Source: an uncultured Collinsella sp.
GTDB lineage: Bacteria > Actinomycetota > Coriobacteriia > Coriobacteriales > Coriobacteriaceae
Length of the DNA stretch: 64,000 nucleotides
Assembly: GCA_934647195.1 (NCBI GenBank)
Contig: CAKUFD010000001.1
Location: 186,001-250,000 of the forward strand
Direction: 5' to 3'
The translations under genes and the position numbers were made by a program. This document shows, in pieces, positions 1-64,000 of this stretch; position 1 is the first letter of the stretch; each line of letters starts with the position of its first letter. Below the pieces are notes generated by a model. It was given only the letters and a program-made list of their open reading frames with translations. It made no database searches and was not told the DNA's origin.

Positions 1-227
1 TACCCATCTCTCGGTAGGCGACACGTACGTGCGGCTTCTCTCAAAACGCGCTTAGAGCGATTGCGCACAACAGCGCAACCCAGCCTTTTGGCAGCAACGA
101 AGGCGACCCGACCTGGATCGCCTTCGTTGCTTGAACCACATATAACCATTCTTATCAGGGGATGGTTATACCGCTTCCCCTGCGTGAACACATGCTCGAA
201 ATCTTTCCGAGACTTCAATGTCCTCAT
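1..227 (-). CDS. rnpA: Ribonuclease P protein component, truncated by window edge
   Basis: Protein subunit of RNase P, which matures the 5' ends of tRNAs. The reverse strand reads MRTLKSRKDFEHVFTQGKRY at the N-terminus, followed by the family signature region AAKRLGCAVVRNRSKRVLRE (the conserved K-x-G-x-A-V-x-R-N-R-x-K-R pattern that contacts the RNA). About 75 residues are present and the C-terminus lies beyond position 1. The start ATG at 227 lies 15 bp downstream of the rpmH stop, so the two genes form the usual rpmH-rnpA pair read away from dnaA. Confidence 0.93.
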   Translation of the reverse strand, partial: MRTLKSRKDFEHVFTQGKRYNHPLIRMVICGSSNEGDPGRVAFVAAKRLGCAVVRNRSKRVLREAARTCRLPRDG

Positions 228-242
228 GCGAGAAGCATGCGC

Positions 243-386
243 TTATTTATCGCTGACGGTCAGACGCTTGCGGCCCTTGGCACGACGGCGAGCGAGCACG
301 GCGCGGCCGCCCTTGGTAGCCATACGAGCACGGAAGCCGTGAGTCTTAGCACGCTTGCGCTTATTAGGTTGGTAAGTACGCTTCAT
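243..386 (-). CDS. rpmH: 50S ribosomal protein L34 (bL34)
   Basis: Complete 47-residue L34 beginning [20 protein letters not shown] and ending [10 protein letters not shown]; length and the K/R-rich sequence with the GFRARM core are diagnostic. It is a component of the large ribosomal subunit. An AGGAGG ribosome-binding site lies at 396-401 on the minus strand and a near-consensus promoter at 445-474. The gene is cotranscribed with rnpA and divergent from the dnaA operon, the classic arrangement at bacterial origins. Confidence 0.97.
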
Positions 387-444
387 GGTAAAAATCCTCC
401 TGCTGCATTTCGTGAGTTCACGATTTAGACACCTGAGCTTTGAA

Positions 445-474
445 ATTGTAGGGAATATGGTGCGCCGATGTCAA
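445..474 (-). promoter_or_regulatory. Predicted sigma-70-type promoter for rpmH-rnpA
   Basis: On the minus strand a perfect -35 hexamer TTGACA (469-474) is followed by an 18-bp spacer and the -10 hexamer TACAAT (445-450), about 58 bp upstream of the rpmH start. It is among the best promoter matches in the window and fits a highly expressed ribosomal protein gene. Confidence 0.8.
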
Positions 475-582
475 TCAAAAGAATCTAAAAGAACCCAAGT
501 CACCATAGGTTTCTTCACGTTTTTCAAACCTCTTAAATCATTCAACGATTGTTTTCACACTTTTTCACGCGCTTTTCTCAAG

Positions 583-591
583 TTTTCAACA
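583..591 (+). promoter_or_regulatory. DnaA-box-like site TTTTCAACA
   Basis: Nine-base site matching the canonical DnaA box TTATCCACA at 7 of 9 positions. The same 9-mer, in either orientation, occurs at 658-666, 3664-3672, 3746-3754, 28852-28860, 29049-29057 and 29082-29090, all in spacers beside replication genes. Confidence 0.6.
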
Positions 592-657
592 GGTCACGTT
601 GAAAGCGTTGATAACTTTTCGTCGCGTTTTATCACTTTTCATCCATTTGGGAAAAGT

Positions 658-666
658 TGTTGAAAA
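658..666 (-). promoter_or_regulatory. DnaA-box-like site (inverse orientation)
   Basis: TGTTGAAAA on the plus strand, the inverse of TTTTCAACA, 68 bp before the predicted start codon of the ATPase gene that precedes dnaA. Its position would allow DnaA to autoregulate the operon as well as act at the origin. Confidence 0.55.
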
Positions 667-733
667 GTGAAAAAACCTTATGCACGATGCTGCTATCCTT
701 GGATACACGAGAAAACTGTTGAGAGAGAAAACG

Positions 734-1957
734 ATGTCAGACGATTTCTACCCCTTCGTGGACTCGGGGGATCCGGCACCCGATAACGCCCATCTCACCG
801 GCGACGCGCAACAATCCCATACCCCAAGCCAGGAAGAGGACACGAGCGTAAGCTACGCCACGCGCATTGCCGTCTACGACGATATGTTCTCGACGCCGCG
901 CGTCATCGTCATCTCCCCGCAGGCCACGCGGCCCTACCTCGAAGAAATCACCAACACGGTATATAAGAACATGAAAGAGCAGGGCGGCTCCATCTCGGTG
1001 ATGGTCATTCGCGAAATCGTGGAGAACTTCATCCACGCCCATTTCATGGAGCCGATCATCTCGATCCTCGATGGGGGAAATACGATTCGATTTGCGGACC
1101 AGGGTCCGGGAATCGAGGATAAAGAGCTTGCCTTCGAGTTTGGAATCACATCTGCCGATAGCGACCAAAAGCGTTATATACGCGGTACGGGAGCCGGATT
1201 TCCCCTGGTTCAGCAATACCTTGAAAACGCTGGCGGGATCGTTTCCATCGAGGACAACCTGAATGGCGGGACTGTCGTGACGGTCACGCTCGACCCGTCT
1301 CGCGTAAACGAGATTTCGATGTCTCACACATCGGGAGCGATCAGGGGCGCGGTCCCCCATCCCATGGATGTGCCGGTAAACGGCGCAAACCCGGCTCCAG
1401 CGATGGGTGCCGCTATGATGCCCGCAGCGGGAACACCTCAACAATGGCAGCAGGTGATGCCGCAGCAGCAGGCAGGAGCATGGCAATATCAGATGGCTTG
1501 CGCCCAGCCAGGCATGCAGCCACAATATCAGCAGCCGTACGGCATGCAAGGCGCATACGCTCCGACCCCCTATCCTCAGCAAGGATTCCCTCAACAGGGA
1601 TTTTCCCAGCAGGGATACACCCCGGTGGGATATCCGCAGCCGGGATACCCTGCAATGCCACAGCAAGGCTATCAGCAGACGATGCCCACAATGGGAATGC
1701 CGGCAGCACCCGCAAGCCCGATCTTCGTCACCCCTCGCGGTCAGCAGGCCCTTTCCTTCCTGATGGTCAACACGACCTGCGGGCCCACCGATTTGGGAAA
1801 CGTATTTGGGTCGTCTCCTGCCACATGGTCGCGAGAACTCTCCGGCCTTCAGAAATCAGGCTTTGTCATTAAACACGGTCAAAAATATATGCTCACCGAC
1901 ACCGGCCGAGCATGGATAGAAGAACAGACGCCCCGAGAGGATGTGAACAATGGATAA
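734..1957 (+). CDS. HATPase-domain protein with prion-like linker and C-terminal winged helix, coupled to dnaA
   Basis: A 407-residue protein of unknown function, beginning MSDDFYPFVD. Residues ~85-210 form a GHKL/histidine-kinase-type ATPase fold: N-box ENFIHAH (E97, N98), G1 box ADQGPGI (D122) and G2 box GTGAGFPL (151-158). There is no phosphoacceptor histidine domain or membrane segment, so it is not an ordinary sensor kinase. Residues ~213-324 are a Q/P/G/Y/M-rich low-complexity segment with PQQGF/PQQGY repeats. Residues ~325-400 resemble a MarR-like winged helix ending MLTDTGRAWIEEQ. The stop overlaps the dnaA start by 8 bp, implying translational coupling and a role linked to initiation. 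An in-frame ATG at 680 exists, but it lies inside the origin sequence and has no clear ribosome-binding site. Confidence 0.85.
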   Translation: MSDDFYPFVDSGDPAPDNAHLTGDAQQSHTPSQEEDTSVSYATRIAVYDDMFSTPRVIVISPQATRPYLEEITNTVYKNMKEQGGSISVMVIREIVENFIHAHFMEPIISILDGGNTIRFADQGPGIEDKELAFEFGITSADSDQKRYIRGTGAGFPLVQQYLENAGGIVSIEDNLNGGTVVTVTLDPSRVNEISMSHTSGAIRGAVPHPMDVPVNGANPAPAMGAAMMPAAGTPQQWQQVMPQQQAGAWQYQMACAQPGMQPQYQQPYGMQGAYAPTPYPQQGFPQQGFSQQGYTPVGYPQPGYPAMPQQGYQQTMPTMGMPAAPASPIFVTPRGQQALSFLMVNTTCGPTDLGNVFGSSPATWSRELSGLQKSGFVIKHGQKYMLTDTGRAWIEEQTPREDVNNG

Positions 1958-3659
1958 CGAGGCCCAGATTCTCCTCGACGACATTGTCTCGTTTTGTCAG
2001 CGAGATGGGCTCGACACGCGCCTTATCAACATGCTCGGTCAATCTGTCCCCGTGTCGTTAGATGACGAGTCACTCACCCTGCAGGTTCCCAGCAGGTTCG
2101 CTTCGACCTACCTGCTCAAGCAGCAGGCAACGATAGAGCGCTACCTGGAAGAAATCACCTTTGCACCGCTCGCCCTCAAGGTCGAGGTCCCCGCGATGCC
2201 CACCCCGGGGCAAGCTCAACCCGCAGCACCCCAAGCGCCAGCACCCCAGGTCTCTTCCCAGCCGGCATATTCGCCAGTGATGGCGCCCGCCGTCGAGGAG
2301 ATCCCCGCATCGTCAAAACCGAGTGAAAACCGCAGCTTCGTGGCGCAAGCAAGCGCTTTTTCCGATATACCGATGCCGCACCGAACCAATCGAGATGCAG
2401 ACCCCACGAGCGTCAAGGTCAACAACACGATGACGCCCGAGATGTTCCAGCGCATGATGAGCAACATGAAGCAGCAGGAAAAGACGCCGGTCGCTTCACG
2501 TGAAACCACGCCAGTCGAGGAGTCGCAGCAGGCAAAGGCAATCGAGCCTGCAGCAGGCATCAACTCGAAGTTCACCTTCGACACCTTCGTGCCCGGCGTG
2601 GAGAACAGGCACGCCTATCAATCTGCTCTGCGCTTCACCGCCAGCGTAGAAGTTCCGGGCGAGTGCACATCGCTGTTTATCTACGGAAAATCGGGGCTGG
2701 GAAAAACACACCTGCTGTTTGCCATCAAAAACTTCTTGGCAGTCGATAAACCTGGAATCACGGTTAAGTACGCCAACAGCCAGACATATATCGACGATTT
2801 CATTAACGAGGTTGCCAAGCAGAAAAACGATGGCCACAGCATCCTTCGCGAGTATCACGAAGCCAATGTCTTGATTATCGACGATATCCAAAACATCATC
2901 GGTAAGCAGGCGAGCATCGACTACTTTTTCAGCCTGATGGACGAATACATTCGCGAGAACAAGAAAATCGTCATCGCCGCCGACCGAGCACCGAAAGACC
3001 TCGGTATGGACGAGCGCCTCACGAGCCGCTTTAGCTCCGGTATGCTCTGCCTCATCTCTGAACCCGGCTTCGAGATGAAATATCTCATCTTGCAAAACTA
3101 TTGCAAGCGCATGGCGTCCAACGCGCATGAGCTCCCCGCAGCGGACGTGCCTTCGATCTTCTCCAACTTGCAGATGCACGGGGGACACTTGAGCGAAGAC
3201 CACCTCAAACATATGGCCGAGGTCTCTGGCAATAACATCCGCGAACTCGAGAGCTTCTGCGAGCGCTGTTCCAGCCTCTCTTACGAAAAGGAGCAGGCAG
3301 GAAAGGAACTGACCGCTGAGGACATCGATGCTGTGGCGAACGAGTACTTCGATACAGCACGAAAGGTCATTGCGCCCAAAACCGTGCAATCCGTTGTAGA
3401 GGGCTATTACAACATCAGCCATGAGGACATGATCGGCCGCAAGAGGCAAAAGACAATCGCATTCGCGCGCCATGTTGCCATCTATCTGGTAAACGACATG
3501 TGTGACGTGAAATCCCAGGCAGCCCTCGGCGCGGTATTCGGTCGAGACCACGCCACCATCGTTCACAGCATCAGTGTTGTGGAGGGCAAGCTTCGAGAGG
3601 ATGCTAATTTTGGCGAGGAGCTCGCGCAACTCAAGAACAAGATCATCCTTAAGTCATAA
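1950..3659 (+). CDS. dnaA: Chromosomal replication initiator protein DnaA
   Basis: Initiator ATPase (569 aa) that binds DnaA boxes and melts the origin. Domain I (~1-80) begins MDNEAQILLDDIVSFCQRDG. Domain II (~80-200) is a long Pro/Ala/Gln-rich linker. The AAA+ domain III has Walker A GKSGLGKT (246-253), Walker B VLIIDDIQ and the arginine-finger region DERLTSRFSSG. Domain IV carries the DNA-binding signature FGRDHATIVHSI (R532, D533, H534), close to the usual GRDHTTV form. The ATG lies inside the end of the upstream ATPase gene. DnaA-box-like sites lie on both sides of this two-gene unit. Confidence 0.98.
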   Translation: MDNEAQILLDDIVSFCQRDGLDTRLINMLGQSVPVSLDDESLTLQVPSRFASTYLLKQQATIERYLEEITFAPLALKVEVPAMPTPGQAQPAAPQAPAPQVSSQPAYSPVMAPAVEEIPASSKPSENRSFVAQASAFSDIPMPHRTNRDADPTSVKVNNTMTPEMFQRMMSNMKQQEKTPVASRETTPVEESQQAKAIEPAAGINSKFTFDTFVPGVENRHAYQSALRFTASVEVPGECTSLFIYGKSGLGKTHLLFAIKNFLAVDKPGITVKYANSQTYIDDFINEVAKQKNDGHSILREYHEANVLIIDDIQNIIGKQASIDYFFSLMDEYIRENKKIVIAADRAPKDLGMDERLTSRFSSGMLCLISEPGFEMKYLILQNYCKRMASNAHELPAADVPSIFSNLQMHGGHLSEDHLKHMAEVSGNNIRELESFCERCSSLSYEKEQAGKELTAEDIDAVANEYFDTARKVIAPKTVQSVVEGYYNISHEDMIGRKRQKTIAFARHVAIYLVNDMCDVKSQAALGAVFGRDHATIVHSISVVEGKLREDANFGEELAQLKNKIILKS

Positions 3660-3887
3660 TCGTTGTTGAAAAGTACCGGAAAAGGGGAGGGAAACTTGTC
3701 GGCAACCCACGAACGTGTGTTGAAAGATTTCAGTCCCATGGAAGCTGTTGAAAAGAACAGGTGTTATCAACGGTCGGAAAGCTGAAAAGAAAACACCCTC
3801 CACCTGCATAAACATCAGTAGTCAACTTCTTCCACCGACTTATTACTATTATTAGATTTATCTATATATAGAAGAAAGGTAATAGAG
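3660..3887. other. dnaA-dnaN spacer with DnaA-box-like sites and AT-rich stretch (oriC, downstream half)
   Basis: This 228-bp spacer holds TGTTGAAAA at 3664-3672 and 3746-3754, a one-mismatch copy TGTTGAAAG at 3718-3726 and GTTATCAAC at 3763-3771 (TTATCAAC is one base from the core of the canonical box). From 3840 to 3871 the sequence is nearly pure A/T (TATTACTATTATTAGATTTA and on), a candidate unwinding element. An ACCTGCA motif is at 3802-3808. The dnaN ribosome-binding site (AAAGG) follows. Confidence 0.7.
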
Positions 3888-4988
3888 ATGCGCTTCACCG
3901 TCAGTCAGTCTTCTCTCGCAGATGCTCTCGCCATCGTACAAAAGGGTATCGCGAGCGCATCAACACTCCCCATCCTCTCCGGCGTTCTCATCAAAGCGGA
4001 AGACGGTGTTCTGGAGTTCCAGACGAGCAACTACACCATCTCTATTAGGCACCGTGTCGCAGCCCGCGTGGATGAACCTGGCCGCGTGGTCGTCCCCTGC
4101 AAGATGCTTGCCAGCATCACGAAGACGCTCCCCGACGCTCCGGTGAACTTTATTGTGGAGGATCGTCAGGTTTCCATTACCTGTGCCAAGAGCTCCTTTA
4201 GGCTGAATACGCTCGATGCGGCCGATTTCCCGGAGTTCCCGACGCTCGCCCTCGAGCGTTCCGTTGAGCTTCCTACCGACATCTTGTCCGAGATGGTGTC
4301 GCGCGTTTGGCGTGTTACCTCTACCGACAAGAACCGTCAGGTTCTCACGGGCGTCCAGATGACGGTTGAGAACAATATGCTGCGTCTGGTTGCCACTGAC
4401 GCCTATCGCCTTGCGGTATGCGACACGCAGGTGGAGACATCCTCGCTCGAGGGGAGTTTCGAGCTGATCGTTCCTTCCGATGCATTCAACGATGCTTTGT
4501 CCATCGCCCCTGCCCATGGCACCATCACCGTTGGCGCCACTGACAATCAGGTGGTCTTCATGGCGGAGAACACGACGTACGTAGCTCGCCGTATCGAAGG
4601 CATGTTCCCCGATTACAAGGGCCTTTTGCCCGATACCTGCTCTACCTCGGTTAACCTTAATGTTGCTTCCTTCAATGCGGTGCTCAAGCGCGTGACCGTT
4701 GTCGCTCCTTCGAACTCCGCCGTTCGCTTTGATGTAGATACCGATGCAAACACCCTGACGCTTTCTGCCTACTCCAGCGATCAGGATCAGGCAAGCGAGA
4801 CGATTGAAACCGAGGTTGAAGGTTCTAACTGCATGGTTGGATTCAACTACAGCTACATCTTCGGTTGCTTGAATGCGCTCGGCCACGAGAAGGAAATCAC
4901 GCTCGAGCTCACCGAGGGTCGTCCGGGCGTCTTTAAGTCCTACGACAAGATCAACTACATCTATCTGGTCATGCCCGTTCGCGTCTAA
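3888..4988 (+). CDS. dnaN: DNA polymerase III beta subunit (sliding clamp)
   Basis: Ring-forming processivity clamp, 366 aa, the usual length. It begins MRFTVSQSSLADALAIVQKG and contains the family motif TLPILSGVLIKAEDG near the N-terminus; it ends YIYLVMPVRV, matching the conserved C-terminal P-x-R that lines the partner-binding groove. Three repeated clamp domains span the length. The stop TAA shares its last base with the recF ATG (4988), so dnaN and recF are translationally coupled. Confidence 0.98.
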   Translation: MRFTVSQSSLADALAIVQKGIASASTLPILSGVLIKAEDGVLEFQTSNYTISIRHRVAARVDEPGRVVVPCKMLASITKTLPDAPVNFIVEDRQVSITCAKSSFRLNTLDAADFPEFPTLALERSVELPTDILSEMVSRVWRVTSTDKNRQVLTGVQMTVENNMLRLVATDAYRLAVCDTQVETSSLEGSFELIVPSDAFNDALSIAPAHGTITVGATDNQVVFMAENTTYVARRIEGMFPDYKGLLPDTCSTSVNLNVASFNAVLKRVTVVAPSNSAVRFDVDTDANTLTLSAYSSDQDQASETIETEVEGSNCMVGFNYSYIFGCLNALGHEKEITLELTEGRPGVFKSYDKINYIYLVMPVRV

Positions 4989-6085
4989 TGAATGTGCTTG
5001 CTCGCGCCCTTTCGGTGCGTAACTACCGCAGCTTCGAGGAGTTCGATGTCGAGCTCGATCCCGATATCACGATTTTCATCGGTCACAACGCGGTGGGGAA
5101 GACCAATCTCATAGAGTCGGTTCAGCTTCTGACGGCGGGGCAGTCGTTTCGCCGTCCAACGGCTTCGCAGCTGGTGCGTAACGGTGAAGGTGCTTGCCGC
5201 ATCGACCTTTCGTTTACCGGTGACGGCCGTCGTGTCGAGCACGCACTTGTTTGCTCTGAGGGCAAGAAGAGCTTCTTTTCCAACGGCAAGCGCACTTCGG
5301 CGGCTGGAATGCGCGGCCTGGTTCCAAGCGTCCTGTTTTGCCCTGACCATCTCGACATGATCAAGCGTGCAGCTTCGTATCGAAGGGCTGCGCTGGACGA
5401 CTTTGGCATTCAGCTCAACGACCGCTATGCTCACCTGGTTTCGTCGTATGCCCGCATCGTCGAGCAGCGCAACAGCTTGCTCAAGGAGTATCCCATTCCT
5501 ATCGACTTGCTGGGGGCATGGGATGAAACACTGGTGCAGACGGGCGCCGCGCTGCTCTCCCATAGGTTGTCTTTGCTCGAACGCATCCGCCTACGTATGG
5601 TGGACGCCTATCGTGCCATCGCGCCGGTCGAGACCCTCGATCTTTCCTATCGCTCGACGGTGGGGAGCATCGATACGTCGACTTCGCGCGCGGAGATAGA
5701 GGGGCTCTTTCGCGATGCTCTGGCCCAGGCTTCCGAGGAGGAGCGCCGCCGCGGCATCACCGTGGTGGGGCCGCATCGCGATGAGATTTCCTTTTTCATC
5801 GACGGTCGCGATGCGCGGGACTTCGCGAGCCAAGGGCAGCAAAGAAGCCTCGTCCTTGCCTGGAAGATAGCCGAGGCGGAGGTGGCGAGCGACATTTTGG
5901 GCAGATATCCCATGCTGCTGCTCGATGACGTGATGAGCGAGCTTGACGCGCGCCGCCGCGAGGCGATAACCGGGTTCGTGCAAGGCGAGATCCAAACGAT
6001 CATCACCACGACGAACTTGGGCTATTTTTCAAAAGATGTCATAGAACGTGCGAAGGTGGTGCATATCGATGGCGAGGAAAAGTGA
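4988..6085 (+). CDS. recF: DNA replication and repair protein RecF
   Basis: SMC-like ATPase (365 aa) that helps load RecA at gaps. Walker A GHNAVGKTN lies near residue 31, the ABC-type signature region is ASQGQQRSLVLAWKIAEA, and Walker B is PMLLLDDVMSELDARRR. It begins MNVLARALSVRNYRSFEEFD, the typical RecF N-terminus. The gene overlaps dnaN by one base and dciA by 17 bp within a compact replication operon. Confidence 0.97.
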   Translation: MNVLARALSVRNYRSFEEFDVELDPDITIFIGHNAVGKTNLIESVQLLTAGQSFRRPTASQLVRNGEGACRIDLSFTGDGRRVEHALVCSEGKKSFFSNGKRTSAAGMRGLVPSVLFCPDHLDMIKRAASYRRAALDDFGIQLNDRYAHLVSSYARIVEQRNSLLKEYPIPIDLLGAWDETLVQTGAALLSHRLSLLERIRLRMVDAYRAIAPVETLDLSYRSTVGSIDTSTSRAEIEGLFRDALAQASEEERRRGITVVGPHRDEISFFIDGRDARDFASQGQQRSLVLAWKIAEAEVASDILGRYPMLLLDDVMSELDARRREAITGFVQGEIQTIITTTNLGYFSKDVIERAKVVHIDGEEK

Positions 6086-6629
6086 TCGCTTTGGCACCAC
6101 GCAGGGACTCGGGAACATTCTTGAACAAGAAAAGCGCCGCATCTATGACGATGCCGCCCCCGCCAAGCGCGAAGCGTTTTTAGAGGCGGAGCGGGCACGA
6201 GAGGTCTACCGTGCCTGGAACACCGTCTGCGCCCGAACGCGCGAGGGCCAACATGTATGCGGCCTGCACTTTGTCCCCGAGACGAGCGAGCTTATCGTGT
6301 ACGTCGACGGTTCCTCGTGGGTCAACGAGCTTACCGTTTTGCGCGAAATCATCCGGGCGCGCATGGAGGCCTGCGGGGTGCGTGTCTCGGCGCTGGTGTT
6401 CAAACTGTCCCGAAAGGGGTATGAGGCGCCGCGCGCGGCCTCTTCTGCTGCGAGCAAGGATAAATCTCCTGCCCACGCGGCGCGGCCTCAAGCCGAGCTT
6501 TCCTCCGCCGACGTCGCTTCCATCGACGCTCGCGTTGCCCATATCAAGGATGAGGGCCTTCAGAGAGCGCTTAAATCTGCGATGGGCGCGGGTCTTTCGC
6601 TAGACAAGAGCCGCAAATCAACGAAATAG
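6069..6629 (+). CDS. dciA: DUF721 / DciA-family protein (predicted helicase loader)
   Basis: A 186-aa protein starting MARKSDRFGTTQGLGNILEQ. Residues ~50-120 match the DUF721/DciA pattern: a Trp (VYRAWNTVCA), a hydrophobic strand LIVYVDGSSWVNEL and a second helix-strand unit ending VSALVFKLS. DciA proteins act in DnaB loading in bacteria lacking DnaC/DnaI. The C-terminal ~60 residues are charged and Ala-rich and look disordered. The start at 6069 lies inside recF; an upstream in-frame ATG at 6048 has no better support. The function is family knowledge, not demonstrated here. Confidence 0.85.
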   Translation: MARKSDRFGTTQGLGNILEQEKRRIYDDAAPAKREAFLEAERAREVYRAWNTVCARTREGQHVCGLHFVPETSELIVYVDGSSWVNELTVLREIIRARMEACGVRVSALVFKLSRKGYEAPRAASSAASKDKSPAHAARPQAELSSADVASIDARVAHIKDEGLQRALKSAMGAGLSLDKSRKSTK

Positions 6630-6670
6630 CCATATTCGGCCTCTGGTGGCCCCAGAGCGCCATTTGTACC

Positions 6671-6700
6671 TTATGTAGGACCCCTTATTTGGGCTAGAAT
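6671..6700 (+). promoter_or_regulatory. Possible gyrB promoter
   Basis: A good -10 hexamer TAGAAT (6695-6700) lies 43 bp before the gyrB GTG, with a poor -35 candidate TTATGT (6671-6676) at 18 bp. The 114-bp gap after dciA is otherwise empty, so gyrB probably has its own promoter. Confidence 0.4.
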
Positions 6701-6743
6701 ATGTAAGGTTATCTCCATTTGAGTTGAGAGAGGGAGTTGGCGC

Positions 6744-8774
6744 GTGGCTAAAGAAGAGTCATACGATGGCAACGAAATTAAGATCCTTGAGGGTCTTGAG
6801 GCCGTTCGCAAGCGTCCGGGTATGTATATCGGCTCGACGAGTGCTTCCGGATTGCATCATCTGGTATGGGAGATCGTCGACAATGCGGTCGACGAGGCCA
6901 TGGCGGGGTATTGCTCCAAGATTATGGTGACGGTGCATGCCGACAACTCCATCACTGTTGTCGACAATGGCCGCGGCATCCCCGTGGACGAGCACCCGGT
7001 CAAGAAGATTCCGACCCTCGAGGTCGTCATGACCATCCTGCACGCCGGTGGCAAGTTCGATAACTCCGCCTACAAGGTGTCGGGCGGACTGCACGGCGTT
7101 GGCGTTTCGGTCGTCAACGCGCTGTCAAAGAAGATGGTCGTGCAGGTTAGGCGCGACGGCAAAACCTATGAGATGCAATTCTCGCGCGGCAACACCGTGG
7201 AGAAGATGAAGGAAGTCGGAAGCTCGGAGGAAACGGGTACGTCCGTGACCTTCTGGCCCGATGAGGAAATCTTCGAGACCACCATCTACGATTTCGATAC
7301 GCTGCACAATCGCCTGCAGGAAACGGCGTTCTTGAACAAGAATCTCGAGATCGTCCTCACCGATGAGCGTGAGACCGAGCCGCGCATCGAGGAATTCTGC
7401 TATGCGGGCGGCATCATCGATTTCGTCAAATTCCTGAACGAGGGCAAAGATGTCCCCGAGGCTCTCAAGGAGCCCATCTATATCGAGGGGACGTCCGAAG
7501 AGGGTGTCCCCACCGACAGAATGGGCGATGTCGAGGTGTCTTTGCAGTGGAATACGTCGTATTCCGAGACAGTCATGAGCTTCGCGAACGATATCTACAC
7601 CCCCGAGGGCGGCATGCACCTCGAAGGATTCCGCACCGCGCTCACGCGTGTGATTAACGATTACGCACGCAAGCAGGGCATTCTTAAAGAAAAGGAATCC
7701 AATCTCACGGGCGACGACGTGCGCGAGGGCCTCTCTGCCGTCATTTCCGTCAAGCTTGCCGACCCGCAGTTCGAGGGCCAGACCAAGGCCAAGCTTGGCA
7801 GCTCGTTCATGCGTACGCTGGTGCTCAAGATCGTCACCGACGGCCTGACCGATTACCTTGAGGAACATCCCAAGCAGGGTCGCGAGATCGTCAAGAAAGC
7901 CCAACAGGCGTCCAAAGCTCGCAACGCTGCCCGCAAGGCTCGCGAGGCAACGCGCCGTAAGAGTCTGCTCGAAACCGCGGCGCTCCCCGGAAAGCTTGCG
8001 GACTGCTCGGTGCGCGACGCCGAGATGACCGAGCTCTTCATTGTAGAGGGCGACTCGGCAGGTGGTTCTGCTAAGGATGGCCGTCGCCGAGACATCCAGG
8101 CTATCCTGCCCCTGCGCGGCAAGATTTTGAACGTAGAGCGCGTGGGCGACCACCGAGCCTTCTCTTCCGATACCATCCAGTCGCTCATCACGGCTATCGG
8201 CTGCGGCGTGACCTCGGGTTCGGGCGATGGTGGCGATTTCGATATCACCAAGGCTCGCTACCACAAGATCATCATCATGACCGATGCAGACGTCGACGGC
8301 GCACATATCCGCATCTTGCTGCTTACGTTCTTCTACAAGTACATGCGCCCGCTGATCGATGCCGGCTATGTCTACGTGGCGTGCCCGCCGATCTTTGGCA
8401 TCAAGGTGCGCAACAAGATTCACTACGTCTACCCCAACGGCAGGCAGCCCGAAGACGAGATCTTGAAGGACACCATCCGCAGCCTTGGCCTTACCCCCGA
8501 CGAGGGTGATGAAGATGGCAAGGCCGAGAGCGGCAAGGTTACCAAGAAGCGCAAGGGCTATACCGTCCAGCGCTACAAGGGTCTGGGCGAGATGGATCCC
8601 AAGCAGCTTGCCTCGACCACCATGGACCCAAAGACCCGTATTCTGCAGCGCGTGAGTATCGAGGATGCCATCACGGCAGATCGCGCCGTGCGAGAGCTTA
8701 TGGGTTCCGAGGTTAGCTATCGTCGTGAGTATATTGAGAAGCATGCCCACGACGCCCGCTTCCTCGATGCCTAA
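6744..8774 (+). CDS. gyrB: DNA gyrase subunit B
   Basis: ATPase subunit of gyrase, which introduces negative supercoils. The 676-aa length is that of the short form lacking the large insert of Gram-negative GyrB. GHKL motifs: EIVDNAVDEAMAGYC, DNGRGIPVDEH and GGLHGVGVSVVNALS. TOPRIM motifs: EGDSAGGSAKDGRRR and DADVDGAHIRILLL. The C-terminal signature is QRYKGLGEMDPKQLA. The start is GTG at 6744 after an AGAGGGAG ribosome-binding site. It continues the dnaA-dnaN-recF-dciA series and precedes gyrA by 215 bp. Confidence 0.98.
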   Translation: MAKEESYDGNEIKILEGLEAVRKRPGMYIGSTSASGLHHLVWEIVDNAVDEAMAGYCSKIMVTVHADNSITVVDNGRGIPVDEHPVKKIPTLEVVMTILHAGGKFDNSAYKVSGGLHGVGVSVVNALSKKMVVQVRRDGKTYEMQFSRGNTVEKMKEVGSSEETGTSVTFWPDEEIFETTIYDFDTLHNRLQETAFLNKNLEIVLTDERETEPRIEEFCYAGGIIDFVKFLNEGKDVPEALKEPIYIEGTSEEGVPTDRMGDVEVSLQWNTSYSETVMSFANDIYTPEGGMHLEGFRTALTRVINDYARKQGILKEKESNLTGDDVREGLSAVISVKLADPQFEGQTKAKLGSSFMRTLVLKIVTDGLTDYLEEHPKQGREIVKKAQQASKARNAARKAREATRRKSLLETAALPGKLADCSVRDAEMTELFIVEGDSAGGSAKDGRRRDIQAILPLRGKILNVERVGDHRAFSSDTIQSLITAIGCGVTSGSGDGGDFDITKARYHKIIIMTDADVDGAHIRILLLTFFYKYMRPLIDAGYVYVACPPIFGIKVRNKIHYVYPNGRQPEDEILKDTIRSLGLTPDEGDEDGKAESGKVTKKRKGYTVQRYKGLGEMDPKQLASTTMDPKTRILQRVSIEDAITADRAVRELMGSEVSYRREYIEKHAHDARFLDA

Positions 8775-8788
8775 CCTGCGCGGCTTTC

Positions 8789-8873
8789 CCAGGCACCCGA
8801 CCTTGCCCCTCAATCGTCGGTCGCGTACCTAAGTACGCTTCCCTCCTCTTTCAGGGCAATCTCGGGCACCTGG
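8789..8873 (+). promoter_or_regulatory. Structured leader between gyrB and gyrA
   Basis: Two arms (8789-8808 and 8854-8873) pair as CCAGG/CCTGG, CCGA/TCGG and TTGCCC/GGGCAA separated by small symmetric internal loops. Inside the loop is a second perfect stem, GCGTAC (8823-8828) with GTACGC (8833-8838). A third small stem GTTGAA/TTCAAC lies at 8897-8915. None has a T tail, so the spacer reads more like a folded mRNA leader than a terminator. Confidence 0.5.
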
Positions 8874-8989
8874 AAAACCCGTATCCGATGTTGAGGGTTG
8901 AACGCCTTTTTCAACAAGTGTTTTTGGAGATGGGTCGATCGAGCAGCTGCATGAATGAACGTAACCACGACCAACCAGGGAGGTAGTAC

Positions 8990-11710
8990 GTGGCAGAAGA
9001 TATGAATAACAACGACAACGAGCAGTCGGAGGGCATGCCCGACGATCTGCGTCGTTTGCTCGCTCGCGCGGAGCAGGGGGAGGATGGAGATCCCGATTCC
9101 TATAACCCTGATGCCGAAGACGAGGAAGAGGATGGCGACGAGGAGCTCGAGGAGAGCTTTGGCGCTGTAGACCGCGGCACCGATGCCGGCGAGGATATCA
9201 ATGGCGGCCAACTGCAGATTTCCGAGTTCGGCCAGGAGATGAAGCAGTCCTTCATCGAGTATTCGATGTCGGTTATCACCGCCCGCGCCCTGCCTGATGT
9301 CCGCGATGGCCTGAAGCCGGTTCACCGTCGCATCCTGTACGCGATGAACGAGAGCGGCATCTATCCCAACCGCCCGCACAAGAAGTCTGCCTGGACTGTC
9401 GGTGAAGTTATCGGTAAGTACCACCCGCACGGCGACTCCGCGGTCTACGAGACAATGGTTCGCTTGGCCCAGTGGTTCTCGATGCGCACGCCTCTCATCG
9501 ATGGGCATGGCAACTTTGGCAACATCGACGGCGACTCCGCCGCAGCCATGCGTTACACCGAGAGCCGCTTGGCAAAACCCGCCATGGAGCTCCTGCGCGA
9601 CCTGCAGAAAGATACCGTCGACTGGCAGCCCAACTACGACGAGTCCCTGGCAGAGCCCGTTGCCCTGCCCGCTCGTTTCCCCAACCTGCTAGTCAACGGC
9701 AGCCAGGGTATCGCCGTTGGTATGGCGACGAATATCGCTCCGCACAACCTCAGCGAGGCAATCGAGGCAACCTGTTATCTCATCGATAACCCGGATGCGA
9801 CGGTCGACGAGCTCATGCAGATCATGCCGGGCCCCGACTTCCCAACCGGCGCCGTCATCATGGGCTCCGACGGAATCCGTCAAAGCTATGAGACCGGTCG
9901 CGGCTCCATCACCGTGCGCGCCAAGGCTCATGTCGAGTCCACCAAGACGGGTCGTAACCGTCTGGTGTTCACCGAGATTCCCTACATGGTCAACAAAGGT
10001 ACCCTGCAAGAGAAGATCGCCCAGCTGGTGAACGAGAAGCGCATCGAGGGCATTTCCGATATGCGCGACGAGTCGAACCAGAAGGGTATCCGTCTTGTCA
10101 TCGAGCTGAAGAAGAACGTCATCCCCCAGGTCGTTCTCAACAACCTCTATAAGTACACCTCGCTGCAGACCACGTTTGGTGCCAATAACCTGGCCCTCGT
10201 CAACGGCGTGCCCAAGTGTCTCTCGCTGCGCGAGATGCTGCAGCACTATATTGACCATCAGGTTGACGTTGTTACTCGCCGCACGCGCTTTGACCTCAGG
10301 AAGGCGCAGGCCCGCGCTCATATTCTAGAGGGCTATCTCATGGCTCTCGACCATATCGACGAGGTTATCTCGATCATCCGTTCCTCGCGTACCGATTCCG
10401 AGGCCTCCGGCCGCCTGATCGAGCGCTTTGGTTTCACGACCGAGCAGACCACGGCCATCCTCGAGATGAAGCTGCGTCGCCTCACCGGTCTTGAGCGCGA
10501 CAAGATCCAAGAGGAGCTGGACGGCCTGCGCCGCGCTATCGCCTACTATAAGGACCTTCTCGCCCACGAGGAGAAGATTCTTGGCGTGATCAAGGAAGAG
10601 ATGCGCGAGATTTCCCGCAAGTTCGGCGACAAGCGCCGCACCAAGATTGCCGCTGCCGAGCGCAACCTCGACGTTGAGGACCTCATCGCCGATGAAGATA
10701 TGGTCGTCACCATCACCCATACCGGCTACGTCAAGCGTATCCCCGTGGCCGCTTATCGCGCCCAGAAGCGCGGCGGCAAGGGCGTTACGGGCGTGAGCCT
10801 GAAAGAGGACGATATCATCGAGGAGATGTTCATTGCCAGCACGCATGAGTATGTGCTCTTCTTCTCAAATCGCGGCAAGGTCTATCGCCTTAAGGTTCAC
10901 GAGCTGCCCGAGGGTTCGCGCCAGGCTCGCGGTACGGCGATCGTCAACCTGCTGCCGTTTGAGGAAGGCGAGAAGATCGCCAGCGTGATTTCTTGCCGTG
11001 AGTTCCCTGACGATGAGTATCTGCTGTTTGCGACCCGCAGCGGCATGATCAAGAAGACGGTCATGAGCGCTTACGACCGCAGCCGTCGCGATGGCATCAT
11101 CGCCATCAACCTTAAGGACGGCGACGCGCTGCTCAACGTTCGTCGCGTGCGTGAGGGCGAGAAGATCATCATGGCGACGACGGCGGGCAAGGCTATCGTC
11201 TTTGGTGAAGATCAAGTGCGCGCCACCGGCCGCGATACGAGCGGCGTGCGCGGCATCACGATGAAAGATGATGCGAGCGTCTTGGGCATGGAGGTTTCCA
11301 ACGGCACCGGCGACCTCTTTGTCATCACCGAGCATGGCTTTGGCAAGCGCACCCCGGTTGCTGATTATCCCGAGCAAAACCGCGGCGGTCAGGGAGTCTT
11401 TACTATCCAGATGACCGATCGCAAGGGTCAGCTGGCGGCCATGAAGACCGTGGCTCCGCAGCATGAGCTGTTTATCGTCACCGAGGGCGCTACCGTGATC
11501 CGCGTGAAGACCGATGAGATTTCCCAGACCGGTCGTGCAACGCAGGGCGTCAAGATGATGACCGTGGCCGAGGGCGACCGCGTTTGTGCCGTGGCTCGCA
11601 TGGAGAGCTCGCCGGAGAAGGACGAGACTTCCGGAGAAGCCGAGGGAAAGTCCGAAGAGGTCTCTGCCGATGGCGCAGACGAGGCTTCTGAGGATTTGAT
11701 TGACGAGTAA
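8990..11710 (+). CDS. gyrA: DNA gyrase subunit A
   Basis: DNA-cleaving subunit of gyrase, 906 aa, GTG start after GGGAGGTAG. The canonical N-terminus ([20 protein letters not shown]) begins only around residue 80; residues 1-78 are a Glu/Asp-rich extension. The quinolone-resistance region reads [17 protein letters not shown], with Ser150 and Glu154 at positions equivalent to E. coli Ser83 and Asp87; S/E is a common wild-type pair. The catalytic tyrosine is Y189 in [13 protein letters not shown]. The C-terminal beta-pinwheel contains the GyrA box QKRGGKG, and the protein ends in another acidic tail. Confidence 0.98.
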
Positions 11711-11740
11711 ACGCCGTACCGGTAAAGCATCTGCCTAGCA

Positions 11741-11770
11741 AAAGGCCCATCCGCTGGATGGGCCTTTCTT
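11741..11770. terminator. Bidirectional terminator between gyrA and the DUF151 gene
   Basis: Perfect 12-bp stem AAAGGCCCATCC (11741-11752) / GGATGGGCCTTT (11756-11767) with a 3-nt loop. It has T runs on both strands and so can end both convergent units. Confidence 0.9.
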
Positions 11771-11818
11771 GTCTGATGATTACGCGCTTACTGAATTGAC
11801 GCAGAAAAGCGGAGGTGA

Positions 11819-12319
11819 CTAGAAATCGTCGGGCGAGAGCGTCTGCACGAAGTGGTCGAACTTCTGCTGCTCTGCTTCCTCGTTGATGTCGGTTTGATAC
11901 GAGAACGTACCCGCGCGGTTCATGATGTCATCTTCGACATAGATGGGAGCGTTTACGCGCACGGCGAAAGCGAGGGCATCGCTCGGGCGCGCATCGACCG
12001 CATGCTCCGTGCCGTCTTGGTCAAGAATAATGACATTGGCGAAAAAGACCGGGGTCTCCATGTGGGAAATCTCAACACGGGCGATTTTGGCACCGAGCTC
12101 TTTGACGGCACTGACGGCGAAATCGTGTGTGATGGGTCGTCCGGGGTTCTTTCCATCGATTCCTTGGCTTAGCGCCGCGGCCTCGAAAGATCCAGTCTGG
12201 ATGGACAGGGCGCGGAGAGGTGCTTCGTTTGATTCTGAAGTCTCGCGCTCGCGCAGGACGATGAGGGATGGATGGGGGCCGGCGGCCATAACGATGGTCT
12301 CGATATCAACGCGAATCAT
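11819..12319 (-). CDS. Bifunctional nuclease family protein (DUF151)
   Basis: A 166-aa protein starting MIRVDIETIVMAAGPHPSLI after a GGAGGT ribosome-binding site. It contains the DUF151 core: THDFAVSAVKELGAKIARVE, FANVIIL and the conserved block DARPSDALAFAVRVNAPIYV followed by EDDIMNRAG. Family members have DNase/RNase activity in some organisms, but the physiological role is unsettled. It is convergent with gyrA and divergent from the tRNA unit. Family assignment is confident; activity is inferred. Confidence 0.85.
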   Translation of the reverse strand: MIRVDIETIVMAAGPHPSLIVLRERETSESNEAPLRALSIQTGSFEAAALSQGIDGKNPGRPITHDFAVSAVKELGAKIARVEISHMETPVFFANVIILDQDGTEHAVDARPSDALAFAVRVNAPIYVEDDIMNRAGTFSYQTDINEEAEQQKFDHFVQTLSPDDF

Positions 12320-12435
12320 TATGGCACCTCCTTATTGACGATGATGGTGGGGTCGGAATATTCCACCCGTTTGAATCGGATAGTAATACTACCCAAAATA
12401 GAGGGGAAACGCGTGCGATTTCGATATAAGACCCA

Positions 12436-12491
12436 ACTAAAAAATTTTTTTAAAAAAGTCGTTGACTTAGAAAAACGGTCTGGGCTAATAT
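12436..12491 (+). promoter_or_regulatory. Strong tRNA promoter with A/T-rich UP-like tract
   Basis: The -35 is TTGACT (12462-12467), the spacer is 18 bp and the -10 is TAATAT (12486-12491), 15 bp before tRNA-Ile. Directly upstream, 12438-12457 is a run of A and T tracts resembling an UP element, as expected for a stable-RNA promoter. Confidence 0.8.
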
Positions 12492-12505
12492 AGTCAACGC
12501 GCGAT

Positions 12506-12582
12506 GGACCTGTAGCTCAGTTGGTTAGAGCGTCCGGCTGATAACCGGGAGGTCACAAGTTCGAATCTTGTCAGGTCCACCA
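12506..12582 (+). tRNA. ileT: tRNA-Ile (GAT)
   Basis: Complete cloverleaf: acceptor GGACCTG/CAGGTCC, D-arm GCTC/GAGC, anticodon loop CTGATAA (anticodon GAT), T-arm ACAAG-TTCGAAT-CTTGT, discriminator A and an encoded CCA. It follows gyrA and precedes tRNA-Ala, a pair also found after gyrA in other Actinomycetota. Confidence 0.97.
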
Positions 12583-12593
12583 CTTTCTTTCGC

Positions 12594-12642
12594 AATAAAC
12601 ACCCCAGCGAGAGCCGAGTCGCCGCTGGGGTGTTTATTACTT
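12594..12642 (+). terminator. Strong hairpin between tRNA-Ile and tRNA-Ala
   Basis: Perfect 16-bp stem AATAAACACCCCAGCG (12594-12609) / CGCTGGGGTGTTTATT (12623-12638). The A-rich and T-rich ends give it terminator character. tRNA-Ala begins 8 bp later, so either readthrough or RNA processing must supply tRNA-Ala. Confidence 0.75.
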
Positions 12643-12649
12643 TCTCCGT

Positions 12650-12725
12650 GGGGGTTTAGCTCAGCTGGGAGAGCGCGGGCTTTGCAAGCCTGAGGTCAGG
12701 GGTTCGATCCCCCTAACCTCCACCA
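12650..12725 (+). tRNA. alaT: tRNA-Ala (TGC)
   Basis: Cloverleaf with acceptor GGGGGTT/AACCTCC including the G3:U70 wobble that identifies tRNA-Ala, anticodon loop TTTGCAA (TGC), T-arm AGGGG-TTCGATC-CCCCT and an encoded CCA at 12723-12725. Confidence 0.97.
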
Positions 12726-12737
12726 TTTGAATTTGAG

Positions 12738-12766
12738 GCCGCAGCCGAGAGGTTGCGGCTTTTTTG
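12738..12766 (+). terminator. Terminator after tRNA-Ala
   Basis: Nine-pair stem GCCGCAGCC/GGTTGCGGC (12738-12746 and 12751-12759, one G-U) with a GAGA loop and a run of T. Confidence 0.85.
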
Positions 12767-12770
12767 TTGA

Positions 12771-12893
12771 CCGTGCACGGGATCGAACCCCGTGAGGGTG
12801 CGGAGCCGAGTGAACGCGCGAGCGTTCGCCGGCGCAGCACGCAAGGCGCGAAGCGCCGCAGCGCACCGCGCGGCCCCGCCGCGCGCAACTTTC
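12771..12893. repeat. tRNA-associated three-hairpin GC-rich element, copy A
   Basis: Starts with GGGATCGAACCCC (12779-12791), the exact inverse of 13 bases of the T-arm of tRNA-Ala just upstream. Three hairpins follow: GTGAACGC-GCGA-GCGTTCGC (12810-12829), GGCGC-GAA-GCGCC (12845-12857) and GCGCGGC-CCC-GCCGCGC (12868-12884). A second copy with the same order, and compensatory base changes in hairpin 1, lies at 24283-24422 after a tRNA-Ser. No open reading frame is conserved between copies. The rest of the gap to 13117 holds only the hairpins at 13012-13053. Confidence 0.8.
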
Positions 12894-13011
12894 TTCCCTC
12901 TATCATTCTGGGTCTGCCTAAAGGGATATATCGCCGAATGTGTGAGTACGTTACCACGTAGAAAAATACCTGCATACCGCCCGCGCTTTAGAAAACGCCT
13001 TCCACCCGATT

Positions 13012-13053
13012 GAGTGGTTCGTTTTTAAACTACCACTCTCAAGAACCATTTTT
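13012..13053 (+). promoter_or_regulatory. Overlapping alternative hairpins upstream of the GH95 gene
   Basis: GAGTGGT (13012-13018) can pair with ACCACTC (13032-13038), or TGGTTC (13015-13020) can pair with GAACCA (13043-13048), which is followed by TTTTT. The two stems share bases and exclude each other, and the second looks like an intrinsic terminator. It could be a simple terminator for the upstream unit or an attenuator for the fucosidase gene 65 bp on. Confidence 0.45.
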
Positions 13054-13117
13054 CTCCCCATAGAATCAACTTGGATTATTAGCAACATATCCTTGTCCGG
13101 GGGAAGGAGACAGAGAT

Positions 13118-16100
13118 ATGCTACGTTGCGGGAAGCCGCTTCCGTCACGCCGATTGCGCCGCGTTCTTATGTGCGGGCTTGTGGCTGCTGTGACACTGGC
13201 GTTAATATCGCCTAGTGCTATGCAAGTTGCTTGGGCACAAGGTGGAAAGGTTGCCACTGCCGAGGGGGGCTCGACCTCGAGCCCTTTGAAGCTTTGGTAT
13301 CAAGAATCTGCCGGTGCTCATGGCGGTAGCGCCAACGACATTTGGCAAAAGCGCACGTTGCCCATCGGCAACGGCGATATGGGCGCCAACGTGTATGGTG
13401 AGGTTGCGACTGAGCACCTCACGTTCAACGAAAAGACCCTTTGGACGGGCGGCCCAAGCTCCTCTCGTCCCAATTACCAGGGCGGTAATCTCGAGAACAA
13501 GGGAAATAACGGCCAGACGCTCAAGAACATCCAAAAGCTCTTTGCTGAGGGAAAGAACAGCGAAGCTGCCAACCTGTGCAATCAGCTTACGGGCGCAACG
13601 GATGGCTACGGATCGTATCAGCCTTGGGGTGATATCTACCTCAAGGTCAACGGCCTCTCCGATTCCGGTGCTGCCGAGTACGAGCGCTCTCTCGATATCG
13701 AGAACGGCCTCGCCAACGTTTCCTTCAAGCAGGGCGGAACCGCGTACACGCGCGAGTTCTTTGCAAGCAATCCCGATAACGTGATTGCCGGTCAGCTTAC
13801 CTCTGAGGGCGATCCGATGAACGTCGAGATCACGTTCCCCTCCAAGCAGGGTGGCAAGACGGTTGCTTCGGGCGATCAGCTTACGCTTGCGGGTGCGGTT
13901 TCTGACAATCAGCTCAAGTACGATTCCGTCCTCAAGGTTAAAGCCGAGGGCGGTACTGTTACGGCATCCGGTGACAAGCTGGTTGTCACGGGCGCCAACA
14001 AGATTTCATTCTTCGTTGCCGCGGCAACGGATTATAAGAACGACTACCCGGCATATCGCACGGGCGAGTCTAGCGAGCAGCTGCACGCTCGCGTTCAGGC
14101 TACGGCAGACGCTGCCGCCAGCAAGGGGTACGACGCCGTTCGTGCCGATCATGTTGCCGACGTGAGCGCGCTCATGGGCCGTGTCAACCTGAGCTTGGGC
14201 GATGCCGCCTCTTCTGACAAGCCGACCGACAAGCTGCTCGAGGCATACAACAACGGTACCGCTACCGAGCCCGAGCGCCGCCTGCTCGAGACCATGCTTT
14301 ACCAGTATGGTCGCTATCTGACCGTTGCGTCCTCGCGTGAGAACTCCCAGCTCCCCAGCAACCTGCAGGGCGTGTGGAACAACCTCATGGATCCGCCTTG
14401 GGCTTCCGACTACCACATGAATGTCAACCTGCAGATGAACTACTGGCCGGTGTACTCCGCGAATCTTGCGGAGTCTGCCAAGCCACTCGTCTCCTATGTC
14501 GACGGCCTGCGTGAGCCCGGCCGTGTGACCGCCAAGATCTATGCTGGCATCGAGAGCGCCGAGGGCGAAGCCAACGGCTTCATGGCCCATACGCAGAACA
14601 CGCCTTTTGGCTGGACCTGCCCGGGCTGGAGTTTTGACTGGGGCTGGTCGCCTGCGGCCGTGCCCTGGATTCTCCAGAACACCTATGATGCCTATCGCTA
14701 TACGGGCGATACCGAGTACCTGAAGAGCGATATCTACCCTGCGCTTCGCGAGGAAGCGCAGCTGTATGCCCAGCTGCTCGTTCGCGATAGCGATGGCAAG
14801 TATGTCACGTCGCCAACGTATTCGCCCGAGCACGGTCCGCGTACCGCCGGCAATACCTATGAGCAGGCGCTTATCTGGCAGCTTTTCCATGATGCTATCG
14901 AGGCCGGCAAGGTTGTGGGCGAGGCCCCCGAGGTCCTAGCCGTTTGGCAGGAGAAGTTTGACAATCTGCGCACTCCGATTGAGATTGGCTCCGATGGCCA
15001 GATCAAGGAGTGGTACACCGAGGGGGCCTTTAACAAGGACGCGAACGGCAATTCGTTGGGCGAGGGCTTTGGCCATCGTCATATGTCCCATATGCTCGGC
15101 CTGTTCCCCGGAACGCTGATTTCCGTGGATACCCCTGAGTGGTTCGCGGCTGCCCGTGTGTCTATGAACCTTCGAACCGATGAGAGCACCGGTTGGGGCA
15201 TGGGCCAGCGCATCAACACCTGGGCCCACCTTCGCGACGGCGATCGTGCTTACAAGTTGCTGGGCGATCAGTTTAAGAACGGCATCTACCCCAATCTCTG
15301 GGACCTGCATCCGCTGCCCGGTGGTAGCACCTTCCAGATCGATGGCAACTTTGGCGCTACGTCTGGTATTAACGAGATGCTCCTCCAGAGCAGCGGTGGC
15401 TATATCGATATGCTGCCCGCCCTGCCTTCTGCATGGAAGAGCGGATCTGTCGAGGGTCTTGTTGCCCGCGGTAACTTCGTTGTATCCATGAACTGGGAAG
15501 AGTTGACCCTGACTTCTGCAACCATTGAGTCTCGCAACGGCGGTACGGCTACCGTCAATGCCCCCGGATGCTCTTTGGGCGTTGTGACGGATGCTTCTGG
15601 CAATCCGGTTGATTACAAGGTTCTCTCGGACGATCGTATTTCGTTTGAGACTGAACAGGGTGGCGTGTATACGCTGAGCATGATTCCTGCGTCTTCCAAG
15701 CTTGCCGCTCCTTCGGGCCTGAGCGCCGTGAAGGCTGCCGACAATACGGTTGAGCTTTCTTGGAATGCCGTTGAGGCACCTGCGGGCGCGGATGTTACCT
15801 ATGCTTTGATGCGCAAGGTTGGCGACGGCGACTGGGTGACCTGCGTTTCCGACCTTAAGGAAACCTCCTTCACCGATACCGAGGCATATGACTTCCTGGG
15901 CAAGGTCTCGTATCGCGTTCGCGCCGTCTCCCATGGCACCACCGGTGAGCTGAGCTCTGCTGTGGATGTCATGGATCTGCGCAATATGGCCGGTATGATC
16001 GACGATCAGGATTCTCGCGTTATCTATCAGGGTAGTTGGGGTGATTGGAACAAGGATTCCGACAACTACGCTGGCACCATCAAGTTCTTGGATGCGCCTA

Positions 16101-18157
16101 CGGGTACCGAGACGGCAACGCTGACCTTTGCCGGTACGGGCATTGAGGTTGTCTCCTGCAAGAACAGCGATCGCGGTACGCTCGAGATTTCGATTGATGG
16201 CGAAGTTGTCGACACGGTGGATACCTACGCTACTTCGACGAAGCGTCAGCAGACGGTGTTTTCCAAGGATGACCTCAAGCCCGGCGTGCACACGATTACT
16301 GTGCGCGCAACGGCCCAAAAGGGGACCGAGGCCGCCACGCGTGCCAAGGTCGAGCTCGATGCGTTCCGCGTCTTGGACAAGAATGCTGTTCCCGTCAGCA
16401 AGATCACTGTCGACTCCGCAAACGGCATGCATGTCCTGTCAAAGAGCGACTCTACGCTTCAAATGACTGCGAAGGTTGCCCCTGCTGATGCAACGGCTTC
16501 CGATGTGACTTGGTCGGTCCGCACCAAGAGCGGTGATGCAGCAGGAACGATTGATGCAAACGGCCTGTTGACCGTCAAGGGCACCGACGGCGTGGTCGAG
16601 GTCAAGGCCAGTGCGAAGGATAGCTCCGGTGTTTCCGGCACGTGCGACATTACGCTTGCCGTTGCGGGGGAGACCACGAATGTCGTCGAGGATTCTGTCG
16701 ATAAATCGAATCCGAATCCCGCACTTACTTGGAACGGTTCGTGGAGCACGTGGGGTGGCGAGCCCGACAAGCATCATGGCGGTTCCAAGACCGAGGCTAG
16801 CGCTGGTGCAAGCGTGAGCATCACATTTACCGGCACGGGCATCAAGGCGTATGCACACAAGCACTTTAGCTGCGGTGCCTTTGATGTTGAGCTCGATGGC
16901 GAGCAGCTCGACCGCGTTGCGCTGGGCGAAGAGGGGGCAGACGCCGCAAAGACCAAGATCTTCGAGAAGATGGGTCTTGAGAACGGTGAGCACACCCTTA
17001 AGCTCACGGCGGTGGCTCGTGATGGCAAGACCGGTGCAAATATCGACTACTTCGAGGTGGTTGCTCCCAACTCCGTAGCGGACAAGACCGAGCTGCAGAA
17101 GGCTATCGAGGACAATGCCGGTAAGACGGAAGATGAGTACACCGCCTCCACCTGGAAGCCGTTCAACACGGCCCTTCAGGCTGCGCTCGATGTTATGAAC
17201 GATAGCGATGTGACCGCAAAGCAGGTTGAGAAAGCCACGAGCGATTTGATCGCTGCTGCTGAGGCTCTTGAGGCCGCCGATTTGCCGTTGCCTGAGATTC
17301 CTGCCGACGCTGAGTTGAAGTTCGTAGCAATCGATTCTCAGTCTGCAGCGGTTCTGTGGGATGCGGTCGAGGGCGTCGCGTCGTATCGCGTCACCTATAC
17401 GGCAACTGGTGCAGCACGCGCTGCCGGTGCTTCACAGGAGATTGTGGTCGATAAGCCGTACGTGCGTCTCACCGGTCTCGATGCCGCAACGTCTTACGAC
17501 GTGAGCGTCGTGGCTCTCAACCGCGCGAACGGTGCCTCGGCCAAGGCGATCGAGGGTAGCTTCTCGACGCTTCCGGCCTCGTCCGAGATGAGTCCGAGCA
17601 TGCCGACCGATGTGGAAGCGACTGCTACCGAGGAGAACGGGCAGGTTGAGCTGAGCTGGTCTCCGTCCACCGACCCGATGAACGGCACGTTGAGCTATCG
17701 CGTGTATCTCAACGGTCTCGAGATCGCGGTGACGGACGAGACGTCGTTGACGCTCAACGATCTTGAGGTTGGTTCGACCTATCACGTGCGCGTGGTGGCA
17801 CAGTCCACGAGCGGCAATGCATCTCTGCCCGCTGTCGCCCACTTTGCGTATGAGGGGCCGAAGACCCCGGTTGTTCCCAATCCGGATCCCGACCCCAATC
17901 CGAACCCGGACCCTAACCCCAACCCGGATCCCGACCCGGATCCCAAGCCCAATCCGAACCCGACACCTGGTTCCGGCTCGGGTAATTCCGGTCAGGGAAC
18001 CGGCACGGGCGACTCGAAGGACGACAAGCCCGGTACTACTACTGGTCAGATCCCCGCAACGGGCGATACGACGCTTGCGGCTGTGGGATGTGCCGCAGGT
18101 GCAGGAGTTGCGCTGCTTGGCTTGGGGTATGCCTATTTGCGCAGGGTTAGGCCGTAA
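13118..18157 (+). CDS. Cell-wall-anchored GH95 alpha-L-fucosidase (1,2-alpha-fucosidase type)
   Basis: A 1679-aa secreted enzyme predicted to remove terminal alpha-1,2-fucose from milk oligosaccharides and mucin O-glycans. ATG follows AAGGAGA by 7 nt; residues 1-41 are a signal peptide. The GH95 module (~58-860) has the catalytic residues of bifidobacterial AfcA: the Asn pair in [13 protein letters not shown] (N435, N437), the acid in SPEHG (E571) and the Asp in QIDGNFG (D742). Downstream are FN3-like, a beta-sandwich glycan-binding-like domain present twice (~955-1088 and ~1192-1322), a Big_2-like Ig domain, a FIVAR-type helical unit and two FN3 domains. A DPNPNP linker precedes the sorting signal IPATGD (1645-1650), a hydrophobic helix and an RRVRP tail. 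It stands alone after the tRNA genes. Confidence 0.92.
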
Positions 18158-18215
18158 TTGATCTAGGCGCTCGGCATCTTACTGGGGCCGCGCAAAGCTG
18201 AGTTGAGACTCGACG

Positions 18216-18255
18216 GTTGGGCTGGGAGCAAATGCTATCGGCCCAACTGTTTTTT
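18216..18255 (+). terminator. Terminator after the GH95 gene
   Basis: Stem GTTGGGC (18216-18222) / GCCCAAC (18241-18247) followed by TGTTTTTT. The remaining gap to 18420 shows no other clear element. Confidence 0.75.
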
Positions 18256-18420
18256 ATACATGCGGTATCGCATGCGTGCGCGTTGCTGCTGATTTGTTGC
18301 CATGGGAGAAGTGGATGTCAGAATGGTCCACCCTTTGAATGGAGAAATCCGCTACGCATAAGCCCATGCCATTGTTGTGTGACAATTACACCCGATACAT
18401 CGTTGCGTGCGGGAGGTGCT

Positions 18421-18987
18421 ATGACGCGGGAAGAGGCATTGACGGCGCTGGGGCTCGAGGCCGATGCCACCCAGGAGGAAATCACGGCTGCGTATCGTGA
18501 ACTTGCCCAGATGCTCCATCCCGATAAATACGGCACGAGCAAACGTCTGCGCGAGCGCGCGGAGCAGCAGATGTGCGTCATCAACGAGGCACGCGATATG
18601 CTGTTGCGCGGTCGTACGAGAAAACGCGCGGCGTCTACCCCCGTAGCTTCCACGGCTCAAGATATCTATATGGAGGCGACCGCTCGCGCCCGTGCCGCTG
18701 AGACAGCACGTCTTGCGGTGGTGACATCCCTGCGCACGATGAATGAACGCCGGCACGGCAGAATCACCATGCTCGTCATCTCCGTTGTCGTCGCGCTCGT
18801 AAGTTCGCGTCTTCGTGGTACAGTTGGTGCGCTGGCCTTTTCCATATCTTCCATGCTCGTTGTATGGGGCGCGGTTGATGTGGTGATGCTCGGAAATCAG
18901 ATCCGTGTGCTAAAACAGCGCTCGCTCGAGCTGCTGCACACACGCGACCGTGCGCGAGAAATTGCCCAGCAGGCACAAGAACTCTAG
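18421..18987 (+). CDS. J-domain protein with C-terminal membrane segments
   Basis: A 188-aa protein starting MTREEALTALGLEADATQEE after GGGAGGTG. Residues 1-65 are a J-domain with the HPD motif at 33-35, the site that stimulates Hsp70 ATPase. A basic, Ala-rich linker follows. Residues ~120-165 contain two hydrophobic helices separated by a short SRLRG turn, then a charged helix. It lacks the zinc-finger and substrate domains of DnaJ, so it probably recruits DnaK to the membrane (inference). The open frame extends upstream to 18217, but that part overlaps the terminator and has no ribosome-binding site. It precedes an unknown gene by 24 bp. Confidence 0.8.
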   Translation: MTREEALTALGLEADATQEEITAAYRELAQMLHPDKYGTSKRLRERAEQQMCVINEARDMLLRGRTRKRAASTPVASTAQDIYMEATARARAAETARLAVVTSLRTMNERRHGRITMLVISVVVALVSSRLRGTVGALAFSISSMLVVWGAVDVVMLGNQIRVLKQRSLELLHTRDRAREIAQQAQEL

Positions 18988-19011
18988 GGTAAACGGGAAG
19001 GGACTTGCTCG

Positions 19012-19461
19012 ATGGCACAGAATCACAACGATGCCGGATCGGTATCCGAAGCCCTCGACAACATGGTGTGTAACCTGTTGGGAGCCTATCTCGATTCCCT
19101 TGCAGAAGGGGAAGACCCTGGTGTTGTCCTGGCTATAGAAGATGCGCAAAGCAACTGTTTCCAGGCAGCGTTTACCGATGATGGTGAAGAGCAGTGCTTG
19201 GACGCTGCGGGAGCCTTTGTGCAGGGCCATGCGCAGGGCTATAGCGAAGAGGACGTGGGGCCCATCGAGCGCTATGCGATTGCTTGCACGGGTGCCGTTG
19301 ATGTCGATGGCTATTACGAGGATGCCATCTTGGTAAGCTTCTTTGAATGCGGCATGGATGTCGCATATTCGGCGTATGTTTTGTTCTCCCATGCCGGCGA
19401 GGGCGAAAACTTTATGTGGAGCGACCCTGAACCCGCAGGTGAAGAACCTCCGTTGCTGTAA
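19012..19461 (+). CDS. Hypothetical acidic protein
   Basis: A 149-aa acidic protein, MAQNHNDAGSVSEALDNMVC at the start, that I do not recognise. It has no signal peptide or membrane helix and contains five cysteines without a metal-binding spacing. The predicted alternation of helix (residues ~10-35, ~55-75) and strands (~85-130) suggests a small globular domain. A GGAAGGGA ribosome-binding site precedes it. It sits 24 bp after the J-domain gene and ahead of a terminator, so the two are probably cotranscribed. Confidence 0.7.
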   Translation: MAQNHNDAGSVSEALDNMVCNLLGAYLDSLAEGEDPGVVLAIEDAQSNCFQAAFTDDGEEQCLDAAGAFVQGHAQGYSEEDVGPIERYAIACTGAVDVDGYYEDAILVSFFECGMDVAYSAYVLFSHAGEGENFMWSDPEPAGEEPPLL

Positions 19462-19463
19462 AA

Positions 19464-19488
19464 CTCTATTACTATAGAGAAGTTTTTT
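19464..19488 (+). terminator. Terminator before typA
   Basis: CTCTAT (19464-19469) / ATAGAG (19474-19479) stem followed by AAG and six T. Confidence 0.7.
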
Positions 19489-19558
19489 ATACCGAATCAC
19501 AGCCGAGGCCCTATGCTTTGGCTGCATGTCATGTCGATAGTAGACAAAGGGGAACTGT

Positions 19559-21397
19559 ATGCGTGTAGAGCACTTGAGGGACATCGCGATAATCGCTCAC
19601 GTTGACCACGGCAAGACCACGATGGTCGATAAACTGTTGCGTGCAACGGATGCCTTCCGTGCCAACCAGCAGGTGCAGGAGCGCGTGCTGGACTCCAACG
19701 ACCAGGAGCGCGAGCGCGGCATCACCATCTTGGCCAAGAATATCTCCATCGAGTACAAGGGTGTGAAGATCAACGTCCTCGACACCCCGGGCCATGCCGA
19801 CTTCGGCGGCGAGGTAGAGCGCGTGCTGCGCATGGCCGACGGCGCCTTGCTGCTGGTCGATGCGTTTGAGGGCCCCATGCCCCAGACCAGGTTCGTGCTG
19901 CGCCATGCCATCGACACCGGTCTTTCCATCATGATCGTTATCAATAAAATCGACCGCCCCGGCGCCGACCCCGAGAAGGCGTATAACGACTGCCTCGACC
20001 TTATGGCCGACCTGGGCGCCACCGATGAGCAGCTTGAGTTTGCTATGGAGCACGTGGTTTACGCGAGTGCCATGAACGGCTTCGCCCGTCTGGACCCCAA
20101 CGACGGCAACATGGACATGTACCCGCTGCTCGACATGATCATCGACGATATGCCCGCACCCGAGGTTGATGTTGATGGTCCTCTTGCTATGCAATGCGTG
20201 ACCATCGATCACTCGAATTTCGTCGGTCGTATCGGCATCGGCCGCGTGTACTCTGGCACCATCCACGATGGCGACAACATCCTTGTGGTTAAAAATGATG
20301 GCGAGCGCAAGACCGCCCAGGTCAAGCAGCTGTTTACTTTTGATTATCTGGGCCGTACCGAGTGCAAGGAAGTGGGCGCGGGCGACATCGCCGCTGTCGT
20401 GGGTATCGATTCCACCGATATCGGCGACGTCTACACCGACCCCGAGAATCCCGTTGAGCTCGATCCTATCGAGATCGATCCCCCGACCCTTTCCATTGTG
20501 TTCGAGCCTTCGACTTCTCCGCTCGTTGGTCGCGACGGCGATATCGTCGGTGGTCGTCAGCTCAAGGAGCGCCTGTTCAACGAGCGCGAGAACAACGTGA
20601 CCATGAAGATCGAGGAGCTTCCCGACAAGACCGGCGTTGAGGTTTCCGGCCGCGGCATTCTGCATCTCTCCGTTCTGATGGAGACCATGCGCCGCGAGGG
20701 CTTCGAGTTCCAAGTTGGCCGTCCTCGCGTGCTGTTCAAGCAGGATTCCAATGGCAACAAGATGGAGCCGGTGGAGCAGGCTGTCGTCGAGTGCCCCGAC
20801 GAGTACTCGGGCAAGGTCGTTGAGGTCTTTGGCAACGCCGGCGGCATCATGACCAACATGGACACCAGCGGTACGGTTACGCACCTTGAGTTCAAGATTC
20901 CGACCCGTGGCATCATGGGCCTCAAGAATCGCATCATGAACGTTACGCACGGTGAGGGCGTGTTCTACCACACGTTCCTTGAGTATGGTCCTTACGCTGG
21001 TGACATCGGCGGCCGCAACAACGGTGCCATGATCTCGATGACTACCGAGAAGGCCGTTGCCTATGCACTCGGTACGCTTCAGGAGCGCGGCCAGCTGTTT
21101 GTGGAGCCGGGTACCGAGTGCTACGAAGGCATGCTCGTGGGCGAGCGCTCCAAGCCGGGTGACATGGTGGTCAACATTGCACGCACCAAGAACCTGGGCA
21201 ACCAGCGTTCCTCTACGTCCGATATCTCCGTCCAGCTGGTTCCGCCCCGCACGTTCACGCTAGAAGAGGCTTTGGAGTATATCGTCGACGACGAACTGGT
21301 CGAGGTTACGCCCAAGAATATTCGTCTGCGTAAGCGTCTGCTCAATGCAATCGATCGTAAGAAGGCTGCCGTTCGCGCGGCCAATATGAGCAAGTAG
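19559..21397 (+). CDS. typA: Ribosome-associated translational GTPase TypA/BipA
   Basis: A 612-aa GTPase of the EF-G-like family that binds ribosomes and supports 50S assembly and stress growth. G motifs: HVDHGKTT (P-loop), RERGITI (switch I), DTPGHADF and NKIDRP. The EF-G domain III/V-like regions and the BipA-specific C-terminal domain follow (GIMGLKNRIMNVTHGEGV and QLVPPRTFTLEEALEYIVDD). Length is typical. ATG follows AAAGGGGA. It is monocistronic between two terminators. Confidence 0.97.
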   Translation: MRVEHLRDIAIIAHVDHGKTTMVDKLLRATDAFRANQQVQERVLDSNDQERERGITILAKNISIEYKGVKINVLDTPGHADFGGEVERVLRMADGALLLVDAFEGPMPQTRFVLRHAIDTGLSIMIVINKIDRPGADPEKAYNDCLDLMADLGATDEQLEFAMEHVVYASAMNGFARLDPNDGNMDMYPLLDMIIDDMPAPEVDVDGPLAMQCVTIDHSNFVGRIGIGRVYSGTIHDGDNILVVKNDGERKTAQVKQLFTFDYLGRTECKEVGAGDIAAVVGIDSTDIGDVYTDPENPVELDPIEIDPPTLSIVFEPSTSPLVGRDGDIVGGRQLKERLFNERENNVTMKIEELPDKTGVEVSGRGILHLSVLMETMRREGFEFQVGRPRVLFKQDSNGNKMEPVEQAVVECPDEYSGKVVEVFGNAGGIMTNMDTSGTVTHLEFKIPTRGIMGLKNRIMNVTHGEGVFYHTFLEYGPYAGDIGGRNNGAMISMTTEKAVAYALGTLQERGQLFVEPGTECYEGMLVGERSKPGDMVVNIARTKNLGNQRSSTSDISVQLVPPRTFTLEEALEYIVDDELVEVTPKNIRLRKRLLNAIDRKKAAVRAANMSK

Positions 21398-21430
21398 TTC
21401 TGCCTGCGCATACTTCGTCTGATCGAAAGG

Positions 21431-21464
21431 GCGGCCACCGGTGTGATGCCGGTGGCCGCTTTTT
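21431..21464 (+). terminator. Terminator after typA
   Basis: Perfect 11-bp stem GCGGCCACCGG (21431-21441) / CCGGTGGCCGC (21449-21459) followed by five T. Confidence 0.93.
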
Positions 21465-21474
21465 GTGCCGATGT

Positions 21475-21660
21475 GTGGCGGATAATCGTGTACTTCGGAA
21501 CTTGGGTGTCCTTCGCGCTGCCCACTCGGTATTGATGAGTGGCGGATAATCGTGCATTCTAAAATGAGTGGCGGTAAAACGTGCAGAATGAGGCTGTATT
21601 TCTCGCCGGGACGTTTCAAAAACCGCCACACGTTCAGAAGTGTTGGAAAAACCGCCACTC
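21475..21660. repeat. Cluster of GWGTGGCGG repeats, direct and inverted
   Basis: Three direct units share GTGGCGG plus a downstream CGTG: 21475-21490, 21537-21560 and 21566-21589 (the first two contain GTGGCGGATAATCGTG). Two inverted units follow, ending CCGCCACAC (21611-21631) and CCGCCACTC (21635-21660). Units three and four form a large hairpin-capable inverted repeat. No coding function is evident; short frames through it are accidental. It may be a REP- or MITE-like intergenic element. Confidence 0.7.
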
Positions 21661-21714
21661 GCTGTATCGATCTTGATGCATCAATCTCGCTGTATCGATC
21701 TCGATGCATCGATT
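21659..21714. repeat. 28-bp tandem repeat, two copies
   Basis: Two adjacent 28-bp units (21659-21686 and 21687-21714) share TCGCTGTATCGATCT and GATGCATC and differ at three positions. Each contains palindromes ATCGAT and ATGCAT. It abuts the GWGTGGCGG cluster. The remaining bases to 21771 show nothing recognisable. Confidence 0.7.
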
Positions 21715-21771
21715 TCGAGGAACTTGATTTCGAGCACGCCCGCACCGAGGGGTCCTGTTCGATGTTTGTCC

Positions 21772-22959
21772 CTACTGAATAGGGGAGCCTGGCGTGGGCG
21801 GGAGGCTGTTTGGCCCGCCAGTGGGAGATTGGGGGCAATTATCTTTCATGCCCTCGCCGATGCTATAGATGACATAGCCTGCTAGATAGATAAAGCAGGT
21901 AACACCGATGACGAAGCCCATGAATGGAAGATGGCTCACAACACCGACGGCGAAGCCTCCAACAATCGTTGCGGCTTGGCGCGGCAGGGAACCCAACACC
22001 GCCGGGGCAAGACTTGCCGAGGCGAAGGGGATGCAAACCAGTGAGCAAAGAACCGCACACTGAATTGAAGTGAACGAGAGAATGCCAGATACGGGTATTC
22101 CGAAGGCAGCAAGAACAAGCATGAATACCATGGGCACGATGGCGATGAGTGCGAGTAGGCCCGGGACGATAATCTTGGACGGCTGCTTGCACACGACGTT
22201 CGCGCTCGAATGTACCGCACGAGGCAAAATCCATGCGATGATCAGCGCGATAATCGCAGTGCTGATGCCCGAGAAGGGATACTCCATGATGGTTCCGAGA
22301 ATATCGGTAATGCCTTGGGTTGCCCCTTCATCTTCCTTCTCGTCAAAGGTGACATTGATGGGATTTGCAACGCGAGCGTCGTTGTCGATCTGAGGCTTCT
22401 CGGACACGGTTACTTCCACGTTGCCAAGAAGACTCGCGTTTTTGGTGATGACGAGCTTATCTGCATGGATGCTTACGTTGCCCGTGACAGTGCCATCGAG
22501 AATGACGGTCTCCCCGTAAAGGGCGGTAGTCGTTATGGTGCCGGAAAGTTTGATATCCTGCCCGGCGATATAGGCCCCTGCGGCAGAAGTGTTTGTATCG
22601 ATGACGATATTTTGCCCGGCAAGGGTGAGATTTCCCTCAACGCTTGTTTTGCTGATATTGATGGTTTTGCCGGCGGCACGGATCGAGCCGCCAACCTGCG
22701 TGCTGTCGATATCGAGGGTTTCTCCGGCAGCGATGACGTCACGCCCAACGGCCGTGTTGTCGAGGTCGAGCGCTCGACCGATCCAATAGAGGTCTCCGTC
22801 AATGGAAGACGGGTTGCTTGAAGAGCTGCTGAATACATTTCCCGCTTCGTCTGCGGCGTGTGCTGCTGCGGGGAACGCAAACAAAGAGGCTGCAAGTGTG
22901 AGAACGAGCGAGAGAACAAGGCCATGTCGCCGCGACCGGGATGAAACGTTGTGACTCAT
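21772..22959 (-). CDS. Secreted polymer-forming (bactofilin-like) beta-helix protein with membrane domain
   Basis: A 395-aa protein with an N-terminal signal peptide (~1-36, ending AAHAADEA). Residues ~60-200 are a run of short imperfect repeats of the form G-(D/N)-V-x-A-A-G-x-x-(I/L)-x-(I/L) (for example GETLDIDSTQVGGSIRAAGK), typical of bactofilin-type right-handed beta-helices. After an acidic linker, residues ~235-370 contain four to five hydrophobic helices, and the C-terminus is Pro/Ser/Gly-rich. The beta-helix would face outward, whereas ordinary bactofilins are cytosolic. A GGAG ribosome-binding site precedes the ATG. Fold assignment is good; function is unknown. Confidence 0.8.
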   Translation of the reverse strand: MSHNVSSRSRRHGLVLSLVLTLAASLFAFPAAAHAADEAGNVFSSSSSNPSSIDGDLYWIGRALDLDNTAVGRDVIAAGETLDIDSTQVGGSIRAAGKTINISKTSVEGNLTLAGQNIVIDTNTSAAGAYIAGQDIKLSGTITTTALYGETVILDGTVTGNVSIHADKLVITKNASLLGNVEVTVSEKPQIDNDARVANPINVTFDEKEDEGATQGITDILGTIMEYPFSGISTAIIALIIAWILPRAVHSSANVVCKQPSKIIVPGLLALIAIVPMVFMLVLAAFGIPVSGILSFTSIQCAVLCSLVCIPFASASLAPAVLGSLPRQAATIVGGFAVGVVSHLPFMGFVIGVTCFIYLAGYVIYSIGEGMKDNCPQSPTGGPNSLPPTPGSPIQ

Positions 22960-23094
22960 GATGCTCCTTTAGTCGATGGCATACCGATAGCATTGTGGAT
23001 TATCGAGAATGGGGGAGGCAAGAAACTAGAGGTAGCGTTTTGATAAAGGATACGTATGCGCATTGCGCGCGGCGGGCAACTGCCCGGTTACCCT

Positions 23095-23838
23095 TTATTT
23101 CTTGCGGCGGAACCAGCGGGCGAAATCGTCTTCGGTGGGACTTTTGATATCGAAGCGAACCGAGAGCCAGCGCAGGGCGATTGTCACGAAAACGCAGGCA
23201 ACGAGTGCGGTCACGCTGGAGGCAGGGGTAAGGCTCATGAGGGCAACGTAGGTTGCTCCTCCGCCGATGGAAGCGATGGCGTAGAAGTTTGTGCGCTGGA
23301 AGATGCCAGGCACGTCGCCCATGAATCCGTCGCGCAGCATGCCACCGCCCACGGCGGTGAACACACCCATCATGACACAGACAAAGGGGTCGAAGCCGTG
23401 GACAAATGCCTTGTCGGCACCGGTTGCGGAGTAGATGCCAACCGAGAGGATGTCGAGTACGGGGATAAGGCGCTCGGGTTTATCGACGACAGCGGGCACG
23501 ATGTAGATGATGGCGGCAGTTGCGATGGAGATGGGGAGCGCCAACGGCTGTTTGAGAATGTAGACATCGCCCACCTGAAGGGTCATGTCGCGCAAAAGAC
23601 CTCCTCCAAGGCCACATACAACGGCGAGCGCGATGGCTCCGATAAGGTCGAGATTGCGCTTGCGAGCTGTGAGTACGCCCGAAATAGACGCGGCGATAAC
23701 GGCTGCCAGCTCGAGCCAGACGGGGATGGCAACGGGCTGGGAGTATACAGGCGTCGAGATCATGACGGCACCAAAAACGCCGGATATGGTGTGAGAAAGA
23801 AGGGTGCAGATAGCGAACACAGGCACTCCAGGGGACAA
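23095..23838 (-). CDS. TRIC-type channel family protein (UPF0126)
   Basis: A membrane protein of up to 247 aa with seven hydrophobic helices arranged as two homologous halves, each containing the family glycine motif: GGGLLRDMTLQVGD in the first and GGGMLRDGFMGDVP in the second. UPF0126/TRIC proteins form homotrimeric cation channels. The C-terminus is basic (FARWFRRKK). The start is uncertain: the frame opens with TTG at 23838 and an internal ATG at 23763 is possible; neither has a good ribosome-binding site, though the first transmembrane helix begins after either. Confidence 0.85.
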   Translation of the reverse strand: MSPGVPVFAICTLLSHTISGVFGAVMISTPVYSQPVAIPVWLELAAVIAASISGVLTARKRNLDLIGAIALAVVCGLGGGLLRDMTLQVGDVYILKQPLALPISIATAAIIYIVPAVVDKPERLIPVLDILSVGIYSATGADKAFVHGFDPFVCVMMGVFTAVGGGMLRDGFMGDVPGIFQRTNFYAIASIGGGATYVALMSLTPASSVTALVACVFVTIALRWLSVRFDIKSPTEDDFARWFRRKK

Positions 23839-23965
23839 ACAATTTGCGGCGAACGCGACGGCCGCGGCGGGTTCCGCGTGCGCGTTCGCGCCCTATCTTA
23901 CACGTCGAGAACGGGTATCAAAACGCCTCTTCGCTTGACGGTTTAAAATTTTGGAAGATTCTCGG

Positions 23966-23993
23966 TTGCAAGTTACAGATATTCCGGTAGAAT
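23966..23993 (+). promoter_or_regulatory. Promoter for the tRNA-Ser genes
   Basis: -35 TTGCAA (23966-23971), 16-bp spacer, -10 TAGAAT (23988-23993), 17 bp ahead of the first tRNA-Ser. Confidence 0.6.
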
Positions 23994-24009
23994 TGCCTAT
24001 GCACTTAAC

Positions 24010-24100
24010 GGAGAGTTGTCCGAGCGGCCGAAGGAGCACGATTGGAAATCGTGTAGGCGTCAAAAGCGTCTCCGGGGTTCAAATCCCCGACTCTCCGCCA
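24010..24100 (+). tRNA. tRNA-Ser (GGA)
   Basis: 91-nt class II tRNA with a long variable arm. Acceptor GGAGAGT/ACTCTCC, anticodon loop TTGGAAA (GGA), T-arm CGGGG-TTCAAAT-CCCCG, discriminator G and an encoded CCA. Confidence 0.96.
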
Positions 24101-24109
24101 GATTTCACT

Positions 24110-24139
24110 CAGGGCGTGTCTTATGGCGCGCCCTGTTTT
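24110..24139 (+). terminator. Hairpin between the two tRNA-Ser genes
   Basis: CAGGGCG (24110-24116) / CGCCCTG (24129-24135) followed by TTTT; it may terminate or guide processing of the first tRNA. Confidence 0.65.
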
Positions 24140-24150
24140 CTACCCCACGC

Positions 24151-24241
24151 GGAGGGGTGGCAGAGTGGTTGAATGCGGCGGTCTCGAAAACCGTTTGGCC
24201 TGTATAAGGTCACGAGGGTTCGAATCCCTCCTCCTCCGCCA
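24151..24241 (+). tRNA. tRNA-Ser (CGA)
   Basis: 91-nt class II tRNA. Acceptor GGAGGGG/CTCCTCC (one G-U), anticodon loop CTCGAAA (CGA), T-arm GAGGG-TTCGAAT-CCCTC, discriminator G and CCA. Its 3' end is repeated downstream at 24423-24440. Confidence 0.96.
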
Positions 24242-24279
24242 GTTTGAATTGAGAGCTTCCAGCGATGGGAGCTTTTTTG
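24224..24279 (+). terminator. tRNA-Ser(CGA) 3' end and terminator, first copy of a direct duplication
   Basis: The stem AGCTTCC/GGGAGCT and T run (24253-24277) end tRNA-Ser(CGA). The 53-bp stretch 24224-24276, from the tRNA acceptor strand through this terminator, is repeated almost exactly at 24423-24475. Confidence 0.8.
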
Positions 24280-24282
24280 TTA

Positions 24283-24422
24283 TCGGGCCCGCCCCGTGTG
24301 GGGGCAGGAGGAGGGGTTCGAACCCGTAGGGGTGCGGAGCTGGGCAAACGCGCGAGCGTTTGCAGCGCAGCACGCAAGGCGCGGAGGCGCCGCAGCGGTC
24401 CTGGCGCGGAAGCGCCAGGGAC
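24283..24422. repeat. tRNA-associated three-hairpin GC-rich element, copy B
   Basis: Begins with an inverted near-copy (24303-24325, about 21 of 23 bases) of the T-arm and acceptor 3' strand of tRNA-Ser(CGA). Then come hairpins GCAAACGC-GCGA-GCGTTTGC (24344-24363), GGCGC-GGAG-GCGCC (24378-24391) and CCTGGCGC-GGAA-GCGCCAGG (24400-24419). The core from GGGTGCGGAGC to GCCGCAGCG aligns with copy A at 12771-12893. It lies between two direct copies of the tRNA 3' end plus terminator. Confidence 0.8.
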
Positions 24423-24475
24423 ATCCCTCCTCCTCCGCCAGTTTGAATTGAGAGCTTCCAGCGATGGGAGCTTTT
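24423..24475 (+). repeat. Second copy of tRNA-Ser(CGA) 3' end plus terminator
   Basis: Repeats the 18 bases ATCCCTCCTCCTCCGCCA of the tRNA 3' end, the spacer and the AGCTTCC/GGGAGCT terminator of 24224-24276. There is no full tRNA here, only the terminal segment, so it looks like a target duplication or recombination scar bordering copy B. Confidence 0.85.
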
Positions 24476-24494
24476 TGTTTATGCGCCGTTTTTA

Positions 24495-25028
24495 TTAAAG
24501 GCCTTCGACGGGTCGATCGTCTTCAAACCACATGTCGTCAAGGTTGCCATCACCGGTCATGGCGTCGGGAGGGCAGATGGCGTACGTTCCCGTAGCTTGA
24601 ACGGCCACTTTGCCATCGGGCGTCAAGATTTCGCCCTCCCCCTCAAACGTGCGACGCGTGATTTTTGTGCAGCGGCCGTGGCATTCCAGGCGAACGCCAT
24701 AGGGGAGGGGCTTGCGGTACTTAAGCGAAAGGGAGATGGTGACGCCCCAGGTTTCGGGGTGTTTCATCTGTACAGCGCGGCCGATAACCTCGTCGAGCAC
24801 TGCTGCCGAGATGCCTCCATGCACGCGGTCAGGATAGCTCTGATGCATCTCTTGCGGCGTGAAGTAGCACACAACCTCATCGTTCTCGGGATGCTCGACG
24901 ATCTGAGCATGAAGGGAGAAGGGATTGTCCTTACCGCAGACAAGGCACATGGAGGAGATGTTTTGGTTCTCGTGCTCGCAAGCACCGTTGCAAGAGCATG
25001 CGGAGGAAGCGTCGGTATCCGGTTGCAT
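24495..25028 (-). CDS. PaaI-type hotdog-fold thioesterase
   Basis: A 177-aa protein predicted to hydrolyse acyl-CoA thioesters. The N-terminal 30 residues are Cys-rich (CSCNGACEHENQN, then CLVCGKDNPF, the usual PaaI-like C-x-x-C-G-x-x-N-P entry). The hotdog core has the family block HGGISAAVLDEVIGRAV around residue 70, whose central helix carries the catalytic acid, then strands VTISLSLKYRKPLPYGVRL. The CxC-C-C cluster before it could bind a metal. A GGAGA ribosome-binding site precedes the ATG at 25028. Substrate unknown. Confidence 0.85.
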   Translation of the reverse strand: MQPDTDASSACSCNGACEHENQNISSMCLVCGKDNPFSLHAQIVEHPENDEVVCYFTPQEMHQSYPDRVHGGISAAVLDEVIGRAVQMKHPETWGVTISLSLKYRKPLPYGVRLECHGRCTKITRRTFEGEGEILTPDGKVAVQATGTYAICPPDAMTGDGNLDDMWFEDDRPVEGL

Positions 25029-25484
25029 AGGGTCTCCTTACGTTGATTGATTGACAAACAGTGTAATACGCCGCCGGGTCTGCCCTATCAAACGTTCTTG
25101 AGTGCTTTTTAAGAAATATGAGCCAGATCCTTTCGCGACACCGCATGAGGGAGATTGCGTATCTACGGCATTGACCTGGGTTTGTTGGATTTAGGGTGAG
25201 AATCTGCGGAATAAAACAAGCGCGTTTTCGCCATTTCTATTTGATAAGGCGGATATGCCCCATGGCATGCTGTGCCCAAGCGCTCCCGAAGGCGGCATCA
25301 AGGGCAAGAAGGCTGTTCCAGGCTGTCCTTCGGGAAGCGTTGGCATAGCGCGGTTATGTAGAGCTCATGAGGTTCTAGCTGCGAAGATGCGTGTCGCGCA
25401 GAGATGGTCTAGCATAATCAAGTCTTTTCCTGCCCCGGGCGCACCTTCACGACCCGGAGCCTTATGCCCAGAGGAGGTGACCAA
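25029..25484 (+). promoter_or_regulatory. Long leader/spacer upstream of rpsF with stable hairpin
   Basis: No gene is seen in this 456-bp gap. Arms CCAAGCGCTCCCGAAGG (25276-25292) and CCTTCGGGAAGCGTTGG (25327-25343) pair over their length apart from one bulged base in each arm. Near the gene, CCGGG and CCCGG flank a loop containing CACGA (about 25437-25456), a place where r-protein operons starting with rpsF often carry an S6:S18-binding leader; that match is tentative. The ribosome-binding site GAGGAGGTGA is at 25471-25480. Confidence 0.45.
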
Positions 25485-25778
25485 ATGAAGGCTTATGAAC
25501 TGCTGTTCTTCGTCGACCCCACTCTCGACCCCGAGACTCGTCTCGCTGTCATGAAGCGCATCGATACCACGATCGCCGAGGGTAACGGTAAGGTCGACAA
25601 CGTTGACGAGTGGGGCAAGCGCAAGCTCGCCTACGAGATCAACGATCTCACCGAAGGTGACTACACCCTCATCAAGTTCCATGCAGATCCTACTCAGATC
25701 GCCGAGCTCGACCGCGTTATGCGCATCACCGACGCCGTGATCCGTCACATGATCGTCCGCCGCGACGACCAGGAGTAG
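25485..25778 (+). CDS. rpsF: 30S ribosomal protein S6 (bS6)
   Basis: Small-subunit protein that pairs with S18; 97 aa starting MKAYELLFFVDPTLDPETRL, with the conserved WGKRKLAYEINDLTEGDYTL block. The ATG at 25485 lies 5 nt after the strong site GAGGAGGTGA; the frame extends 21 bp upstream to 25464 but that start would sit before the ribosome-binding site. First gene of the rpsF-ssb-rpsR-DUF2232-rplI cluster. Confidence 0.97.
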   Translation: MKAYELLFFVDPTLDPETRLAVMKRIDTTIAEGNGKVDNVDEWGKRKLAYEINDLTEGDYTLIKFHADPTQIAELDRVMRITDAVIRHMIVRRDDQE

Positions 25779-25840
25779 AAATCCGACATGAACCGCGGCC
25801 GGCCATCGAGTCGACCGCACCCGAGAGGTAGTGAGTCAGC

Positions 25841-26311
25841 ATGAGCATCAATCGAGTGAACATTTCCGGTAACCTCACGCGCGATCCCGAGCTGCGCGCA
25901 ACCGCCGGCGGCACGCAAGTGCTTTCGTTTGGCGTTGCCGTCAACGACCGCCGCAAGAACCCGCAGACGGGCGATTGGGAGGATTACCCCAACTTCGTGG
26001 ACTGCACGATGTTCGGCACCCGTGCCGAGGCCGTGAGCCGCTATCTCTCCAAGGGGACGAAGGTTGCGATCGAAGGCAAGCTCCGTTACAGCTCCTGGGA
26101 GCGCGACGGCCAACGCCGCAGCAAGCTCGAGGTCATCGTCGATGAAATCGAGTTCATGAGCCGCGGCAGCCAGGGCGGCCAGGGTGGTTACGGCCAGAAC
26201 GGCGGTAACTCCTATGGCGGCTATTCCCCCGCACCGGCACCGCAAGCAGCTCCTGCCCCCGTGCAGGCGCCGCCCGCGGTCGACGTCTACGATGAGGACA
26301 TCCCGTTCTAA
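25841..26311 (+). CDS. ssb: Single-stranded DNA-binding protein
   Basis: A 156-aa SSB: OB fold (residues ~1-110) starting MSINRVNISGNLTRDPELRA, then a Gly/Gln/Pro/Ala-rich flexible tail and the C-terminal acidic tip DEDIPF that recruits replication and repair partners. It lies between rpsF and rpsR as in many bacteria and has an AGGTAG ribosome-binding site. Confidence 0.97.
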   Translation: MSINRVNISGNLTRDPELRATAGGTQVLSFGVAVNDRRKNPQTGDWEDYPNFVDCTMFGTRAEAVSRYLSKGTKVAIEGKLRYSSWERDGQRRSKLEVIVDEIEFMSRGSQGGQGGYGQNGGNSYGGYSPAPAPQAAPAPVQAPPAVDVYDEDIPF

Positions 26312-26330
26312 GGTTTCCAACCTGCGGGTG

Positions 26331-26370
26331 TCACCAGTTAGGTGATGGCGCCGGGCTGATATGCCTGGCG
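26331..26370 (+). promoter_or_regulatory. Paired hairpins between ssb and rpsR
   Basis: TCACC-AGTTA-GGTGA (26331-26345) is followed by a second stem CGCC/GGCG plus GGC/GCC (26349-26370). No T tail follows, so these may set mRNA stability or S18 expression rather than terminate. Confidence 0.35.
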
Positions 26371-26392
26371 TTGTATCGAAAGGTATTTTGAC

Positions 26393-26659
26393 ATGGCTAA
26401 TGATTATTCTGCACGTCAGCCGCGTCGTAAGTACTGCCAGTTCTGCAAGGAGAACACCGAGTATATCGACTATAAGGATACTCAGCTTCTCCGTAAGTAC
26501 ATGACCGATCGTGGCAAGATCAAGCCCCGTCGCGTCACTGGCGCTTGCACGCAGCATCAGCACGACATCGCGAACGCAATCAAGCGCGCCCGCGAGATGG
26601 CTCTCCTGCCCTACGCCGTTCCCGTGGTTTCTTCCCGCGGCGAGCGCAACCGCGGCTAG
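26393..26659 (+). CDS. rpsR: 30S ribosomal protein S18 (bS18), cysteine-containing form
   Basis: An 88-aa S18 starting [20 protein letters not shown]. The conserved core is [27 protein letters not shown] pair and one further Cys suggest the zinc-type S18, whereas the zinc-free form lacks these cysteines. Preceded by a GAAAGG ribosome-binding site. Confidence 0.97.
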
Positions 26660-26686
26660 GTACTCTGAGCCTTTAGGTTTTTGACG

Positions 26687-27673
26687 ATGATCGACGGGAA
26701 CGACGAACCCCAACGCCAAATCGTGCCGGCCGGGTCCAAACCTCCGGTGCGACCCGCCGTGCTGCTTCAAGGCTTGCTTTGGACAGCATTGGGCGCTGTA
26801 GTGAGTTCGTATCTCCCTTATTTGGGGGTATTTCTTCTTGCCTATGGCATGCGCGAGCTGCTCGAGGTAAAGAAGGGCAAAGGTCTTTGCGCGGGCCTTG
26901 GCGTGTGTTTGGCGGTTTTTGCCGTCGCGTGCGCTTGGGATTTCGTGTTTGCCCTTTCGCTTGTTCCCGTGTTTGTCTGTGCTGCAGGCATCTCATGGTG
27001 CATGTGGCGCGGACGAGCGAGCGTGACCGCGGTGTGTATCGTGATCGTTGCGGCTTCGCTGCTTTCGCTGGGCATTGATGCGACCATCGCTTCGATGTCG
27101 GGTGTATCGCTTTCGGAGTCCTTCATCGCGTTGCTCCAAGAGACCGTTCGCTCTGCGGTGGGATCCGATATCCAAGGTGACCTGCTCGTTTCGCAGGTCA
27201 TGCCGCTCCTTCAGCTCATCTGGCCGTTTGTCTATGTGGCTTCGGCTATGTTTGACGCGTTGGTTGCGGGTATCGGATCGTATACGATGGCCGTGCGCTG
27301 CACGGGCATTCGCCGTATGCCGCAGATTGCCAATTTTGATGCCCCTATGTGGTGCGTCGGCGTATTGGCTCTTTGCATCCTGGGACTCGGGGCGTCCTTT
27401 GCGGATATCCCGCAGGCGCAGCTGGTGCGTACGATTTGTGCGTCTGGACTGGCGAGCCTGCGTGTTGTCTTTATGCTTCAGGGCTTTGGCGTGGTTTCCG
27501 CGCTCGAAGCGAAGCGTCGCATGGGTTGCTTAACCAGGTTTGTGATCACGTTTTTGACCGTTTGGCTTGAGACGATGTTCTTCGCAATGTGCATCGTCGG
27601 CCTTATCGATATCTGGGCGAACTTCCGCGGTCTTGCGCGGGAGCAAGCTCGAGAGGATAAGGCAAAACAATAA
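26687..27673 (+). CDS. DUF2232 (YybS-like) multipass membrane protein
   Basis: A 328-aa integral membrane protein with about eight hydrophobic helices. A soluble N-terminus (MIDGNDEPQRQIVPAGSK) leads into LLQGLLWTALGAVVSSYLPY; the most conserved-looking region is LQLIWPFVYVASAMFDALVA. DUF2232/YybS genes commonly sit between rpsR and rplI, which supports the assignment. The frame opens at TTG 26681, but ATG 26687 is the simpler start. Function is not established; the C-terminus is charged (REQAREDKAKQ). Confidence 0.8.
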   Translation: MIDGNDEPQRQIVPAGSKPPVRPAVLLQGLLWTALGAVVSSYLPYLGVFLLAYGMRELLEVKKGKGLCAGLGVCLAVFAVACAWDFVFALSLVPVFVCAAGISWCMWRGRASVTAVCIVIVAASLLSLGIDATIASMSGVSLSESFIALLQETVRSAVGSDIQGDLLVSQVMPLLQLIWPFVYVASAMFDALVAGIGSYTMAVRCTGIRRMPQIANFDAPMWCVGVLALCILGLGASFADIPQAQLVRTICASGLASLRVVFMLQGFGVVSALEAKRRMGCLTRFVITFLTVWLETMFFAMCIVGLIDIWANFRGLAREQAREDKAKQ

Positions 27674-27718
27674 ACGTTTGCGCACCGCGCAAGTGGTGCA
27701 TTTCCGCAAGGAGATCTC

Positions 27719-28255
27719 ATGAAAGTCATTCTCTTGGGTGAGATCAAGGGCAAGGGTGGCGAGGGCGACGTCGTAGACGTTGCTCAGGGTTACGCCGAGA
27801 ACTACCTGTTCCCTAAGAAGCTCGCCGTTGCGGCAACCAAGGGCAATCTGAAGCAGCTCGAGGAGCGTCGCAACAACATTGAGAAGCGCGAGGCCGTCCG
27901 CATTGCCGACGCCAACGCGCTCAAGGAGTCCATCGATGGCAAGTCCGTCACCGTCGACGCCAAGGTCGGCGACGAGGGCGTGCTGTTTGGTTCCGTTACC
28001 GCCTCCATGGTCGCCGACGCGATCAAGGCTGACCTCGGCGTTGAGGTCGACCGCAAGCGCGTCGAGCTCGGCAAGCCCATCAAGGTTGCCGGTGCCCATG
28101 AGGTTCCCGTGGCGCTGTATCGCGAGATTCGCGCTACCGTGACCGTTCTCGTTGGCGTTACCGCCGAGGAGGCTGTCGAGGAGCCCGAGGTTGAGGCTGA
28201 GGAGACCGCCGAGGAGGCTGTCGCCGAGATCGAGACCGAGGCAGCTGCCGAGTAG
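27719..28255 (+). CDS. rplI: 50S ribosomal protein L9 (bL9) with acidic C-terminal extension
   Basis: A 178-aa L9. The N-terminal domain has the signature MKVILLGEIKGKGGEGDVVD and GYAENYLFPKKLA, followed by the long central helix and the C-terminal RNA-binding domain (FGSVTASMVADAI). L9 is usually near 150 residues; here about 28 Glu/Ala-rich residues are added. An AAGGAG ribosome-binding site precedes the ATG. Confidence 0.97.
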   Translation: MKVILLGEIKGKGGEGDVVDVAQGYAENYLFPKKLAVAATKGNLKQLEERRNNIEKREAVRIADANALKESIDGKSVTVDAKVGDEGVLFGSVTASMVADAIKADLGVEVDRKRVELGKPIKVAGAHEVPVALYREIRATVTVLVGVTAEEAVEEPEVEAEETAEEAVAEIETEAAAE

Positions 28256-28290
28256 GCACACCTTTTATATTGCGCAAAACAGCGTAATTC

Positions 28291-28326
28291 AAAAGCTCCG
28301 GGTCCCTATGGGCTCGGAGCTTTTTT
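28291..28326 (+). terminator. Terminator after rplI
   Basis: AAAAGCTCCG (28291-28300) / CGGAGCTTTT (28315-28324) with a T run; ends the ribosomal cluster. Confidence 0.9.
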
Positions 28327-28367
28327 AGGTTGGGGATGTTTTGAATACCGAGCGATTCGCCTAGGCA

Positions 28368-28730
28368 CTACCTGAGCATCTCTTCGAGCGTGATGAGCTC
28401 TACGTTGCCATCTGCCTTTGCCTGAGTGCGACAGCTTGCGGTAAACCCGCTCTTTGAGAATAAGTAGTAGCGCGTGATTTCTTCAACGGCGGCATGCAGT
28501 TCCACGATGGATTGCGCTGACGCTCCCGGCAGCAGCTTTTGCGCCTCAAAGACCGAGAACGGTTTGATGTGCGGTTGTATGGTGCGTCTTTCGTGGAGGG
28601 GGCTTTTGTAGTCCAGGAACTGGTGTTCCATGAAGACCATGGACGAGCCACATAAAATAAGGAATAACTTGCTGGTGTCCTGATATCGATCGGTAGATGT
28701 TGTAGCCAGGAAGAGACACCAGGATCGCAC
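28368..28730 (-). pseudogene. Relic of an archaeal-type AAA ATPase with DUF234 C-terminus
   Basis: The minus-strand frame encodes DTSKLFLILCGSSMVFMEHQ then KSPLHERRTIQPHIKPFSVF, matching the middle of DUF234-type ATPases (LFLILCGSSMSFME and PLYGRRT patterns). It then jumps to a C-terminal-like tail, EITRYYLFSKSGF, that normally lies much further on. The P-loop half is missing and an internal segment is deleted, so the gene is non-functional. It sits at the edge of an AT-rich spacer, consistent with decay of an acquired gene. Confidence 0.75.
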
Positions 28731-29262
28731 TTGGCAAGGATAATAAGATATAACTAATTAATATATAACTTACTATAATGATTTAGCTGCTAACGTTTGA
28801 AAAATGCCCTGGCCTGTGGTCGAGAAATCCACAACGCCACACTTGACCTGCTGTTGAAAAGCTGGAGTAGACCAGTAGGAACGAATGTGACGTTTCCATT
28901 CTTGTATCAAGCGAATGCAAGGCTTCTACCTGCGCATTGTATAAACAACTATCTCTACCTGCGAAAACAATACAACCGGCAAATCAAAAACGGTAAAGTT
29001 CCGGTAAATCGCTGGGTGAAAATGAATAAACGCAGGTCAGCGCTTTATTGTTGAAAACTCAGCAAAAGCGCAGGTGAAAATTGTTGAAAACGTTGATAAC
29101 CGCTATCGCCGCAGGTCAAAGGCGTGCCTTAAAGTTGAACTTGAAACTTGTACGTTGCTTGTACATAAAACGTTTAGGCATGTTTAAACCATGGGAGCCG
29201 CGAAACGCGCTCGCCGTGCCGTACTATTGATACGTTAAGCATCATGAGAAAAAGGAGTGCGC
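28731..29262. other. AT-rich spacer upstream of dnaB with DnaA-box-like and YGCAGGT motifs
   Basis: No gene is supported in this 532-bp stretch. TGTTGAAAA occurs at 28852-28860, 29049-29057 and 29082-29090, the last followed by GTTGATAAC (29092-29100). CGCAGGT or its inverse ACCTGCG occurs at 28928-28934, 28957-28963, 29031-29037, 29069-29075 and 29110-29116. Base composition is well below the window average, and 28741-28785 is almost pure A/T. It may be a DnaA-binding locus controlling dnaB. Confidence 0.65.
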
Positions 29263-30630
29263 ATGGACCTGTCTCTTGCCGAGCGCGGGACGCATCAGGG
29301 CCTTCCCAATAACCCGGACGCAGAGGCAAATGTGCTTTCGGCCATGCTTCTTTCCAGTGAGGTTGTGGAGGAGGCGCTCACCGAGCTTCTGCCCGACGAT
29401 TTTTATCGTCCGATGAACAAGGCGCTGTTCGTGACCATGCACGACATGTACGATCGCAGCTTACCCATCGACTCCATCACCCTCATTGACTACCTCAATT
29501 CCCAGAATAAGCTGCAGGAAGTGGGCGGAGAGGCCTATATCCTCGAGCTCATGGGCCAGACGCTGTCGCTTGTGAACTGGCAGCACCATGCTTCCATCGT
29601 GCGTCGCGACGCCATGCTGCGCGAGATTATCGGCGCTACCAATCAGATCAATCAGCTTGCCTACAACGCTCCGACCGATACCAAAGAGGTTGTCGAGCGT
29701 GCGGAGAGCATGCTGCTGTCCGTGACCGACCGCGAGGTCAAAAATGCATACAAGCCGCTGAATGACTTTTTGATCGAGGCCTTTAACGAGGCAAAAGAGG
29801 TTTGCGAGGCCGGTGGCGTCGCTGCGGGCGTTCCCACGGGTTATCCCAGCCTCGATCGCATGCTCATGGGTCTGCGCGAGGGCCAGCTGGTGATTATCGG
29901 CGCGCGCCCTGCTGTCGGTAAGACGTCGTTCGCACTGAACCTCGCACTCAACGCCGCATCCGAGGGGTATACCGTTGCGTTTTTCTCTCTGGAGATGAGC
30001 GGTAAGGAAATCGCCCAGCGCTTTATCTGCGCTCATGCGCAGGTCAGCATGTCCAATTTCCGTACGGGCAAGATCTCTCCGCAGGAATGGGCGAATATCG
30101 GTCAGGCGGCAGAAGATCTCTCCAGCCTGGATATTTTGATCGATGACACGCCGGGAATTACGGTGACCGAGATTCGCGCCAAGGCGCGCCGCATGCTCCA
30201 CAACAAAGAGAAGGCCATCATCATCCTCGACTACCTGCAGCTGGTAAGCCCTCCCGCGGGTCGTCGTGCCGAGAGCCGTACCGTCGAGGTTTCCGAGATG
30301 TCGCGTGCCCTTAAGATCATGGCCAAGGAGCTTGCCGTCCCAGTCATCTCGCTGTCGCAGCTCTCCCGTGCCGTCGAGTCTCGTACCGGCAAGCGGCCGC
30401 AGCTTTCCGATCTTCGTGAATCGGGCTCCATCGAGCAGGACGCCGACATTGTCATGTTCCTCGACCGCTCGAGCAACGAGCAGGAGGCCGGGCGCGAAGA
30501 CCGTCCGCCCGAGGGCATCACGCGCATCATCGTCGCCAAGAACCGTTCGGGCCCCATTGGCGATGTGGACCTGGTCTTCCTGGCTGCCTCCACTAAGTTT
30601 TATGAGCTTAACGAGCATGCCGAGGAATAG
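29263..30630 (+). CDS. dnaB: Replicative DNA helicase DnaB
   Basis: Hexameric 5'-3' fork helicase, 455 aa. The N-terminal domain begins near PNNPDAEANVLSAMLLSSEV. The RecA-like domain has Walker A ARPAVGKTS (K220), the FFSLEMS motif, Walker B AIIILDYLQL, the LSQLSRAVESRTGKRPQLSD region and the DADIVMFLDR motif. ATG 29263 is 6 nt after AAAGGAG; an in-frame GTG at 29257 is too close to the ribosome-binding site. No intein is present. Its likely loader is DciA at 6069-6629. Confidence 0.97.
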   Translation: MDLSLAERGTHQGLPNNPDAEANVLSAMLLSSEVVEEALTELLPDDFYRPMNKALFVTMHDMYDRSLPIDSITLIDYLNSQNKLQEVGGEAYILELMGQTLSLVNWQHHASIVRRDAMLREIIGATNQINQLAYNAPTDTKEVVERAESMLLSVTDREVKNAYKPLNDFLIEAFNEAKEVCEAGGVAAGVPTGYPSLDRMLMGLREGQLVIIGARPAVGKTSFALNLALNAASEGYTVAFFSLEMSGKEIAQRFICAHAQVSMSNFRTGKISPQEWANIGQAAEDLSSLDILIDDTPGITVTEIRAKARRMLHNKEKAIIILDYLQLVSPPAGRRAESRTVEVSEMSRALKIMAKELAVPVISLSQLSRAVESRTGKRPQLSDLRESGSIEQDADIVMFLDRSSNEQEAGREDRPPEGITRIIVAKNRSGPIGDVDLVFLAASTKFYELNEHAEE

Positions 30631-30644
30631 CGCGAGCGTGCGCC

Positions 30645-30650
30645 TATAAT
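30645..30650 (+). promoter_or_regulatory. Possible purA -10 element
   Basis: A perfect TATAAT hexamer 48 bp before the purA ATG. No convincing -35 lies 16-18 bp upstream, so support is partial. Confidence 0.4.
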
Positions 30651-30662
30651 AGATACGTTTGA

Positions 30663-31988
<1,326 letters not shown>

Positions 31989-32008
31989 CGCATAGGCGTT
32001 GCGGTTCC

Positions 32009-32052
32009 TACCCCTCCGCGGATGATTCCCACGGAGGGGTATATTCGTTTTC
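32009..32052 (+). terminator. Terminator between purA and purD
   Basis: TACCCCTCCG (32009-32018) / CGGAGGGGTA (32032-32041) followed by a T-rich tail. Confidence 0.75.
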
Positions 32053-32096
32053 GTGAGCATCGCCGTGCAGCGCGCGGCAGGTAACAAGGAGGATCA

Positions 32097-33401
32097 ATGA
32101 ACGCAGAGTCCCAGGTCATCGACATCCTGCTTTTGGGTTCGGGCGGCCGTGAGCATGCAATCGCCAAGAAGCTCGCCGCTTCGCCCCGCTGCGGCAAGCT
32201 CTATATCGCGCCGGGCAACGGCGGCACCTCTCAGGAGGGCGAGAACATCTCGCTCGACGAGAACGATCCCGCGGCCGTCGCGGCATTTGCCAAGGATCAC
32301 AGCTGCGGCATGGTTGTCATCGGCCCCGAGGCTCCGCTTGTCGTGGGCGTGGCCGACGCTGTTCGCGAGGCGGGCATTCCGTGCTTTGGCCCGGGTGCCG
32401 AGGGTGCGCAGATGGAGGGCTCCAAGCTCTTCTCCAAGCAGCTGATGGAGCGCGCCGGTGTGCCTACTGCCGCCTATGGCTCTTTTACCGATGAGCAGTC
32501 TGCCCTCGACTACGTGAATGCACAGGGTGCTCCGCTGGTGGTTAAGGCCGATGGCCTTGCTGCAGGCAAGGGCGTTATCGTTGCCACTGAGCTCGAGCAG
32601 GCTCTCGATGCCGTGCACGAGTGCTTCTCTGGTGCCTTTGGCGATGCCGGCAACACCGTGGTTGTTGAGGAGATGCTTACCGGCCCTGAGTGCTCGCTGC
32701 TGGCGTTCACCGATGGCATCACCGTGCGTCCCATGGCTACCTCGCAGGACCACAAGCGTGCCCTGGAGGGTGACCTTGGTCCCAATACGGGCGGCATGGG
32801 CGTGTACAGCCCGGTGCCCATCGTGACCCCCGAGGAGCATGAGACCATGGTGGCTATCATGCATCAGACGGTTGAGCAGCTTCATCGCGAGGGCATCGAT
32901 TACCGCGGCTGCCTGTACGGCGGCTTTATGCTTACCCCCACGGGCCCCAAGGTCTTGGAGTTCAATGCGCGCTTTGGCGATCCCGAGACGCAGGTTATTC
33001 TGCCCCGTCTGCAAAACGACCTGGTCGATGTGATGCTCGCTTGTGCCGAGCAGCGCCTGGACGAGGTCGAGCTTTCCTGGTGCGATGACTGGGCTGTCTC
33101 GGTTGTGCTCACCTCTGCCGGCTATCCCGGTTCGTACGAGAAGGGCAAGGTCATCACCGGTATCGAGGATGCCGAGGCCCTGGATGGCGTTACCGTCTAC
33201 CATGCCGGTACGCGCGAGCAGGACGGCCAGATCCTCACCAACGGTGGCCGCGTGATCGACGTTACCGCGCTGGGGGCTACATTCGAAGAGGCCCGCAACC
33301 TGGCATATGCTGCCTGCGAGAAGATCGATTTTGAGGGCAAGACCCTCCGTCACGACATCGGCCTGCGTGCCCTTAAGGGTCGCAGCGCATGGGATGCATA
33401 A
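32097..33401 (+). CDS. purD: Phosphoribosylamine-glycine ligase
   Basis: ATP-grasp enzyme of purine synthesis that joins glycine to phosphoribosylamine (GAR synthetase). 434 aa. Motifs: [53 protein letters not shown] and [25 protein letters not shown] precedes the ATG. The Nudix gene follows by 26 bp, so the two are likely cotranscribed. Confidence 0.97.
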
Positions 33402-33427
33402 CGAATCAAGAAGGGCAAGCGCACACG

Positions 33428-34090
33428 ATGGCAGAAGAGATTTCGAACAACGCGACGATCGTCGATGATATGGAGCCGGAGGAGGGGTCGCTCGTCATGG
33501 GTGATGACGACCCGCGTGACGCCGCTTTGCATGAGAACATCCTTTCCGAGGAGTGTGCATGGCATGGCCGCATCATCGACGTGAACCGTCTGGAGGTCGA
33601 GCTTCCCAACGGGCGCCGTACCAGCCGCGATATCGTGCGTCATCCGGGTGCTGCCGCTGTCGTTGCCCTTACCGACTCGGGCAAGATCGCACTCGTTCGT
33701 CAGTATCGAACGGCTCTCGATCGCGTGACGGTTGAGATTCCCGCTGGCAAGCTCGATGCGGGCGAAGATCCGCTCGAGTGCGCCAAACGCGAGCTGCGCG
33801 AGGAGACCGGTTTTGTTGCCGGCCGTATGCGCTTCCTCACGACGATCGCCTCTTCTGCCGGTTTTGCAGATGAGCTGATTCACATCTACATGGCAACGCA
33901 TCTGGAGCTTGACGAGGCGTGTCCCGACGAGGATGAGTTTCTCAACGTGGACCTCGTTCCCCTGTCCGAGCTCATCGATGCGGTTTTGGACAGCAAGATC
34001 GAGGACGCCAAGACCGTGGTGGGCGCGCTTGCCTGCGATGCGATTGCGCATCGACTTGCCGCCGATGCCGAGGCGGCGGTGGAGCAGTAG
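33428..34090 (+). CDS. Nudix hydrolase, ADP-ribose pyrophosphatase type
   Basis: A 220-aa hydrolase. The Nudix box reads GKLDAGEDPLECAKRELREE-TG, preceded by the VRQYRTALDRVTVEIPAG block characteristic of ADP-ribose pyrophosphatases (NudF-like). Residues 1-45 are an acidic extension beyond the usual family start. ATG 33428 gives MAEEISNNATIVDD; the frame runs back to 33389, overlapping purD, without a better ribosome-binding site. It likely hydrolyses ADP-ribose or related nucleotide sugars; the exact substrate is an inference. Confidence 0.87.
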   Translation: MAEEISNNATIVDDMEPEEGSLVMGDDDPRDAALHENILSEECAWHGRIIDVNRLEVELPNGRRTSRDIVRHPGAAAVVALTDSGKIALVRQYRTALDRVTVEIPAGKLDAGEDPLECAKRELREETGFVAGRMRFLTTIASSAGFADELIHIYMATHLELDEACPDEDEFLNVDLVPLSELIDAVLDSKIEDAKTVVGALACDAIAHRLAADAEAAVEQ

Positions 34091-34161
34091 GGCCTCGCTG
34101 CACTGCAGTGCGTTTTGACGACGCGGTGCCATATGCTTGCCGTAACGCTTGATTGAGTATC

Positions 34162-34227
34162 AAAGTCACGCACAATCGTTCACGTTTTCCTAATGAAGGG
34201 AGAATATCGACGATTGTGCGTGACTTT
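34162..34227. promoter_or_regulatory. Perfect 18-bp inverted repeat upstream of the ABC exporter
   Basis: AAAGTCACGCACAATCGT (34162-34179) and its exact inverse (34210-34227) are separated by 30 bp. The right arm is followed by only one more T before CGG. It could be a terminator for the Nudix gene, an operator, or a leader element. Confidence 0.65.
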
Positions 34228-34229
34228 TC

Positions 34230-34268
34230 GGCGTCTTGGATATCCGTCAACCGGATGGGATGGACGCC
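34230..34268 (+). promoter_or_regulatory. Second leader hairpin before the ABC exporter
   Basis: GGCGTC/GACGCC outer stem (34230-34235 and 34263-34268) encloses ATCCG/CGGAT (34242-34246 and 34252-34256). It begins 2 bp after the 18-bp inverted repeat and ends 26 bp before the exporter start codon. Confidence 0.45.
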
Positions 34269-34294
34269 GTATGTTGTATAGGGAGGAGCCATTC

Positions 34295-36085
34295 GTGGCT
34301 AAGAACAGTATGTTCAGCCGTTTCCTCGGCTACTACAAACCGCAGATGCACCTATTTGTCGCCGACACCGTCTGTGCGCTCGTGCTCGCCGGCATCGACC
34401 TGGCGTTTCCGATCATCCTACGCAGTCTGACGGGAGGCCTCTTTACGCAGGGGCAGGCTGCCATCATGCAGTCGCTCGGCCTTATCGCTATCGGTCTTGT
34501 TGTCATGTACGCCGTGCGCTGCGGCTGTCGCTATTTTGTCTCGGCCCAGGGTCACGTGATGGGTGCGCGCATGGAGTCCAAGATGCGCGAGGACTTGTTC
34601 GACCAGTATGAGCGCTTTAGCTTTGCCTATTTTGATAGCCATAGCTCGGGCGATATGATGAGCCGTGTGGTCAACGACCTGTTCGATATCTGCGAGGGTG
34701 CGCACCATCTGCCCGAATGGCTCATCATCTGCGGCGTCGAGGTCGTGGGCGCGTTCGTGATCCTCTTCACCATCAGCCCCGCTCTTTCGGGTGCGATGGC
34801 TGCGGTGACCGCCGTTCTCGTGGTGGTCATGGTGCGCCAGAATCTCAACATGAAGGCTGTCTTTAGCGACAATCGCAAGAAGATTTCTGAGGTGAATTCG
34901 CAGCTACAGGATTCGCTCTCGGGCATTCGCGTGGTCAAGTCGTTTGCAAACGAGCGCACCGAGCGTGCTAAGTTCCGCCGCGCCAACGACCGCTACTTGG
35001 ATTCCAAGGTCAACCAGTACCATGCCATGGGCACATACACGGCTACCTATGGCCTTATGAGCGGCGTGCTGTATTTTGTCGTTATCGTCTTGGGCGGCTG
35101 GCTGGTGGCGCAAAACGCGCTGAGTCCTGTCGATATGGCCACGTTTGCCCTGTATATCTCCCTGTTCTGCACGCCCATCGAGACGCTTGTCAATTCGACC
35201 GAGATGTTCCAGAAGGCCCTTGCCGGATTCAAGCGTATGGATGAGGTGCTCCAAACGGCGCCCGACGTGCAGGATAAACCGGATGCGCCGGAGCTGCAGG
35301 TAGAGGAGGGCGCCATCGAGTATCGCGATGTGTGCTTTAGCTACGATGACTGTGAGCTGGGCGACGACGGGCAAAATCGAGTACGCCCCGTTATCGATCA
35401 CATGAATCTCTCCATCAAGCCGGGCGAAACCATCGCGCTCGTCGGTCCTTCGGGCGGCGGCAAGTCGACAACATGTTCGCTGTTGCCGCGCTTCTACGAC
35501 GTGCAGTCCGGCTCCATCACGATTGACGGACAAGACGTGCGCGACGTGACGCAGGAGAGCCTGCGCCGCGCCATCGGCATCGTGCAGCAGGATGTGTATC
35601 TGTTCGACGGCACCATCCGCGACAACATTTCCTATGGTCGCCCCGGCGCGAGCGACGAGGATATCGCCGTTGCGGCCCAGCAGGCGAATATCCTCGAGTT
35701 TATCAAGAGCCTGCCCGATGACTTTGACACGGTGGTGGGCGAGCGCGGCAGTCGTCTTTCGGGCGGCCAGAAGCAGCGTATCGCCATTGCGCGCGTGTTC
35801 CTCAAAAATCCCGCCATCCTTATTTTGGATGAGGCGACAAGCGCTCTTGATAACGAGAGCGAAGAGGCCGTGCAGGAGTCGCTCGAGCGCTTGGCGGCCA
35901 ATCGCACTACGATCATCATCGCGCATCGCCTGTCTACCATTAAGGGTGCCGACGAGATCGCCACGGTGGAACGTGGGCAGGTCGTGGAGCGTGGCACACA
36001 TGAGCAGCTTCTCGCTCGCGGCGGCACGTATGCTCGCTACTATCGAATGCAGTTCGAAGGCGTGCGCGCGGCGCGCACCGAGTAA
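34295..36085 (+). CDS. ABC exporter, fused transmembrane and ATPase half-transporter
   Basis: A 596-aa MdlB/MsbA-type half transporter. Residues ~15-310 hold six transmembrane helices; residues ~345-590 are the nucleotide-binding domain with Walker A GPSGGGKST, signature LSGGQKQRIAIARV, Walker B ILILDEATSALD and the H-loop IIIAHRLSTI. The GTG at 34295 follows GGGAGGAG; the frame extends to 34193 through the leader hairpins and is not favoured. It probably works as a homodimer exporting a lipid, peptide or drug; substrate unknown. It is followed 15 bp later by an unknown membrane protein. Confidence 0.9.
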   Translation: MAKNSMFSRFLGYYKPQMHLFVADTVCALVLAGIDLAFPIILRSLTGGLFTQGQAAIMQSLGLIAIGLVVMYAVRCGCRYFVSAQGHVMGARMESKMREDLFDQYERFSFAYFDSHSSGDMMSRVVNDLFDICEGAHHLPEWLIICGVEVVGAFVILFTISPALSGAMAAVTAVLVVVMVRQNLNMKAVFSDNRKKISEVNSQLQDSLSGIRVVKSFANERTERAKFRRANDRYLDSKVNQYHAMGTYTATYGLMSGVLYFVVIVLGGWLVAQNALSPVDMATFALYISLFCTPIETLVNSTEMFQKALAGFKRMDEVLQTAPDVQDKPDAPELQVEEGAIEYRDVCFSYDDCELGDDGQNRVRPVIDHMNLSIKPGETIALVGPSGGGKSTTCSLLPRFYDVQSGSITIDGQDVRDVTQESLRRAIGIVQQDVYLFDGTIRDNISYGRPGASDEDIAVAAQQANILEFIKSLPDDFDTVVGERGSRLSGGQKQRIAIARVFLKNPAILILDEATSALDNESEEAVQESLERLAANRTTIIIAHRLSTIKGADEIATVERGQVVERGTHEQLLARGGTYARYYRMQFEGVRAARTE

Positions 36086-36100
36086 TACCCGAGGACATTG

Positions 36101-37060
36101 ATGGCTAAGAACGCACCCCTAACAGAAGACGAGGCACAGGAGCTCTTTTCAGAGCTTGACGATTCGGGCGTTATCGACCCGCTGCTGGCGCATCGCCGCA
36201 TGCGCGGGGGCGATGCGGGCAAAGCCGGCGACGAGGCAAGGCGCGAGGACGTTCAGGCAGGTCTTAACCTGCGCCGCGCTCGCCGCGCCAAGGTGGACCC
36301 TCTTTCCGAGCAGGACCCTTCTGGATCCAAGGCGGGCGAGGCCATCTCGCGCACCGCAATCCTGTGCATCGTTGGCGTCTTGCTGTTTGTGGTGGGCATG
36401 CAGATCGTCTACGGCGTGAGCCGCCGCCTGAATACGGCGAACCTCTCGGAGTGCGCGGACTATGAAACCGTGACCAACGCCATGCAGTCCGGCGTGGAGT
36501 GGGGCAACGGATTCACGCAGTTCCCGGAGCAATTTACGGTGGACGAGGCCGATGAGCGCACGGGCATCGTCGAGGTATCGGTAGTGGACACTCAGTCCAA
36601 AAACGAGCTGGAGTTGCTCTCCAACTCTCAAATTCAGGCATCGGCGCTTTCCACCAACGCTCTGCTTAACGAGAAAATCAACCGCGTGGTGTACAAGGTC
36701 TACGCGCTCACGGACGATAAAGGCAACTTTGCCCATGACCAGCTGTTTGGCTTTGTGCCTGCAACGGGTACGCGTCGGGCGATGCTCACGTTTGTGTGGA
36801 CCAAGGAGAAATCGGCCAATACGACGTATATCGATTGGAACCTCAAGATTATCGGCATGAACGACAAGCTCACCGATAAGATTCAGACCCAGGTGAACTC
36901 TGTGTCCTCGCTTACCGATGACACGCAGGTCAAGCAGTCTCAAATCGATGAAGAAAATGTTGAGCGCCAGATGGAGCACATGCTGCATGGTCGCGAGATC
37001 TTCCGCGGCGGTGCTTCTGAGAAGCAGCCTTCCGACGTCTTGCCACAGCCTTCCGAATAG
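36101..37060 (+). CDS. Hypothetical single-pass membrane protein
   Basis: A 319-aa protein I cannot name. The first ~85 residues are charged and cytosolic-looking (MAKNAPLTEDEAQELFSELD onward), then one transmembrane helix AILCIVGVLLFVVGMQIVYG, then a ~190-residue extracytoplasmic domain with alternating strands, including VVYKVYALTDDKGNF and MLTFVWTKEKSANTTYIDWN. The tail is hydrophilic. It is 15 bp after the ABC exporter gene, so an accessory role in export is possible but unproven. Confidence 0.75.
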   Translation: MAKNAPLTEDEAQELFSELDDSGVIDPLLAHRRMRGGDAGKAGDEARREDVQAGLNLRRARRAKVDPLSEQDPSGSKAGEAISRTAILCIVGVLLFVVGMQIVYGVSRRLNTANLSECADYETVTNAMQSGVEWGNGFTQFPEQFTVDEADERTGIVEVSVVDTQSKNELELLSNSQIQASALSTNALLNEKINRVVYKVYALTDDKGNFAHDQLFGFVPATGTRRAMLTFVWTKEKSANTTYIDWNLKIIGMNDKLTDKIQTQVNSVSSLTDDTQVKQSQIDEENVERQMEHMLHGREIFRGGASEKQPSDVLPQPSE

Positions 37061-37070
37061 AACGCCAGCG

Positions 37071-37127
37071 CGCCAACAGACGAATGCGACCTTTCTTTCG
37101 AAATGTGTCGATATGAGTCTGTTGGCG
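37071..37127 (+). promoter_or_regulatory. Hairpin upstream of carA
   Basis: A perfect 11-bp stem CGCCAACAGAC (37071-37081) / GTCTGTTGGCG (37117-37127) begins 10 bp after the preceding stop, with only a weak T tail. It may terminate the ABC unit or form part of a carA leader. I found no clear PyrR-binding or riboswitch pattern in 37128-37229. Confidence 0.45.
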
Positions 37128-37229
37128 TACTTCTATAAATTGTCGTGCCACAGTTGCCTTATATGACTAAAATACCTCCAGGCCTAAATGACCTTTAAGC
37201 CGGTACCGAGAGACCGAAAAGGAGAGAAC

Positions 37230-38675
37230 ATGGGCACGAACCTTGCGGCAGGCATTATGTCTGCCAAGGCTGCGCCAAGCGATTTGGCTCAGCGAATCAT
37301 GTCCCGCACCAGCAAAGGGTGCGCAAGCGCCGCGATCCTCATGCTCGCAGATGGGACGGTCTTTTACGGCCGCGCCTGCGGAGCTGCGGGTACGGCATGC
37401 GGCGAAGTTTGCTTTAACACTTCGCTCGAGGGATACTTCGAAGTTCTGACCGACCCCTCGTATGCTGGTCAGATCGTCACCATGACATACCCTCAGATTG
37501 GCAACTACGGCATCGATCCCGCCGATGTGCAAAGCGCGTATCCCGGCTCTGCCGAGCGCGGCGCCGTAACTCCTGCGCTTCGCGGCATGATCGTGCACGA
37601 TATGTGCCACACCCCTTCCAATTGGCGTAGCTCCATGAGCGTGCCCGAGTACCTCAAAAACAACAGCATCGTGGCGGTTGAGGGCATCGATACCCGTGCG
37701 CTCGTGCGCCACCTGCGCGATCACGGCGCTCAGCAGGGCATCATCTCAACGGAGATATTCGACCTGACGGAGCTTGCGGCAACGCTCGCTAAGGCGCCCG
37801 CATTGGTGGGCGAGAATCTGGTCAAGACCGTGGGCTGTGCGGATGAGTATCCGTATGCAGCTGCAGACCTGCCCGCCGCTCATGCGTTTGCCGACGCCGC
37901 CCCCGCACCCGCCAAGTATCGTGTGGTCGTGTACGACTGCGGCATCAAGCGCGGCATTCTCGAGGGCCTGGTGCGCGTTGGCTGTGAGCTCACGGTGGTG
38001 CCGTGGAACACTCCGGCTTCTCGCGTGCTGGAAATGAACCCCGACGGCGTCTTTCTTTCCAATGGCCCGGGCGACCCGGATGCCGTGGAAGAGACCTATG
38101 CCCAGGTACAGGAGCTCATTGGCAAGGTGCCGCTGTTTGGCATCTGCCTGGGCCATCAGATGATCAGCCTTGCCTGCGGTGCTCAGATGGAAAAGCTCAA
38201 GTTTGGACATCGCGGCGGAAACCAGCCGGTTATGAACCTCATCTCGCATCGCGTGGAGATCACGGCGCAAAACCACGGCTTTGGCCTGGTGTTCCCGAGC
38301 CTGGGCAAGCTTATCCCCGAGCTCTCCGGCGGCGAGACCGAGCATCCTGCCGATGGCGACCTGCGCGTATGGGCGCAGCGCGGCATCGCACCGGTGGTGC
38401 AAAATGAGCGCTTTGGGCGCATTCGCCTTACGCATATCAACCTCAATGACGGTACGGCCGAGGGTATCCAGCTGTTGGATAGCCCCGCCTTCTCCGTGCA
38501 GTATCACCCCGAGGCGGCCCCCGGTCCCACCGACGCCCATTACCTCTTTACGGCGTTTGCGCGTCTGGTGGATGGCGATGCCGATTACTTGGATATCGAC
38601 ATCTCCAAGGACCGCCTTGCCGGCTGGGTTTTTGATTCCGAGGATGTTCCCGCGGCGGCAGGCGCGCAGGCATAG
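37230..38675 (+). CDS. carA: Carbamoyl-phosphate synthase small subunit
   Basis: Glutaminase subunit delivering ammonia to CarB for pyrimidine and arginine synthesis. 481 aa, about 100 longer than usual. Class I amidotransferase motifs: the nucleophile C306 in LFGICLGHQM and YHPEAAPGP near the C-terminus. Extra length comes from a ~40-residue N-terminal extension and an insert of about 45 residues (PSLGKLIPELSGGE through RFGRIRL) between NHGF and the TH-x-NLNDGT block. ATG 37230 follows AAAAGGAGAG. Confidence 0.95.
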   Translation: MGTNLAAGIMSAKAAPSDLAQRIMSRTSKGCASAAILMLADGTVFYGRACGAAGTACGEVCFNTSLEGYFEVLTDPSYAGQIVTMTYPQIGNYGIDPADVQSAYPGSAERGAVTPALRGMIVHDMCHTPSNWRSSMSVPEYLKNNSIVAVEGIDTRALVRHLRDHGAQQGIISTEIFDLTELAATLAKAPALVGENLVKTVGCADEYPYAAADLPAAHAFADAAPAPAKYRVVVYDCGIKRGILEGLVRVGCELTVVPWNTPASRVLEMNPDGVFLSNGPGDPDAVEETYAQVQELIGKVPLFGICLGHQMISLACGAQMEKLKFGHRGGNQPVMNLISHRVEITAQNHGFGLVFPSLGKLIPELSGGETEHPADGDLRVWAQRGIAPVVQNERFGRIRLTHINLNDGTAEGIQLLDSPAFSVQYHPEAAPGPTDAHYLFTAFARLVDGDADYLDIDISKDRLAGWVFDSEDVPAAAGAQA

Positions 38676-38770
38676 ACCTGCGTAGCCGCCCACGCGGCGC
38701 TTCGATGCATCAGCTGCACGCTCACCGGCGCGGCCTGTGCAGGTTTCGCCGGTTTATCTAGGAGGTTTTC

Positions 38771-42073
<3,303 letters not shown>

Positions 42074-42133
42074 CGGCTTGCTCCTGACCGGTCGTAGCCG
42101 GAAGAGGGATCGCGAGCACTAATGACTTTCATG

Positions 42134-42162
42134 GGGCGTGGCCATGTGGCCGCGCCCTTTTT
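42134..42162 (+). terminator. Terminator after carB
   Basis: GGGCGTGGCC (42134-42143) / GGCCGCGCCC (42148-42157) with one G-U pair and five T. Confidence 0.9.
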
Positions 42163-42662
42163 GCGTTAGAGGCTGTTTTTGGCACGGTTTGGGACCGGCG
42201 CGAGGACACCTTGTATATCTATGAATGGTATTAGATTTTAGATAACAGTTTTCGCAGGTATAACCGTTTATCGAATAAGGTTCTGAGTATCAAAGTGAAT
42301 AAAAATACATAAATCGTATTGATTTATGTATATAGATGAGATTTAGGCGAATCGGTGGACTAATTGGTAAACGGAAAAATGGGTCTCTGAGCTGACGTTT
42401 TCTAAATCGCAGGTAATCATGTTAGGGGGTGAATGTTTACGTTAACAATTCCTTATGTTTGGATAATGCGGCATTAGTCGCTAAAACCATTCGCGGGCGT
42501 AAAGCAAGAGTTAGAGCCAACTTTAAGTTAAATCTAAGGTTGATTTTTAATGTCAATTCACTCTGTACCGAGGTTATGAATGCGCTCGCGCACTGTGCGG
42601 GCGAGCGAACCGCGAGGGACGACAGCCGTCTATCGGGGGCCTTAGAAAGGGGCGCTGCTGCC
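42163..42662. other. AT-rich 500-bp spacer before the glycosidase locus
   Basis: No gene is supported, although one frame runs on from 42429 into the GH2 gene. The stretch is AT-rich compared with its surroundings. It carries CGCAGGT at 42253-42259 and 42408-42414 and a perfect inverted repeat at 42305-42331. The promoter of the GH2 gene must lie here, but I could not single out a convincing -35/-10 pair. Confidence 0.6.
42305..42331. promoter_or_regulatory. Perfect AT-rich inverted repeat, possible operator
   Basis: ATACATAAATC (42305-42315) and GATTTATGTAT (42321-42331) around a 5-bp centre. The symmetry, low GC and position 330 bp before the GH2 start suit a dimeric repressor site; it has no T tail. 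Confidence 0.4.
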
Positions 42663-45600
42663 ATGGTGAAGAACGGTCGTATGGTCAGATGGGCGCGAGG
42701 GGCGGTGTGCGCGGCCGCGTTTGCAGCAGCCGCCTTTTCGTTCCCCGTGGCTCACGCGTGGGCGGCGGGCGCCGATACGGTACCCGAGCTGCGCTCACAA
42801 ACGCAGACCCAGATGAGCTCTGCTCCCGAGGTTTCTTATGTGAGCAACGTAAGCGACCCTACCCAGCGTACGGTTTCGTTTAACGACAACTGGAAGTTCA
42901 ACCTGGGTGACGCGAGCGGCGCTCAGGCGGCCTCCTTCGACGATTCGTCCTGGGAGTACGTCACGCTTCCTCACGATTACAGCATCGATCAGGACTATGC
43001 GTCCAACCTCGAGGCCGAGAGCGCTTATAAGCCGGGCGGTATCGGCTGGTATCGCAAGAGCTTCTTTGTCGATAAGGCTCTTGCCGGCAAGCAGGTTCGC
43101 ATTGATTTCGACGGTGTTTACATGGATGCCACCGTTTGGGTCAATGGCACCGAGCTGGGCAACCACCCCTACGGCTACACGCCTTTCTCCTTCGACCTCA
43201 CCCCGTATCTCAAGACGGGCGAGGAGAACACCATCGCTGTCAAGGTTAACCATCAGGTTCCCTCCAGTCGTTGGTACTCCGGTTCCGGCATCGGTCGTAA
43301 CGTCGACCTCGTGGTGACCAACAAGGTCTCCGTTGCCAAGGACGGCGTGCACGTGACCTCCCCCAGTCTGGAGAGCCAGGCCGGTGGCAACGTGACCACC
43401 AAGCTTTCCTCCACCGTTGTCAACAATGGTGACAAGGATGCCTCCGTGACGCTCGTGCAGACCATCTTCCCCAAGGGCGGCAATGCCGAGCAGGCTATTG
43501 GCACCGTGACCACCGACGCTCAGGCTGTGGCTGCAGGCGAGTCCAAGACCATCGAGTCCCAGATCAACGCCGCCAACCCGAGCCTGTGGTCCACCGAGAC
43601 CCCCAACCTCTACACGGTTCGCACCGAGGTCAAGGTTGATGGCGAGGTCGTTGACACCTACGACACGGTCTATGGCTATCGTTGGTTTAACTACGACGTC
43701 AACAACGGTTTTACCCTCAACGGTCAGAACGTCAAGCTCAAGGGCGTTTGCATGCATCACGACCAGGGTGCTCTGGGCTCCGTTGACGACCGCGCCGCCA
43801 TCGAGCGTCAGGTTCGCATCCTGAAGGAGATGGGCTGCAACTCCATCCGTACGTCTCACAACACGCCGTCTCGCGTGCTGGTTGAGGTGTGCGAGGAGCA
43901 GGGCATCCTGCTCGACGAGGAGATTTTCGACGGCTGGACCGATGCCAAGAACGGCAACAGCTACGACTACGCCCGCTTCTTCAATACAAAGGTCGGTGAC
44001 TCCAAGATCATCGGTGCCAAGTCCGATCAGGTTTGGGCCGAGTTCGACCTTAAGGCCACCATCGCTCGCGATTACAACTCTCCTTCGGTCATCATGTGGT
44101 CCGTGGGTAACGAGATGATCACCGGCGGCACCAAGCCGTTTGACGAGACTGCTCAGCTCAACCTCATTAAGTGGACCAAGGAGGCCGACCCCTCTCGCCC
44201 CGTGACGCTCGGCGATAATCAGCTCAAGAATGACTACTGGTGGTATAAGCCTGGCAACCTCGCTAACGCAGGAGGCCTGATCGGTATCAACTACGCCGAT
44301 GGCAGCAGGTACGATCAGCTGCATCGTAACAACCCGACGTGGAAGTTCTACGGCTCCGAGACCGTCTCGTCCGTTAACAGCCGTGGCGTCTATAACACGC
44401 TTGGGAGCCAGGAAGATGCAGGTGGGCATCAACTCACCTCCTACGATACGTCTTACGTAGGCTGGGGCCATTCGGCGTCTCAGGCATGGTATGACACCAT
44501 CACCCGCGACTTCGTTGCCGGTGAGTATGTCTGGACCGGTTTCGACTATCTGGGCGAGCCAACTCCGTGGAACGGCGTGAGCGCTGGCATCCAGGGTGGC
44601 GACTGGAGCATCGCGCCCAAGAACTCCTACTTTGGCATTATCGATACCGCGGGCTTGCCTAAGGATACATACTATCTGTACCAGAGCCAGTGGAACGACA
44701 ACCTGCACACGCTGCATATTCTTCCCGCGTGGAAGAACGATATGGTCAAGAAGGACAGCAGCGGCAACGTGAAGGTCGTTGTCTACACCGACGCCGCTGG
44801 CGTCGAGCTCTTCTTCACGCCTAAGGGCTCCACGACGCCTCAGTCGCTGGGCAAGAAGACGTTCACCAAGAAGACCACTGCTGCTGGCTACACCTATCAG
44901 ATTTATGAGGGCGAGGGCAAGAGCGGCACTACTGCCGAGAACCTCTGGCTCAGCTGGAACGTTCCCTATGCCGACGGCACCATCACCGCCAAGGCGTATG
45001 ACGAGAATGGCAACGTCGTTTCGACCGAGAACTGGGACGGCCGTCAGAGCGTGACGACCACCGGCGCTGCTACCAAGCTCGAGGCTTCGGTCGATCGCAC
45101 CGAGCTCTCTGGCGATGGCGACCTTGCCTACGTCACCGTGAGCGTTAAGGATCAGGATGGCAACATCGTTCCCGACGCCAAGAACAACGTGAAGTTTGAG
45201 GTTAGTGGTGCAGGCGAGCTTGCCGGCATCGACAACGGCAGCTCCCCCGACCATCAGTCCTATCGCGACAACAATCGCAATGCCTGGGCTGGTCAGCTGG
45301 TGGGTATCGTGCGCTCCAACGGCAAGGGTGGCGACATCACCGTCACCATGACCGCCGATGGCCTCGCTTCCACCACCGTGACGATTCCCTCTACCGCAAC
45401 GAGCGACCCTGCTGCGCCTAAGTCGATCACAAGCGTGACGTACTCCCGCTTCTACTATGTAAAGACTGGCAGCGAGCTCACCCTGCCCAAGCAGGTTGAC
45501 GTGAACTACTCCGACGGCACGACCGAGAAGAAGGACGTTGCATGGGAGAGTGTCAACAAGGATTCCCTTGCCAAGGCCGGTAACTTTACGGTTTCCGGTG

Positions 45601-47984
45601 AGGTCGAGGGTGTCAAGATCTCCTGCAACGTCACTGTGCTCGACGAGGTTGCAGCGCTTCTCAACTACTCCACCACGACCCCGGTTGGCACGGCAGCGGC
45701 ACTTCCCGACGCGCGTCCTGCCGCCATGGCCGACGGCACCGTCCTTAATGCAAGCTTCCCTGTTACGTGGGAGACTCCCGCCGAGGATGCTTATAAGACC
45801 GCCGGCACCGTGACTGTTAACGGCACTGCCAACGTCTTTGGTAAGGACCTGACCGTTACCGCTACGATTCGCGTCCAGAACGAGAAAGTGACCATTGGCG
45901 ACAACGTTGCTAACTGCGGCGCTCTTATGAGTGTCACGCAGAGCGTGCCCGAGGGCGAACAGTCCGATACGCTTTCTGCCATCAACGATGGAGTGACCAC
46001 CCATGCTGCTGGTGGCGGCACCAATAAGAGCTGCTGGTCCAACTACGACTATGCCCAGAATGGCAATAAGACCGCTAGCGTCACGTTTAACTACAATACG
46101 CAGCAGCGTCTGGGCCGTGCCGTCGTGTACTTTGTTAATGACGGCTGGGCAGCGAGCTATCCCGATGCAGGCACCACCAAGATTGAGGTGTCCGAGGATG
46201 GCAAGGCATGGCGCGAGGTCGCTGCAACCGAGACTGCTGGCACCGAGAATACTCGTGTCACGCCTTATACCTATGAATTTGAGCCCACGCTCGCTACGTT
46301 TGTGAGGTTCACCTTCACCAACAAGAACGTGACGCTTCCTAACGCGAAGCCCTGCATTGCTGTGACTGAGATCCAGCTGCTCGAGGCCAAGGGTAGCTTC
46401 GACACCAATATCGAGGCTGCGCTCGATAGCCTGACGGTCAATGGCAAGAAGCTCAGCGCCAGCAACCTCGAGAAGGGTAGCTACTCCACCGCAGCCCTGT
46501 TCGCAACGGTTGACGCTGTCGCCGCAAAGAACACCGCTGTCACGGTGCTTCCCGCCCATGACAACAAGATCAACATCATCCTCGAGTCCGAGGATCATAC
46601 CACGCGCAAGACCTTCGTTATCAATCTTGCTGCAGATGCCAGCTCGAGCACCCTGCCCGTCGATAGCGACGAGCGCGACGTGCCCCTCGAGGACATCGAG
46701 AACAAGGCTGCTGGCAGCGAGCTGAACCCCGCCGAGGGCAATGAGGGTCCCGTCTCCTTTGCATTCGACAAGAACGCCGCGACTTACTTCCATACCGACT
46801 GGAAGAACAGCACGCCCACCCGCGACCAACTGTGGGTTTCCATGGAGCTCAATGAGGCCACGAGCGTCGAGGCCCTGCGCTACCTGCCGCGTAACTCCGG
46901 TGGCGACGGTGGCTACAACGGCATCGTTACCGACTACGAGATCCAATATCGCGAGAACGAGTCCGACGAGTGGCAGACCATCTCCACCGGTCACTGGAAG
47001 GGCTACAAGGACGACGGCTTTGAGATGGGCTGGCGCGTTGCCGAGTTCGATCATCCCGTCACGGCCAAGTACTTCCGCTTTAAGGCTAACGGCACCCAGG
47101 CTGCCAGCGGTGACAACCAGCACATGAGTGCTGCCGAGATCCGCCTGCGCAAGACGAACCCGGCTACCGAGATCAAGGACGAGCAGGTTACTGCCGCCGA
47201 TACGCTTGAGGTTGCCGATATCAACGACGAGGACGACATCAAGGCTCAGATTGCCAAGACCGTCGAGGTTACGGTTGACGGCGAGAAGCTCACCTATGGC
47301 CTCGATTACAAGCTTGGCTTTGAGATGGGCGATGTGAGCACGCGTGCTCGCGGCCGTCAGGTCACTGTTACCGTAACCGGCATCGAGGAGTACACGGGCT
47401 CCGTCGAGAAGAACGTTGACGTTACCGAGACCGAGCCGACGCTCGATGGCATCGCGGTGAATGCAGATGCCGCCAAGGTTACATACACCGAGGGCGACAA
47501 GCTCGACCCGACCGGTCTGGTTCTCACGCTGACTTACAGCAACGGCACCACGGACCAGGTTGAGTACAACGACGCGACCAAGGGCGACTTCACGTTCAAC
47601 CCGTCCCTGGATACGGAGCTGACGGAGAACGGCAACCTTGAGGTGACCGTCACCTATGGCGGTAAGTCCAACAGCTACGTCGTTACCGTAAGCAAGAAGG
47701 CTACGCCCGATCCGGATAAGCCTAACCCGGACAAGCCCAACCCCGATCAGCCTAACCCGGATCAGCCCGGTGGCGGCAACCAGGGTGGTAGCGGAAACCA
47801 GGGCGGCAACCAGGGCAACACCGGCAACAAACCCGGTACCTCTGGAAAGCCCGGCAAGGGTAATAGCAACGGTGGCATCCCCAAGACGGGCGACACCTCG
47901 CTGCTCGCAGTTGCAGCCGCCGGATGTGCCGGCGCGGCCGCTATCGCTTGGGGCGTCTTCCGCGCCAAGCGTCGTCAGAACTAG
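42663..47984 (+). CDS. Cell-wall-anchored GH2 beta-galactosidase with carbohydrate-binding modules
   Basis: A 1773-aa secreted enzyme predicted to release terminal beta-galactose. Signal peptide ~1-36 (from MVKNGRMVRWARGAVCAAAF). GH2 sugar-binding, Ig-like and barrel domains (~60-760) include LPHDYSID, the acid/base E484 in MWSVGNEM and the nucleophile E566 in FYGSETVSS. Then come DUF4982/Ig-like units, two Big_4-like domains, a discoidin/CBM32-like module, a cadherin-like sandwich, a second CBM32 (around TYFHTDWKNSTP), and a Big_3-like domain. A PNPDKP/PDQP linker leads to the sorting signal IPKTGD (1739-1744), a helix and RAKRRQN. The ATG follows AGAAAGGGG; the frame runs back to 42429 without signal-peptide logic. 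First of four linked glycosidases. Confidence 0.92.
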   Translation: MVKNGRMVRWARGAVCAAAFAAAAFSFPVAHAWAAGADTVPELRSQTQTQMSSAPEVSYVSNVSDPTQRTVSFNDNWKFNLGDASGAQAASFDDSSWEYVTLPHDYSIDQDYASNLEAESAYKPGGIGWYRKSFFVDKALAGKQVRIDFDGVYMDATVWVNGTELGNHPYGYTPFSFDLTPYLKTGEENTIAVKVNHQVPSSRWYSGSGIGRNVDLVVTNKVSVAKDGVHVTSPSLESQAGGNVTTKLSSTVVNNGDKDASVTLVQTIFPKGGNAEQAIGTVTTDAQAVAAGESKTIESQINAANPSLWSTETPNLYTVRTEVKVDGEVVDTYDTVYGYRWFNYDVNNGFTLNGQNVKLKGVCMHHDQGALGSVDDRAAIERQVRILKEMGCNSIRTSHNTPSRVLVEVCEEQGILLDEEIFDGWTDAKNGNSYDYARFFNTKVGDSKIIGAKSDQVWAEFDLKATIARDYNSPSVIMWSVGNEMITGGTKPFDETAQLNLIKWTKEADPSRPVTLGDNQLKNDYWWYKPGNLANAGGLIGINYADGSRYDQLHRNNPTWKFYGSETVSSVNSRGVYNTLGSQEDAGGHQLTSYDTSYVGWGHSASQAWYDTITRDFVAGEYVWTGFDYLGEPTPWNGVSAGIQGGDWSIAPKNSYFGIIDTAGLPKDTYYLYQSQWNDNLHTLHILPAWKNDMVKKDSSGNVKVVVYTDAAGVELFFTPKGSTTPQSLGKKTFTKKTTAAGYTYQIYEGEGKSGTTAENLWLSWNVPYADGTITAKAYDENGNVVSTENWDGRQSVTTTGAATKLEASVDRTELSGDGDLAYVTVSVKDQDGNIVPDAKNNVKFEVSGAGELAGIDNGSSPDHQSYRDNNRNAWAGQLVGIVRSNGKGGDITVTMTADGLASTTVTIPSTATSDPAAPKSITSVTYSRFYYVKTGSELTLPKQVDVNYSDGTTEKKDVAWESVNKDSLAKAGNFTVSGEVEGVKISCNVTVLDEVAALLNYSTTTPVGTAAALPDARPAAMADGTVLNASFPVTWETPAEDAYKTAGTVTVNGTANVFGKDLTVTATIRVQNEKVTIGDNVANCGALMSVTQSVPEGEQSDTLSAINDGVTTHAAGGGTNKSCWSNYDYAQNGNKTASVTFNYNTQQRLGRAVVYFVNDGWAASYPDAGTTKIEVSEDGKAWREVAATETAGTENTRVTPYTYEFEPTLATFVRFTFTNKNVTLPNAKPCIAVTEIQLLEAKGSFDTNIEAALDSLTVNGKKLSASNLEKGSYSTAALFATVDAVAAKNTAVTVLPAHDNKINIILESEDHTTRKTFVINLAADASSSTLPVDSDERDVPLEDIENKAAGSELNPAEGNEGPVSFAFDKNAATYFHTDWKNSTPTRDQLWVSMELNEATSVEALRYLPRNSGGDGGYNGIVTDYEIQYRENESDEWQTISTGHWKGYKDDGFEMGWRVAEFDHPVTAKYFRFKANGTQAASGDNQHMSAAEIRLRKTNPATEIKDEQVTAADTLEVADINDEDDIKAQIAKTVEVTVDGEKLTYGLDYKLGFEMGDVSTRARGRQVTVTVTGIEEYTGSVEKNVDVTETEPTLDGIAVNADAAKVTYTEGDKLDPTGLVLTLTYSNGTTDQVEYNDATKGDFTFNPSLDTELTENGNLEVTVTYGGKSNSYVVTVSKKATPDPDKPNPDKPNPDQPNPDQPGGGNQGGSGNQGGNQGNTGNKPGTSGKPGKGNSNGGIPKTGDTSLLAVAAAGCAGAAAIAWGVFRAKRRQN

Positions 47985-47995
47985 CGCTCCTTAAC

Positions 47996-48029
47996 GGACG
48001 CGCCCCTGCAAAGAGGGGCGCGTCCTCTT
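47996..48029 (+). terminator. Hairpin after the GH2 gene
   Basis: Perfect 12-bp stem GGACGCGCCCCT (47996-48007) / AGGGGCGCGTCC (48014-48025), loop GCAAAG, then TCTTG; the short T tail suggests partial readthrough into the GH20 gene. Confidence 0.75.
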
Positions 48030-48084
48030 GCGCCAAATAACGTTATTGATTGAGTAAGACATAAGACAGGAAGGGGACGTGAGC

Positions 48085-51000
48085 ATGACGGTACAAAAGA
48101 TCAAAATGCCGCGCCGCGTAGTCGCCATGATCGCATGTATGTTTGCGATCGTGTGTGCGTCTTCGCTGCTTTGCGCGCATCCTGCCGTGGCAGCTGAGGC
48201 CAATCTCGCCCTCAATAAAACCGCCGTGGCCGATAGCGAAGAGGCTCCGTCGGTTGCTGCTGGCAATGCGGTTGACGGCAACGACAAGACGCGCTGGGGC
48301 AGCGCAGAAGATACTGCCGGTGGTGCCCATTGGATCTATGTCGACCTTGGGTCTTCTAAGACCGTAAAGAAGGCGACGATCAAGTGGGAGTCGTATAAGG
48401 CTACCGGCTACAAGATTCAGTACGCAACCGGTAATACGGCGCCCGCGGCCAACAGCAGCGATTGGAAGGACATCCATACGTCCAACGATCGCCCCGCGTC
48501 CCTTACCGACGAGATTATGTTTGGCACTCCCGTGACTGGACGCTTCTTCCGTCTGTACATCACCGGCTTTACGAGTGTCGACCCCAAGGGCGCTGCTGTA
48601 GAGTGGCCCACCATCGCTGTGAACGAGTTTGAACTCTACGGCGACGAGACCACGGAGCCCTCTAGCCAGGACCCGCAGCAGAATGTTGCGCGTGGCAAGA
48701 GCGCCGTTGCCGATAGCGAAGAGGCAAGCACCCTCGGTGCTGCTAAGGCAGTCGACGGCAATACGTCGTCTTCGAGCTCCCGTTGGGCAAGTGCGGTTGA
48801 CGCCACCGCCTCTCAAGATGGCGGTCCTCATTGGATTTATGTCGACCTGGGCGAGCAGCGCGACGTCAAGTGCGTTCGTGTGTTCTGGGAGCTGCGCAAG
48901 GCCAAGGGTTACAAGATCCAGATTGCCAACGGCGACAGCGCTCCTGCTGCCGATAGCTCCGATTGGCAGACGGTCTACACCAATGATGGGCATCCTGCAA
49001 GCAAGACCGACCTGATCACCCTTGATCAGGTGCATAAGGCGCGTTTTGTCCGTCTGTATATCGATCACAACACCTATGCCGACCCCGACGGTGGCGTCGC
49101 ATGGGGCAACGTTTCCATTTTTGAGCTCGAGGTCTACGGCGGCACGCCCAAGATGGACATGAACGGCCTGGCCGATGCCATCAAGGTCGAGACCCCCAAC
49201 AAGGGCGACACGCAGCTTAAGGTCACCCTGCCCACCTCCGACGAGTATGACGTTACCTATAACGGCACCGACTACGAGCAGGTTGTTGGTGCTCAGGCCG
49301 ATGACGGCACGATTCCCCTCTACCAGCCGATCGTTGATACGCAGGTCAAGGTTTCCTTCAAGGTGACCAAGAAGAGCGACAAGAACACCTATACGTTCAA
49401 AGAGATCCCCGTTACCGTTCCTGGCAAGTTCCAGGTCGAGGCGGGCGACAACGCTGCTCCCGAGGTTTTGCCTCAGCTGCGCGAGTGGAAGGGCCGCTCC
49501 GGCTCCTTTGCCCCCACCGCACAGACGCGTGTCGTCTATGACAACGATGATTTCAAGACGGCTGCCGACGAGCTTGCCGCCGACTACAAGGACCTGTTTG
49601 GCTCTGAGCTTGCTGTCGTTAAGGGCAGCTCTGCCAACGCGGGCGACATCTTCCTGTCCAAGACCACCGATACGTCCCTCGGTCTTCAGGACGAGGGTTA
49701 CCTCATGGAGATCACCGACTCCGTGAGCGTCAAGGCCGAGACCAAGACCGGTGCCTACTGGTCTACCCGCACCATCCTGCAGGCCCTCAAGACCGGCAAC
49801 GGTTCCATCCCGCAGGGCATCACCCGCGATTACCCACTCTATAAGGTGCGCGGCCTGATTCTCGATGTGGGCCGCAAGACCTTCTCGCTCGAGTGGCTGC
49901 AGCAGATGAGCAAGCAGCTCTCCTGGTTCAAGCTCAATGACTTCCAGGTGCACCTGTCCGACAACTATATTTGGGTCGAGGAGTACTCGGACGATACCGT
50001 CAACACCGCCTACAACGGCTTCCGTCTGGAGTCCGACATCAAGAAGGGCGGCAACGACGGCAAGAACAAGGCCGATCTGACGAGCACCGACGTGTGGTAC
50101 TCCAAGGCCGATTTCCGCGAGTTCATTCAGCACTCTCGCGACCTCGGCGTCAACATCGTCCCCGAGTTCGATATGCCGGCGCACTCCCTGGCGCTCACCA
50201 ACGTTCGCCCCGACCTGCGTACGCCCAGGTCTAAGACGCATCGCGGCAACGACCATCTTAACCTGGCCGGCAAGTACGATGAGTCTCTGGCCTTTGCACT
50301 CTCCATCTGGGATGAGTATCTCACCGGTTCCGACCCTGTCTTTGACAGCCAGACCATGGTGCATATCGGCGCCGACGAGTACGAGGCCGACGGCACTGCG
50401 TATCGCAAGTTCGTCAACGATCTTTTTGACCACGTCGAGGCATCGGGCCGCACCGCGCGTGTGTGGGGCAGCCTTACCCAGATCAAGGGCGACGGCTCTG
50501 TCCAGGTTTCTGGCAAGGGCGCCGCAGGCGAGCATCGTCAGATGAACCTCTGGAGCACTGGTTGGGCCAAGATGGACGAGATGTACAATCTCGGCTTTGA
50601 CTTGATCAACTGCGTCGATAGCAAGTACTACATCGTTCCTAACGCCGGCTACTACTTCGATTATCTCAACGACAATACCGTGTACAACTCTGCCGTTAAT
50701 TCCTATGGCGGCGTTACGATTCCTGCCGGCGACGAGCAGATGGTCGGTGGCGCCTTTGCTGTCTGGAACGACATGTGCGGCAAGCGCGAGAACGGCATCT
50801 CTGAGTACGATGTTTACGACCGCATCACCAACTCCGCTGGCCTGTACGCTGCTGCCACCTGGGGCAAGGGTTCTGCCGACGTCTCCACCGCTAAGGCTAC
50901 GGCCAAGAAGCTTGGCGACGCTCCCAACACCAACTTTGGCTACGAGACCACGGCCAACGCCGAGGGCACCGTCATGCAGCTTGGTATGGACGACGCCAGC

Positions 51001-52914
51001 GACGCTTCGGGTAACGGCAACAACCTGAACCTGGCGTCTGCCAAGAAGGGCGGCGGCGCCAAGAACGCCGAGATCGTCGACGTCGACTTTAAGAAGGCGC
51101 TCGAGCTCAAGGGCGGCGAGAGCTACGTTAGCCTCGACTCCGACCTCGAGACCGCAGGCCTTGGCAACGACCTGCGCGTGAAGGTCAAGCGCACCGATGC
51201 TACGAGCGATAAGGACCAGATCCTGTTCGAGAGCCCCTACGGCTCCATCAAGGCCGTGCAGGCAACAACCGGTAAGGTTGGCATCACCCGCGAGAATCAC
51301 GATTACTCGTTTAATTACACGCTTCCCCTGAACGAGTGGGTCGAGCTTGAGTTCAAGAACGAGGGCATGGGCAAGGTTTCGCTCTATGTGAACGGCGAGC
51401 TCAAGGAGACCCTCGGCAAGGACGGTAGCACTCAGCTCAAGGCCACGTGCATGCTTTCCGTCCAGCGCATCGGCAGCAAGACCTCTGCCTTCACGGGCTA
51501 CGTTGACGATGTTCGTCTGACCCGTAGCGCTACGTTTGCGACCACCATGGATCTCGACAAGGCCGAGCTCAAGGCTCGCTCCGTGCTCGCTGCCGGCGCC
51601 GATGATACCGAGCTCGAGCAGCTTGTCGATCACGCGCGCGACCTTATCAACCAGGTCAACCCCGATGCCAACGAGATCGCCGCTCTCGCACAGCAGATCA
51701 ACGACCGCGTTGCCAACGTTAAGTACAAGCCTGCCGATTACAGCAAGCTCGACGCTCTGCTTGCGGCTATTCCTTCCGACCTGTCGGTCTATACCGACGA
51801 GTCCGTTGCTACGCTCACGTCTGCGCGCGATAGCATCCAGCGTGATCTTCCCGTGAGCATGCAGGATACGGTCGACGCCTACGCGAAGGCGCTCACCGAG
51901 GCAATCGAAGGCCTTGAGCTTAAGTCTGCCGACAACAACTTTGCGGTAGGCGTCATCGCTACGGCTTGCTCCGAGGAGACGACCGGCGAGACCGCTCCCA
52001 ACGGTCCTGCCGCGGCTGCCATCGACGGTGACGAGTCCACCTTCTGGCACACGCAGTGGAAGGCACCGGCCGATAACGACATGCCGCATTGGTTCAACAT
52101 CAAGCTCGCTGCTCCTGCCAAGGTGAGCGGCATGGTGTACGTGCCTCGTACCGGTGCTGCCAATGGTCGTCTGACCAAATACCATGTTGAGGTGAGCACC
52201 GATGACGGCAACACCTATACAAAGGTTGCCGAGGGTACGCTCGAGTCCAGCGCGGGCGCCAAGAATATCTCCTTCGACGAGCCCGTTGCCAATGCCACCA
52301 ACGTCAAGCTCTACTTTGACGAGACCGATGGCGAAGGCGCTGCAAACCAGAACAAGTTTGCAAGCGCCGGCGAGATTCGTGTTCGCATCATCGACGAGAC
52401 AGTTGACCTTGATGGTCTGCAGGCCCTGATCGAGCAGGCAGAGGGTCTCGACAAGAATTCGTATACGACGGCCACCTGGAAGAAGCTCGAGGGCGCGCTC
52501 AGCGACGCCAAGGATGTCGTTGCAGGCGATAACCCCACGTTCGAGGCTGTGGATGGCGCCAAGGCCAAGCTGCGCTCCGCAATGCTGGGCCTGCGTCCCG
52601 GCACTCCGGATCCCGTTACTCCGGACCCCGACAAGCCCGACCCGGACAAGCCCGACCCGGATAAGCCGAATCCGGACAAGCCGAATCCGGACAAGCCCGG
52701 CTCCTCCGATACCGATACCGGTAACAACGGCGGATCTGGTTCGAACAAGGGCGATTCCACGACGGGCAACAAGGGCGATGAGGGCGACAAGAAGCCCGGC
52801 ACCCTGGTCAAGACCGGTGACGACCAGGCGATGTATATCGCAGCCGTTGGTGTCGTTGGCCTGCTGGTCGTCGGAGCCGGTACCGTGCTGTACGTCAAGA
52901 ACCGTCGTCAGTAG
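48085..52914 (+). CDS. Cell-wall-anchored GH20 hexosaminidase, lacto-N-biosidase type
   Basis: A 1609-aa secreted enzyme. After a signal peptide (~1-37) come two N-terminal CBM32-like domains (~40-185 and ~198-350), an Ig-like strand region, GH20b and the GH20 barrel (~590-960). The catalytic Asp-Glu pair is D764-E765 in HIGADEYE. The GADEYE form and domain style resemble bifidobacterial lacto-N-biosidase LnbB, which liberates lacto-N-biose from type-1 milk glycans; ordinary N-acetylhexosaminidase activity is the alternative. Then: a LamG-like domain (~962-1147), FIVAR helices, a third CBM32 (~1284-1437), FIVAR, a PDKP linker and the sorting signal LVKTGD (1574-1579). ATG 48085 is 8 nt from AAGGGG; the GTG at 48079 is too close. 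Confidence 0.88.
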   Translation: MTVQKIKMPRRVVAMIACMFAIVCASSLLCAHPAVAAEANLALNKTAVADSEEAPSVAAGNAVDGNDKTRWGSAEDTAGGAHWIYVDLGSSKTVKKATIKWESYKATGYKIQYATGNTAPAANSSDWKDIHTSNDRPASLTDEIMFGTPVTGRFFRLYITGFTSVDPKGAAVEWPTIAVNEFELYGDETTEPSSQDPQQNVARGKSAVADSEEASTLGAAKAVDGNTSSSSSRWASAVDATASQDGGPHWIYVDLGEQRDVKCVRVFWELRKAKGYKIQIANGDSAPAADSSDWQTVYTNDGHPASKTDLITLDQVHKARFVRLYIDHNTYADPDGGVAWGNVSIFELEVYGGTPKMDMNGLADAIKVETPNKGDTQLKVTLPTSDEYDVTYNGTDYEQVVGAQADDGTIPLYQPIVDTQVKVSFKVTKKSDKNTYTFKEIPVTVPGKFQVEAGDNAAPEVLPQLREWKGRSGSFAPTAQTRVVYDNDDFKTAADELAADYKDLFGSELAVVKGSSANAGDIFLSKTTDTSLGLQDEGYLMEITDSVSVKAETKTGAYWSTRTILQALKTGNGSIPQGITRDYPLYKVRGLILDVGRKTFSLEWLQQMSKQLSWFKLNDFQVHLSDNYIWVEEYSDDTVNTAYNGFRLESDIKKGGNDGKNKADLTSTDVWYSKADFREFIQHSRDLGVNIVPEFDMPAHSLALTNVRPDLRTPRSKTHRGNDHLNLAGKYDESLAFALSIWDEYLTGSDPVFDSQTMVHIGADEYEADGTAYRKFVNDLFDHVEASGRTARVWGSLTQIKGDGSVQVSGKGAAGEHRQMNLWSTGWAKMDEMYNLGFDLINCVDSKYYIVPNAGYYFDYLNDNTVYNSAVNSYGGVTIPAGDEQMVGGAFAVWNDMCGKRENGISEYDVYDRITNSAGLYAAATWGKGSADVSTAKATAKKLGDAPNTNFGYETTANAEGTVMQLGMDDASDASGNGNNLNLASAKKGGGAKNAEIVDVDFKKALELKGGESYVSLDSDLETAGLGNDLRVKVKRTDATSDKDQILFESPYGSIKAVQATTGKVGITRENHDYSFNYTLPLNEWVELEFKNEGMGKVSLYVNGELKETLGKDGSTQLKATCMLSVQRIGSKTSAFTGYVDDVRLTRSATFATTMDLDKAELKARSVLAAGADDTELEQLVDHARDLINQVNPDANEIAALAQQINDRVANVKYKPADYSKLDALLAAIPSDLSVYTDESVATLTSARDSIQRDLPVSMQDTVDAYAKALTEAIEGLELKSADNNFAVGVIATACSEETTGETAPNGPAAAAIDGDESTFWHTQWKAPADNDMPHWFNIKLAAPAKVSGMVYVPRTGAANGRLTKYHVEVSTDDGNTYTKVAEGTLESSAGAKNISFDEPVANATNVKLYFDETDGEGAANQNKFASAGEIRVRIIDETVDLDGLQALIEQAEGLDKNSYTTATWKKLEGALSDAKDVVAGDNPTFEAVDGAKAKLRSAMLGLRPGTPDPVTPDPDKPDPDKPDPDKPNPDKPNPDKPGSSDTDTGNNGGSGSNKGDSTTGNKGDEGDKKPGTLVKTGDDQAMYIAAVGVVGLLVVGAGTVLYVKNRRQ

Positions 52915-52957
52915 CACGAAGCCGATCGAAGACCTGCCTCAAGAAAGGGTTTAAGAG

Positions 52958-55900
52958 ATGAAGAAACGGATGATAGCCAAGCTGCTTGCTGTTGCAGCGG
53001 TCATGCTTGCCTGCCTGGGCGGCTTGGCTCCGTTTTCGGCATACGCCGATGACGCCGCAGCCGAATATAAGCTGTATCCCACGCCGCACAGCATGGTGTA
53101 TGGCGACGGCGCACAGACGCTGCGCAACAAAGCAAGCGTGCTTACCGAGTCCGGTATCGACGCCGATACCATCAGCCGCTTGGATGAAGCCTTGGCGCTG
53201 AAGGGCATCACGGCAAAGAATGTCGATGCCGTTCCCTCTAAGAGCACGGTCACGACGGTTCTCGTGGGCGTCAAGGGTTCTGGCGGCGCGGTTGACACCT
53301 ATGTCGACCAGCTGGTACAAGACGGCAAGCTGTCCTATACGGATGGCCTGTTCGACCACAACGATTCCTATGTTCTGGCTTCGCTGCCTTCTGACGGCAC
53401 CGAGCCCGACCGCGTTATCGTTTTGGGCAAGACCACAGACGCCGCCTACTACGGCCTGACCACGCTCTATCAGATCTTGCAGCAGACTCCCGATGCCAAG
53501 CTGCGCACCTTCACTATGTCCGACTACGCGGACGTGGTGACGCGTGGCTTTATCGAGGGCTACTATGGCAATCCTTGGAGCACCGAGGATCGCGTGAACC
53601 TGATGGAGTGGGGTGGCTACTACAAGCTCAACGCATATGTCTATGCCCCCAAGGACGATCCCAAGCACAATGCCAAGTGGCGTGAGCTCTACACTGAGGA
53701 AGAGCTGACGGAGAAGATCGAGCCGCTTGCAAAGGCCGGCAACACCTCCAAGTGCCGCTTCGTGTTCGCACTGCACCCGTTTATGTACAACCCCATCACG
53801 AGCTCCAACTACGATTCGTCCGTAGCTATCCTCAAAGAGAAGTTCACCCAGGTCATGGATCATGGCGTTCGTCAGATTTCCATCCTTGCCGATGATGCCG
53901 GCGACCAGGGCAGCGCTCTGTACACCAGGCTCTGCAACGACATGACCGACTGGCTGCACGAGAAGCAGACCGAGAAGAACGCCGACGGCACGCTTAAGTA
54001 CCCCGGCCTCAAGGACACCCTCATCTTCTGCCCCGTGAACTACATGGGCTGGGGCGAGTCCTGGTACTCCAACCTGCCCAAGACCGTTCAGGTCATCAAC
54101 ACCGGCGGCCGCGTGTGGGGCAAGGTCGACAACAACTTCACGTCGTCCTTCACCAATAATTCCGGCGTTGCTCCCTTTATGTGGATTAACTGGCCGTGCA
54201 CCGACAACAGCAAGAGCACGCTTTCCATGGGCGGCTACGAGAATGCTCTGGGCACCGATGTCCAGCCCGGTAAGGTCCAGGGCGTCGTGCTCAACCCGAT
54301 GCAGCAGTCCGAGCCTTCCAAGGCCGGTATCTTCATGAACGCCGACTTCTCTTGGAACCTGTGGACGAGCCAGGAGCATGCCGATCAGACCTGGGAGGAT
54401 TCGTTCTCCTATATCGATCACAACTCTCCCATCGCCACGAAGGGCTCCGACGCCCTGCGCGAGCTGAGCCGTCATATGAAGCGCTATACCGGCGGCGGCG
54501 TGGTCTTTGAGAGCCGCGAGTCTGCCAACATCAAGAGCGAGCTCCAGGCCTTCCAGGGCAAGATCACCTCTGGTTCGGTCACGGCGCAGGATTGCGACGA
54601 CATGATTGCGCTCTTTACCAACCTGCAGAAGGCTGCGAAGACCTATCGCTCCAATGCGGGCAACAAGGATATGCTCGACCAGATCGTGTACTGGGTTGAT
54701 ACGTGGGACGATGTGACGCGTGGCGCTATCGCTGAGCTCCAGGCACTCAAGGCCGATCTTGCAGGCGATAGCTCCCAGATGCTTTCCAAGTATTCCGAGG
54801 GCTCCGACGCACTTGCCGCTTCGCGCAAGCATGGCTTCCACTACGTGGATCACACCGAGTACGCGACGGTGGGCAATGCCTACATCATGCCGATGATCAA
54901 CGCACTTGATGGCTACCTTGCCCAGCGCGCCACGATTGCTGCCAACCCCAACGCCGATACCACGCAGTTTGTGACCAGCCGTACCGATACCCCCGAGGGC
55001 AAGACCGAGAACGTCTTTGACGGCAAGGCCACCACGGGCGTTGTCTATAAGAACCCCAACAAGCTTACCGCCGGCACCTACTTTGGCATGATCAAGAGCA
55101 AGCCGTTCGACCTTACCAACGTGACCTTTATCCAGGGTAACGGTGCCGACTACATGCAGCACGCCAAGCTCCAGACCTATGACGGTAAGAATTGGAACGA
55201 TGTCGAGGGTCAGAGCGACCTGACCGGCACGACCGTCACCGTCACCGGCTTGGACATCAAGGGTGTTTATGGCGTTCGTCTGATTGCCACGCAGGACAAC
55301 AGCAGCGACGCTTGGCCGACCATCTACGAGATCCATGTCAACAAGGAAGAGCAGACTCCCGAGGGCCAGCCCGTTGCGGGCACCGTGACCATCGATGGCC
55401 AGGTCCTGGCCGGTCAGTCGCTCTCCAATGTCAACGACGGCAATGCCTCAACCTATGCGCACCTTCAGTACAAGAAGGTCAACGCCGGAGATCCCGAGTA
55501 CGACATTCGCGATACCACGCAGCCCGGTGCTACCGTGACCCTTACGTTTACCAAGACATCTGAGGTCGACACCTTCACGTTTGTGCAGGCAGCGCGTAAC
55601 GGCAACGAGCCCACCTCTGGCGATGGCATCAATGCCGGTGTGCTCGAGTACCAAAACGAGGCCGGTACGTGGATCAAGGCCGGCGATATCGACGGCACCG
55701 CTACGCAGACCATTACGCTGCCCAGCGCCGTTAAGGCCAAGGCCGTTCGCGTCAAGAACAGCACCGCCACCACGTCTTGGTGGAAGGTCTTTGAGCTTTC
55801 CGCTACTAAGGGCGCGGCCTCCGAGGCCGAGCCCACCGCTACGGTGACCTCTGAGGGTGTCGAAGTGTATCGGGATTACGCTCTCTCCCGCGTGGTCGAT

Positions 55901-58900
55901 GGCGACGAGGGTTCGCACGCCTGGGTTAGCCACACGGGCGGCGGAAACATCAAGAGCGGCGACACCATCACCGTCACCTATTCTGCCCCCAAGACCGTGG
56001 GCCACGTGCGCTATGTCCAGGGCGACGATAACCTGTCGACCGGTGTTCTTGAGTACACCGTCGATGGCGCCAACTGGGTTAAGTGCGGCGACATCACCTC
56101 TGCCCTTGAGCAGGAGTTCGATTTCGAGAACGTCCAGATTCGCGGCATCCGTGTGCGCGCGACCGAGGACACCGCCAAGTGGTGGAAGCTCTGCGAGATC
56201 GCTACCTCCAAGGGCAAGGAAGCAAGCACCGGCACCATTCGTTCCGACATCTCGGGCGTGAGCCTCAAGGCCACGGGCGAGGACGGTCTCGTCAAGCTGT
56301 CCGACGATACCGTTTCCTTTGGCGCCAATAACTATCTGGCAGTTGATCTGGGTGCTGTGCGCAACGGCGTTTCCATCAACACCGACGATATGACGCTTCC
56401 CGCCGATGCCAAGGTGGTGTACTCGCAAAACGCGCTCGAGTGGCTTGACTACGAAAGCGCCAAGAAGCCCGTCCAGGCTCGTTTCGTGGGCATCAAGGCG
56501 TCTGCTGCGTGCGATGTGCCGTTCACCAATTTCTCTGCGAGCTACAAGACGGTCAAGGCTCCCTCCTATGTAAAGGGCGACCTGGGTAACTTTGACGCTT
56601 CGAAGATCTTCGACGGCGACCTGTCCACTACCTTTAAGAACACCCAGGGTGCCACCGAGGGCAGCACGATCGTGTTTGACCTTGGCCAGGAGCGCACGAT
56701 TAACTCCGTTGCATACTATGTGCCCGAGACCACGTACGACTTCATCCGCAAGGGTGTTATCGAGGTTGCCGACAGCCCGGATGCTGCCGATAGCGAGTGG
56801 ACCGAGGTCCTCAAGATCAACAGCGATGATGCGACGATCGAGAATACCTTCAATAGCGATACCGCCAAGACCGCAGCCTGGCTCACGCATGACACCAAGA
56901 ACCCGGGCAACATGTATACCGCCAACCCCAAGACCGATGTCACCGCTACTAACGATAGCGATCCCAACGGTACCGAGAAGCTCAACGTGACCGGTCGCTA
57001 TATGCGCATTCGCTTTACCGCGACCTATACGTATCGCTGGGTCGAGATCGGTGAGATTCGCATCAACGACGGCGAGTATGTGACCACCTACGGCGATGCC
57101 GACTTTGACTCTTCGAGCACCGAGGTCGAGGGAAAGACCCCTGCCAACCTGGCCGATGGCGACACCAAGACCGCATGGCAGCCGCAGGACAACAAGGGCA
57201 CCCTGGTGTACCACGTTTCCGAGCCCATTGCCGAAGGCGGCAAGGTGTACTCTGGCGTGCGCATCGTCTCTGCCGGTACTCCTTCTAACGCCAAGGTGAC
57301 CGCAACGGTCTATACCGATGCTGCCTATAGCAAGACCTCCGAGGTCGAGCTCGGCACGCTCAACCAGCCCGTGAGCGAGTTCAGCTTCGGCACGCTCGTT
57401 CGTGCCGCCGGCACCACCTTCTCTGCCGTGAAGGGCATCACGGTTTCCTGGGACGGTACCGCCCCGCAGATCGCCGAGTTCTTCTTGATCGAAGACGCCG
57501 GTCCCGCCGATACCACGGCGCTCCAGGCTGCTATCGGTGAGCTCGACGGCAAGGACGTGAGCGGTTGGACCAAGTCGACCGCCGACGCCTTCAACAAGGC
57601 TCTTGCCACTGCAAAGGAGACGCTCGCCAACACTCAGGCCACCCAGACGACAGTCGACTCCGTGACCGCTGCCTTGAGGTCTGCCAACGCCGCCGGTGTT
57701 GAGAAGTATGCGGGCGAGGCCCTTCCCAAGAAGGTTTCCAACGACGATGGCCAGTACACCGTTGCGAGCTATCAGGCATATGCAGATGCGTATACCGAGG
57801 CCGAGCAGGCGTTTGCCAATCCCGACGAACTTGCCAAGGCCGATGGCGAGGCTCTGCTTGCCGAGGTCGAGGCCAAGCAGGCTGCCCTGGCATATGACCA
57901 GAGCGCTCAGCAGCGCGCCGAGGTGGCCCTTGCCGACGCCAAGCTGCTGTACGGCGAGGCCGACGCCGCCGCCGATAAGTACACGACCGACAGTGCCGCC
58001 GCTTATCGCGATGCACTGAGCGCGCTCGAGAATCTGATTGCCGACACCAAGGCCACGCCGGCTCAGCTCAAGGCTGCGCAGACGGCACTCGAGGACGCCG
58101 AGGGTAAGCTGGTCGACGCCAGCGAGCTCAGGGCCGCCCGCGGCGAGTTCCAGAAGACCAACGGCAAACTCTACACCGAGGAGTCTTACAACACGTATAA
58201 GGCTGCCTACGACGAGTCTGACGCTGCGCTCAAGAACGGTACCGCCGAGCAGGTTGCTGCTGCAACTACCAAGCTCAACGACGCCAAGGCGGGTCTTGTC
58301 CTGCGCGAGGCAGTTGATCTGAACAAGGTCATCGCCGAGGCCGAGAAGCTCGACGAGGCGGATTACACCGAGGCGAGCTGGGCACCTCTGGCTGCTGCTA
58401 TTGAGGCTGCCAAGGCTCCGCACGATGCGGCCAACGACGCCGACCTGGCCCAGGCTATCACCGATGCCAAGGCAGCGCTGGTCAACGTCAAGGCCCTCAA
58501 GGCCGACATCGCTTCTGCCAAGAACGCTTCTGCCGAGGAGTACACCGAGGATTCGATGGCTCAGCTCAACGCTGCTCTCGCCGAGGCCGAGGAAGTCCTC
58601 AAGAATGGCTCCGCCGACGATGTCGCCGCCGCGCGCACCAAGATTGCCGAGGCTCTGAAGGGTCTCGTAAACGTGAGCGCCCTCAAGGACGCTATCGCTA
58701 AGGCCGAGAACCTGGATACCACCAACGGTACCGATGAGCAGAAGGCGCAGCTCGCAGACGCTATCGCTGCCGCCAAGGATCTGCTTAAGAGCGGTTCTGC
58801 CAACGATGTCGCCGCTGCTCTCGAGTCGCTCAACACGGCTATGGGTGCCTTTGGTGGTTCGGGCACGGTCAAGCCCGGTCAGCCCGGCACGGGTAGCGGC

Positions 58901-59047
58901 AACCAGCAGGGAGGCTCTGGCCAGAACAAGCCTGGCAAGCCTTCGAATGGTTCCAGCCTGCCGGGCACCGGCGACGTGTCGCTGATCGCTCCGATGGTCC
59001 TTGCTGGCCTCGGTGCCGCGGCTCTCTACCGTTCGCGCCGCCGTTAA
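52958..59047 (+). CDS. Cell-wall-anchored GH84 beta-N-acetylglucosaminidase
   Basis: A 2029-aa secreted hexosaminidase, the longest gene here. Signal peptide ~1-31 (MKKRMIAKLLAVAAVMLACL). Residues ~36-185 are the N-terminal alpha/beta domain; the GH84 barrel (~190-480) has GFIEGYYGNPWS from residue 197 and the catalytic Asp pair D312-D313 in SILADDAGDQG, as in clostridial NagJ. A helical segment, about five CBM32/discoidin-like domains (~660-1480) and six or so FIVAR-like helical repeats (~1500-1960) follow. The canonical sorting signal LPGTGD starts at 2001. It begins 43 bp after the GH20 gene with no terminator between, so those two are an operon. Confidence 0.9.
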   Translation: MKKRMIAKLLAVAAVMLACLGGLAPFSAYADDAAAEYKLYPTPHSMVYGDGAQTLRNKASVLTESGIDADTISRLDEALALKGITAKNVDAVPSKSTVTTVLVGVKGSGGAVDTYVDQLVQDGKLSYTDGLFDHNDSYVLASLPSDGTEPDRVIVLGKTTDAAYYGLTTLYQILQQTPDAKLRTFTMSDYADVVTRGFIEGYYGNPWSTEDRVNLMEWGGYYKLNAYVYAPKDDPKHNAKWRELYTEEELTEKIEPLAKAGNTSKCRFVFALHPFMYNPITSSNYDSSVAILKEKFTQVMDHGVRQISILADDAGDQGSALYTRLCNDMTDWLHEKQTEKNADGTLKYPGLKDTLIFCPVNYMGWGESWYSNLPKTVQVINTGGRVWGKVDNNFTSSFTNNSGVAPFMWINWPCTDNSKSTLSMGGYENALGTDVQPGKVQGVVLNPMQQSEPSKAGIFMNADFSWNLWTSQEHADQTWEDSFSYIDHNSPIATKGSDALRELSRHMKRYTGGGVVFESRESANIKSELQAFQGKITSGSVTAQDCDDMIALFTNLQKAAKTYRSNAGNKDMLDQIVYWVDTWDDVTRGAIAELQALKADLAGDSSQMLSKYSEGSDALAASRKHGFHYVDHTEYATVGNAYIMPMINALDGYLAQRATIAANPNADTTQFVTSRTDTPEGKTENVFDGKATTGVVYKNPNKLTAGTYFGMIKSKPFDLTNVTFIQGNGADYMQHAKLQTYDGKNWNDVEGQSDLTGTTVTVTGLDIKGVYGVRLIATQDNSSDAWPTIYEIHVNKEEQTPEGQPVAGTVTIDGQVLAGQSLSNVNDGNASTYAHLQYKKVNAGDPEYDIRDTTQPGATVTLTFTKTSEVDTFTFVQAARNGNEPTSGDGINAGVLEYQNEAGTWIKAGDIDGTATQTITLPSAVKAKAVRVKNSTATTSWWKVFELSATKGAASEAEPTATVTSEGVEVYRDYALSRVVDGDEGSHAWVSHTGGGNIKSGDTITVTYSAPKTVGHVRYVQGDDNLSTGVLEYTVDGANWVKCGDITSALEQEFDFENVQIRGIRVRATEDTAKWWKLCEIATSKGKEASTGTIRSDISGVSLKATGEDGLVKLSDDTVSFGANNYLAVDLGAVRNGVSINTDDMTLPADAKVVYSQNALEWLDYESAKKPVQARFVGIKASAACDVPFTNFSASYKTVKAPSYVKGDLGNFDASKIFDGDLSTTFKNTQGATEGSTIVFDLGQERTINSVAYYVPETTYDFIRKGVIEVADSPDAADSEWTEVLKINSDDATIENTFNSDTAKTAAWLTHDTKNPGNMYTANPKTDVTATNDSDPNGTEKLNVTGRYMRIRFTATYTYRWVEIGEIRINDGEYVTTYGDADFDSSSTEVEGKTPANLADGDTKTAWQPQDNKGTLVYHVSEPIAEGGKVYSGVRIVSAGTPSNAKVTATVYTDAAYSKTSEVELGTLNQPVSEFSFGTLVRAAGTTFSAVKGITVSWDGTAPQIAEFFLIEDAGPADTTALQAAIGELDGKDVSGWTKSTADAFNKALATAKETLANTQATQTTVDSVTAALRSANAAGVEKYAGEALPKKVSNDDGQYTVASYQAYADAYTEAEQAFANPDELAKADGEALLAEVEAKQAALAYDQSAQQRAEVALADAKLLYGEADAAADKYTTDSAAAYRDALSALENLIADTKATPAQLKAAQTALEDAEGKLVDASELRAARGEFQKTNGKLYTEESYNTYKAAYDESDAALKNGTAEQVAAATTKLNDAKAGLVLREAVDLNKVIAEAEKLDEADYTEASWAPLAAAIEAAKAPHDAANDADLAQAITDAKAALVNVKALKADIASAKNASAEEYTEDSMAQLNAALAEAEEVLKNGSADDVAAARTKIAEALKGLVNVSALKDAIAKAENLDTTNGTDEQKAQLADAIAAAKDLLKSGSANDVAAALESLNTAMGAFGGSGTVKPGQPGTGSGNQQGGSGQNKPGKPSNGSSLPGTGDVSLIAPMVLAGLGAAALYRSRRR

Positions 59048-59058
59048 CGGCATCTGCC

Positions 59059-59094
59059 GGGGCGGGCTTGATGTATGCAAGCCCGCCCCCTTTT
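59059..59094 (+). terminator. Terminator between GH84 and GH29 genes
   Basis: Perfect 12-bp stem GGGGCGGGCTTG (59059-59070) / CAAGCCCGCCCC (59078-59089) then CTTTT. Confidence 0.88.
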
Positions 59095-59155
59095 ACTGTT
59101 ATGGGGTGGGTGCACCGGTGCCCGCCCTGATATTCAAAATCCGGAGGGGGAAGAC

Positions 59156-62100
59156 ATGTTCAAACACGTAGGAAGCTTAAGGAGGGCGGGAGTCCGAGCG
59201 CTATTGTCTGCAGCGCTGCTTTTTGCAGCGGTAGGACCGCTTGCAGCGACGCCCGCGCCCGCGTTTGCCGCTGATGCGCCTCAGCAAAATGCTGTTGTGC
59301 CCAGCAGCGCACAGTACGCGTATCAAAAAGACGAGCTCGCGGCGTTTTGCCACTTTGGTCCCAACACGTTCAACGAGATCGAGTGGGGCGAGCATTACGG
59401 CAATAAGGCTCCGAGCGAGATTTTTACGCTCTCGGAGGACTTCGACGCCGATAACTACGTCAAGACCATCAAGGAAGCTGGCTTTACGAGGCTTGTCGTA
59501 ACTGCCAAGCATCACGATGGCTTTTGCATCTGGCAGTCCGATCTGACCGAGTACGACATGGGTGGCGTCACCCAGTACAAGGACGGCAAGGGTGATATCC
59601 TCGCCGAGCTTTCGGCTGCCTGCACCAAGTATGACCTTGATATGGGCCTATATCTCTCGCCCTGGGATATCCACGATGCTTCGTACGGCTATTCCGATGG
59701 CGAGGATTCTGGTATCGGTACCTCGACCGATCCCAAGGTCAACTACAACTACTATTACGATGGTCAGCTCAGGGAGATCTTGGGCAATAAGAAGTACGGC
59801 AACAACGGCAAGTTCGTTGAGGTCTGGATGGATGGCGCCAAGGGTTCCGGTGCCAATGCCCAGGTCTATGACTTCCAGCGCTGGTACAACACCATCAAGG
59901 AGCTCCAGACCGAGGATTGCCTGATCTTTCAGGGCGGTACCTTTGCAGGTATCCGTTGGATCGGCAACGAGAACGGCCTTGCGCACGACACCACCTGGGG
60001 TCCGTGCAAGATCGATTCCAGCTCCGACAACGGTTTTAACACCAATCTGAGCGGTGGCTACAGCAAGGGCTTCCCCGATGGCGATAAGTGGCTCGTTCCC
60101 GAGGCCGATGCTCGCATTACCTCCGGTTGGTTCTGGGGTACGACCAAGAATACGCCTAAGACGCTCACCGAGCTGGGCAATATGTATTTCCAGTCTGTCG
60201 GCCACGGCGCTCCGCTGCTGCTGAACGTGCCTCCCAACAATAAGGGCAAGCTCGATCCCGCCATTGCCGACCGCGTTCGCGAGTTTGGCCAGAACGTCAA
60301 GGATTCGTTCAAGGACGACCTGACGCGTGCTAACGACAACGGCCGTGTTGCCGCTACGGCCGAGGCCAGCAGCACCTGGAACGACAACGAGGATTACGGT
60401 GCCTCCAAGGTTTTGGACGGCAAGGACGATACGTACTGGTGCGCCAAGAGCGCTACCGATCAGACGCTTACCGTCAAGCTGCCCACGCCCACGACATTCG
60501 ATATCGTCTCCATCGAGGAGGCCATCCAAAACGGCCAGCGCATCTCCAGCTTTACGGTGTCTTACCAGGAGAGCGACGGCACGTGGACCGATTTTGGCAG
60601 CGGCGGCACGATTGGCGCCAAGCGCCTGGTCCGCGGCACTGCGGTGACCGCCACGGCTGTCAAGATCAAGTTCAACACCTACAACTTTAGCGACCAAAAC
60701 GTTCGCCTTCCGCAGATTTCCGAGGTTGGCCTGTTCAAGGCATCCCGCGGTTTTGAGAAGCCGGCCCCGCTGCCCGAGGGCATGACCGGTATCGATAACA
60801 CCGAGATGACCCAGACCGGCAACTGGAACGCCGAGAAGATCGACGGCTGCTTTAAGGGCACGAGCATGTGGACCACGCAGTCGGGCGCCACGGCTTCCTT
60901 TAGCTTCACGGGCACCAAGTTTGCCATCGTGGGTACCAAGGACCCCAACCACAGCACGTTCACCGTCTCCATCGACGGCGGTGCGTCCCAGACGGTCGAT
61001 ACGCACGACTCCGTTCGCACGGTTCCGGCGCTGCTTTTTGAGTCCGATACGCTCGACGCTGGTACGCATAACGTCGTCATTAAGGCTACGGGTACCGTCG
61101 GCATCGATGCTGCCGCCTATCTGAATAACGATGGCGCCGGCATGTTCGACTTCACCGAGACCAACGTCACCATGGACGAGGACAGCACTCACACCTTTAC
61201 CATCCGTCGTACCGGCGGCTCCAAGGGTTCTGTAACGCTTGTTGTTCAGCCCGAGCCCGGCTCCGCTATCCAGGACAACTTCGACACTGCGCCGCAGGAG
61301 GTCACCTTCGCAGAAGGCGAGACTGAGAAACAGGTTGATATCAAGACCCGTCGCGTCGTTACCGGCTCTGCTGCCGATGGCGACAAGCAGTTCTCGGTTT
61401 CTCTTGCCGTAAAGTCCGGTAAGGGCGCCGTCATTGGCTATCACGGCGTAGCAGACGTCACCATCACCGATCTTGACGCGGCATGCAATGCACTCATCAC
61501 CCGAGCTAATGCGCTGGATACGGCCAACTTCAACGCCGATTCCGTGGCCGAGCTGAACGCTGCCATCGAGGCCGCTCGTAACGCCGCCGACAACGGCGAC
61601 GTCAAGGGCACCGAGGTGCGAGCTGCCATGAAGGCTCTGCAGGCCGCCATGGACAACCTTTCGTTTGCCTTCCCAACTGAGGAGGGCAAGACCGTGACGA
61701 TTGAGGCCGAGCACGGCACCTTGCTTGACGACCACTCGAACGACAGGGATCAGTGGGGTGGCAACTACCCTATGGAGATCGTTGATTTTGAGGGTGCAAG
61801 CGGCGGTAAGATCGTGAACGCTATCAACAATGGCGACGCTGTGTCCTATCGCGTGAATGTTAAGCGTGCCGGTACCTACAGCGTGACGCTCACGTACTCT
61901 TCGGGCTCTGCATCTAACGCAATCAAGCTTTCCGATGACAGCGACGTGTTCAAGGCCATCGACTCTGTCTCCGCCGGTCATACGAATCCGCGCGAGCTCA
62001 AGACCGTGACGTTTGACCTCGTTGCCAAGAAGGCTGGAACCACCACCCTTACAGTTGGTACTCCCGGCTCTGCCTCTGCTCCGCGTCTAGACAAGTTCGA

Positions 62101-63667
62101 CATCACGTTGAAGAAGGCCGTTGCCGATAAGGCCGAGCTCAAGAAGGCCGTCGATAAGGCTGACGAGCTGAATGCCGAGGATTACTCGACTGAGACCTGG
62201 AGCAACTTCCAGGCTGCTCTTACTGCAGCTCAGGGTGTGCTCGATAACGAGGACGCAACTCAGACCCAGGTCAATGATGCCCTCAAGGCTCTCAATGATG
62301 CTCGCGATGCCCTTGCTGAGGCCCCTGCCTTCGCTTTCCCCACCAAGTCGGGCGAGACCGTGACGATCGAGGCCGAAGACGGCACGATGGTCGACGACCA
62401 CTCGAACGATACCGACCAGTGGGGCAACACGTATCCCATGACGGTCATGAACCTCAATGGCGCAAGCGGCGGCAAGGTTGTGGACGCTATCATGAACGGT
62501 GATGCCATCTCCTACCGCGTAAAGGTCGAACGCCCCGGTACCTATAGCGTCAAGCTTACGTACGCCTCTGGTTCTGAGGCCAACGCTGTCAAGCTGAGCG
62601 ACAACGGTGGCGTGTTCGAGGCTGTTGATTCGGTCAGTGCTGGCGGCGCGAATCCGACTGAGCTCAAGACCGTGACGTTTGACCTCGTTGCCAAGAAGGC
62701 TGGGACCACCATTCTTACGGTTGGTACCCCCGCCAACGCTGACGCTCCTCGACTCGATAAGTTCGACATCACGCTGAACGCACCTGTTGTCGACAAGACC
62801 GAGCTCCAGAAGGCCGTCGACGACGCCGCCGAGCTGGCCGAGGACGACTACACCGCCGAGACCTGGGCCGGCTTCGCCTCCGCCCTCGATGCTGCCCGCG
62901 GCGTGCTCGCTGCCGACGATGCGACCCAGGACCAGGTCAACGACGCCCTCAAGGCCCTGACCGACGCCCGAGCCGCTCTCGCCGAGAAGCCCGTCGTTCC
63001 CGCCGTCGACAAGACCGAGCTGCAGAAGGCCGTCGACGAGGCTGCCAAGCTCGCCGAGGACGACTACACCGCCGAGACCTGGGCAGGCTTCGCCTCCGCT
63101 CTCGACGCCGCCCGCGGCGTGCTCGCTGCCGACGACGCGACCCAGGACCAGGTCAACGACGCCCTCAAGGCCCTGACCGACGCCCGAGCGGCTCTCGCCG
63201 AGAAGCCCGTCGCGCCCGTCGTCGACAAGACCGAGCTGCAAAAGGCCGTCGACGAGGCTACCAAGCTGGCCGAGGACGACTACACTGCCGACTCTTGGAA
63301 GCCTTTCGAGGCTGCCCTCAACGATGCGCGCGAGGTGCTCGCTGCCGACGACGCCACCCAGGACCAGGTCAACGACGCCCTCAAGGCCCTGACCGACGCC
63401 CGCGCCGGCCTCAAGAAACCCGAGGTCAAGCCGAACCCCGACAAGCCCAATCCGGATCAGCCCGGTAGCGGTGAGCAGGGTGGAAATGGCAACCAGGGCA
63501 ACACCGGCACCAAGCCTTCGGGCAACGGCAAGCCTTCTGCCTCTTCCAAGAAGGATCTTCCCAAGACCGGCGATGTTTCGCTTCTGGGCGCAGCAATCGC
63601 TGGTACCTCTGGCGTGGCTGCTCTTGGAGCGGCTCGCGTGATCGCTTCTAAGCGTCGCCGTCGATAG
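59156..63667 (+). CDS. Cell-wall-anchored GH29 alpha-L-fucosidase
   Basis: A 1503-aa secreted enzyme, likely of the alpha-1,3/1,4-specific GH29 subfamily (compare bifidobacterial AfcB). Signal peptide ~1-38. The GH29 barrel (~45-375) has HFGPNTFNEIEWGEHYGNKA, AKHHDGFCIWQSDLTEYD, SPWDIHD and the nucleophile D226 in EVWMDGAKGSG. Next are a CBM32-like domain (~385-520), a beta-sandwich glycan-binding-like domain, a Calx-beta-like unit, FIVAR helices and two CBM6/35-like domains (TVTIEAE blocks). Three near-identical FIVAR repeats, a PNPDKP linker and the sorting signal LPKTGD (from 1468) end the protein. ATG 59156 follows GGAGGGGG. It complements the 1,2-fucosidase at 13118. Confidence 0.92.
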   Translation: MFKHVGSLRRAGVRALLSAALLFAAVGPLAATPAPAFAADAPQQNAVVPSSAQYAYQKDELAAFCHFGPNTFNEIEWGEHYGNKAPSEIFTLSEDFDADNYVKTIKEAGFTRLVVTAKHHDGFCIWQSDLTEYDMGGVTQYKDGKGDILAELSAACTKYDLDMGLYLSPWDIHDASYGYSDGEDSGIGTSTDPKVNYNYYYDGQLREILGNKKYGNNGKFVEVWMDGAKGSGANAQVYDFQRWYNTIKELQTEDCLIFQGGTFAGIRWIGNENGLAHDTTWGPCKIDSSSDNGFNTNLSGGYSKGFPDGDKWLVPEADARITSGWFWGTTKNTPKTLTELGNMYFQSVGHGAPLLLNVPPNNKGKLDPAIADRVREFGQNVKDSFKDDLTRANDNGRVAATAEASSTWNDNEDYGASKVLDGKDDTYWCAKSATDQTLTVKLPTPTTFDIVSIEEAIQNGQRISSFTVSYQESDGTWTDFGSGGTIGAKRLVRGTAVTATAVKIKFNTYNFSDQNVRLPQISEVGLFKASRGFEKPAPLPEGMTGIDNTEMTQTGNWNAEKIDGCFKGTSMWTTQSGATASFSFTGTKFAIVGTKDPNHSTFTVSIDGGASQTVDTHDSVRTVPALLFESDTLDAGTHNVVIKATGTVGIDAAAYLNNDGAGMFDFTETNVTMDEDSTHTFTIRRTGGSKGSVTLVVQPEPGSAIQDNFDTAPQEVTFAEGETEKQVDIKTRRVVTGSAADGDKQFSVSLAVKSGKGAVIGYHGVADVTITDLDAACNALITRANALDTANFNADSVAELNAAIEAARNAADNGDVKGTEVRAAMKALQAAMDNLSFAFPTEEGKTVTIEAEHGTLLDDHSNDRDQWGGNYPMEIVDFEGASGGKIVNAINNGDAVSYRVNVKRAGTYSVTLTYSSGSASNAIKLSDDSDVFKAIDSVSAGHTNPRELKTVTFDLVAKKAGTTTLTVGTPGSASAPRLDKFDITLKKAVADKAELKKAVDKADELNAEDYSTETWSNFQAALTAAQGVLDNEDATQTQVNDALKALNDARDALAEAPAFAFPTKSGETVTIEAEDGTMVDDHSNDTDQWGNTYPMTVMNLNGASGGKVVDAIMNGDAISYRVKVERPGTYSVKLTYASGSEANAVKLSDNGGVFEAVDSVSAGGANPTELKTVTFDLVAKKAGTTILTVGTPANADAPRLDKFDITLNAPVVDKTELQKAVDDAAELAEDDYTAETWAGFASALDAARGVLAADDATQDQVNDALKALTDARAALAEKPVVPAVDKTELQKAVDEAAKLAEDDYTAETWAGFASALDAARGVLAADDATQDQVNDALKALTDARAALAEKPVAPVVDKTELQKAVDEATKLAEDDYTADSWKPFEAALNDAREVLAADDATQDQVNDALKALTDARAGLKKPEVKPNPDKPNPDQPGSGEQGGNGNQGNTGTKPSGNGKPSASSKKDLPKTGDVSLLGAAIAGTSGVAALGAARVIASKRRRR
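62786..63416 (+). repeat. Three tandem 216-bp repeats encoding FIVAR domains
   Basis: Units begin near 62792, 63008 and 63224, an exact 216-bp (72-residue) period, each encoding [10 protein letters not shown] followed by LAEDDYTA and ending ALKALTDARA. Units 1 and 2 are almost identical in DNA and the third is diverged in the middle (DSWKPFEAALNDAREV), indicating recent duplication inside the GH29 gene. Confidence 0.9.
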
Positions 63668-63715
63668 TTAAGATCGCGGCTCAAAAATTAGGCGTTCCAG
63701 CTGGACGCCACAGTG

Positions 63716-63753
63716 ACGGCGAGGACTCGTGTATAAACGCGGGTTCTCGCCGT
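63716..63753 (+). terminator. Hairpin after the GH29 gene
   Basis: ACGGCGAGGAC (63716-63726) pairs with GTTCTCGCCGT (63743-63753) over 11 bp with one G-U. A smaller near-palindrome GGCGTTCCAGCTGGACGCC is at 63691-63709. The T tail is poor. The rest of the gap to purE shows only a TATACT -10-like hexamer (63827-63832). Confidence 0.5.
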
Positions 63754-63895
63754 TGTATAACGGACGCTTTCATGGGACTGATTGGGGAAAAGCTACGGCA
63801 ATCCGCCCGTTATCGTCTGGCGCGTCTATACTGAACACGTTGTAGTTAAGGAGCGCGGGCACCCGCGCAGCCGCTCTCAATCTGGAGGCATTCAT

Positions 63896-64000
63896 ATGGC
63901 AGAGAAAACGCCCGTTGTCGGCATCATCATGGGTTCCAAGTCCGATCTTCCTACCATGGAGGGGTGCACTGCGGAGCTTGAGCGCCTGGGCGTTCCGTAT
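63896..64000 (+). CDS. purE: N5-carboxyaminoimidazole ribonucleotide mutase, truncated by window edge
   Basis: The first 35 codons read MAEKTPVVGIIMGSKSDLPT then MEGCTAELERLGVPY, the PurE N-terminus with the G-S-x-S-D substrate-binding loop. PurE acts in purine synthesis between PurK and PurC. TCTGGAGG precedes the ATG. The gene continues past 64000. Confidence 0.95.
   Translation, partial: MAEKTPVVGIIMGSKSDLPTMEGCTAELERLGVPY

What the first reader, a model, noticed from the sequence alone, without database searches (positions are those of the whole stretch)
734..1957. ATPase / prion-like linker / winged-helix protein translationally coupled to DnaA
Seen: a gene overlapping the dnaA start by 8 bp encodes an intact GHKL ATPase fold (N, G1 and G2 boxes) without a histidine-kinase dimerisation domain, a ~110-residue Q/G/Y/P repeat linker (PQQGF, PQQGY) and a MarR-like winged helix. 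Inference: ATP-state-dependent DNA binding near oriC, possibly with condensate-forming behaviour, would make it an initiation regulator made stoichiometrically with DnaA. I know of no described initiation factor with this architecture.
Basis: partly seen in the sequence, partly recalled or inferred. Interest (0 to 1): 0.82.

Follow-up and report, generated by a model that had tools for sequence, protein, structure and literature searches.

The report
Ancient ATPase–DNA-binder beside dnaA
Next to the gene for the protein that starts chromosome copying, a large part of one bacterial phylum keeps an undescribed gene for an ATP-binding, probably DNA-binding protein, which makes it a strong but untested candidate for a new regulator of when cells begin to copy their DNA.

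Summary
Observation confirmed. Window 734-1957 encodes a 407-aa protein with intact GHKL ATP-pocket motifs, a long Q/P/A/G-rich linker and a C-terminal winged helix (wHTH); it overlaps dnaA by 8 bp.

The family is wider than proposed: E<=4e-29 in 264 of 296 sampled Coriobacteriia genomes, and present in other Actinomycetota, including Rubrobacter and Geothermincolia. In the loci fetched, dnaA is adjacent for 213 of 226 distinct proteins; the other 13 are cut by a contig end (12) or an assembly gap (1). Adjacency survives local inversions. The pair lies between two clusters of DnaA-box-like sites. In an 80-genome test WhiB was in 0 of 40 genomes with the gene and 34 of 40 without. Eight Coriobacteriia genomes lack it with the interval intact.

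The long linker and the overlap with dnaA are not family features, so condensates and stoichiometric production are unsupported. My nine paper searches listed no description. Most likely a nucleotide-gated DNA-binding regulator of the dnaA/oriC locus; function is inferred.

The parts
734..1957 (+). GHKL ATPase - linker - winged-helix gene (407 aa)
   Evidence: relatives
857..1297 (+). GHKL (HATPase_c-type) domain, residues about 42-188
   Evidence: Pfam; conservation
1013..1027 (+). N box core E94..N98 (Glu at i-4, aligned with MutL)
1097..1111 (+). G1 box D122-x-G-x-G126
   Evidence: invariant in 167 of 167
1184..1198 (+). G2 box G151-x-G-x-G155
   Evidence: invariant in 167 of 167
1349..1720 (+). 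low-complexity Q/P/A/G/M/Y linker, residues 206-329, lineage-specific
1724..1924 (+). winged helix, residues about 331-397
1950..3659 (+). dnaA, overlapping the gene by 8 bp
583..591 (+). DnaA-box-like site TTTTCAACA
606..614 (-). DnaA-box-like site TTATCAACG
658..666 (-). DnaA-box-like site TTTTCAACA
3664..3672 (-). DnaA-box-like site TTTTCAACA, dnaA-dnaN interval
3746..3754 (-). DnaA-box-like site TTTTCAACA
3764..3772 (+). DnaA-box-like site TTATCAACG
3840..3854 (-). DnaA-trio-like run TAATAATAGTAATAA, candidate unwinding element
   Evidence: trio consensus from passages of PMC6669920

Best explanation
A previously undescribed protein, apparently single-copy and vertically inherited: a GHKL ATP-binding domain joined to a C-terminal winged helix, kept beside dnaA inside the apparent bipartite origin. 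Proposed working: the GHKL domain binds (and perhaps hydrolyses) ATP, this changes the conformation or dimer state, and that gates binding of the winged helix to DNA in the oriC/dnaA region, adjusting dnaA transcription and possibly DnaA loading to the cell's energy or cell-cycle state. Shown by sequence: architecture, intact ATP-pocket motifs, dnaA adjacency, placement between box clusters. Inferred: ATP binding, DNA binding, the target, the effect.
For: dnaA adjacent for 213 of 226 distinct proteins, the other 13 untestable. Adjacency survives inversion of the two-gene block relative to dnaN (L126, L127, L134, L139, L155, L169, L182) and inversion of the gene alone (L132, L142); several of these are related, so the events are fewer than the loci. 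ATP-pocket residues invariant in 167 of 167 and in the 62- and 56-member alignments. wHTH after the GHKL domain in 225 of 226, the exception being cut by an assembly gap. In genomes re-examined, further matches are kinase-type ORFs or wHTH pieces of the same gene. The pair sits between DnaA-box-like clusters (8 exact TTTTCAACA in the window against 0.22 expected; the motif is in 44 of 51 dereplicated upstream regions of L001-L080) with trio-like runs in the dnaA-dnaN interval (24 of 54, mononucleotide shuffles 0.055). In 78 of 80 loci of the first set rnpA-rpmH and dnaA both flank it.
Against: Eight Coriobacteriia genomes have the rpmH-dnaA interval without the gene, so it is dispensable in some lineages. 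The GHKL domain does not covary in rate with DnaA (partial r between -0.02 and 0.10) but does with DnaN and RecF. wHTH-DnaA covariation (r 0.39) is not specific: on 60 shared taxa LexA's wHTH gives 0.329 and this wHTH 0.324. No operator specific to genomes with the gene was found; the inverted box pair also occurs in 15 of 23 genomes without it. No structure model was obtained.
Confidence: 0.47

Rival explanations
1. Syntenic passenger: a general GHKL-wHTH transcription regulator with targets elsewhere, kept by the slow rearrangement of the rnpA-rpmH-dnaA-dnaN-recF-gyrBA cluster.
For: The whole cluster is conserved in most loci of the first set; the gene is missing from 8 genomes whose cluster is otherwise in place; GHKL rates follow DnaN and RecF instead of DnaA.
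Against: In 7 loci the gene and dnaA are flipped together relative to dnaN, and in 2 the gene alone is flipped yet stays beside dnaA (probably few independent events); no relocated copy was seen among 226 distinct proteins.
Confidence: 0.27
2. A SpoIIAB/RsbT-like protein kinase or anti-factor whose GHKL domain phosphorylates or sequesters a partner, possibly DnaA, with the wHTH as a tether.
For: The N-box Glu at i-4 fits catalytic GHKL types (MutL alignment); profile hits to SpoIIAB (E 0.006-0.007) and BCKDK (8e-8); JGI names some relatives 'anti-sigma regulatory factor (Ser/Thr protein kinase)'.
Against: No HATPase_c_2 match is listed at the thresholds used; NCBIfam spIIAB scores 13.3 bits for the window protein and 17.4 for a basal one against a cut-off of 135. 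Between rnpA-rpmH and dnaA there is little room for a sigma or STAS partner gene (rnpA start to gene 466-891 bp in 78 loci), but wider flanks were not scanned for one.
Confidence: 0.17
3. A histidine-kinase remnant: a CA domain that lost its DHp and gained an HTH, acting with a separate partner.
For: The best solved-structure match is a histidine-kinase CA domain (Sporulation kinase B, 2.1e-10), and the best NCBIfam matches of the window protein are sensor kinases.
Against: No phosphoacceptor His is conserved; the N box has the catalytic-type Glu seen in MutL.
Confidence: 0.05

Closest known systems
Histidine-kinase CA domains (e.g. Sporulation kinase B, 3d36)
   Same: GHKL motifs N, G1, G2; best profile match to solved structures (2.1e-10)
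   Different: no DHp or phosphoacceptor His; N-box Glu; C-terminal wHTH; dnaA-linked
SpoIIAB / RsbW / RsbT anti-sigma GHKL kinases
   Same: small GHKL with catalytic-type N box (SpoIIAB/RsbT details recalled); weak profile match (1til, 1l0o)
   Different: far below the family cut-off; extra wHTH; flanked by rpmH and dnaA
MutL N-terminal ATPase
   Same: N-box ELVEN / REIVEN and G1 align (5x9y)
   Different: the alignment stops after G1; no transducer domain is listed
TrmB / IclR / ArsR-type winged-helix regulators
   Same: wHTH of the Rubrobacter-type member L236 passes the Pfam TrmB and IclR cut-offs
   Different: joined to a GHKL domain instead of a small-molecule sensor
DciA (DUF721; Rv0004)
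   Same: formerly uncharacterised gene shown to act in replication (abstract and outline of PMC5720831)
   Different: different gene, position and fold; no functional data exist here for the present family
Known DnaA regulators (Soj, SirA, YabA, Hda; recalled)
   Same: proposed role at oriC or DnaA
   Different: none is a GHKL-wHTH protein (recalled)

Membership tests
Sensor histidine kinase | HATPase_c CA domain with N, G1 and G2 boxes | tested here: met
Sensor histidine kinase | DHp domain with conserved phosphoacceptor His | tested here: not met
   no conserved His in columns 40-97; no HisKA match listed
SpoIIAB/RsbW/RsbT anti-sigma kinases | match to the curated family models | tested here: not met
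   NCBIfam spIIAB 13.3 and 17.4 bits, cut-off 135; no HATPase_c_2 listed
SpoIIAB/RsbW/RsbT anti-sigma kinases | gene next to a sigma or STAS partner | tested here: inconclusive
   rnpA-rpmH and dnaA flank it in 78 of 80 loci; no scan of wider flanks for sigma or STAS genes was run
SpoIIAB/RsbW/RsbT anti-sigma kinases | Ser/Thr protein-kinase activity | not testable with these tools
   needs biochemistry
MutL/GyrB-type ATPases | catalytic Glu in the N box | tested here: met
   E94 in 164 of 167; aligned to MutL
MutL/GyrB-type ATPases | transducer domain after the GHKL domain | tested here: not met
   only a linker and a wHTH follow
wHTH transcription regulators (TrmB/IclR/MarR/ArsR) | winged-helix domain above the curated cut-off | tested here: inconclusive
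   met in L236 (TrmB 33.6 vs 25.6; IclR 24.8 vs 22), not in the window protein
DnaA/oriC regulators | constant linkage to dnaA | tested here: met
   213 of 226 distinct proteins adjacent, 13 untestable
DnaA/oriC regulators | effect on initiation or binding to DnaA or oriC | not testable with these tools
   needs experiments
Phase-separating prion-like proteins | low-complexity linker conserved in the family | tested here: not met
   linker under 50 aa in 111 of 147 distinct proteins of the class and phylum searches

The most novel reading that the evidence does not exclude
An ancestral GHKL-type ATP switch of chromosome initiation: encoded inside the bipartite origin with DnaA, it reads ATP and binds origin DNA (or DnaA) to license or restrain DnaA loading. 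It would have been present early in Actinomycetota and lost in the WhiB-bearing branch.
Probability: 0.28. Interest if true: 0.9.

Novelty: new variant of a known kind. Interest (0 to 1): 0.72.

Why it matters
The abstract of PMC5720831 notes that many bacteria, mycobacteria included, encode no identified regulators of DnaA. An ATPase-DNA-binder kept beside dnaA over a large part of a phylum is a concrete, easily tested candidate. If confirmed it would be, as far as I know (recalled), the first initiation regulator built on a GHKL domain, and it would raise the question of what replaced it in the WhiB-bearing branch (which holds Streptomyces and Mycobacterium; recalled). The names that sources give relatives are generic: ATP-binding protein, histidine kinase, hypothetical protein, HTH domain-containing protein, ArsR or TrmB family regulator, anti-sigma regulatory factor.

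Tried and rejected
Prion-like or condensate role as the family's mechanism: rejected as general, because the linker is lineage-specific. Linker length correlates with DnaA domain I-II length over all loci (rho 0.75, n=200). Within L001-L056 (rho 0.14, n=54), L057-L080 (-0.19, n=24) and other classes (-0.21, n=39) it does not, while the class-search set gives 0.47 (n=77); I read it as mainly a clade effect.

Gene-specific operator: an inverted pair of DnaA boxes (N2 or N3 gap) is conserved upstream in several lineages, but also in genomes without the gene (15 of 23; 1 of 8 Coriobacteriia genomes that lack it). It is absent from the Coriobacteriaceae, Atopobiaceae-type, L114-L133 and Geothermincolia-type sets with the gene (0 of 34, 17, 20 and 6). 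I ascribe it to DnaA.

Evolutionary rate covariation (96 dereplicated loci): the GHKL domain shows none with DnaA. The wHTH looked specific (partial r 0.36-0.39, above all 14 length-matched blocks, maximum 0.278; a fifteenth block failed to run). The LexA control on 60 taxa gave 0.329 for LexA's wHTH against 0.324 for this one. With LexA's wHTH as a further control the wHTH-DnaA value stays at 0.259 (p 0.005), and the reverse is 0.264, so it is not specific and I dropped it as evidence. P-values treat branches as independent.

Defence or phage origin: the one scan of viral contigs (alignment A3) confirmed no relative. PADLOC and PHROGs matches of the two proteins tested are partial, to the ATPase or the wHTH region.

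One relative labelled Bathyarchaeia (P0302) is probably mis-binned (inference). Phyla other than Actinomycetota were not searched genome by genome. Protein searches list only the best 120; one search lists all its 80 and names no other phylum apart from that one label.

Full report
What is there. Window 734-1957 (+) encodes 407 aa; dnaA starts at 1950, giving an 8-bp overlap. Pfam finds HATPase_c at E=8.9e-12 (residues 90-188) and weak winged-helix hits at about residues 346-397. The gene order rpmH/rnpA(-) / gene / dnaA / dnaN / recF / 193-aa ORF / gyrB / gyrA is that of a Collinsella-like chromosome near its origin. The closest named relative in genome contigs is Collinsella bouchesdurhonensis, 82% identical over residues 1-407.

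Architecture across relatives. Among 167 distinct proteins from the genome contigs and class searches the ATP-pocket residues N98, H101, D122, G124, G126, G151, G153 and G155 are invariant and the N-box Glu E94 is kept in 164. The same residues, E94 included, are invariant in alignments that include Rubrobacter-type members (62 and 56 sequences). The wHTH follows in 225 of 226 distinct proteins, the exception being truncated by a run of N. The linker has a median of 147.5 aa in the genome contigs set (n=78), 36 aa in the class-search set (n=89) and 23 aa in the phylum-search set (n=58). I infer that the ancestral form was a compact GHKL-wHTH protein of about 250-300 aa and that the Q/P/A/G-rich linker is a later expansion.

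Distribution. In Coriobacteriia 270 of 296 sampled genomes matched at E<=1e-6. Six of those (G032, G040, G098, G108, G112, G128) have only weak kinase-type hits on re-examination, leaving 264 at E<=4e-29. Of the 32 remaining genomes I tested 26 with DnaA (six were not listed by handle). In 16, dnaA was not found either at E<=1e-15. Ten had dnaA: 8 of these have the whole rnpA-dnaA interval without a family match and 2 end at a contig edge. Across the phylum 164 of 396 genomes matched at E<=1e-10, seven of them weaker than 1e-20. Named members outside the class are Rubrobacter xylanophilus (locus L237 lies on the contig of the same length as P0134's) and 'Candidatus Solincola'/Geothermincolia. 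WhiB (PF02467) was in 0 of 40 chosen genomes with the gene and in 34 of 40 without it; 20 of the latter were listed as matchless and 20 inferred from absence in its match list. In the 30 dnaA loci read from genomes without the gene no family-type ORF was found upstream (one 10.8-bit hit, L296); several loci hold less than 1 kb upstream of the dnaA frame. On a DnaA tree of 113 rows the 35 rows with the gene from outside the class sample fall with the 29 WhiB-bearing rows apart from all Coriobacteriia rows (support 100). Of those 29 rows, 28 lie in one part of the tree, beside Geothermincolia-type rows. Absence within Coriobacteriia is scattered, which needs several events, although two of the ten rows so labelled are the contig-edge cases whose state is unknown; long branches make details unsure.

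Linkage to dnaA. In the first set, 79 of 80 loci (the best 80 of 118 confirmed) have the gene directly upstream of dnaA; the 80th is an assembly gap. Over the 273 loci held at that point, 272 carry the gene (L195 is a neighbouring filler piece). In 257 dnaA is downstream on the same strand, in 2 (L132, L142) the gene is divergent from dnaA, and in 13 dnaA is not on the held stretch: 12 end within 252 nt of the gene frame and one is the gap. Counting distinct proteins, 213 of 226 are adjacent and 13 untestable. I fetched loci for only part of the genomes with a hit (about 120 of the class sample and 70 loci of the phylum search), so the statement covers those. Of the 40 loci I chose among phylum-search hits not in the class sample, 35 have dnaA next to it and 5 end within 23 nt of it. 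In seven loci (L126, L127, L134, L139, L155, L169, L182) the gene-dnaA block is inverted relative to dnaN, yet the pair stays together; several of these are relatives, so the number of events is smaller. Ordinary conservation of the origin cluster explains part of the linkage, but not the inverted cases. Overlap with the first possible dnaA start occurs in 27 of 211 pairs, and 158 lie 0-100 nt apart, so translational coupling is not a family feature.

The origin around it. TTTTCAACA occurs 8 times in the window against 0.22 expected: twice upstream of the gene, twice between dnaA and dnaN, once at 8908 and three times upstream of dnaB. The canonical TTATCCACA with up to one mismatch is at chance level (8 against 7.5). 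TTTTCAACA is in 44 of 51 dereplicated upstream regions and 21 of 54 dnaA-dnaN intervals of L001-L080. In the C. bouchesdurhonensis genome it occurs 16 times (7 for the pattern read backwards), four of them at this locus. The dnaA-dnaN interval holds a DnaA-trio-like run at 3840-3854; runs of at least four are in 24 of 54 intervals (mononucleotide-shuffle mean 0.055) and 0 of 51 upstream regions. The trio consensus is from passages of PMC6669920. The gene-dnaA pair thus lies inside what looks like a bipartite origin; this is inference from sequence.

What it is not. It is not a histidine kinase by the phosphoacceptor test, not a member of the SpoIIAB model (13.3 bits against 135), and not MutL/GyrB-like beyond the N and G1 boxes. 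The Glu at i-4 in the N box aligns with MutL's, which suggests ATP hydrolysis or protein-kinase chemistry over a histidine-kinase type; that is inference. Three of 18 members of alignment A3 also match HATPase_c_3.

Most likely working. ATP binding by the GHKL domain gates a winged helix that binds DNA near oriC/dnaA (0.47). A passenger regulator (0.27) and a protein-kinase or anti-factor (0.17) remain open. Three tests gave no specific support for a direct DnaA or operator link: the GHKL domain does not covary with DnaA, the wHTH's covariation is matched by unlinked LexA, and no gene-specific operator was found.

Literature. Nine searches listed no paper whose title or abstract describes this family; the lists were cut. 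Of the papers opened I saw passages of PMC4255298, PMC13270200 and PMC6669920 and the abstract and outline of PMC5720831. The library lacks most subscription journals, so absence there is weak evidence of novelty.

Noticed in passing
window 28852-29099, upstream of dnaB 29257-30630: Three TTTTCAACA and one TTATCAACG lie just upstream of the replicative helicase gene dnaB (Pfam DnaB_C 3.3e-96). In C. bouchesdurhonensis three sites with the same 33 and 197 bp spacing occur about 22 kb from the gene (the gene next to them was not checked), suggesting DnaA control of dnaB.
   Followed up: partly
window 583-666 and 3664-3772: The DnaA-box-like motif of Coriobacteriaceae appears to be TTTTCAACA instead of TTATCCACA, and the window's DnaA HTH reads RDHATIVHS where many other members read RDHTT. 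The correspondence across lineages is loose.
   Followed up: partly
upstream of the gene or of dnaA, many loci: An inverted pair of DnaA boxes with a fixed 2- or 3-bp gap is conserved upstream in several Actinomycetota sets with the gene (31 of 68 basal Coriobacteriia, 8 of 10 Rubrobacter-type, 5 of 8 and 9 of 16 others) and without it (15 of 23); TTTTC-N10-GAAAA in 30 of 34 Coriobacteriaceae regions has the same geometry.
   Followed up: partly
window 734-790 (residues 1-18): The N-terminal peptide DDFYPFVDSGDPAPDN is strongly conserved among the Coriobacteriaceae-type relatives listed although it lies outside the GHKL domain; it may be a docking motif. Some linkers also carry a short FSTxxQ motif.
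   Followed up: no
window 1950-3659: In the rate analysis DnaA of the Collinsella-type and Atopobiaceae-type clades sits on branches about 5.5 times the mean, whereas the GHKL domain, DnaN and RecF are at 0.7-1.9; the window DnaA falls below the NCBIfam DnaA cut-off (294.9 vs 343.9).
   Followed up: partly
window 6048-6629: The 193-aa ORF between recF and gyrB sits where dciA (DUF721) is expected (recalled) but has no Pfam match at 1e-5.
   Followed up: no
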